Source: Verrucomicrobiota bacterium
Lineage (GTDB): Bacteria > Verrucomicrobiota > Kiritimatiellia > Kiritimatiellales > Pontiellaceae
NCBI GenBank assembly: GCA_024279685.1
Contig: JAJRRI010000140.1
Span: 1 to 35,135 of the forward strand
DNA: 35,135 nucleotides
Reading direction: 5' to 3'
A program made the translations under genes and the position numbers. Shown one piece after another: positions 1-35,135 of this stretch. The notes under the pieces are model-generated. The model had not been told where the DNA came from. It saw only the letters and a list, made by a program, of their open reading frames with translations, and did no database searches. How positions within the stretch are numbered: the first letter of the stretch is position 1; the number at the start of each line of letters is the position of its first letter.

Positions 1-1
1 A

Positions 2-604
2 AACCGCGTCCGGGATTTTTTCGACGTTCCCGCAACCAGCGACTGGGAAAATCCAGCACCGCCCATCTACCCGCATCAGGAAACTTTCACTGCCAGTACG
101 ACAACCGCGTCGGGTGTCGTATACTGGCTCTCCAAAGACCCCATTGGCATTAGTGGTGGTTTGAACCTCTACGTGGCCTTCGGGAATAACTCGGTCAACT
201 TCGTTGATCCGTTTGGGTTGAGGACTTCCTCAGATACACAAACAATGACGGTTAATGCTGGGCAATCTTATGGTGATGCTATGATAGGCGCTGTTTTAAC
301 AGCAAGGAATGCTGTTGAAAATACCGGAGCAAGTACCGGGCCAGCAGGTGGCGGAGTTTCTATTTCTGGTGCTGCTGAACAAATTGTTTCTGGTGCAGCA
401 GCAGGATCTAAAGCCGTTCAAAATTCAGCCCTAGGATTTCGAAGTGCAATGAGTGGAAATATAACGGGCAAAGGGGCGAACCAAACTTTACTTCGAGGAG
501 GAACGGTTTCGGTTACTGCTAAAAGTACCTGGTGGTTTATCTTTCTGAAAGATACAACACTAACCTGGAAGTTTACACCTAGTAACGATGATAATGACTG
601 TTAA
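2..604 (+). CDS. RHS repeat-associated core domain protein, C-terminal end (5' truncated by window)
   Basis: The reading frame is open from base 2. It encodes ...GVVYWLSKDPIGISGGLNLYVAFGNNSVNFVDPFGL, the typical RHS core C-terminal motif, followed by a ~125-aa variable tail. The track's start at 161 is an internal TTG. Confidence 0.85.
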   Translation, partial: NRVRDFFDVPATSDWENPAPPIYPHQETFTASTTTASGVVYWLSKDPIGISGGLNLYVAFGNNSVNFVDPFGLRTSSDTQTMTVNAGQSYGDAMIGAVLTARNAVENTGASTGPAGGGVSISGAAEQIVSGAAAGSKAVQNSALGFRSAMSGNITGKGANQTLLRGGTVSVTAKSTWWFIFLKDTTLTWKFTPSNDDNDC

Positions 605-633
605 AATATAATATTATATAATATGGAGGATAT

Positions 634-936
634 ATGAAAAGTGTTGAGGCTGTGTTTTTGTCGATACTTATAGGGCTGTTTGCTGGGTGCAAAAAAGTTA
701 ACCCAGATGAAGAAAAAATCGGGCAAATGCATAATGTCATGATAGGGATTGCAAGGGGATATCGCGTTGCCGAAATTTTCCCACCCGAAACTGGATCTTA
801 TGAATTTGAGGATGCAAAATCAGATATGTGGGGAACTTATTTTCGTATAGAATACGTAGAAATGAATCCTGTATTGCGTTCGGCGGGGCCTGATAAAGTG
901 CATTATACAGACGATGATTTGATAGTGGAGTATTAA
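634..936 (+). CDS. Small lipoprotein with a T2SS GspG-like C-terminal motif; possible RHS-tail partner
   Basis: Lipobox-like SILIGLFAGCKK, RBS-like ggagg upstream, and C-terminus WGTYFRIEY...RSAGPDKVHYTDDDLI resembling the (R)SAGPDG..TDDDI motif of GspG-like domains. Confidence 0.6.
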   Translation: MKSVEAVFLSILIGLFAGCKKVNPDEEKIGQMHNVMIGIARGYRVAEIFPPETGSYEFEDAKSDMWGTYFRIEYVEMNPVLRSAGPDKVHYTDDDLIVEY

Positions 937-1116
937 CCGACTCCAAATCATTCAGAGCGGACACAGTGAAAAGGTACCAGCCCTTAAAAAGGCATCAGTA
1001 CATCAGTGTCCGAAAAGTACCCTGATGAGGATCTAATGTGATGATATACAAGCACTCGAAAAAGCTCCTGAATCAACTCATCTAAACTTTTTAAAACCAA
1101 CTGAGTTTCGCCCTCC

Positions 1117-1218
1117 ATCGCGATAGCGACATCCTCCCGCTCGCCGAAACACGCTCCGTCCTGCAAACGATGGATACTCTCCGCGCTCAGTGGGGATTGA
1201 AATACGACGGGGAATAGC
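1117..1218 (+). pseudogene. Possible gene remnant (C-terminal ~34 codons of an unidentified protein)
   Basis: Open frame reads ALHRDSDILPLAETRSVLQTMDTLRAQWGLKYDGE*, which looks protein-like, but it is preceded in frame by a stop and has no start or RBS. Confidence 0.25.
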
Positions 1219-1226
1219 GGTGCGTG

Positions 1227-2843
1227 TTAAGTGATCAGCTTAATTAGAACTTTTGAAATAATGATCATCACAATGAGCGCGATGGGATAGGCGGAGACAT
1301 AGCTAATGATGGGCACCTGCGAGTCGGTCTTGGCGGTGATGGCGCCGAGGGCTGGGGTGGAGGTCATCCCCCCGCAAATGCCGCCGAGGGCTTGCAGCAT
1401 ATTCATTTTGAAGAACTTGGTGGCGATGGGCCAAGCCACGATCAGCGGGAGGGTGGAAATGCAGATGCCGAGACCGAAGAGGGCGAACCCATGCTCCTGA
1501 AGGGTTGCCACCATTGAGCCACCGCCGCGTACTCCCGCGTTCGCCAGAAAGAAGACCAAGCCGAGCTCCTGCAACAGCAGGCGGGTGGGGCGAGGAATAT
1601 GGCCCACGAGTCGCCCGACCTTGCCGAAGTGCCCGAGGATTAGCGCAACAAATAGCGGCCCGCCCGCTAGCCCGAGTGTAACGGGCTCTCCGCCGGGAAG
1701 GCCGATGGGCAGCAGGCCAACTATAATGCCGAGCGTGAGGCCGGCCGAGAGCGAGAGCAAATCGGTCGCATCGACCACACTGCTCCGGTGGCCGATGGCC
1801 GTAGAGAATTTCTTAAGGTCGTCCATGCGTCCAACACAGGTAAAACGGTCGTACCGTTCGATGATGGTTTCAGCGTTCGGAACGAATGTGAGTCCCAGCC
1901 GGGTGATGCGGGAGACGACCACTCCATAGTTACGCAGCGGAGCCATATCACCCATCTTCTGACCGATGAAGCCGGTGGAGGTGACGATCAGATCCTGCCG
2001 CTCGTTTTCAATGTCACGGAGCAAGTTGCGGTCGCTGCGTTGGCCGATTAAGTCGACGGCGATCGATATTTCATTGCTCCGACCGACGAGGAGGAGGATC
2101 TGGCTTTTCTCGAAGGTGTCATCGTATTGGAGCGGAACGAGCCGATCGTCTAAAAAGATACGGCAGATCTGGCACGCATTAAAGTTGGTCACGCCAGACT
2201 CTGAGATTTTTTTTCCGAACAGATTGGGATTAGTGACCTCGACGAGCACATTTTCAACGCGGTTGTTGCTGTCTTCGGCGGTCTTGTCCTTGATGGAATC
2301 GAGATCGGGTTTCAAGATACGGGGTAGTAGCTGGACAAAGAGCACCACACCGATCACGCCAAAGGGATAGGCGATCCCGTAGCCAATGCTGACGGCATCC
2401 GAACCTCCGAGAGCCTCCATCCCTTCTGTCGCGGCGGCGAGTGCAGGGGTGCTGGTTAGTGCGCCGGCAAAGAGGCCCGTAGCCAATCCAGGCGGAAGAT
2501 CGAGTAGCTTGGCTCCGCCCCATGCCACCAGTCCGCCCAGTGCGACAATGAGCAGGGCGAGCTTGGCGAGTGTGGCTCCTTCGCGAGCCAGCGAAGCGAA
2601 GAAGCGGTCGCCCGCGCCGATCCCGACGCAATAAACAAACAGAACCAACCCGAGCGTGCCGATGCCTGCCGGAATAGAGTAGCCAAAATGGCCCGCCAGT
2701 AGCGCGGAGAACAGTACGCCGGAGCTGCCGAGGTTAATACCTTTTATCTTCACGTTGCCGAGTAAAAGTCCGGTAGCGATTATGGCAAAGAGCGCGATAA
2801 GGGGTTGGCTGAGCAAGAGTTGGTGCAATGCGGCGAGACTCAT
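1227..2843 (-). CDS. AspT/YidE/YbjL-type transporter with duplicated membrane domains and an RCK_C (TrkA-C)-like cytoplasmic domain
   Basis: Two hydrophobic halves each containing a G(A/M)TSTPALGA-like motif (GALTSTPALAAATE and GGMTSTPALGAITAK) flank a hydrophilic region. The likely start is the ATG at 2843 (MSLAALHQLL...) rather than 2999. Confidence 0.8.
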   Translation of the reverse strand: MSLAALHQLLLSQPLIALFAIIATGLLLGNVKIKGINLGSSGVLFSALLAGHFGYSIPAGIGTLGLVLFVYCVGIGAGDRFFASLAREGATLAKLALLIVALGGLVAWGGAKLLDLPPGLATGLFAGALTSTPALAAATEGMEALGGSDAVSIGYGIAYPFGVIGVVLFVQLLPRILKPDLDSIKDKTAEDSNNRVENVLVEVTNPNLFGKKISESGVTNFNACQICRIFLDDRLVPLQYDDTFEKSQILLLVGRSNEISIAVDLIGQRSDRNLLRDIENERQDLIVTSTGFIGQKMGDMAPLRNYGVVVSRITRLGLTFVPNAETIIERYDRFTCVGRMDDLKKFSTAIGHRSSVVDATDLLSLSAGLTLGIIVGLLPIGLPGGEPVTLGLAGGPLFVALILGHFGKVGRLVGHIPRPTRLLLQELGLVFFLANAGVRGGGSMVATLQEHGFALFGLGICISTLPLIVAWPIATKFFKMNMLQALGGICGGMTSTPALGAITAKTDSQVPIISYVSAYPIALIVMIIISKVLIKLIT

Positions 2844-3087
2844 AATTTTTCCTGCGGGTTGAAAATTAAGGAGGGAGACTAGGGGCAGAAGGAGGCGATG
2901 CCAAGCCTGTATCCGCCCATACTTTCGAGAATAACTCCATTCCCCGTAAAGAGATAGCGCGCATTCCGCAACAAGGGTAAGTGGCGCGGGGGATCGCATT
3001 CTCTATCGGACTCGAGGCGTTTTGTTGGCTTGTTTTTTTGCGCAGAACTCTTAAGCTCTTTGGAGCTAAAAGCAGGAGGTGTGGTTT

Positions 3088-3591
3088 ATGAAAAGGATGA
3101 GTTGGATTATTCTGAGCCTAGTCTGCACGGGCGCGTGGGCGCTGGAGATATCGAAAAGATCGGCGGTGAAAACAAACCTTACTGGAGAACGTAAAATGGA
3201 ACTATTGTATATAAAAGAAACCACCCACTCCGTCGATGTGATGGCGGAGCGGTTGAAAGTAGCCGCAAACAATCATCAATTCGGCGTGCTGAATGTGACC
3301 GCCCTGCGCGCAAAAATGCAATCGCACGATCTAGATTTTCCTGCCGCGTGTAAGATCCTCGATGTGTGTAAGCCGCACCGTGCAAAAGCCGTATTGGATG
3401 GGAAAATGGAAATTTCGACGGCGTTACCATGTCGGATTTCAGTGTATGAAGAAGGCGGGAAAACAAAAGTAGCCACGCTGTTGCCCAGCAAGGTGTTAGG
3501 CCTGTTTGGAGCGGAAGGAATAGATGCGGTGGCTGAGTCGGTAGAGAAGGATCTTATCGCCATCATAGACGAAGCGACCGCACAGGAGTAG
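3088..3591 (+). CDS. Secreted DUF302-family protein
   Basis: AGGAGG at 3073-3078 precedes the ATG at 3088. Signal peptide MKRMSWIILSLVCTGAWA. DUF302-like pattern (KETTHSVDVMAERLKVAANNHQFGVLNV...CKPHRAKAVL...ALPCRISVYEEGGKTKVATLLP). Confidence 0.7.
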   Translation: MKRMSWIILSLVCTGAWALEISKRSAVKTNLTGERKMELLYIKETTHSVDVMAERLKVAANNHQFGVLNVTALRAKMQSHDLDFPAACKILDVCKPHRAKAVLDGKMEISTALPCRISVYEEGGKTKVATLLPSKVLGLFGAEGIDAVAESVEKDLIAIIDEATAQE

Positions 3592-3727
3592 AGCGAGGCG
3601 CTCGGCCAGAAAGGAATAGATATCGAGCGAGAAAGGCTCGGAAATCAGGTGCATGGGTGCGACAATTCGTCGTTGGTCGAAATTCAATTTCATAGTTCAA
3701 GGATGCCGATAGGTGATAAATAAACCC

Positions 3728-4471
3728 ATGCATATACAGAGAAGAATCCTTTCCATTTTCCTGCTATTGATCTGCACCTCGTTTGCGCAGGCCTCGGATA
3801 AGTTATTCGATAGCCTGCAGCCACGAGGAGTTGTGAATGATTTTGCAAATGTCATTTCCTCCTCCGATGAGCAACAGCTGATCTCTATGATCACCGAACT
3901 CCGGCAAAAGACTGGCGCGCAGATTGCGGTGGTGACGATCCCTTCGCTGGACGGCGGCGAGATCGACGACTTTTCGAATCGGCTATTTGAAAAGTGGGGG
4001 ATTGGCCAGCAAGGGAAGGATAATGGACTGCTGTTTCTCGCGGCGATGAAGGAGCGCAAGATGCGCATTGAAGTCGGCTATGGACTCGAAGGCGCCATTC
4101 CCGATGCCAAGGCGGGGCGCATTCGGCGGGATATCATCACCCCCTACTTTAAGGCGGGCCAGCCAGGCAAAGGCATTGTAGTCGGTATTGCGGCATTGTC
4201 GCAGGAGGTGGCTAAGGAATATAACGTCACATTGACGGGCGCGGCGACCCGCTATCGAACGGCGACTTCCACAGGCCGCAAGGGCAACCCTATCGTTACG
4301 CTCATTCTTGCGATCGGTTTTATTATTTTCGCGATTCGCCATCCTCACCTAGCGATGCTCCTTTTGTTGAGCAGTGGGCGGGGCGGCCATAGCTCCGGCG
4401 GTGGATTTGGGGGCGGCGGCGGTTTTGGCGGCGGTATGTCCGGCGGTGGCGGATCCGGCGGTGGTTGGTAA
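3728..4471 (+). CDS. TPM domain (YgcG-like) protein with Gly-rich C-terminus
   Basis: Signal peptide, then VNDFANVISSSDEQQLISMITELRQKTGAQIAVVTIPSLDG...DNGLLFLAAMKERKMRIEVGYGLEGAIPD...; TM segment and GGGFGGGGGFGGGMSGGGGSGGGW tail. Confidence 0.85.
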   Translation: MHIQRRILSIFLLLICTSFAQASDKLFDSLQPRGVVNDFANVISSSDEQQLISMITELRQKTGAQIAVVTIPSLDGGEIDDFSNRLFEKWGIGQQGKDNGLLFLAAMKERKMRIEVGYGLEGAIPDAKAGRIRRDIITPYFKAGQPGKGIVVGIAALSQEVAKEYNVTLTGAATRYRTATSTGRKGNPIVTLILAIGFIIFAIRHPHLAMLLLLSSGRGGHSSGGGFGGGGGFGGGMSGGGGSGGGW

Positions 4472-4493
4472 TTTTTGAAGGAGAAGCAATAAT

Positions 4494-5206
4494 ATGACAC
4501 CTGAAAAACTAGTGAAAGAACTTAAGCAGGCCTGCCCGGCCGGGCTCAAGTCGGTGATTCTTTATGGGTCGGCGGCGGCGGGGGATCGGGTAGAGAAAAA
4601 GTCCGACTATAACGTGTTGGTGGTGACCGAAGATCTGGGGCTTGGAACGCTCAATGCCATTTCGAAAGCCGTGTCCGCATGGGCGAAGGCGGGCAATCCT
4701 GCGCCCATGCTTTTTACGAAGGAGCGCCTGGCACAAGCGACCGACGTATTCCCGATCGAGCTGCTCGATATCCGCGAGTGCCATACCGTTCTGCACGGCG
4801 AGGATTTGGTTGAAGGGCTGGAGATCGACACAAAAAACTTGCGGCTGGAAATCGAGCACCAGCTGCGCGGCCAGCTGATCCGCCTGCGGCAGAGTTATTT
4901 ACTCACCCAAGGAAAACCCAGGGCCGTGGCCGATTTAATGACCCAGTCGCTTTCGACTTTTCTGGTGCTGTTCCGGGCGGCGCTACGTCTGTTTGAGCAG
5001 GAAGTTCCGCAAAAAAAATGGAAGCTCTCGAAAAACTAGCGACGCATTTGGAATTCGATCGATCTGTTTTCGAGACGGTACAGGACTTGAAAGACGGAAC
5101 GAAAAAAGCGAAGGATGTTGCGGTCGACGAGCTATTCAATACCTATCTTATTACTGTGGAGCGCGTCATCGATGCGGTCGACGCTTACCTTCATAAAGGA
5201 GAATAA
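4494..5206 (+). CDS. Nucleotidyltransferase-like protein, interrupted by a -1 frame change at an A8 tract (ORFs 4494..5039 and 5018..5206)
   Basis: Frame 1 has the NTase signature LYGSAAAGDRVEKKSDYNVLVV and ends shortly after the A8 run. The second ORF (MEALEKLATHLEFDR...) starts inside the A8 run and continues as a plausible helical C-terminus (VPQKK-MEALEKL). Confidence 0.7.
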
Positions 5207-5209
5207 ATT

Positions 5210-5782
5210 ATGAAAATTGTACTCATCACCGTGGGCGCTCTGCTCGCGATTCTCGTTGTTTTTATCATGATGTTTGTTGGGGTGAATAATAAAATTATTG
5301 ATCGTGACGAAGCTGCGATTCAGGCGTGGGCGAATGTAGAAACCGTATTGCAACGCCGCTATGATCTAATCCCGAACCTCGTCAATACGGTCAAAGGGTT
5401 CGCGAGCCACGAGAAAGAATTGCTCACGGAAGTTACCCGCTTGCGGAGTCAGTGGGGTGCGGCCAAGTCCGCTGGAAATAATGCTCAGAGTGTTAAAACA
5501 GCCGGTATGCTCGAAGGCGCGCTCGGTCGTCTGATGGTGGTGGTTGAAAAATATCCGGACATTAAATCCAACCAAAATTTTCTCGCGCTACAGGAAGAGC
5601 TATCGGGAACCGAAAATCGGATCTCCGTCGAGCGCCGCCGCTATAACGAGGCGGTTGCCGCGTACAATAAATACATTCGGAAATATCCCGGATCGATTCT
5701 TGCCGGCATGAAAGGCTACGAACGTAAGACCCCGTTTGAATCTGCGCCCGAGGCTGCTGCCGCACCGGTGGTGGAATTTTAG
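5210..5782 (+). CDS. lemA: LemA family protein
   Basis: N-terminal TM, then NKIIDRDEAAIQAWANVETVLQRRYDLIPNLVNTVKGFASHEKELLTEVTRLR...ENRISVERRRYNEAVAAYN, the classic LemA motif. Confidence 0.95.
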   Translation: MKIVLITVGALLAILVVFIMMFVGVNNKIIDRDEAAIQAWANVETVLQRRYDLIPNLVNTVKGFASHEKELLTEVTRLRSQWGAAKSAGNNAQSVKTAGMLEGALGRLMVVVEKYPDIKSNQNFLALQEELSGTENRISVERRRYNEAVAAYNKYIRKYPGSILAGMKGYERKTPFESAPEAAAAPVVEF

Positions 5783-5823
5783 CCGAGAACGAGAAGGCCG
5801 GTTTTTTTAATTTTGAGATTATT

Positions 5824-6363
5824 ATGACACTACAATGGATTGCACTTATTTTGGGTGGTTTAGCAACGGCGGGCGGATTAGTTGGCGTGTTGCGACCGGA
5901 GCTGATCAAACGCTTTGCCGAGTGGTTTCCGCGGAGCACGATTCCCGCATGGATCCTCACCGCGTTCTGCTGTGTGCTTGGAGCGAAAGAAGCTTTAGGC
6001 ATGAATATGGGCTTCCTCGATGCGTATAAGAACTATATTTTCGTCCTCTCGCCTGTGGTCTTCATCGCTTGTGTCGTCTATATAAAAGAGCTGCTTGCGC
6101 CGCGTGCATTGGGTGGATTTCTGTTACTCATTGCGGTGCCCATTTTACAGGTCGCCCGCTGGCAGGAATCGGCTTGGCGGTTGGTGGTGGTGATTCTCGT
6201 CTACCTTTGGATCGTCTATGGCCTCGTGCTGCTGATGTCGCCGTGGTGGTTCCGAAAAACGTATGCCCCGCTCATGGAAAATTCCGCGCGTCTAAAGACC
6301 GTAGCTTATGCGAAGACGGCCCTAGGCATTGTGCTCCTGCTGCTTGGCCTTTTTATCTACTAA
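5824..6363 (+). CDS. Multi-spanning membrane protein of unknown function
   Basis: Good start context and several hydrophobic segments. Its stop overlaps the convergent kinase stop (6360-6363). Confidence 0.65.
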   Translation: MTLQWIALILGGLATAGGLVGVLRPELIKRFAEWFPRSTIPAWILTAFCCVLGAKEALGMNMGFLDAYKNYIFVLSPVVFIACVVYIKELLAPRALGGFLLLIAVPILQVARWQESAWRLVVVILVYLWIVYGLVLLMSPWWFRKTYAPLMENSARLKTVAYAKTALGIVLLLLGLFIY

Positions 6364-9300
6364 TACCGCAGGCCCCATTTTGTTTTTCGGTGCTCGTAGG
6401 GGATCCGAATGCTGAAGCATGCGCCTTTGCCCGGGGAAGAGACCAGCCGCATCGTTCCGCCGTGGTTTTCGGTGATGATAAAGTAGGAGACGGACAATCC
6501 GAGTCCGGTTCCGTGGCCCACTTCCTTGGTGGTAAAGAAGGGTTCGAAGGCGCGCTTTCGCATTTCTTCATCCATGCCGGGGCCGTTATCCTCCACCTCA
6601 ATGAGCACCATGGCGGCTTCTTTTTTCAGGCGTAGAGTGATGAGCGGTTCTTGGGATGGATCGGGATGGTCGATCATAGCTTGGGCGCTATTGGAAACGA
6701 GGTTGAGAATGACCTGCTGAATTTGACTGCTTTCGCAAGGGATTGGGCCGAGCGTAGGATCAAAATCTCGGTCGATCCGGATGTGCCGGAAGTCGAAGCG
6801 TTTTTTCAGGTTGTAGTCGTTTGAGGCGAGTTCGAGGCTACGTTCCAGCAACTCCGCCAAGTTATTCAACTCAAAGTGCGACTCCTCTTTGCGGCTACAG
6901 CTGAGCATGTTGTCGACAATTTTGGCGGCTCGTCGCCCGGCTTCGGTGACGGAGTCCATCATTTTGAGCAGGCCACGATCCTCCATGTAGGCTTGAATCG
7001 CCGCGAGCGAGGTGCCGGCCGCTTCGGCGGCAGAGAGGTTTCGCTCGGTATTATGGGTAATCCGGTTTTGCATAACCTGCAGGTTCTGAAGAATACCGGC
7101 CAATGGATTATTTATCTCGTGGGCCATCCCGGCGGCTAATCCCCCGACCGACATCATTTTCTCGGACTGCACCATCATTTCCTCGATGCGCACGCGGTCG
7201 GTTACATCGTCCACGCGGATCACGGCGCCATCGTCCCCGTCGGTGGTAATGGGGTAGACGGTAACATCGGTAAAGCGCTGCTCGTTGCCGATCGTGCAGG
7301 GAATATGCTCATCGTGCTGAAGCTTCCGGTTTCCAATGGCTTCAATGATTCGATTCATTTCCTCGCCGAGATTGGGAAAGACCTGATCGAGAGGTTGCCC
7401 TTGAGCCTGTTCGGCGAGGATTCCGGTTATTGTTTCGGCCTCACGGTTCCATTGGGTCACCCGATTTTCAGCATCGACTCCTACGAGGATAGAGGGCATG
7501 GAGTTGATAATATTACTCAGCAGGTTGCGCAGGGTGAGTAACTCTTTGGTGGCCTGGAGGCGTTCAAGTTCAGCGGCGGTTCGGCCTGCAAACACCTGCA
7601 TGATGGAGGTGGAAAAATCGAGATTTTGGATCGGGGATTTGTACATGGCGACCATGCACCCGTGCGAGCGGGATTCGGAGTCGACGAGCGGAATGCCGAT
7701 GTAGCTACTGATCCCGAGTTTCTTGAGCATTTGGGTGTCGGGAAAGCGCTCACGAACATCCGAAATGCAGACGCAAATTTTCCCGTCCATCACCTGCTTA
7801 CAAGGGGTGCTATCGAGGGGATAGTCGAAGTTTTCACCCACCTTCCCGTTGGCCGAGACGGCAATCGTGCGCATGGTATCCGGGGCGCCATCATTGGTTT
7901 TGCTGATAAAGGTAAAATCGGCATCGAGCGACTTGGCCAGCTGAGCGACCATGGAGTTGAAGAATTGGTGACCCACGGAGGAGACTCCTTCGACAATATT
8001 GCGGATGCTATCCTCAATCAGGACGCGTTCTGTTACATCATCCACACGAATCACGGCGCCTTTAGCATCGTTTTCGAGTAGGGGATAAACGGTAATATCG
8101 GTATAGCGTGTGTGGCCGTCTTTATACTCTGGAATCCGCTCTTCCTTTTGTGTGGCCCGTTCGCGGATTGCGCGCTCGACCTTAATCATCTGCCTGGATA
8201 GCTGTGGAAATGCGCCCTTAAGCGGCTGGCCGGAGGCTTCGGCCGCTTGGATTCCAGAGGCACGCTCGGCCTCGCGATTCCACTGGGTGATATGCCCGAA
8301 AAGGTCGACTCCCACGAGGATGGAGGGCATGGAGTCAATGATGTTACTGAGCTGGGCACGGAGGTTGCGTAGCTCTTCCGTCGCTTGTTTGCGGAGGGTA
8401 ATATTCCACGATGTGCCGAAGGTGCCCACCACCTTCCCGTGCTCGTCATAGCGGGGAACTTTCGTGGTGAGATACCACCGATCGCCACTCGGCGTGGAGC
8501 AAAACTCTTCTTTTTGGAGCGGTTTCTCGGAACGCATGATTTCGAGTTCATCGTCTAGCTGTTGCTGAGCTTGAGCGTGTGGCAGGAAATCGAATTCTGT
8601 TTTTCCAATAATCTCTTCGGGAGGCAGATGAACTTCGGTGGCCTTGGCGGCATTGACCTCGATAAAGCGGCCGTCGCTATCCTTGAAGTAGATCAGGTCG
8701 GGCGCGTGTTCCATGAATGAACGGAATAGATTGCGTTCGAATTCGAGCTGTTTTTCGATTTCCATTCGTTCGGTAATATCGCGGGCGATGCCTCGATAGC
8801 CCTGAATGTTCCAGTCTTTGTCATAGAAGGGTACCGCGCTCGTTTCAAGAACAACAGTTCGGCCATCTTTATGTTGGTTAATGTTTACAAGCGAGTGGAT
8901 CGGAGCGCCGTGCGTGGCAATGTCGGCGAAGAGGGTTTTCATGGTCTCGCCTTCTTTTTCCGGCATGGTTTTCGTGAAGCGCTGTCCGAGCAATTCCGAG
9001 GGGGTGTATCCAAGTAGGTTTCCGACCTGCGGGCTGGCGTAGGTATAGTGGCCTTCGGGGTCGACTTCCCAAATCCAATCAGAGGTGGTTTCCACGAGAT
9101 TCCGGAACCGTTCTTCGCTTTGTTTTAGCGCGGCTTCGGCTTCGGTGCGGGCGGTAATATCGCGCGTGATTCCGCGGAACCCGGCGAGCTGTCCGGTGTT
9201 GTCGGTAAAGGCCATTCCGCTGGTTTCGAGGATAATTTGGTGGCCATCCTTATGAATATGGAGGCTTATTTCGCAGTCGATCACGGTGGCGGGATTGGCC

Positions 9301-10493
9301 GAGCGGAGCTTGGTCAGATTCTTCGACGAGTCGGTCGGAGTCATGAACGAGAGCGAGCTTTGGCCAATCACTTGGTGGGGTTCGTGGCCAAGGATATCGC
9401 GTACGCGGGGGCTAACGTAAGTATAGCATCCCAGTCGATCCATCTCCCAGATCATGTCGTTTGACGATTCCACGAGCGCGCGGAAGCGCTCCTCGCTCAC
9501 GTCGAGCGCGCGGGTGGCTTGCCGGTGGCTATGCTGAGCACGGCCAAGCTCATGGGTGCGGTGGAGCACCTGTCGCTTTAGAATTCGGTTCCAGAATATG
9601 AATGATCCGATGGCCAATAAGGTGGCCAGAAGGATCCCGCCGATAATCTGTAGATAACGGTCTCGCGGGATAATGACCGTGTCGCTCAGCGTAATCCATT
9701 CGCGGCGGATCATCCGGCGCTGCTTCTGGGCAATATTCGAGAGCGCCTTATCGAGCATGGAGTTCAATAGTGGCCAATCCTTGCGCGATGCGAGGCAGAG
9801 CTCCCACGGATAATCGATGTCGCCGGCAACGCGTAAATTCGAAATGCCCAGCTCTTCGATGTAGTACGATGCCACGCCCAAATCCGCCACCATGGCATCG
9901 ACATCCTGGAAGGAAACCATCCGGAAGCCGGTGGCGGCATCCTTAACCGGAACAAATGTATACTCAGGGTGGAGTTTGGTCAGGTAGCTATGTGTGGCGG
10001 AGCCATCGACGATTGCCACACGGAGATCGTCGAATGAGTCCGCCGAGAAATGACCTTTCACTTCCTTTCGGACTAAAATGACATTTGGGATGCGCAGATA
10101 GGGTTTGGTAAAGCGCAAGAACTCGCGGCGCTCCGCGGTGTTCTGAATCGAGCCAACGAGGTCAATGTCTTTGGATTCGAGCCTTTTGATAATCTCTTTC
10201 CAGCTGTCGAGCCGGACGGGGATAAAACGGACGCCCAGCTGTTGTTCAATCAGCCGAATATAGTCGGCCGTTAGGCCGCGGTGGTTTCCGCCTTGGTCGG
10301 TAAAGTCGATCGGCGGGGAATCCGGTAGAGGGGCAAAGTAGATTTCGTGGCCCTTCTGTTTCAGCCAGTCGCGTTCTTCTGGGGTGAGCTCGACCTTTCG
10401 GAGGCTATAGGCTTCCGAAAAATACATCACAGCGCCTACAGCGAGTAAGGAGCCTAGAATGGAAAATAGAATGGAGCGTAGATCAAACTTCAT
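6360..10493 (-). CDS. Membrane-bound multi-PAS/GAF sensor histidine kinase with N-terminal periplasmic SBP_bac_3-like domain
   Basis: N-terminal TM, then an SBP_bac_3-like region (GLTADYIRLIEQQLGVRFIPVRLDSWKEIIKRLESKDIDLVGSIQNTAERREFLRFTKPYL). Several PAS units, a GAF-like segment, HisKA H-box GMAHEINNPLAGI, and HATPase NLVSNSAQAM...DNGPGM...GTGLGLSVS. Likely start is the ATG at 10493 (MKFDLRSILF). Confidence 0.93.
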   Translation of the reverse strand: MKFDLRSILFSILGSLLAVGAVMYFSEAYSLRKVELTPEERDWLKQKGHEIYFAPLPDSPPIDFTDQGGNHRGLTADYIRLIEQQLGVRFIPVRLDSWKEIIKRLESKDIDLVGSIQNTAERREFLRFTKPYLRIPNVILVRKEVKGHFSADSFDDLRVAIVDGSATHSYLTKLHPEYTFVPVKDAATGFRMVSFQDVDAMVADLGVASYYIEELGISNLRVAGDIDYPWELCLASRKDWPLLNSMLDKALSNIAQKQRRMIRREWITLSDTVIIPRDRYLQIIGGILLATLLAIGSFIFWNRILKRQVLHRTHELGRAQHSHRQATRALDVSEERFRALVESSNDMIWEMDRLGCYTYVSPRVRDILGHEPHQVIGQSSLSFMTPTDSSKNLTKLRSANPATVIDCEISLHIHKDGHQIILETSGMAFTDNTGQLAGFRGITRDITARTEAEAALKQSEERFRNLVETTSDWIWEVDPEGHYTYASPQVGNLLGYTPSELLGQRFTKTMPEKEGETMKTLFADIATHGAPIHSLVNINQHKDGRTVVLETSAVPFYDKDWNIQGYRGIARDITERMEIEKQLEFERNLFRSFMEHAPDLIYFKDSDGRFIEVNAAKATEVHLPPEEIIGKTEFDFLPHAQAQQQLDDELEIMRSEKPLQKEEFCSTPSGDRWYLTTKVPRYDEHGKVVGTFGTSWNITLRKQATEELRNLRAQLSNIIDSMPSILVGVDLFGHITQWNREAERASGIQAAEASGQPLKGAFPQLSRQMIKVERAIRERATQKEERIPEYKDGHTRYTDITVYPLLENDAKGAVIRVDDVTERVLIEDSIRNIVEGVSSVGHQFFNSMVAQLAKSLDADFTFISKTNDGAPDTMRTIAVSANGKVGENFDYPLDSTPCKQVMDGKICVCISDVRERFPDTQMLKKLGISSYIGIPLVDSESRSHGCMVAMYKSPIQNLDFSTSIMQVFAGRTAAELERLQATKELLTLRNLLSNIINSMPSILVGVDAENRVTQWNREAETITGILAEQAQGQPLDQVFPNLGEEMNRIIEAIGNRKLQHDEHIPCTIGNEQRFTDVTVYPITTDGDDGAVIRVDDVTDRVRIEEMMVQSEKMMSVGGLAAGMAHEINNPLAGILQNLQVMQNRITHNTERNLSAAEAAGTSLAAIQAYMEDRGLLKMMDSVTEAGRRAAKIVDNMLSCSRKEESHFELNNLAELLERSLELASNDYNLKKRFDFRHIRIDRDFDPTLGPIPCESSQIQQVILNLVSNSAQAMIDHPDPSQEPLITLRLKKEAAMVLIEVEDNGPGMDEEMRKRAFEPFFTTKEVGHGTGLGLSVSYFIITENHGGTMRLVSSPGKGACFSIRIPYEHRKTKWGLRY

Positions 10494-10501
10494 AAAAACA
10501 A

Positions 10502-11629
10502 CTAAACCGATCCGTGCACCGACCGGTAAACTCCCATAACATGCTGCGCGGTATTCCGCCAATTAAACGTACGAGCATATTCTATACCGCGCGCGCGCAG
10601 TTCACTGCTCCAGCCTTTTGAAATTACGATTTCCATGATTTTAGAAAAGGCCTCCGGTCGGGTTGGGTCGAAGGTCGGCAACAGGTCGCCCGCAAGCTCC
10701 TTCATCGACGAGGTATTCGAACAGGCGACCGCCGCGCCGCACGCCAGTGCCTCGATAATCGGGAAGCCAAAGCCCTCGAAAAGAGAGGGGTAGACCATCA
10801 GATCGCAACCGCTATACAGCAGGGGCAAAGAGTCGCGGGGGACGAAACCCAGAAAAATAATATCTTCTCTCACCGGGCTTTCAGCCGCCCGCGCGCGAAT
10901 TACATTCGCCCCATGCCAATCCGCGCCGGCAAAAACTAGTTGATGCGCGCTGTCATTCTCCAGCTTAAACCGCTCGAACGCCTCGATCAGCCGAATATGA
11001 TTTTTGGCCGGATGCTCTAGCCGTGAAACATAAACGAAGAACGGTTTCTCCAGTCCATGTAGCTGAGCCAGCTGTCGCCGCGCCTCGTCCGTCGGAATGG
11101 GCCGGAAGAGCTCGTGGTCGATGCCGGAATAGATCACTGAAATCTTTTCCTCCGGAATGCCAATCCACCGAATGAGATCGTTTTTCGTATGGTGGCTTAC
11201 CGCGATCACATGATCCGCTTGGTGGATCATAGAGGGTGCAACCTGTTGGCTGAAAATCATGCGAGCCCGGCCATATTTGGCATCGACCGAAAACGCTGCT
11301 AAGTCATGAACCGTCGCCACGACCTTCGTCCGTTTGAGCAGCGGAATGCGGCGGTAGCTTGGAATATGCAGGATATCGTATTTTTTTTGCGGAAGCCCGA
11401 GGTTATGCCAGGCCAAATTCACGAGCGGTCGGTTCATAAATGGGGGGTAGAGCGATTTCGTAAAATTTGGATTCGCTAAGGGAATCAGATCCGACTCGTC
11501 GCGCGCCATCAGTAGGTCGTATTGATTTTCGCGATCCTCCACTTGAAGGATTCGCAGCAGCTCGCGGATATAGGTCGCAATGCCCGATTTTCCTCCCTGC
11601 ATTACAAATGTCGAAAATCCAATCTTCAT
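10502..11629 (-). CDS. Glycosyltransferase family 1/GT4
   Basis: MKIGFSTFVMQGGKSGIATYIRELL..., VIAVSHHTKNDL, KISVIYSGIDHELFRP, VYPSLFEGFGFPIIEALACGAAVACSNTSSMKELAGD (GT-B C-terminal E-x7-E motif). Confidence 0.95.
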   Translation of the reverse strand: MKIGFSTFVMQGGKSGIATYIRELLRILQVEDRENQYDLLMARDESDLIPLANPNFTKSLYPPFMNRPLVNLAWHNLGLPQKKYDILHIPSYRRIPLLKRTKVVATVHDLAAFSVDAKYGRARMIFSQQVAPSMIHQADHVIAVSHHTKNDLIRWIGIPEEKISVIYSGIDHELFRPIPTDEARRQLAQLHGLEKPFFVYVSRLEHPAKNHIRLIEAFERFKLENDSAHQLVFAGADWHGANVIRARAAESPVREDIIFLGFVPRDSLPLLYSGCDLMVYPSLFEGFGFPIIEALACGAAVACSNTSSMKELAGDLLPTFDPTRPEAFSKIMEIVISKGWSSELRARGIEYARTFNWRNTAQHVMGVYRSVHGSV

Positions 11630-11709
11630 AGATTTCGATTATACGGTCGGCGCGCACAAGCGCAAACGATTAGTTGGAGGGACGAACCTCGATTTCTTCC
11701 CGGTGAAAA

Positions 11710-13116
11710 TTATTTTTCCTTCGCGGGCGATAGGCGCAGGATGGTGCCGGGGTCGTTAAGGACCACGTAGATGGCGCCGTCGGGGCCACAAACCACATCG
11801 CGGACGCGCCCCGCCTTTTGGAGAATAATCTCTTCGTGTATGACGCGGTTATTTTCGAGGTGTAGCAGGCGGACATCTTCATATTTAAGTGATCCCACGA
11901 GCAACTTGTTGTTCCATTTGGGAAAGAGCTCGCCGTGGTAGAAGTCGATTCCGCAGACGGCGGCGGACGGGGTCCAGTAAAAGACGGGTTGTTCCATACC
12001 TTTCCTGCGAACGAGGTCGGTGATGGGGGTGCCGTTGTAGTTTTTTCCATAGGTGATAATAGGCCAGCCATAGTTGAGCCCCGACTGGATGAGGTTGAGT
12101 TCATCGCCTCCCTTCGGGCCATGTTCGGTACTCCAGAGCTGGTCGGTATCGGGATGGAAGGCAAGCCCTTGTGGATTGCGGTTTCCGTAGGAAAAGATGG
12201 AGGGCAGGGCGGTTTTGTTGCGGCGGAATGGATTGTGGCGGGGGATGGATCCATCCCGCCGGATGCGGTGAATTTTTCCATTGGGTTTGGAGAGATCCTG
12301 GGCGTGGGCTCCCGTGCCGCGATCGCCAATGCTGAAGTAGAGGTCGCCTTTGGCATCAAATACAATTCGGGTTCCGTAGTGTTGGCGGGTGGTGCGGTAG
12401 CTTTCGTGCGGCGACTCGAAAAGAATCTCTTCATCAACCCACTGGTTGCCATGGATGCGGCCGCGTACGACCTTTGTCATGGCGGGGGCGCGTTTCCCGT
12501 TGGGTTGGATTTTTAGTCCGTGGCTGTAGGCGAGATAGACCCACTGGTTATCTTCGGCGGCATAGTCGGGGGCGAACGCGACGGCGAGCAAGCCGCCTTG
12601 ACCTTCGGCGAGAACGGTAGGCGTTTCTGCAACCGGCTTGGAATGCAGGCGCCCGTTTTCAATCACGCGTAAACGACCTGCCCGTTCGGTAACAAGTGCC
12701 GTATTTTGATCGATAAACGCGAGGCTCCATGGAATCTCCAACCCCTTCGCCCAGACTTCGACGTTGATTTTATAGTCGAGTGTATGGAGCATTTTTAGAA
12801 GGGGAGCGGCGACGGTTCGTTCTTTTTTTGCAGGGCCGCGGAGGTAGGTTGTGATCTGCCGGATTTGAGGATCCGTCAACGTATCTCCGAAGGCGGGCAT
12901 GCCAAGGTGGGGAAGGCCCTTCTTGGTGTTCCAATCGATGTGCTCGGGGGGGCCGCCAAACTGCCAGATATCGTCGACGAGGCTTTGCGCACTTCCGCCC
13001 TGGCACTGGTTCCCATGGCAACTGGCGCAGTGGGTTTGGTAGAGCTGAGCGGCCTCCTGACTAAATGAGAGCAGGCGGGCAAAGAGGAGGAGAGTAAGTA
13101 TAAGGAGCGACTTCAT
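11710..13116 (-). CDS. PQQ-dependent sugar (aldose/sorbosone) dehydrogenase with N-terminal cytochrome c domain
   Basis: Signal peptide, then cytochrome c CASCHG...GMPAFGDTLTDPQIRQITTYLRG, followed by GSDH motifs (LEIPWSLAFIDQNTALVTERAGRLRVIE, GQGGLLAVAFAPDY, NRNPQGLAFHPDTDQLWSTEHGPKGGDELN). Confidence 0.92.
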   Translation of the reverse strand: MKSLLILTLLLFARLLSFSQEAAQLYQTHCASCHGNQCQGGSAQSLVDDIWQFGGPPEHIDWNTKKGLPHLGMPAFGDTLTDPQIRQITTYLRGPAKKERTVAAPLLKMLHTLDYKINVEVWAKGLEIPWSLAFIDQNTALVTERAGRLRVIENGRLHSKPVAETPTVLAEGQGGLLAVAFAPDYAAEDNQWVYLAYSHGLKIQPNGKRAPAMTKVVRGRIHGNQWVDEEILFESPHESYRTTRQHYGTRIVFDAKGDLYFSIGDRGTGAHAQDLSKPNGKIHRIRRDGSIPRHNPFRRNKTALPSIFSYGNRNPQGLAFHPDTDQLWSTEHGPKGGDELNLIQSGLNYGWPIITYGKNYNGTPITDLVRRKGMEQPVFYWTPSAAVCGIDFYHGELFPKWNNKLLVGSLKYEDVRLLHLENNRVIHEEIILQKAGRVRDVVCGPDGAIYVVLNDPGTILRLSPAKEK

Positions 13117-13275
13117 GTCGACGACTGTGCACTTTATTGGATGGCATCACCACCGGAAAATAAAAAACCTATCCCTTCAGGCGGAACCTATTTTTCGCCG
13201 GACGAAGTGCTTGTGATGGGGAGGAATATTCGATAAACAAATGCCTTTAGAAGATTTAATTAAGGGGAGTCAATA

Positions 13276-13791
13276 ATGAATACATATGGGTTGAAAGTTC
13301 TTAAACTCGTGGCGTTGGCGACGGTTAGCTGTGGCAGTATAAATGCACTCGCCTCTTCTCCAGAGAAACATGACGGGCATGAGTCAAGTGATGTGGAGGT
13401 GGGTCTCTCGATTGGCTATACCTATTTAAAGGAAGAAAAAGAAGAGGGCGCGACTCTTCATCTGCATGTTATGAAGAAACTGACTGACGAAGGCTTTGGC
13501 CAATATTTTTCTTACGGCGTGGGTGTAGAAACCATTATTTTAAAAGAATCCCATTATGGAGCAATGGTTACATTAGCGGTAAACCCGTGGCGCGATTTGA
13601 TTTTGTCTGTTTCACCCGGAATTGAATGGGTCAAGCATGAGGGGGAGTGGGAATCAGGGTATGCGACACATTTTGAAGTAACCTATCTTTTTGAAGGGCC
13701 CCGTTTTCATTACGGCCCCGTACTGGGCTATGCTAAAACTCAAGATGCACAGCATTATACGGCGGGGATTCATTTCGGCATACCGCTTTAA
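13276..13791 (+). CDS. Small secreted/outer-membrane beta-barrel-like protein
   Basis: Signal peptide followed by alternating beta-strand pattern ([15 protein letters not shown]...[15 protein letters not shown]...[23 protein letters not shown]...GIHFGIPL). Confidence 0.6.
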
Positions 13792-13844
13792 AAAACAGAT
13801 ATCCGAGAAGGGTCAAAGCATTTGGCATTCAACAGGAGATTAGA

Positions 13845-14426
13845 ATGGCGTTTACATTGAGTATTGAAGCACCGGCTCCGCCGTTTAACGTACCGGCAAC
13901 GGATGGAAAGAACTATACCTTGGCGGATTTTGACGATGCGAAGGTGCTGGTGATTTTTTTTACCTGCAACCACTGCCCCTATGTAATTGGGTCGGATGAA
14001 AATACACGGGCGCTTGCCGAGCGATTTTCCGATCAAGGCGTACGTTTCGTAGCGATCAACTCGAATAGCAAGAATACCTACGCGGAAGACGATTTCGACC
14101 ACATGGTGGCGCGAATGCAGAAGCATCAATTTCCTTGGATTTACTTATACGACGAATCGCAATCCATCGCCGCGTCCTATGGGGCATTAGTTACCCCCCA
14201 TTTTTATGTGTTCGATGAGGCTCGAAGGCTAATCTATACCGGACGATCCATCGACTCCCCGCGCGCCTCTGAGAATTCTACGACCCACGAGTTAGCGGAT
14301 GCGCTTGAAGAGTATTTGGCCGAAGGTCTCGTTCGCGTATCAGTAACCAACCCGATTGGGTGTAATGTAAAGTGGGATGGCAAGGAGCGGCACTGGATGC
14401 CTCCAGAGGCATGTGACTTGGCTTGA
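13845..14426 (+). CDS. Thioredoxin/AhpC-TSA (redoxin) family protein
   Basis: [41 protein letters not shown]...[26 protein letters not shown]. Confidence 0.88.
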
Positions 14427-14569
14427 TTCATGCTGTTTGTGGTGCCTGTAGATAATTAGAGGTTCGAGAAAAACTATTTTCTCGATTAGAGAGTTTGAAT
14501 TTAAAAATTCTCTCTATATAGTGACCGTGTTTTTATAGAAAGTATTCGTTTAACTAGAAGGAGTAAGAG

Positions 14570-15133
14570 ATGCTGACAAAAAAGATTGCGATGATGATAA
14601 TGGCAGGTAGCGTAGCCGCCGTGTTAACAGGGTGCGGGATCCCTCAGGAAGAGTACGACGCCAAGGTGTCTGAACTGGATGAGGCTTGGTCGGAAGTCGA
14701 AGCGCTTAAAGGAAAGAACGCCGACGCAGAATCCCTTCTGAAGAAGGAAGAAGGAAAAGTCCGCAAGACCCGAATTGAACTCGACGATGCTTCTAGGCGT
14801 GTTTCAGAACTAAAGAAAAAGGAAGCCGCCGCAGCCTCCGCTCTCGCCGACGAAAAAGCGAAAATCTCAGACATGGAAAGCGCAGTTTCCTCCGCTGAAT
14901 CTTCCGCCGCCATGGCGCAAGACAATGCCTCAGAAGCTGAATCCGCACTGGCTACGCTTCAGGCAGACTACGAAAAAATGAAAGCGAGTTTTGATCAGTA
15001 CAAGAAAAACTTACTTTCGATCAACTCGCCATCGACTCCAAAGGCTATGGCGCCGAAAGCCTCGGCCCCAGAGGCCCCGAGTGCATCATCAGGTTCTGCT
15101 CTGGATATTCTGAACGAGATGGGCATGCAGTAG
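14570..15133 (+). CDS. Coiled-coil lipoprotein
   Basis: Lipobox AAVLTGC followed by a long heptad-rich, Ala/Glu/Lys-rich region. Confidence 0.75.
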   Translation: MLTKKIAMMIMAGSVAAVLTGCGIPQEEYDAKVSELDEAWSEVEALKGKNADAESLLKKEEGKVRKTRIELDDASRRVSELKKKEAAAASALADEKAKISDMESAVSSAESSAAMAQDNASEAESALATLQADYEKMKASFDQYKKNLLSINSPSTPKAMAPKASAPEAPSASSGSALDILNEMGMQ

Positions 15134-15155
15134 GTTCCTCCGGGAATTTGTACGT

Positions 15156-15184
15156 AAGGCCCGGATCAATTCCGGGCCTTTTTC
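15156..15184 (+). terminator. Rho-independent terminator
   Basis: AAGGCCCGGA-tcaat-TCCGGGCCTT followed by TTT. Confidence 0.85.
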
Positions 15185-15285
15185 GTATTCACCTTGTGCG
15201 CGTGTGAGGATTACACAAAAGCTTAAATCCCTCTTGCCATTGAGTTAGAATTTCCTGCATTCTCATCTTTCGTTTTTCAATTAAC

Positions 15286-15362
15286 GGGCCTGTAGCTCAG
15301 TTGGTCAGAGCAGGAGACTCATAATCTCTTGGTCGTGGGTTCAAGTCCCTCCAGGCCCACCA
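15286..15362 (+). tRNA. tRNA with CAT anticodon; probably tRNA-Ile2 (lysidine-modified) rather than tRNA-Met
   Basis: GGGCCTG/CAGGCCC acceptor stem, D-arm GCTC..GAGC, anticodon loop CTCATAA (anticodon at 15320-15322), T-loop TTCAAGT, encoded CCA. Confidence 0.92.
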
Positions 15363-15365
15363 CTT

Positions 15366-15403
15366 TAAAACCTCGTTATAATCAATTATAGCGGGGTTTT
15401 TAT
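15366..15403 (+). terminator. Terminator-like hairpin downstream of tRNA
   Basis: aaaacctcgttataa-tcaa-ttatagcggggttttt. Confidence 0.55.
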
Positions 15404-15523
15404 TTGTCTCATGACAGTGTACGTGTCTCTAACACTTTTCGATTAAGAGCACCGGACAGGTGCCCTAATCGGAAACACGGAAAATGAATGACCATCAACA
15501 AGACCAAATCTAAGCATTTAAAC

Positions 15524-15551
15524 TGCCGCAGCATCACGGCAGGGTTCACTT
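15524..15551 (-). terminator. Probable der terminator
   Basis: On the minus strand CTGCCGtgatgctgCGGCAG is followed by TTTAAAT. Confidence 0.4.
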
Positions 15552-15602
15552 CCCTTCAGCCCCGCGCTTGCGCCCTCATCTGAGGGCAAGGCAAGCCTAG
15601 GA

Positions 15603-16964
15603 TTACTGCTCCGGGCGGGAGCGGGCGACGAGCTTGATAAACATGGGAGCCCCTTCGAGGCCGAAGGCATCGCGAAGTTGGTTCTTGAGATAGGCCACCC
15701 AATTGGATCGAGAGTTGGAGGGATTATTGACAAACACTTTAATGTAGATCGGCTCGGTGCCGGTCTGAGTGGCGTAGTAGATCTTGAGCCGCTTTCCTTT
15801 GACGATGGGGGGGGCATATCGGGCGCACGCCTGCTGGATCACGCGGTTGAGCACGCCGGTGGTGATTTCAGTGCGGGTCTGAGCCGCGATATAATCGATG
15901 GCCTCGATGCTCCGTTTGATGTTGTAGCCGCTCTTGGCAGAGACAAATATGATCGGGGCGAATCCCATAAAGGGCAGGGTCTCGCGCAGGGCGGGTAGAT
16001 ATTGGGTCTGCGTGATTTCTTGGTCGGCTTCCTCTGCCAGGTCCCATTTATTGACGAGCAGGAGCACGCCTTTTTGGGCTTCGATAATTTTTGCGGCGAC
16101 CTTCTTGTCACGGGTGGTTGGGCCGGTTTCGGCATCGAGCATCATAATGACGACGTCTGAGCGTTCGATGCTTTTATCGGTGCGTAGGTTGCTGAACCAG
16201 TAGACCGCGCTTTTGGAGCGGGTTTCTTTTTGGATGCCGGCCGTATCGATCAATTGGTAGTGGCGAGCCGTTTTGCCTTTTCCGATGGTAAAGGGAATTT
16301 CGATGCTGTCGCGCGTGGTTCCCGGAATATCGGAAACAATCACGCGTTCGTCGCGGAGCAGTCGGTTGATGTAGGATGATTTTCCGGCGTTGGGTCGACC
16401 GACGACGGCGACGCGTAAAGGCGTTTTTTCGGTCGGATTTTCTTCCTGTGGAAGCAGGGCGACCAACTCTTCCATCAACTGACCAATGCCTCGATTATGC
16501 AGGGCAGAGACGGGGATGACCGGGAAGCCGAGGGCATCGAAGTCGTACGAGTTTTCTTCGCGCGCGGAGTTATCGGATTTATTGGCAGCGAGAATGACGG
16601 TGCGGCCACTGCGGTGCAGAATTCGAGCAACCTCTTCGTCGAGCGGAACAACACCGGTGGTGATATCCACAACGAAGATGATGAAGGAGGCGTCGGCAAT
16701 GGCGATTTCTGCTTGGGCTTCGGTTCCGGCAACGATCTGGTCGCCGCTGACTTCTTTGTCGAAGTGGCCGAGTCCGCCGGTATCGATGAGCTCGAAGCGG
16801 TCGCCGTCCCAGTTCGCTTCGCAGGCGACGCGGTCGCGCGTGACACCTTCTTCTTCGTGGACGATCGAAACGCGTCGACGGACGAGTCGGTTAAAGAGGG
16901 CGGACTTGCCAACATTCGGGCGACCGACAATGGCTACGATTCTTTTGCTCTGTGTCTTTTCCAT
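15603..16964 (-). CDS. der: Ribosome biogenesis GTPase Der (EngA)
   Basis: Two tandem GTPase domains, each with a P-loop (GRPNVGKSALFN, GRPNAGKSSYIN), then a KH-like C-terminus. Start at the ATG at 16964 (MEKTQSKRIVAIVG). Confidence 0.97.
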   Translation of the reverse strand: MEKTQSKRIVAIVGRPNVGKSALFNRLVRRRVSIVHEEEGVTRDRVACEANWDGDRFELIDTGGLGHFDKEVSGDQIVAGTEAQAEIAIADASFIIFVVDITTGVVPLDEEVARILHRSGRTVILAANKSDNSAREENSYDFDALGFPVIPVSALHNRGIGQLMEELVALLPQEENPTEKTPLRVAVVGRPNAGKSSYINRLLRDERVIVSDIPGTTRDSIEIPFTIGKGKTARHYQLIDTAGIQKETRSKSAVYWFSNLRTDKSIERSDVVIMMLDAETGPTTRDKKVAAKIIEAQKGVLLLVNKWDLAEEADQEITQTQYLPALRETLPFMGFAPIIFVSAKSGYNIKRSIEAIDYIAAQTRTEITTGVLNRVIQQACARYAPPIVKGKRLKIYYATQTGTEPIYIKVFVNNPSNSRSNWVAYLKNQLRDAFGLEGAPMFIKLVARSRPEQ

Positions 16965-17024
16965 AGTGCGGACGGTGATACACGAAAGGACCTGCCTGCG
17001 CAAAGGGAAAGGGTGAAAATATGG

Positions 17025-17489
17025 CTATGAAAGACTGTTTCGCTCGAAGATCGCTTTGGCGGTGCCGTTTCCGACGAGGTAGAGCAAGATCATGGTAATC
17101 AGGATTGCGAGGAGCTGGACGGAAATAATATTAGCGATACCGATTAGGAAATAGAAGACGGTTGCCAGTTTATAGGCCCAAAAGGTATAGCGACTCAATC
17201 CATAGGCGAGTGCGAGGTTGATGGCTGAGAGCACGACAATGATCGCAGGGGAAAAGATGAACTCCCCATTTTCGACTGCGGCGGGATTATGGATGAGCAG
17301 GACATAGCGACTGAGAACGAAACCGATGAGATGTAGCATCGCTACTCCGCGGATGTTCCGAGCGGAGCGGCGCACCTTTTTCTCATCGGGCGATAGTTCA
17401 CGGCCTTTTTTATCCTGATCGATCTTGCAGATGGGGCAACAGCCCGTTTGAGATTCTGCTTTCGTTAAGCAGCTTCGGCATCGTTTCAT
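17025..17489 (-). CDS. Zinc-ribbon membrane protein
   Basis: N-terminal CRSC...CCPIC zinc-ribbon-like motif followed by hydrophobic helices. Confidence 0.65.
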   Translation of the reverse strand: MKRCRSCLTKAESQTGCCPICKIDQDKKGRELSPDEKKVRRSARNIRGVAMLHLIGFVLSRYVLLIHNPAAVENGEFIFSPAIIVVLSAINLALAYGLSRYTFWAYKLATVFYFLIGIANIISVQLLAILITMILLYLVGNGTAKAIFERNSLS

Positions 17490-17578
17490 GGCGTTATTGA
17501 GCGTGGGGTTAAAAAGTGAATGGGCCGCCAGAAAAAAGGGGGGCGGTGACTCATTTTCGGGGTGTTGCTAAGGGGCGG

Positions 17579-18076
17579 TTAAAGGGCGGCTAGTGCGGCC
17601 TCATAATTGGGTTCCTGTGTGATTTCAGGAACCTGTTCGGTATAGGTCACGACGCCGGATTCGTTGATTACGACCACGGCACGCGAGAGTAGTCCGGCCA
17701 GCGGGCCGTCGATAATGACGACACCGTAGTCGGTTCCAAATTCTGGATTGCGGAAGGTGGAGACGGGGATAACATTTTCGAGGTTTTCGGCCCCGCAGAA
17801 GCGACTTAGAGCGAAGGGCAAGTCGGCGGAGATGCAAACGACCACGGTGTTCTCTAGTGCAGCGGCTTCTTGATTAAATCGGTGGGTGGACGTGGCGCAT
17901 ACACCTGTGTCGATGCTCGGGAAAATATTAAGGATGATCTTTTTTCCCGCGAGGCCGGTCAGCGTATATTCCGATAGGTCGGTCTTGACTGCACTGAAGG
18001 CAGGAGCCGCCGAACCGGTGGATGGAAGGTTGCCGAGGGTTGAAATGGGATTTCCTTTTAGGGTGATTGATGCCAT
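17579..18076 (-). CDS. tpx: Thiol peroxidase
   Basis: MASITLKGNPISTLGNLPSTGSAAPAFSAVKTDLSEYTL...ILNIFPSIDTGVCATSTHRFNQEAA...CISADLPFALSRFCGAE. Confidence 0.95.
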   Translation of the reverse strand: MASITLKGNPISTLGNLPSTGSAAPAFSAVKTDLSEYTLTGLAGKKIILNIFPSIDTGVCATSTHRFNQEAAALENTVVVCISADLPFALSRFCGAENLENVIPVSTFRNPEFGTDYGVVIIDGPLAGLLSRAVVVINESGVVTYTEQVPEITQEPNYEAALAAL

Positions 18077-18296
18077 ATGATTTCTCTCTCGGTTTATGTG
18101 AGAGCGCAAGCTACGGCGTTGTGGGTGAATTATCAAGTACAATGCAAATTCTGTACTTCCCTTACTAAAGGAACGGGGTTCGTGGTCGGCATCGGTCGTC
18201 GTTCTTCCCCGTGTAATCTACTGCAAAGATTTGACGGACAGAAGGCTTGGCCATAGCGTGTCCACACGAATATAAATTGCTCTTAAGGAGACCTCT

Positions 18297-18866
18297 ATGA
18301 AACAGATCTATATGACTACTTTACTCGGAACCCTCTTATTAGCGGCGGGCTGTACAACATCGTCTCAAGTGCAGGAATTGATCGATACCTCCTATAAAGA
18401 TTCACTTGCAAAAAGTGCGGAGCACGATTCTTCGATCGATGTTCTCAAGAAATCGTCCATGACCACTTTGCAGCAGAATGAAGAACAAGCCGCCTCTTTA
18501 GTATCCTTGCAAAAACAAGTGGACGAGGCCATGGCCAAGCTGAAAACCATGCAAGGGAATACAGAAGCGGCGAAAGTAATGAGTGCCGCGAATACAGTGC
18601 AGGTGGCCGAATTGGACGAATCTATTCAGGTCAATAAGGTAACCATTACCGAAACCGGGGAAAAGATGGCCTCCATCGATACGCTTTTTGAGGGTGTTAT
18701 GATTGGGCATTATGAGAAGATCGCCGAGAGCGCGAAGAATGCGATTTCCGCTTTGCAGGCCGATGATGTGTCCGCCACCAACGAGGGGCCCGCTGGGTTG
18801 GCTGAGCCGATCGAAATTGTTGCGCCGGATACTTCTGCTCCAACGAATGCAGCACCCAACGAGTAG
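18297..18866 (+). CDS. Coiled-coil lipoprotein
   Basis: AAGGAG RBS, lipobox LLAAGC, coiled-coil-like body. Confidence 0.75.
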   Translation: MKQIYMTTLLGTLLLAAGCTTSSQVQELIDTSYKDSLAKSAEHDSSIDVLKKSSMTTLQQNEEQAASLVSLQKQVDEAMAKLKTMQGNTEAAKVMSAANTVQVAELDESIQVNKVTITETGEKMASIDTLFEGVMIGHYEKIAESAKNAISALQADDVSATNEGPAGLAEPIEIVAPDTSAPTNAAPNE

Positions 18867-18873
18867 CGGCGGT

Positions 18874-19482
18874 ATGGAACAGCAGCGCATCTCCCATATT
18901 GAACGTAAGACCAAGGAAACGCAGATTGACTTGACGTTGAATCTCGACGGCCAAGCCAACTATGAAATTTCGACGGGAGTTCCCTTTTTCAACCACATGC
19001 TCGATCTACTTGCCAAGCATGCGTTATTTGATCTTACCATCAAAGCGTCTGGCGACATCGATGTCGACTATCACCATCTGGTCGAGGATGTCGGGATCGT
19101 ACTGGGTGAGGCTTTCAACAAGGCGCTCGGAGACCGCAAAGGCATCAACCGCTACGGGTTTTGGGTGCTACCGATGGATGAGGCACAGGCGCAGGCGGAT
19201 GTCTGCCTTGATCTCGGAGGCCGGCCTTCTTTCGTCTATACGATGGAGCACGACCAAAAATATATCCGCGACTTCGATGGCATCATCATCAAGCACTTTT
19301 GGCGTTCGTTTTGCGACTCCGCCAAGATGAACCTGCACATTGAACTTAAATTTGGTGAAGACCTGCACCACTGCATCGAAGCCATCTTCAAGGCCACCGC
19401 CCGCGCCCTGCGCATGGCGTGCGCCGCCGACCCTCGGGCACTCGACCTGATCCCGTCGAGCAAAGGCCAGATCGGCGTATAA
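18874..19482 (+). CDS. hisB: Imidazoleglycerol-phosphate dehydratase
   Basis: RKTKETQIDLTLNLDGQANYEISTGVPFFNHMLDLLAKHALFDLTIKASGDIDVDYHHLVEDVGIVLGEAF. True start is probably the ATG at 18874, not 18703. Confidence 0.96.
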   Translation: MEQQRISHIERKTKETQIDLTLNLDGQANYEISTGVPFFNHMLDLLAKHALFDLTIKASGDIDVDYHHLVEDVGIVLGEAFNKALGDRKGINRYGFWVLPMDEAQAQADVCLDLGGRPSFVYTMEHDQKYIRDFDGIIIKHFWRSFCDSAKMNLHIELKFGEDLHHCIEAIFKATARALRMACAADPRALDLIPSSKGQIGV

Positions 19483-19573
19483 ACGGCCATGGAATTTTAT
19501 TTCCAAACGTAGGACCTCGGACGTCTCGATTGCGGCGTTGAATTGGATTCAGGCCTGTATGATGGGTGCTAAA

Positions 19574-19788
19574 TACCATCCTCTCGGAAAGTTTGTCCGG
19601 CTGCTTAAAAAAGAATGAGTACGATAGCGAGGTATCAACCCGCCAAATGAGAGAGGGTGGTAAACTGTAAATTAAAGTGAAGGGGTATGCAGTTAACTCA
19701 ACCGACCGCAATATATAGGGGTGGCCGATGAAGAATTAGCACCCTAAGACAACATGTGGTAGATGGTTGAACAAAGTGCATACCCCTT
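19574..19788. other. Structured intergenic element: candidate ncRNA/5' leader or MITE-like remnant
   Basis: Stem 19574-19585/19651-19662 (12 bp, one G-U). 12-bp perfect inverted repeat AAGGGGTATGCA/TGCATACCCCTT (19680-19691/19777-19788), extended by TCAACC/GGTTGA (19698-19703/19765-19770), with inner hairpin 19716-19723/19740-19746. Confidence 0.45.
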
Positions 19789-19850
19789 TTAAAGTGTTCC
19801 TTAATTTTGAATCGGTACGTAGTGTTTCATGAAAAACAAAGAGGAGAGGG

Positions 19851-20087
19851 ATGATGGATAAGCAAAAAGTATTAGGCATTGTTAATATGGTGGCCCCCAT
19901 TTTAGTTTCAGTAGGCGCGATTAACTGGGGACTGATCGGACTATTTGAATACAACTTTATTGAGGAGGTCTTCTCCGATGGAGGCTCTGCACTCCATACA
20001 TCGACCCTGGCAAAAATTATATATATCCTGATCGGTGCTTCCGCAATTTACACCCTAGGCTTGATTCCGAGGCTGATGAAGAAGTAG
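19851..20087 (+). CDS. DUF378 family small membrane protein
   Basis: GIVNMVAPILVSVGAINWGLIGLFEYNFIEEVF...LAKIIYILIGASAIYTLGLI. Confidence 0.85.
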   Translation: MMDKQKVLGIVNMVAPILVSVGAINWGLIGLFEYNFIEEVFSDGGSALHTSTLAKIIYILIGASAIYTLGLIPRLMKK

Positions 20088-20111
20088 CCAATACTCTTGA
20101 AATCCAGTATG

Positions 20112-20138
20112 ACGCCGCCCCTTTCAGGCGGCGTTTTT
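20112..20138 (+). terminator. Rho-independent terminator
   Basis: ACGCCGCC-cctttca-GGCGGCGT-TTTT. Confidence 0.85.
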
Positions 20139-20277
20139 GATGCCGAGATGAGGCCTTTTAATTTGCAGTCTGCCTTCTGGCTGAGGTTCGTTTTATGAAG
20201 CTCAAAAATGAGGCACTGAACTTGCTACAATTGGAGCGCATAGTTTTGTGTGAATGTAGAGATGGAGGAAGAATACA

Positions 20278-20847
20278 ATGATTCCCGATTGGCTTAGTTT
20301 AATTGATGTGGCATTCGTTACGGCGGCTTTTCTATTTGCCATGGGCGGGTTCCGGCAGGGATTTGCGGGGCAGGTTGCGCACGTCATCACCTTTTTGGTG
20401 TTGGGAGTGGCTCTGTTCTTTGCCTACCCCGCTCTTTTCAGTTATTTCGGGCGGGTGTTCCGAAACTTATCTGAAACCTATATGATGTGGCTTATTTTAG
20501 CGGGGCTATTTGTTCTGGCGGTTGTTTTTTATACCCTCTTGAACAAGCTGCTCGCAAATGTGCTCAAGACGCAAATTGCGGATCGAGCGGATCGGGCTTA
20601 TGGATTTACCTTAGGGTTTATCCGTGGCGTGTTCGTCGCTTTGTTTGCGATGACTTTTCTTGTGATTTTGGGGCCGGTCAAGTTTTACGACAGCTTTCGT
20701 GTAAAATCGCAGGTGGGTAAGGTGGTTTGCTATGAAATGGTTCCACGCATTCAGCCTCACCTAACGCGAGGGGTGCTGGAAGAGCGCGTTAACAAACTGC
20801 GCGAGGCTCTGATTTATCAGGAAGAGGCTGGTGCGCTGGAATTCTGA
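20278..20847 (+). CDS. CvpA family membrane protein
   Basis: SLIDVAFVTAAFLFAMGGFRQGFAGQVAHVI...ADRADRAYGFTLGFIRGVFVALF. Confidence 0.8.
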   Translation: MIPDWLSLIDVAFVTAAFLFAMGGFRQGFAGQVAHVITFLVLGVALFFAYPALFSYFGRVFRNLSETYMMWLILAGLFVLAVVFYTLLNKLLANVLKTQIADRADRAYGFTLGFIRGVFVALFAMTFLVILGPVKFYDSFRVKSQVGKVVCYEMVPRIQPHLTRGVLEERVNKLREALIYQEEAGALEF

Positions 20848-20871
20848 TCGAAAATCGGAGGTGTGACCGCC

Positions 20872-21162
20872 TCAACCTTCGGCGCGGTCTTTTTTCGCGA
20901 GCATCCTTAGAAAAAACAGCTGCGTGTCATACTTGGTCATGACGACGAGCGAGAGGGTGGCGAGGAAGAGGGAGAGAATACTTAGGAGGGGGAGTCCGGC
21001 AAGCCCAGTTGCAAAGACACAGAAAAATCCCACAAGGAATAGAACTAGATAGACGTTCCTCCGCAACCGCGCGGCGCGGATGAGCTTGTTGCGGAGTGTT
21101 ACATCGAAGGCGTCGTGTAGAAATTGATCCGTATTTAATTCTCCAAACTCTCGTAGGTTCAT
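20872..21162 (-). CDS. Small membrane protein of unknown function
   Basis: Two hydrophobic segments. Start ATG at 21162 with a GGAGCTC-like upstream sequence. Confidence 0.55.
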   Translation of the reverse strand: MNLREFGELNTDQFLHDAFDVTLRNKLIRAARLRRNVYLVLFLVGFFCVFATGLAGLPLLSILSLFLATLSLVVMTKYDTQLFFLRMLAKKDRAEG

Positions 21163-21287
21163 GTGAGCTCCTGTTCACTTTTTCTAGACCAAGGTTAAAG
21201 ACTGTGTGCAGGAAAGCAACCCCGCGCCATGAAATTTTGAGCGGGAAATGTTGAGGGAGGGGGAGTCGATGGGGTATTCCTTTTTGC

Positions 21288-23111
21288 ATGGCCATGATCC
21301 CGAAAGATACCATCGAAGAAATCCGCGCCCGCTGCAATGTGGTGGAGGTGGTCGGAGCCTATCTGCCTCAATTGCGCCGCCGGGGATCAACGTTCAAATG
21401 TAACTGCCCGTTCCATCAAGAAAAAACGCCGTCGTTCACCGTGAACGAAACCCGTCAAATATTCCATTGCTTCGGCTGCGGCGCGGGGGGCGATGTTTTT
21501 CGCTTTGTCATGGAATACGAAAAGGTCGATTTTGTGACGGCCGTTAAAATTCTAGCTGAGCGCGCCCGCGTTGAGATCATTTATGAAGGCGGCCAACCGG
21601 AAAGAAGTGGCGATAAAGATGCGCTCTATAAGATCCATCGCGAAGCCGCGGCATTCTATCATCGACTGCTCGTCGAAGGCACCGAGGGAGCCGAGGCGCG
21701 CCGCTACCTCGAAGAGCGCGACCTGCCCATGGATTTGCTCAAAGAATTTCAGGTCGGCTTCGCACCCAATGAATGGGACGGCCTCATGAAGCGTGCGCTG
21801 AAAAAAGGGTATACCGCCGAGCAGCTCGAAGCCGCAGGCCTCGTGGTTCCTTCTGAGCGGAGCGGGAAGAAAAGTCACTATGACCGCTTTCGCAACCGCG
21901 TCATGTTCCCGATCTGCGACCCGATGGGACGGGTGATCGGGTTTAGTGGCCGCATTATGAACCAAGCGGAAAAAGGGGCAAAATATGTGAATAGCCCTGA
22001 AACGCTCCTTTTTCGTAAAAATCAAGTGCTGTTCGCCTTTGATAAAGCCCGCAAACCGATTGTCGAGTCCCGCCAAGCCATCGTGGTGGAAGGGCAGATC
22101 GATGCCATCCGCTGTCATCAGGCCGGATTGAGCAATGTGGTCGCCTCGCAAGGTACGGCGCTCACCGAAAACCACGCCCGGCTCATCAAGCGCTACGCCG
22201 ACGAAGTCGTCCTCGTCCTCGATGCCGATGCCGCTGGTATCAAAGCCGCGCTCGCCTCGTCCGAACTCTTCATTGCCGCCGAGCTCAGCGTTCGCGTCGT
22301 CACTCTCCCCGAAAAAGAGGACCCCGACTCGCTCATCAAAAACAGGGGTTCCGAGGCCTTAACCCTCTTGGTGAAGGAAGCCCCTGCCGCCCTCGATTTT
22401 TTGATCGACTGTCTGGGTCGGCAGGAAGATCTGAGCACCGAGGCCGGACGTATGCGTATCGTTAAGGCCGTACTTAACCTCATCCGCCATTGTCCTTCGG
22501 CCGCGCGCCGCGATCCAATGATCCACCGAGCGGCTGATCTATTGCATATCTCTCCACAAGCGCTCGGCCAGGACCTGCTCCGTGAGCAGCGCAATCAACG
22601 GCCTGCACCGCGCCGTATCGAAGAGGACTCTACCGCACCTACACCCGCCAAGGTTTATCCCAAGGAGGAGGTGAGTCTGCTTGAGCTGCTCGTTCACCAT
22701 TACCCCGACGTCCAGCCGCTCGTTCGCGACTACTTGCCTGCCCGCTACCTTTCCGATCCCATCTGTCGTGAACTGGTTGAGCTACTGATGGTGGATCTTC
22801 CTGAGGCCCTGACCGAGGGGTTTCAGGATTTTGACGAGGCCTCGCAAAAGGTGATCAGTCGAGTTCAGGTGGAGGAATCGCGCACGATCGATGCCGAAAC
22901 CGAGCCGGTTGAGTTGGCGCAGCACTATGTCGTCTTGTTTTGGAAACGCCAGCTTGAGCACGAACAGGGCGCTCTATCGCAACGAACTGATCTTTCCAAC
23001 GAAGAGCGCTTCAGGGAAAATACCCGAGTTCGGCACGATCTCCATGCGCTCTCTAATGGGTGGGAGAGTGCCCTTCCCATGCTCGAAGCCCGATTGAATG
23101 CCGAACCTTGA
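21288..23111 (+). CDS. dnaG: DNA primase
   Basis: CHC2 zinc finger CNCPFHQEKTPSFTVNETRQIFHCFGCGAGGDVFRFV; TOPRIM VVEGQIDAIRCHQAGLSNVVASQGTALT...LVLDADAAG. Confidence 0.97.
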   Translation: MAMIPKDTIEEIRARCNVVEVVGAYLPQLRRRGSTFKCNCPFHQEKTPSFTVNETRQIFHCFGCGAGGDVFRFVMEYEKVDFVTAVKILAERARVEIIYEGGQPERSGDKDALYKIHREAAAFYHRLLVEGTEGAEARRYLEERDLPMDLLKEFQVGFAPNEWDGLMKRALKKGYTAEQLEAAGLVVPSERSGKKSHYDRFRNRVMFPICDPMGRVIGFSGRIMNQAEKGAKYVNSPETLLFRKNQVLFAFDKARKPIVESRQAIVVEGQIDAIRCHQAGLSNVVASQGTALTENHARLIKRYADEVVLVLDADAAGIKAALASSELFIAAELSVRVVTLPEKEDPDSLIKNRGSEALTLLVKEAPAALDFLIDCLGRQEDLSTEAGRMRIVKAVLNLIRHCPSAARRDPMIHRAADLLHISPQALGQDLLREQRNQRPAPRRIEEDSTAPTPAKVYPKEEVSLLELLVHHYPDVQPLVRDYLPARYLSDPICRELVELLMVDLPEALTEGFQDFDEASQKVISRVQVEESRTIDAETEPVELAQHYVVLFWKRQLEHEQGALSQRTDLSNEERFRENTRVRHDLHALSNGWESALPMLEARLNAEP

Positions 23112-23474
23112 TTTGGCGAGATTCCACTTATCTGCTTCCCGTGAAATAGGGCTTCATCGGTTCTGTTACCGATTGCCTTGACCTGTAAATCCGATGTTTA
23201 GCCTGACCTGCATGAGATCCTAGGACGTTCTAAAATCGACCAGGAATAAAAAATAGAGGGCGTCGGTGAATAATCAGGTAAATAGATTTGACCTCGATGA
23301 AGACCCACGTTAAATATCTCCGTCCTCGTACAGGAAGGGGTATTCCTGTCTGCGTTAGTCATTAAATAGCAACAGGTAGAGAAATATACTTTACCGGCTT
23401 GTAAAGACCTATGATAGGCAAAATATCCCCACTAATTTTTTTTTGAATAGGGCGATATATCATGGGCTTATATT

Positions 23475-23496
23475 CATTTCTTATTAATGAGAAATG
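23475..23496. promoter_or_regulatory. Near-perfect 22-bp palindrome, possible operator
   Basis: CATTTCTTATT|AATGAGAAATG; 11-bp arms with one mismatch. Confidence 0.3.
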
Positions 23497-23668
23497 GACG
23501 AGTGAAGGGTCGATCTGTTCGGGGTGCACCTGGGTTTACGAGGGATTTAGGTCAGCATTGGATTAGTTAAAAAAAATCCGTATGCGGCCAGTGAACATGA
23601 GGGTGCAGGGAATGAATCCTCGGAAGCTCTAATTGTATAAAACTGAAAGAATGACAGAATTTAAGGGT

Positions 23669-23683
23669 TGGCTTGGAACATGC
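23669..23683 (+). promoter_or_regulatory. Sigma54-like -24/-12 candidate upstream of the Ig-repeat gene
   Basis: TGGCTTGGAACATGC has canonical GG-to-GC spacing and lies ~105 bp upstream of the likely start at 23789. Confidence 0.35.
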
Positions 23684-23788
23684 TATTTATTCCAACCCGT
23701 GCGAATGCTTCGATTCGGGGCCGGTGATCGGTGGGCGAGGCAACTCTTGGGGCGGGAGCGCATGCAACTTGAATTCAGGAAAGAAGTG

Positions 23789-25447
23789 ATGAGAAAATAT
23801 ATTAACCATAGGAGAAAAGCTGGAGTCCTGTCTTCCGCGCTGATGGCCCTGGCTTTAGCCGCGGCAAGTGTGGCTATGGCCGCTCCGCCGCCCCCTGCCG
23901 GTCCGCCCACACCGATCTTGACTGGTCTGGCCATTTCAGGACCTTCAGAAGTTGATATGGGGTCACCCGCCTCGTTTTCCTGCGTTGGGATCTATTCCGA
24001 CGGGTCTAGTAGCGCGTTGAATCCAGTTTGGGGCGTAGACACGTCCGATGCCGCTATATCGAGTTCCGGCCTACTAACGGTAGCCAATATTTCCTCCGAC
24101 CGAAGTGCCTCTGTACGGGCAGATTACGCTGGGTTTACCGCCACACTGAATATCACCCTTGTATATATTGCGCCGGTGTTAACCGGGATCACAATTAACG
24201 GCGCTTCGGTGATTAATGAGGAAACTTCGGTGCAGTATAGTTGCCTAGCCACCTATTCAGATGGTTCCAGCGGGCTCGTTTTTCCGGCATGGGGTGAAAA
24301 TTCCCCGAGCACAACCATCAGCGCCTCAGGATTACTGAGTGCTGGGGCGATCTCTTCCGACCAAAATGTGACGCTTACTGCAAGTTATGGTGGGAAAAGC
24401 GATACGCACGCCGTAGTCGTCAAGTATGTCCCTCCGGCGGTGCTAAGCCTTGTAATTTTAGGGCCATCGAACATGAATGAAGGGACCCTCGCTCAGTTTG
24501 TTTGTAGGGCGACCTATGCGGATGGTTCGACTGCGGTGGTGACTCCAGTTTGGGGTGAAAACTCTTCTAGTACGATCATCAGTTCGATGGGATGGTTACG
24601 GGCAGGTGATCTTTTGAGAGATCAGAGTGTAGTCGTTTCGGCCAGTTTTGGTGGAAAATTTGATACGCATGCGGTGATCATCAAGTATATTCCACCGACG
24701 CTAAGCGGCATCGTGATTTCGGGGCCGACACGAGTTAACGAGGAGACGTCGGCACAGTATGTCTGTACGGCACACTATTCGGATGGAACAAGCGCGTCCG
24801 TTTCAGCAAGCTGGAGCGAAAACTCTCTCTTTACCTCCTTGAGCGCCTCCGGTGTACTGACGGCCGGAAACGTGGAATCCGATCAAACGGTAACGATTAC
24901 AGTAAATTTTGAAGGAAAGAGCGATACGCTTTCGGTTGTAGTGGCTCACGTCGCCCCTCCTGTAACGCTAACGACTCTCACCCTTGCTGGGCCGAGTATC
25001 GTGGAAGAAAATAGCACGGCCCACTACGTCTGTACGGCGTATTATTCCGACGGAAGCCAGAAGGTGGTCGCCGCCACATGGAGTGAGAACTCAGCTTTTG
25101 CTTCGATGAACGGATTTGGAATTCTCGATGTCAAAAATGTAGCCGCCGACGAAACCGTCACTGTAACAGCGAGCTTTGAGGGGAAAATTGGAGCGTTATT
25201 GGTTGCCATACAGGCTATCGGTGATCAAGTCATTTTCCCGTTAACTGGATTTGAGGGAAAAATAGTTTCCGCTGAGCTTTGGGACGAGACGGCCCAGGAA
25301 ATGACGGATTTGGGTCAGGACACTTCGCCGAAGGAACTGGTGATCGAGAACGTGAACCCTGGCCAGTGGTATTGGTTGGGTGTGCGTGAGTTCGACGAAG
25401 CATCGGGCGAATGGACGTTGGTATATGGCGGTTGGATGATCCTGTAG
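23789..25447 (+). CDS. Secreted protein with five tandem Ig-like (Big-type) repeats and a C-terminal WDE...WYWxG domain
   Basis: Start MRKYINHRRKAGVLSSALMALALAAASVAMAA preceded by an AGGAAAG RBS. Five ~86-aa repeats (ISGPS...E..SAQYVCTAxYSDGSS...W.ENS...IS.SGLL.AG...SDQ.VT..ASF.GK.DT). The upstream ORF extension to 23633 is probably 5' UTR. Confidence 0.85.
   Translation: MRKYINHRRKAGVLSSALMALALAAASVAMAAPPPPAGPPTPILTGLAISGPSEVDMGSPASFSCVGIYSDGSSSALNPVWGVDTSDAAISSSGLLTVANISSDRSASVRADYAGFTATLNITLVYIAPVLTGITINGASVINEETSVQYSCLATYSDGSSGLVFPAWGENSPSTTISASGLLSAGAISSDQNVTLTASYGGKSDTHAVVVKYVPPAVLSLVILGPSNMNEGTLAQFVCRATYADGSTAVVTPVWGENSSSTIISSMGWLRAGDLLRDQSVVVSASFGGKFDTHAVIIKYIPPTLSGIVISGPTRVNEETSAQYVCTAHYSDGTSASVSASWSENSLFTSLSASGVLTAGNVESDQTVTITVNFEGKSDTLSVVVAHVAPPVTLTTLTLAGPSIVEENSTAHYVCTAYYSDGSQKVVAATWSENSAFASMNGFGILDVKNVAADETVTVTASFEGKIGALLVAIQAIGDQVIFPLTGFEGKIVSAELWDETAQEMTDLGQDTSPKELVIENVNPGQWYWLGVREFDEASGEWTLVYGGWMIL
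23912..25220 (+). repeat. Five tandem ~258-bp coding repeats (Ig-like modules)
   Basis: Five aligned modules, each with an (F/Y)xC...Y(S/A)DGS motif, identified by reading the translation. The nucleotide sequence has diverged. Confidence 0.85.
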
Positions 25448-25472
25448 GTTTTTATTTAAAGTGAGGTGTGAA

Positions 25473-25769
25473 ATGAAAAAAGTATTATGTGCATTACTGA
25501 TTGGTATGGTGACGGTTAATTCCTTTTCAGGGCAGATTGGACTTCCTGAAGAAAGGATCGCGCTGCCGGCAGTTCAGGGCGATTATCTGATCTGTATTTG
25601 GGATGAAACAACGGGGGCTTGGCTCGGAGAATTCGAGGCCTACGACCACACGGGTTCATATGGATTTCAGCTTCCTGCATGGGAAGAGTGGTATTGGATT
25701 GGTCTTTGGGATGTGGCCCGCCAGGAATATGTATTTGAAAAGTGGATCGGGCACTTTATAACGGATTAA
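25473..25769 (+). CDS. Small secreted protein consisting mainly of the WDE...WYWxG domain
   Basis: Signal peptide MKKVLCALLIGMVTVNSFSG, then YLICIWDETTGAWLGEF...EEWYWIGLWDVARQEYVFEKWIGHFITD, similar to the C-terminus of the preceding protein. Confidence 0.75.
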   Translation: MKKVLCALLIGMVTVNSFSGQIGLPEERIALPAVQGDYLICIWDETTGAWLGEFEAYDHTGSYGFQLPAWEEWYWIGLWDVARQEYVFEKWIGHFITD

Positions 25770-25783
25770 CGGGAGTTGATGAC

Positions 25784-26224
25784 ATGAACTCAACGCAGTC
25801 TATTTGCGCAATGCTGGCGATTGCCCTGACTTCAGGGTGTGCATCCACCCACAATATGAACGGCCCGCGCGGTCCAAAAATTGTGGGGTCGGGCTATTCA
25901 ACAGAATCGGGGCAATATGCGGAAATTGGGGTGGAGTTTTCATCGGTCGGTGATTTCTTTTCGATCGTTTCCCCCAAACGGTGGAAGTCGCCCATGACGA
26001 CTGGCGGTACGCTTTCATGGCTTAATCCGGCAGCATGGAGCGATGATGCCGGTCGTACCGGCCGCATTTTGATTGGCCAAGCGGTGATCGTGGGCGGCGT
26101 AGCCGTTGCGGCTACTGCAGGAGGAGGTGGAAGTTCCGGTGATTCAGTAAGCAGTCCTGTCGGCGGGCCTTCGGCTCCTCCGCCTCCGCCTCCGCCTCCG
26201 GGGGGTGGCCCTGGGGGGCCTTAA
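25784..26224 (+). CDS. Lipoprotein with polyproline C-terminal tail
   Basis: MNSTQSICAMLAIALTSGCAS lipobox; C-terminus GGPSAPPPPPPPPGGGPGGP. Confidence 0.7.
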   Translation: MNSTQSICAMLAIALTSGCASTHNMNGPRGPKIVGSGYSTESGQYAEIGVEFSSVGDFFSIVSPKRWKSPMTTGGTLSWLNPAAWSDDAGRTGRILIGQAVIVGGVAVAATAGGGGSSGDSVSSPVGGPSAPPPPPPPPGGGPGGP

Positions 26225-26289
26225 TATTTTTCGTTTTTTGCACTGAAAAGGAAGAGCTTGCTTTGCAAGGGCTTGATCCTTTAAAAAAG

Positions 26290-26316
26290 CAGCCCCACTT
26301 AAATTGGGGCTGTTTT
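26290..26316 (+). terminator. Rho-independent terminator
   Basis: CAGCCCCA-cttaaat-TGGGGCTG-TTTT. Confidence 0.8.
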
Positions 26317-26342
26317 GTACGTAACAAGGTAAGGAGTTATTC

Positions 26343-26987
26343 ATGTTGCACAGGTTTTTTCAGGGCATTTTTAGGTTGGCGATTTGTGGAGGTGCACTTT
26401 TAGTGGGGTGCACAACCTCACATCACGGGTTTTTAGAAAACGATGAGCCTCAAGCCGCCCTTTCCAGTAAACTTTCTCCCGGCGATACGATCGAAGTTTC
26501 GATTGAGGTAGGTGGAAACATGGAGGTGGTCTCTCATGTGGCACAGATCAATCCACAGGGTGTGGTGATCCTTCCGCTGGTGGGCGATGTGAAAATTTCT
26601 GGGAGTACGCTGGAAGCGGCGCGGCAGATCATTGCTCAAACCTATGGAACCTATTATGTACATCCCCCCTTGGTCATGCTTTCATTAACGACGAGCTCGG
26701 AGGACGGAGGATGGGGGGCCGTGACCGTGATGGGGCGCGTTGTTCGTCCGGGGCGGGTTCCGCTGCGCAACCAGCAGGGCATGAATCTTACCGAGGTTAT
26801 TCAGCAAGTCGGTGGTTTTGCAGTCAGTGCAAAGAAGAGCGGAATACAAGTGTCGCGAACGGATAAAACGGGGGATAAGAAGAGAGTGTCGGTTAATTAT
26901 GATGCGATCGGAAAGGGAGGCGACGCCTCGGCCGATATTAAATTGATTGCTGGGGATATTGTTTATGTTCCAGAGCGGATATTCTAG
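26343..26987 (+). CDS. Polysaccharide export protein (Wza-like, Poly_export/SLBB), lipoprotein
   Basis: Lipobox ALLVGC; KLSPGDTIEVSIEVGGNMEVVSHVAQINPQGVVILPLVGDVKISGSTLEAARQIIAQTYGTYYVHPPLVML; VTVMGRVVRPGRVPLRNQQGMNLTEVIQQVGGF; C-terminal IAGDIVYVPERIF. Confidence 0.92.
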   Translation: MLHRFFQGIFRLAICGGALLVGCTTSHHGFLENDEPQAALSSKLSPGDTIEVSIEVGGNMEVVSHVAQINPQGVVILPLVGDVKISGSTLEAARQIIAQTYGTYYVHPPLVMLSLTTSSEDGGWGAVTVMGRVVRPGRVPLRNQQGMNLTEVIQQVGGFAVSAKKSGIQVSRTDKTGDKKRVSVNYDAIGKGGDASADIKLIAGDIVYVPERIF

Positions 26988-28162
26988 ATGAAGCCGTTGA
27001 AGTTAATGGGATCTCTGTTCTTTTTTGCGTGGGCGCCGATGCTGAGCCTTCCCAAGGCGAGGTCGAGACCGAGGGCATCGAGTGGGGAAATATGATTTTC
27101 CGGACGGAAGCTAGGGCCACTGAAGCGTACGATAACCGAGTCGAGTATGATCGAGTCACTGAGCAAGCCGGTAGCGATTTTTACACGGAACTGGTCGGCG
27201 GTCTTACCGTCGAAAATCAGCCTGCGCGGTATGGCCTTTCCGCGGGGGGGCGATATGGATATCGCTTTTATTCTGAACAAACGGATTCGAATGATGATTT
27301 TTATAATGCTCAGATGGCTGTGGCCTCGGGGGCGAACCCACTCACTTGGGGTTTGTCTGCCGATATCACCAAGTCACTGAACTATAACACAGCCTTCGAC
27401 CCCTCCACGGGCCAAGGCCCTGATTCTATTTTGGTCGATCAATCCAACCGCCGAATCGTTACCTCGGGGAATGTGGGGTACGAAAAAGAAGTGACGGAAA
27501 AAACATCACTCACACCCAGCTATGGCTTTCAATTATACGATCAAGATATTCCGGGTGTAGGAAATGCAAAATGGCAAACTCATACCGCCGGCCTCCAATT
27601 TGGAAAAAACCACTCTGAAAAAACCCGCTTTTTTGTGGATGGATATTACAGTTATCAAATTAACGATGATGAAAATGGATCGATCGCCACAGTACGCCTT
27701 GGAGCGGAGGGACAGATGACCGATAAGACCTCTTGGACGGCCTCTGTGGGGGTGGCCGCTGCGGAGTATGAGCTTTCGGGTTCCGACCAGCGTGGCGTCT
27801 TTAATCTTCAGGCCGTTTGGGCGACCACGGAAAAAGTATCCGCGTATATTTTTGGTGGAAACGATTATCAACCGGGCTACGACGGCGGTGGAGCACGTAT
27901 GGTTTATCGATTAGGATATGGGTTGAATTGGGCTCCCGTGGAGCGCTGGACGGTGGGAGGAACGGTGTTTCACGATTATCAAGATGGCATTGGCGGTGGA
28001 GTTGAAAGCCCCGGAGTGGGCGAGATTCGCCATTTTTTCACGACCTTCTGGGGGTATAGGTTGACGCAACAAATACAATTGGCCGGCTCGGCGCAATATA
28101 TTAATGACGAATTAAAGGTGAATCAAACCGTGTTGGCGTTGAGTCTTGGGTTCGGGTATTAG
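26988..28162 (+). CDS. Outer-membrane beta-barrel protein of the EPS locus; signal peptide and barrel separated by a frame change at a T6 tract
   Basis: ATG at 26988 directly abuts the wza-like stop (TAGATG) and encodes MKPLKLMGSLFFF. Adding one T in the T6 run (27021-27026) joins it to ...CVGADA|EPSQGEVETEG, giving a signal peptide with an ADA cleavage site. The track start (GTG 27029) would lack a signal peptide. Confidence 0.7.
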
Positions 28163-28259
28163 ACCCGAAAAAAACACCAGTTAAATTAGATGGTATTTTT
28201 ACTAAATACGCCGTATTATGGACAACTTACATTTAAAAAATAAACTTCGAGGAGTTGAA

Positions 28260-29387
28260 ATGAATAAAAAACTACAAAGAATCTCCATAGCCATTTTGGC
28301 TTTGAGTGTGGGGGGCGGGACGGCACTCGCGATTGATTTTGTAAATATAGGTAACGCCGGAAATGCGGCGGATAGTACGGGCTATGGTAGCGTGGGATAT
28401 AACTATCAGATCAGCCGAGCAGAAATCACAATCGCTCAGTTTGCCGCCAGCGGAGTCGGAAATGGTAACGAGGGCATCGGAATCGATCCTAACGCGCCTG
28501 TCACGCGGGTCAGTTGGTCCGAAGCGGCTCAATATGCCAACTGGCTTACGAGTGCCAATATGAATAATGGAGCCTATACGATCACGGGCGGTCTAGTAAC
28601 CGCTGTGGACCGAGCGACTGCGATAACAACGTATGGAACCGTTTATGTGCTTCCCACTGAGGATGAGTGGTATAAGGCGGCCTACTTCACGGGCAGTGGA
28701 TACTCCCTCTATGCAAATGGAACGGCAACGCCTCCTGGCGTAGGGGATGCCAACTGGAATACCGGAGGGGCTTGGATCGTGGGAAGCGGAGCGGTCGAAC
28801 AGAACGGTACGGTGGATCTGATGGGCAATGTCTGGGAATGGACCGAAAGCGCAGTTGATGGAAATTTTGACACTATCGGAGAAGATATTGCTTTCCGGGG
28901 CACGAGCTATTTTCAGAGTAACACGGCTTTAATGAAATCCTCCGAACGCGCTACAGATGATCCAACGCTTGAGCATCCGTCGGTCGGCGTGCGGATTGTA
29001 GCTATTCCGGAGCCAGGAACCATTAGCCTGATGAGCTTAAGCACCATCAGCCTATTCCTTACTCGCACCTTGCGTCGCCGCAAGGTGGCTGGGACAAGTT
29101 TACTTCCCATTGGGCGTGAGTATTCCTGTGACGTCTTTATTCAAGAGGAAATCGTGGCCGGTGATGAATCAGATTACTGGGATGAATGCCGAGTGGAGTT
29201 CATCCGAGGGCTCTCTCTGATGGGGCAGCGTATTCATTCGGTCTATGCGAAAATACAAAAATTATTTTGGAATCGTATGGTGGTGGTGCATGATCTAAAA
29301 GTGGAACGCCGGAAGGCCTTTCGGACAAACCTCAAGCAACAGAGCTTGGTTCGTCTCGATGCCTTTTTAGCCCGCATTATGAAGTAA
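28260..29387 (+). CDS. PEP-CTERM protein with SUMF1/FGE-sulfatase-like domain and a ~100-aa C-terminal extension
   Basis: GAGGAG RBS before the ATG at 28260. SUMF1-like VTRVSWSEAAQYANWLTS...YVLPTEDEWYKAAYF...VDLMGNVWEWTES...RGTSYF. PEP-CTERM-like IPEPGTISLMSLSTISLFLTRTLRRRK followed by about 100 further residues. Confidence 0.85.
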   Translation: MNKKLQRISIAILALSVGGGTALAIDFVNIGNAGNAADSTGYGSVGYNYQISRAEITIAQFAASGVGNGNEGIGIDPNAPVTRVSWSEAAQYANWLTSANMNNGAYTITGGLVTAVDRATAITTYGTVYVLPTEDEWYKAAYFTGSGYSLYANGTATPPGVGDANWNTGGAWIVGSGAVEQNGTVDLMGNVWEWTESAVDGNFDTIGEDIAFRGTSYFQSNTALMKSSERATDDPTLEHPSVGVRIVAIPEPGTISLMSLSTISLFLTRTLRRRKVAGTSLLPIGREYSCDVFIQEEIVAGDESDYWDECRVEFIRGLSLMGQRIHSVYAKIQKLFWNRMVVVHDLKVERRKAFRTNLKQQSLVRLDAFLARIMK

Positions 29388-29413
29388 GTGGGCTTCCCAC
29401 TTGTATATCAAGA

Positions 29414-29445
29414 AAAGGCCTCTTTATTGGAGGCCTTTCTTTTTA
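29414..29445 (+). terminator. Rho-independent terminator
   Basis: AAAGGCCTC-tttattg-GAGGCCTTT-CTTTTT. Confidence 0.85.
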
Positions 29446-29579
29446 TAATTAAGTATGTACGCAGGAGAAAAATAGGATTTTACCTTCTGTGTAAACCCGC
29501 ACAGCCGTTGGGTTTTCAACGAGTATATTTCTAAAACCTTTCTCCTTGGAGATCATTTTTCTAGGGTACGCCTTTCAGA

Positions 29580-29594
29580 TGGTTTGAATAATGC
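29580..29594 (+). promoter_or_regulatory. Sigma54-like -24/-12 candidate upstream of the BY-kinase gene
   Basis: TGGTTTGAATAATGC; same spacing and several shared positions with the candidate at 23669. Confidence 0.35.
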
Positions 29595-29661
29595 TAATGT
29601 CAGATAATAGAAATTAAAATCAAACTTTATTGAAGAGCAACAGGATAAATAATAAAGGGGT

Positions 29662-29680
29662 GCCCCCCTTCCTGGGGGGC
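29662..29680 (+). promoter_or_regulatory. GC-rich hairpin immediately upstream of the BY-kinase start codon
   Basis: GCCCCCC-TTCCT-GGGGGGC ends 7 nt before the ATG at 29688. Confidence 0.6.
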
Positions 29681-29687
29681 GCATATC

Positions 29688-31925
29688 ATGGACGCTAAAA
29701 ATATATATCAAGGTGGTCAGGCAAGAACTCTATCTGGAGGCGGTATAGGGAAAGATCCTGTAGCTAAAGGGAGGCTCGCACCCTTGAACTTACTCCGCAT
29801 CGTTTTTCAACGGTGGCCGCTAGTGGCTATTTTCACAGTGTTCGGGGCTCTTTTTGGGATACTTTATGCCCAATGGGCAACTCCAATCTACGAAGCGGCT
29901 GCCGATTTGGAAATGAGTGTGCGCCGCCCCAAGGTCATCAACAACGACGCATTTATCGAAGAGGGAGGCGTTCGTGATGAGGATATTGTCTTCAATACTC
30001 GCTTTGCTAAATTTAGGTCCCCGGCTATGGAGCAGTTGGCCACCCATGAATACTTTAAAGAATATCCTGCTGATGGTCTTTCTGGAGGGCGATTCGAAGG
30101 CAACCCAGATGGATTGGCCATCCTCATTAGAGATGTATATTGGAGGAAAGATTCACGGGCAAATATTGTCCGTGTATCTTACCAAAGTGCGGACCCTGTA
30201 TTTGCAGCGCAGCTGGTGAACGTGATGACCGATTGCGCAGGTGTACTGATGATGCGGGAAAACCAGGAATTATCTGACGAGGCGGTTAAGTGGTTGATCT
30301 CGCAAGTAGAGGATCAACGCGAGTTGCTCGAAGAGGTTGAAAAGCAGCTAGCGGCCATTCGTAAAGATCTTTATCTTGATTCGCTCGAGCAGCGAAAAAT
30401 CGCGCTAGGCCAATCCCTTACAGCGGTGTATCAGGAGCGTGAGGCCTTGAACAGCACCTTGGCGTCTCGTAAAACCGTGTATGACTTTGTTTCTGAGCTT
30501 AAAGACACGGATACTAATCTAGAGATCCTTCCGACGGGTCTACCTAAGGAAGAGCAGCTAAATGAATTAATCCGCACGTGGAAGGCGGCTCACACCGAGC
30601 TTCTTCTCGCGAAAGATCGTTTTACGGACCTTCATCCTGAACATCGGAAGGCTGAAGAAAAAGAAGCGCGTGCTCAAGGGCAGTTGAAGCAGTTCATCTC
30701 ATTGTCCTCGCAAGCCATTTTAAATGAAATAGAACTCTTGGGTAAGCAAGTGGCGCAGGTGGATGAGCGTATTGAGGCCATGAAGCATGAGTCGCTGGAG
30801 TTAGGCACCCAACTCGAGGTGGGTATGCAGCGGCTCCAGCGGTTGGAGCGGAAGCGGGATGCCTCTGACACAGCTTACCAGACGATACTTCGGCGGATGG
30901 AGGAAGCTCGCTTGTCCGCTGATGAAAATATGGCCTATACGAAAGTGATTCGCGATGCGTCTATTCCTCGAATCCCCGTGCACCCTAGTAAGATGCGTGC
31001 GGTAGTTATGAGTATTATTTTAGGGTTATTTGCGGGAAGTGGAATGGCCATTGCCTTGGCGTTTATCCTGGATAAAATTGAAGCGGTGAACGACCTGAAG
31101 TCGCTTAATTTGAAAATTCTAGGCATTATTCCTCCGCAGGAAAATATAGATTCTCGGGAAGAACTGGCCACGATTGGTTTACGATACAACTTTAACCATA
31201 TGGTGGAAATTTTTTCAGGGATTAACTCGCTGATTTCCTCGGATAAATATAAGGGTGATACAAAAGTTATTTTGATGAACAGCGTTATGCCTGGGGAGGG
31301 TAAGACGATTTCGGCCTGCAACCTAGCCATCAGTTCAGCGCTCAATGGGTCAAAAACTCTATTGATTGACGGCGATCTGCGTAAGCCACAGTTGGCTAAA
31401 ATTTTTAAGGTCGATGAAAATCACCCCTCCCTACTCGATTGGTTGTCAGGCAGAGCCACTGGGTTGGCTCTCGATCAATTAGTTTGCAAGGAAATGATTG
31501 AGAATTTAGATGTGGTCACAAGCAGGCCGCTAAGAAAAGTTAACCCCGCTGAATTATTAGGGCGACGACCCTTGGGCGAATTATTGTGCTGGGCCCGTGA
31601 GCATTATGATCGGGTTATTATCGACTCGCCGCCGATTGGGCCGGTGGGTGACGCTCAGGTGTTAGCCAACCATGCTGACTCGGTTATCATGGTTTCTCGG
31701 ATTGGTAAAACTCGGCGGCGGGCCCTTAAATTTGCACTGGCTCGTTTCGGTGAAATTGATGCTCATATTTTAGGGTGTATCGCCAATGATGTTCCGCGCT
31801 CTCTCTCGGGTCTATTTGGTGGAGCCGAAGGGTATGGCTATGGCTATGGGTATGGGGAGAGTTATGCTTCATATGGACGAGACGAGGATGAAGACTGGAT
31901 CGATAAACCCCAACCAGAGCAATAG
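29688..31925 (+). CDS. Polysaccharide co-polymerase/BY-type tyrosine autokinase (Wzc-like)
   Basis: Wzz-like N-terminus with TM and coiled coil; Walker A VMPGEGKTISACNLA, Walker A' LLIDGDLRKPQ, VIIDSPPIGPVGDAQ; Tyr-rich tail YGYGYGYGESYASYG. Confidence 0.95.
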   Translation: MDAKNIYQGGQARTLSGGGIGKDPVAKGRLAPLNLLRIVFQRWPLVAIFTVFGALFGILYAQWATPIYEAAADLEMSVRRPKVINNDAFIEEGGVRDEDIVFNTRFAKFRSPAMEQLATHEYFKEYPADGLSGGRFEGNPDGLAILIRDVYWRKDSRANIVRVSYQSADPVFAAQLVNVMTDCAGVLMMRENQELSDEAVKWLISQVEDQRELLEEVEKQLAAIRKDLYLDSLEQRKIALGQSLTAVYQEREALNSTLASRKTVYDFVSELKDTDTNLEILPTGLPKEEQLNELIRTWKAAHTELLLAKDRFTDLHPEHRKAEEKEARAQGQLKQFISLSSQAILNEIELLGKQVAQVDERIEAMKHESLELGTQLEVGMQRLQRLERKRDASDTAYQTILRRMEEARLSADENMAYTKVIRDASIPRIPVHPSKMRAVVMSIILGLFAGSGMAIALAFILDKIEAVNDLKSLNLKILGIIPPQENIDSREELATIGLRYNFNHMVEIFSGINSLISSDKYKGDTKVILMNSVMPGEGKTISACNLAISSALNGSKTLLIDGDLRKPQLAKIFKVDENHPSLLDWLSGRATGLALDQLVCKEMIENLDVVTSRPLRKVNPAELLGRRPLGELLCWAREHYDRVIIDSPPIGPVGDAQVLANHADSVIMVSRIGKTRRRALKFALARFGEIDAHILGCIANDVPRSLSGLFGGAEGYGYGYGYGESYASYGRDEDEDWIDKPQPEQ

Positions 31926-32021
31926 CTCTCAGTAACAATAAAGATTGGGTCAAAGGGATAAGTTTCGATTTTATAAACTGAATCGACCAAGGGCGGTAGC
32001 GTCTGGGCGGCTAAAAACAAC

Positions 32022-33542
32022 ATGTCCGATTTTAAAGCAGATAGTAGTATTAAACGCGTGGCCAAAAATGGAGTCTTTATGGGGCTTCGATTTGGGCTAT
32101 ATGCGCTATCTGGAATAATATTCATTCCTTTTTTAGTCAAGCAGTATGGGTCTGGGTCTTATGGACTGATCGCCTTAGCTGGTTTTTTAACTCAGTATAT
32201 TGGCTTACTTTCAGGCTGTGTAGGGAGCTCCGTTGGGCGCTTCATGAACATCGCGCTCAATAAAAATGATTGGCAACAAGCCAATGAAATATTCAGTACC
32301 GCGATCGTTGCGAATCTCGTATTTGTTCTGGTTCAAATCCCTCTCTTTGCTCTGGCGGTTTGGAAGCTGGAGTTGATTATCGACTTTCCGCCGGACCAGG
32401 CGAAGGATTTTCGGATCCTCGTTGGGTGCAACATCGCGGTCTTTTTTATTGCGATCTTAAAAGGGGTGATCTTTACACCGATTTTGGCGGCTAATCGGCT
32501 GGATATTAATGCCAAATTTGATATCTATAGGCAGATCGCCCGCTTGATTCTTTTGATTGCGTTAATTTTATCCTTAGGGCCTTACCTATGGATTATAGGA
32601 GTGGTTGATCTCGCTCTTTCGTTGGTTATGTGGGCGGCAGGCTACAAAATATGTCGCAAAATGGTTCGCGGGAAATTAACTTTCAAACGGCGATATATTT
32701 GCTGGAAATGGGTGAAGCCGGTCATGAATATGGCGGGCTGGAGTATTGTGGCGAGTATGGGGCAGGCGCTCTTCCTGCAAACGGACATTTGGGTGATCAA
32801 CCGCTTTGTAAGTATGGAATTGGCGGGAGTATGCGCCGCACTTTTGCTGTGGCCTAATTTTGTGCAACAGATTGCAAAAAATATTACGTCGCTGATTCTC
32901 CCGGTTATCATCATTGACTATGCCCATGGGCGGTTTGAACGAATTCAGGATGTGGTTATGTTCTTTAGCCGCATGTTTAGCATTTTGGCCATTTTTGTAT
33001 GCGGGTTTTTAATGATTTGGGGCGGAGATTTATTAGAAATTTGGATGGGTGCTGATTACCGGAAGTATCATTTACTATTGGTTCTCATGCTTTTGCATTT
33101 TCCTCTGACCTTGGCGCGAGAAGCCATTTGGGGAGTCTTTCCCGCATACAATAAAATGCACTATTTGGGTATTTCGAATTTGGTGAGCGGTTGTTTGAAT
33201 GTGGGCTTATCGCTTTTAGCCGTTTATTATGGATATGGGCTGATTGGAGTGGTGCTTGCGACAGGGATAAGCCTGATTCTTCAGCGAACCGTATTTATTT
33301 CTCTGTTTGTCGTGAAAATGCTTAAAATTCATTGGGTCCGACTTTTTAAATGCTATGTGCCAGGAGGTTTGGTTGTCGCTTTATTTCTCTTCCAATGGAT
33401 CGCTTTCAATAATGTATACTTTATACAAGCAGGGGTGATTTCCATTGTGATTGGCCTGCTGTTTTGTGTGGAGGTTTTTGTCCGCGAAAAGGAAAGTCGA
33501 GTCGCTATAAAATCAATTTTTTCGAACATAACTAATAAGTAG
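32022..33542 (+). CDS. Wzx-like oligosaccharide flippase / polysaccharide biosynthesis membrane protein
   Basis: About 12 hydrophobic segments; N-terminus KRVAKNGVFMGLRFGLYALSGIIFIPFLVKQYGSGSYGLIALAGFLTQYIGL. Confidence 0.9.
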   Translation: MSDFKADSSIKRVAKNGVFMGLRFGLYALSGIIFIPFLVKQYGSGSYGLIALAGFLTQYIGLLSGCVGSSVGRFMNIALNKNDWQQANEIFSTAIVANLVFVLVQIPLFALAVWKLELIIDFPPDQAKDFRILVGCNIAVFFIAILKGVIFTPILAANRLDINAKFDIYRQIARLILLIALILSLGPYLWIIGVVDLALSLVMWAAGYKICRKMVRGKLTFKRRYICWKWVKPVMNMAGWSIVASMGQALFLQTDIWVINRFVSMELAGVCAALLLWPNFVQQIAKNITSLILPVIIIDYAHGRFERIQDVVMFFSRMFSILAIFVCGFLMIWGGDLLEIWMGADYRKYHLLLVLMLLHFPLTLAREAIWGVFPAYNKMHYLGISNLVSGCLNVGLSLLAVYYGYGLIGVVLATGISLILQRTVFISLFVVKMLKIHWVRLFKCYVPGGLVVALFLFQWIAFNNVYFIQAGVISIVIGLLFCVEVFVREKESRVAIKSIFSNITNK

Positions 33543-33577
33543 ATTTTGAATCGTCGGTAATGGGCTAAATAGACCGG

Positions 33578-34525
33578 ATGAGACTACAAGAAATAGACGC
33601 GATTAAGGCGATAGCTATCATAGGAGTCATGGTGGCTCATATGTCTTTCGAAAGCCGATTCAGCGAAAGCGCTTTGGGCTTGATCGCCAATATCCAGTTC
33701 TTATTGGGCTGGTGTGTGCTGGCCTTCTTTTTTTGCTCTGGATTGCTAGCTCGATCCGTCGAAAGTGCTAAAGAAGCGAGACTCAGCATTCAAAAGCGCT
33801 TCTTGAGGTTAGTTGTTCCCTGTGTGGTCTTCAGCGTAACCTATCGATTGATTCGTTGCGGACTTTTCCTCACAGGATGGTTTAGTTGGGAATCGCCATT
33901 CCCAAGCCATATAAGCGATATGTTAGGCTTTATTTTTCAGCCTGTGGGGCCTCAATTTTATTTTTTATATAACCTATTCGCAATTTCTGTAGTTACCTTG
34001 CTGCTGGATTGGATTCTCCCTCGAAAATATCTATTTTGGATTTCAAGTATTTTTCTGATGGTATTTTATGGGTTTTTTACGCTACCAAGCCGGGCCTATG
34101 GTCCCGAGATCGAATTGATTCCGCTGTATAGTTTTATATATATTTTGGGAATAGCCTGTTCGGATAAAAACTTTAGAAAAAGGTGGAGCGGGGTATTATG
34201 CTTTATAACGGTAGGAGGAGTCGCCCTTATTTCGCAAAATTGGATCGTGGGCTATGTAGCGGTTCCTTATGGATTGTGGGTGATTTTTCGTCAGATTCCA
34301 TGGATGGCTAAGGTCTTTTCAAGAACATATTTGGGCAAGTACTCATCCGCTATTTACGTATGGCACGCCCCTATTATTATGCCGCTATTGAGTATTCTCT
34401 GCGTTCGGGTTTTGGGTGGAACTTCTTTTGTTCTGGTTCCTATCTTAATAGGCACCTTGCTGTGCTCCATAGCGCTCGGAGAGATGACATCAAGGGTTCG
34501 TGTTTTACGTGTATGGAGGTTCTAG
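33578..34525 (+). CDS. Acyltransferase family 3 membrane protein
   Basis: MRLQEIDAIKAIAIIGVMVAHMSFE...FFFCSGLLARS...SAIYVWHAPIIMPLLS. Confidence 0.88.
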   Translation: MRLQEIDAIKAIAIIGVMVAHMSFESRFSESALGLIANIQFLLGWCVLAFFFCSGLLARSVESAKEARLSIQKRFLRLVVPCVVFSVTYRLIRCGLFLTGWFSWESPFPSHISDMLGFIFQPVGPQFYFLYNLFAISVVTLLLDWILPRKYLFWISSIFLMVFYGFFTLPSRAYGPEIELIPLYSFIYILGIACSDKNFRKRWSGVLCFITVGGVALISQNWIVGYVAVPYGLWVIFRQIPWMAKVFSRTYLGKYSSAIYVWHAPIIMPLLSILCVRVLGGTSFVLVPILIGTLLCSIALGEMTSRVRVLRVWRF

Positions 34526-34557
34526 TGGCAGGGGCTCTCTCTGGATTAAAATAGATT

Positions 34558-34572
34558 GGGCATAAAAGATGC
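34558..34572 (+). promoter_or_regulatory. Weak sigma54-like candidate upstream of the window-terminal secreted gene
   Basis: GGGCATAAAAGATGC; GG-to-GC spacing matches the other two candidates. Confidence 0.22.
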
Positions 34573-34661
34573 TCTAATCGGACTCTGGACTCTACGATTA
34601 AAGACGTACTTGTTAGATCCAAGAAGGTAGCCTTACGAGGCTAATCATAAAGGAAAAGTAG

Positions 34662-35135
34662 ATGAAATTGAAATCATATACAGCACGAAAACAGCAACTT
34701 ACGACTCTAGCTTTAGGACTTTTTCTATCGAATTCTTACGCAGCACCCTATCCCGCGCCGAGAGGAGGTGTAGAGCCCACCACCGACTACCGATCCTTCC
34801 CTCCCTTTGACCCGCCTATTGATTTAGATTTGACCATTCCCCCGACGGCTCCAGAAATTTCCGAATGGACGCGTCAAAACCAACCCGGCGATACGATGGC
34901 ACTGACCGGAGAAAAACTTTCTGCATTCACCGGGGCTTCGGAGGGGCGGGATACACGATTTGTCCTTTACGGAGTTGGAGGGATGGTTGATGGTTTAATT
35001 CAACGTCTGGATGGACAGCAGTGCGCGATCACTCTCCCCCAAACTCTTCCGGTCAATACGATGTATTTGCTGTGGCCTCGTAATGAAAATGGCTATGGAG
35101 AGCCGGTGGCGATTAACAAGACAGAGGCGTGGTGG
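34662..35135 (+). CDS. Secreted protein of unknown function, 3' truncated by window end
   Basis: AGGAAAAGTAG RBS, ATG at 34662, open to the window end (158 codons). Signal peptide MKLKSYTARKQQLTTLALGLFLSNSYAA, then PGDTMALTGEKLSAFTGASEGRDTRFVLYG. Absent from the supplied ORF track because it has no stop in the window. Confidence 0.75.
   Translation, partial: MKLKSYTARKQQLTTLALGLFLSNSYAAPYPAPRGGVEPTTDYRSFPPFDPPIDLDLTIPPTAPEISEWTRQNQPGDTMALTGEKLSAFTGASEGRDTRFVLYGVGGMVDGLIQRLDGQQCAITLPQTLPVNTMYLLWPRNENGYGEPVAINKTEAWW

Follow-up and report, generated by a model that had tools for sequence, protein, structure and literature searches.

A small Trp-rich domain family of predicted FN3-like fold, encoded as a split gene pair at exopolysaccharide loci of Pontiellaceae and as a fused C-terminal tail in other families of Kiritimatiellae

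In Vibrio cholerae, the secreted FN3-domain matrix protein RbmA binds exopolysaccharide (PMC5605196). Glycan recognition has also been proposed for DUF5648, a domain folded as a three-bladed propeller (PMC12853789). Cultured Pontiella produce N-sulfated, glycosaminoglycan-like exopolymers, and Pontiellaceae break down algal and sulfated polysaccharides (PMC7356697). Here we describe a pair of domains, C and S, encoded in a 35,135-nt contig (JAJRRI010000140.1, hereafter the window) of the 2.69 Mb genome of a marine Kiritimatiellales bacterium. A contig scan of a public genome set returned Pontiella and other Pontiellaceae/Kiritimatiellales as its nearest relatives. The predicted secreted beta-sandwich proteins of interest are mostly encoded together with exopolysaccharide genes and have signal peptide-like N-termini.

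The first gene of the pair (23633..25447, + strand) is a 604-aa ORF from a TTG codon; the likely start is the ATG at 23789, which is followed by a signal peptide. Its product is a stalk of about five Big_2/Big_4-like repeats closed by domain C (25217..25444, + strand), a Trp-rich beta-sandwich formed by the last ~76 residues. The second gene (25473..25769, + strand) encodes a small protein of 98 aa from ATG, consisting of a signal peptide and a single domain, S (25533..25766, + strand), which makes up the mature protein and is also predicted to be a beta-sandwich. The frame is open from a GTG at 25461 (25461-25769), the ATG at 25473 being the more likely start. The stalk repeats of the window protein scored just below the Big_4 cut-off (20.5 vs. 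22.1), and those of homologues exceeded the cut-offs (Big_4, 37.6 and 56.2; Big_2, 24.7). By fold, they matched the Big_2 repeats of LigA (Foldseek, E = 7.6e-7). Both sequence and fold thus assign them to the Big_2/Big_4 bacterial Ig-like repeats. Each Ig repeat of the stalk (23789-25216) contains one conserved cysteine, and S has one invariant cysteine, located in a strand (25533-25766). Unpaired cysteines in the secreted stalk and S proteins are compatible with an anaerobe.

The first-pass annotation had proposed that the C-terminus of the Ig-repeat protein and its small neighbour share a domain. This proved real: the peptides that it quoted lie where it placed them, and profile comparison establishes that C and S are homologous. 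An initial hhalign comparison of 17 C with 22 S sequences gave E = 1.2e-6. The S-C alignment scored 36.9; 200 column shuffles averaged 11.6 and never exceeded 20.4, and the reversed profile gave 17.1. With enlarged profiles the score rose to 50.2 (E = 7.6e-10). The S profile matched a C domain at 5e-9 (Z = 1000). When a 20-sequence S profile was run against all six frames of the whole genome, it retrieved S and then, at E ≤ 0.01, only the adjoining C domain (E = 0.0024; 6e-7 for C in another genome). Reciprocally, a C profile built without S sequences matched S genes in nine genomes, with E values from 6e-8 to 1e-3. Neither S nor C resembled the adjacent Ig repeat in profile comparison.

Because FN3 and Ig folds are widespread and short strands rich in Trp are easily similar, two unrelated beta-sandwiches might have come to share similar WDE...WYW strands by chance or convergence. 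The shuffle control and the reciprocal matches at genome scale speak against such an origin, as do the agreement in strand order along the alignment and the dissimilarity of the neighbouring Ig domain, and we consider it very improbable. C and S are distinct subfamilies of one small Trp-rich, predicted FN3-like beta-sandwich, a distinction that is new here.

Both domains were modelled with AlphaFold2 at high confidence (S: mean pLDDT 95.1, pTM 0.82; last Ig repeat plus C: mean pLDDT 94.4, pTM 0.61). The main strands of the two models occur in matching order when read along the alignment, agreement having been assessed by strand positions; C and S are predicted to share one FN3-like beta-sandwich fold. 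The best PDB fold matches of S in Foldseek were FN3 domains, with TM values of 0.60-0.69 and E no better than 0.028. For Ig plus C, the matches comprised Leptospira Lig repeats, a Big_2-CBM56 tandem and Ig-FN3 tandems, and a Foldseek search against viral proteins gave generic FN3-like matches only. Searches of Pfam, NCBIfam and PDB sequences returned no related family for S or C, in line with the earlier failure to recognise a named one. The Fibronectin type III model (PF00041) matched neither domain at an E cut-off of 10, the best Pfam hit for C (PF25059, E = 0.12) was far below its cut-off, and no curated CBM family matched S or C by sequence. The predicted fold belongs to the widespread FN3/Ig-like type, yet no sequence family searched fits, and the domain family is undescribed at the level of these databases. 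The first-pass annotation had named two outcomes that would refute it, a known Pfam domain matching both proteins and models without structural similarity; neither arose in these sequence searches and predictions.

Ten of the 19 invariant positions of S are aromatic. Judged from strand alternation in the model, Y54, I56 and L58 would belong to the core, and W53, W55 and W59, together with W23, would lie on the other face. The WDE...WYW motif first given for the domain is about right for this species and too narrow for the family: the fused relatives described below often lack one W of WYW, namely the first in C (QRYWLSV) and, in S, the second (NRWYRLEV). Conservation of S is similar to that of Wzc and exceeds that of the remaining operon proteins compared.

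At E ≤ 0.01, the S profile matched 28 of 347 genomes of the class: 20 from the same genus, counting the window's own genome, two from the same order, three from other families (G048, G342 and G343) and three with weak matches. The C profile had matches in 27 class genomes, and C was present in 24 of the 25 genomes with stronger S matches, the exception being G011, in which S sits at the edge of its contig. A search with the C profile across 390 genomes of the phylum found matches in the same genus and order only and none outside Kiritimatiellales; a wide Verrucomicrobiota family was accordingly rejected at this sensitivity. Phyla beyond Verrucomicrobiota were covered by the contig scan alone, which picks up close relatives. 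The C/S family was thus found only in the class Kiritimatiellae, mainly in Pontiellaceae. S-like tails following DUF5648 in another Kiritimatiellae family (L084, L085, L138; E = 7e-6 to 0.007) were left out of the member counts as weak, partial matches. In one genome (G006), C ends a protein of 253 aa that begins with a membrane segment and contains a coiled coil (L122, G006:C79, 4305-5066); S was not found in this genome.

The pairing of the two genes is tight. In all 19 loci having both domains, the C stop and the S start are separated by 12-30 nt. Downstream of S in the window, a small putative lipoprotein (25784..26224, + strand) has an ALTSGC lipobox, a hydrophobic Gly-rich segment and a Pro/Gly-rich tail. 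The genes that follow encode a polysaccharide export protein with Poly_export and SLBB domains (26343..26987, + strand; nearest NCBIfam model TIGR03027, below its cut-off), an outer-membrane barrel-like protein that is kept across the locus and weakly resembles TIGR03016 (27029..28162, + strand), a SUMF1-like protein (28218-29387), a Wzc-like chain-length determinant/tyrosine autokinase (29688..31925, + strand) and a polytopic membrane protein with about 13 hydrophobic segments (32022..33542, + strand). The last is kept in polysaccharide loci and has no Pfam match. The operon order is Poly_export, barrel, SUMF1-like protein, Wzc, polytopic membrane protein and acyltransferase. No riboswitch or other upstream RNA element was found, the only RNA being a tRNA elsewhere in the window. 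The SUMF1-like protein contains a PEP-CTERM-like segment, VAIPEPGTISLMSLSTISLFLTRTLRRRK, which is followed by about 100 more residues and is not the protein end; in this genome the extension possibly reflects a lost stop codon or a frameshift.

Among 20 homologous loci in public genomes, 14 contain a clear polysaccharide export gene, in most cases accompanied by at least one of the genes for the outer-membrane barrel and the Wzc-like kinase. As for the remainder, L068 has distant versions, L060 and L079 end at contig ends, and three lack a polysaccharide locus, namely L062, where S occurs alone, and L077 and L078, which are IgC-S copies located elsewhere. The small putative lipoprotein gene usually follows S, including in L078, outside the polysaccharide locus, and in G035. 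The L077 copy has transposase-like ORFs nearby (4968-6005, 12958-14490) and L078 a different gene neighbourhood, which suggests that the IgC-S pair can move as a unit.

In other families of the class, the two domains are found on one chain. In G048 and G343, the order is C followed by S with ~20-25 residues between them, and S forms the end of the protein. The four fused carriers are a 1854-aa S8 subtilase (L080), a 951-aa C-type lectin protein, a GDSL protein of 833 aa and a GLUG protein of 1262 aa, and in all four DUF5648 directly precedes C. In G342, a C-S tandem lies in a 197-aa open frame without a convincing start. The association with DUF5648 is not strict, since a DUF5648 protein of G048 (L137) ends without a C-S tail. 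The unusual part is that the same module is split into two genes in Pontiellaceae and carried on a single chain in other families. Of all the observations, this fusion argues most strongly for joint action of the two window genes. The original description of two copies of one module holds as far as the shared domain is concerned; it is incomplete in that the copies are not interchangeable but are two subfamilies with a fixed order, joined in a tail elsewhere, one of which (C) also occurs on beta-helix enzymes.

A tail that always forms the very C-terminal end of secreted proteins otherwise unrelated to each other could also be a sorting or secretion signal for an unknown export machine. This role is made less likely by the Pontiellaceae, where S is secreted alone with its own signal peptide, and by the lack of matches to known sorting-domain families: curated models of C-terminal sorting domains (PEP-CTERM, Por-type tails etc.) matched neither S nor the Ig-C protein. 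Furthermore, the tail is restricted to a subset of the secreted proteins in these genomes. We regard a sorting function as improbable.

Domain C is not confined to stalks. It also terminates beta-helix proteins of ~1000 aa that belong to the lyase/epimerase family PF12708; the two tested (L119 and L121) both scored over the cut-off of this model. In several relatives, these genes sit between Wzc and the polytopic membrane protein. The genome of the window itself encodes, on another contig, a second C-type domain (L118, G000:C46, 9429-11930, minus strand), which closes a beta-helix lyase/epimerase-like protein cut by the contig end. In L060 and L075, a beta-helix head opens the Ig-C protein itself, and the N-terminal region of the L070 protein looks the same by eye. 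Across L060-L079, the Ig-C protein ranges from ~480 to 1620 aa according to the number of repeats and the presence or absence of the beta-helix head, and the lengths of C and S remain constant.

Such enzyme heads would also suit a reading in which C and S were carbohydrate-binding modules for external, e.g. algal, polysaccharide, and the stalk a food-particle adhesin rather than a slime component. The known degradation of algal and sulfated polysaccharides by Pontiellaceae (PMC7356697) and the copies outside the export locus are in keeping with this possibility, which is nevertheless distinctly unlikely in our estimate, as most copies go with export genes and not with degradation loci. A PF13469 sulfotransferase is encoded within the polysaccharide locus of G004 (L125, G004:C130:13558-14094), and in P. 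sulfatireligans PF13469 genes occur at a distance of about 9 kb from its second IgC-S pair (L077, -1 to 748, 9980-10294). Their position near or in these loci would fit sulfation of the exopolymer handled there; no PF13469 sulfotransferase was found in the window's own genome.

Several genomes combine one S gene with two or more C-bearing proteins. Together with the strict gene adjacency and the C-S fusion elsewhere, this would be consistent with S and C binding each other, S capping or docking the C end of stalks and enzymes, with glycan contact secondary or absent. A mirror-tree test showed no covariation of S and C rates (r = 0.05, partial 0.04), and S occurs without a neighbouring C in L062. 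Direct S-C binding is therefore kept as a separate explanation, the mirror-tree test lending no support to contact, and appears unlikely. We also consider it unlikely that S is a shared diffusible docking partner, one S gene serving several C-tailed proteins (stalk and beta-helix enzymes) of a cell. This would be a cohesin/dockerin-like two-part system built from two copies of one beta-sandwich, related to the C-S tail by fission or fusion, whose task would be to assemble a bacterial slime layer that is possibly glycosaminoglycan-like.

The pair usually lies beside exopolysaccharide-export genes and recurs as fused tails, and may hold surface proteins in the cell's own slime layer. We tentatively propose as the likeliest of the readings, with a probability of roughly 0.45, that C and S form a C-terminal docking module by which stalks and enzymes would be retained in exopolysaccharide of the cell's own making, and which is split into two genes in Pontiellaceae. 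In some families, a single chain runs from a glycan-recognition-type domain through C, a linker and S to its end. In Pontiellaceae, C closes a stalk of Big_2 type, which in some cases has a beta-helix enzyme as its head, and S is encoded separately as a secreted protein by the gene that follows, where the operon for exopolysaccharide export begins. The two domains, together or side by side, may bind the exopolysaccharide exported by the operon through an exposed Trp face, and stalks and polysaccharide-modifying enzymes would thereby be held in the cell's own slime layer.

This docking role is supported by the fixed C-S adjacency, the fusion after DUF5648, the export-operon position and the aromatic positions of S, as well as by C on beta-helix lyase/epimerase-like proteins, the fold likeness to Big_2-CBM56, the RbmA analogue and the exopolymers of Pontiella. 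Counting against it are the absent S-C covariation, the copies outside the locus (L077, L078), the solitary S of L062, the partial loss of Trp in fused relatives and the modest Foldseek E value of S (no better than 0.028). The surface or glycan role suggested at first fits the gene context and is retained as putative, the fold itself being of a common kind.

The analysis defines an undescribed domain family that is a fused tail in some lineages and in others a split pair. It also links this family to exopolysaccharide loci in Pontiellaceae, for whose exopolymers few assembly genes have been described. Should the module bind exopolymer, S and C could serve as small probes that are simple to produce, and beta-helix proteins with a C tail would be prime candidates for modifying enzymes.

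Several described systems resemble parts of this arrangement. FN3 (PF00041) shares the predicted beta-sandwich and supplies the best PDB fold matches of S, at E no better than 0.028, but C and S are shorter (~75 residues) and have no sequence match to it at E ≤ 10. The Big_2-CBM56 tandem of a Paenibacillus enzyme (7quz, 7r3t) likewise places a C-terminal beta-sandwich after a Big_2-type repeat and matches Ig plus C at E = 1.8e-6 with TM values of 0.35-0.39, a match that derives partly from the Ig half; unlike CBM56, C and S have no sequence match to any CBM family. The Big_2 repeats of Leptospira LigA/LigB (8gyr, 2mog) resemble the stalk repeats in fold, and their match covers these repeats. 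DUF5648 (PF18885) adjoins C-S in the fused relatives, near the C-terminus of secreted proteins, but has a different fold and is absent from the window pair. By role, RbmA would be a working analogue, exopolysaccharide binding by C and S being putative; it differs in having no C/S split, no stalk and no enzyme heads.
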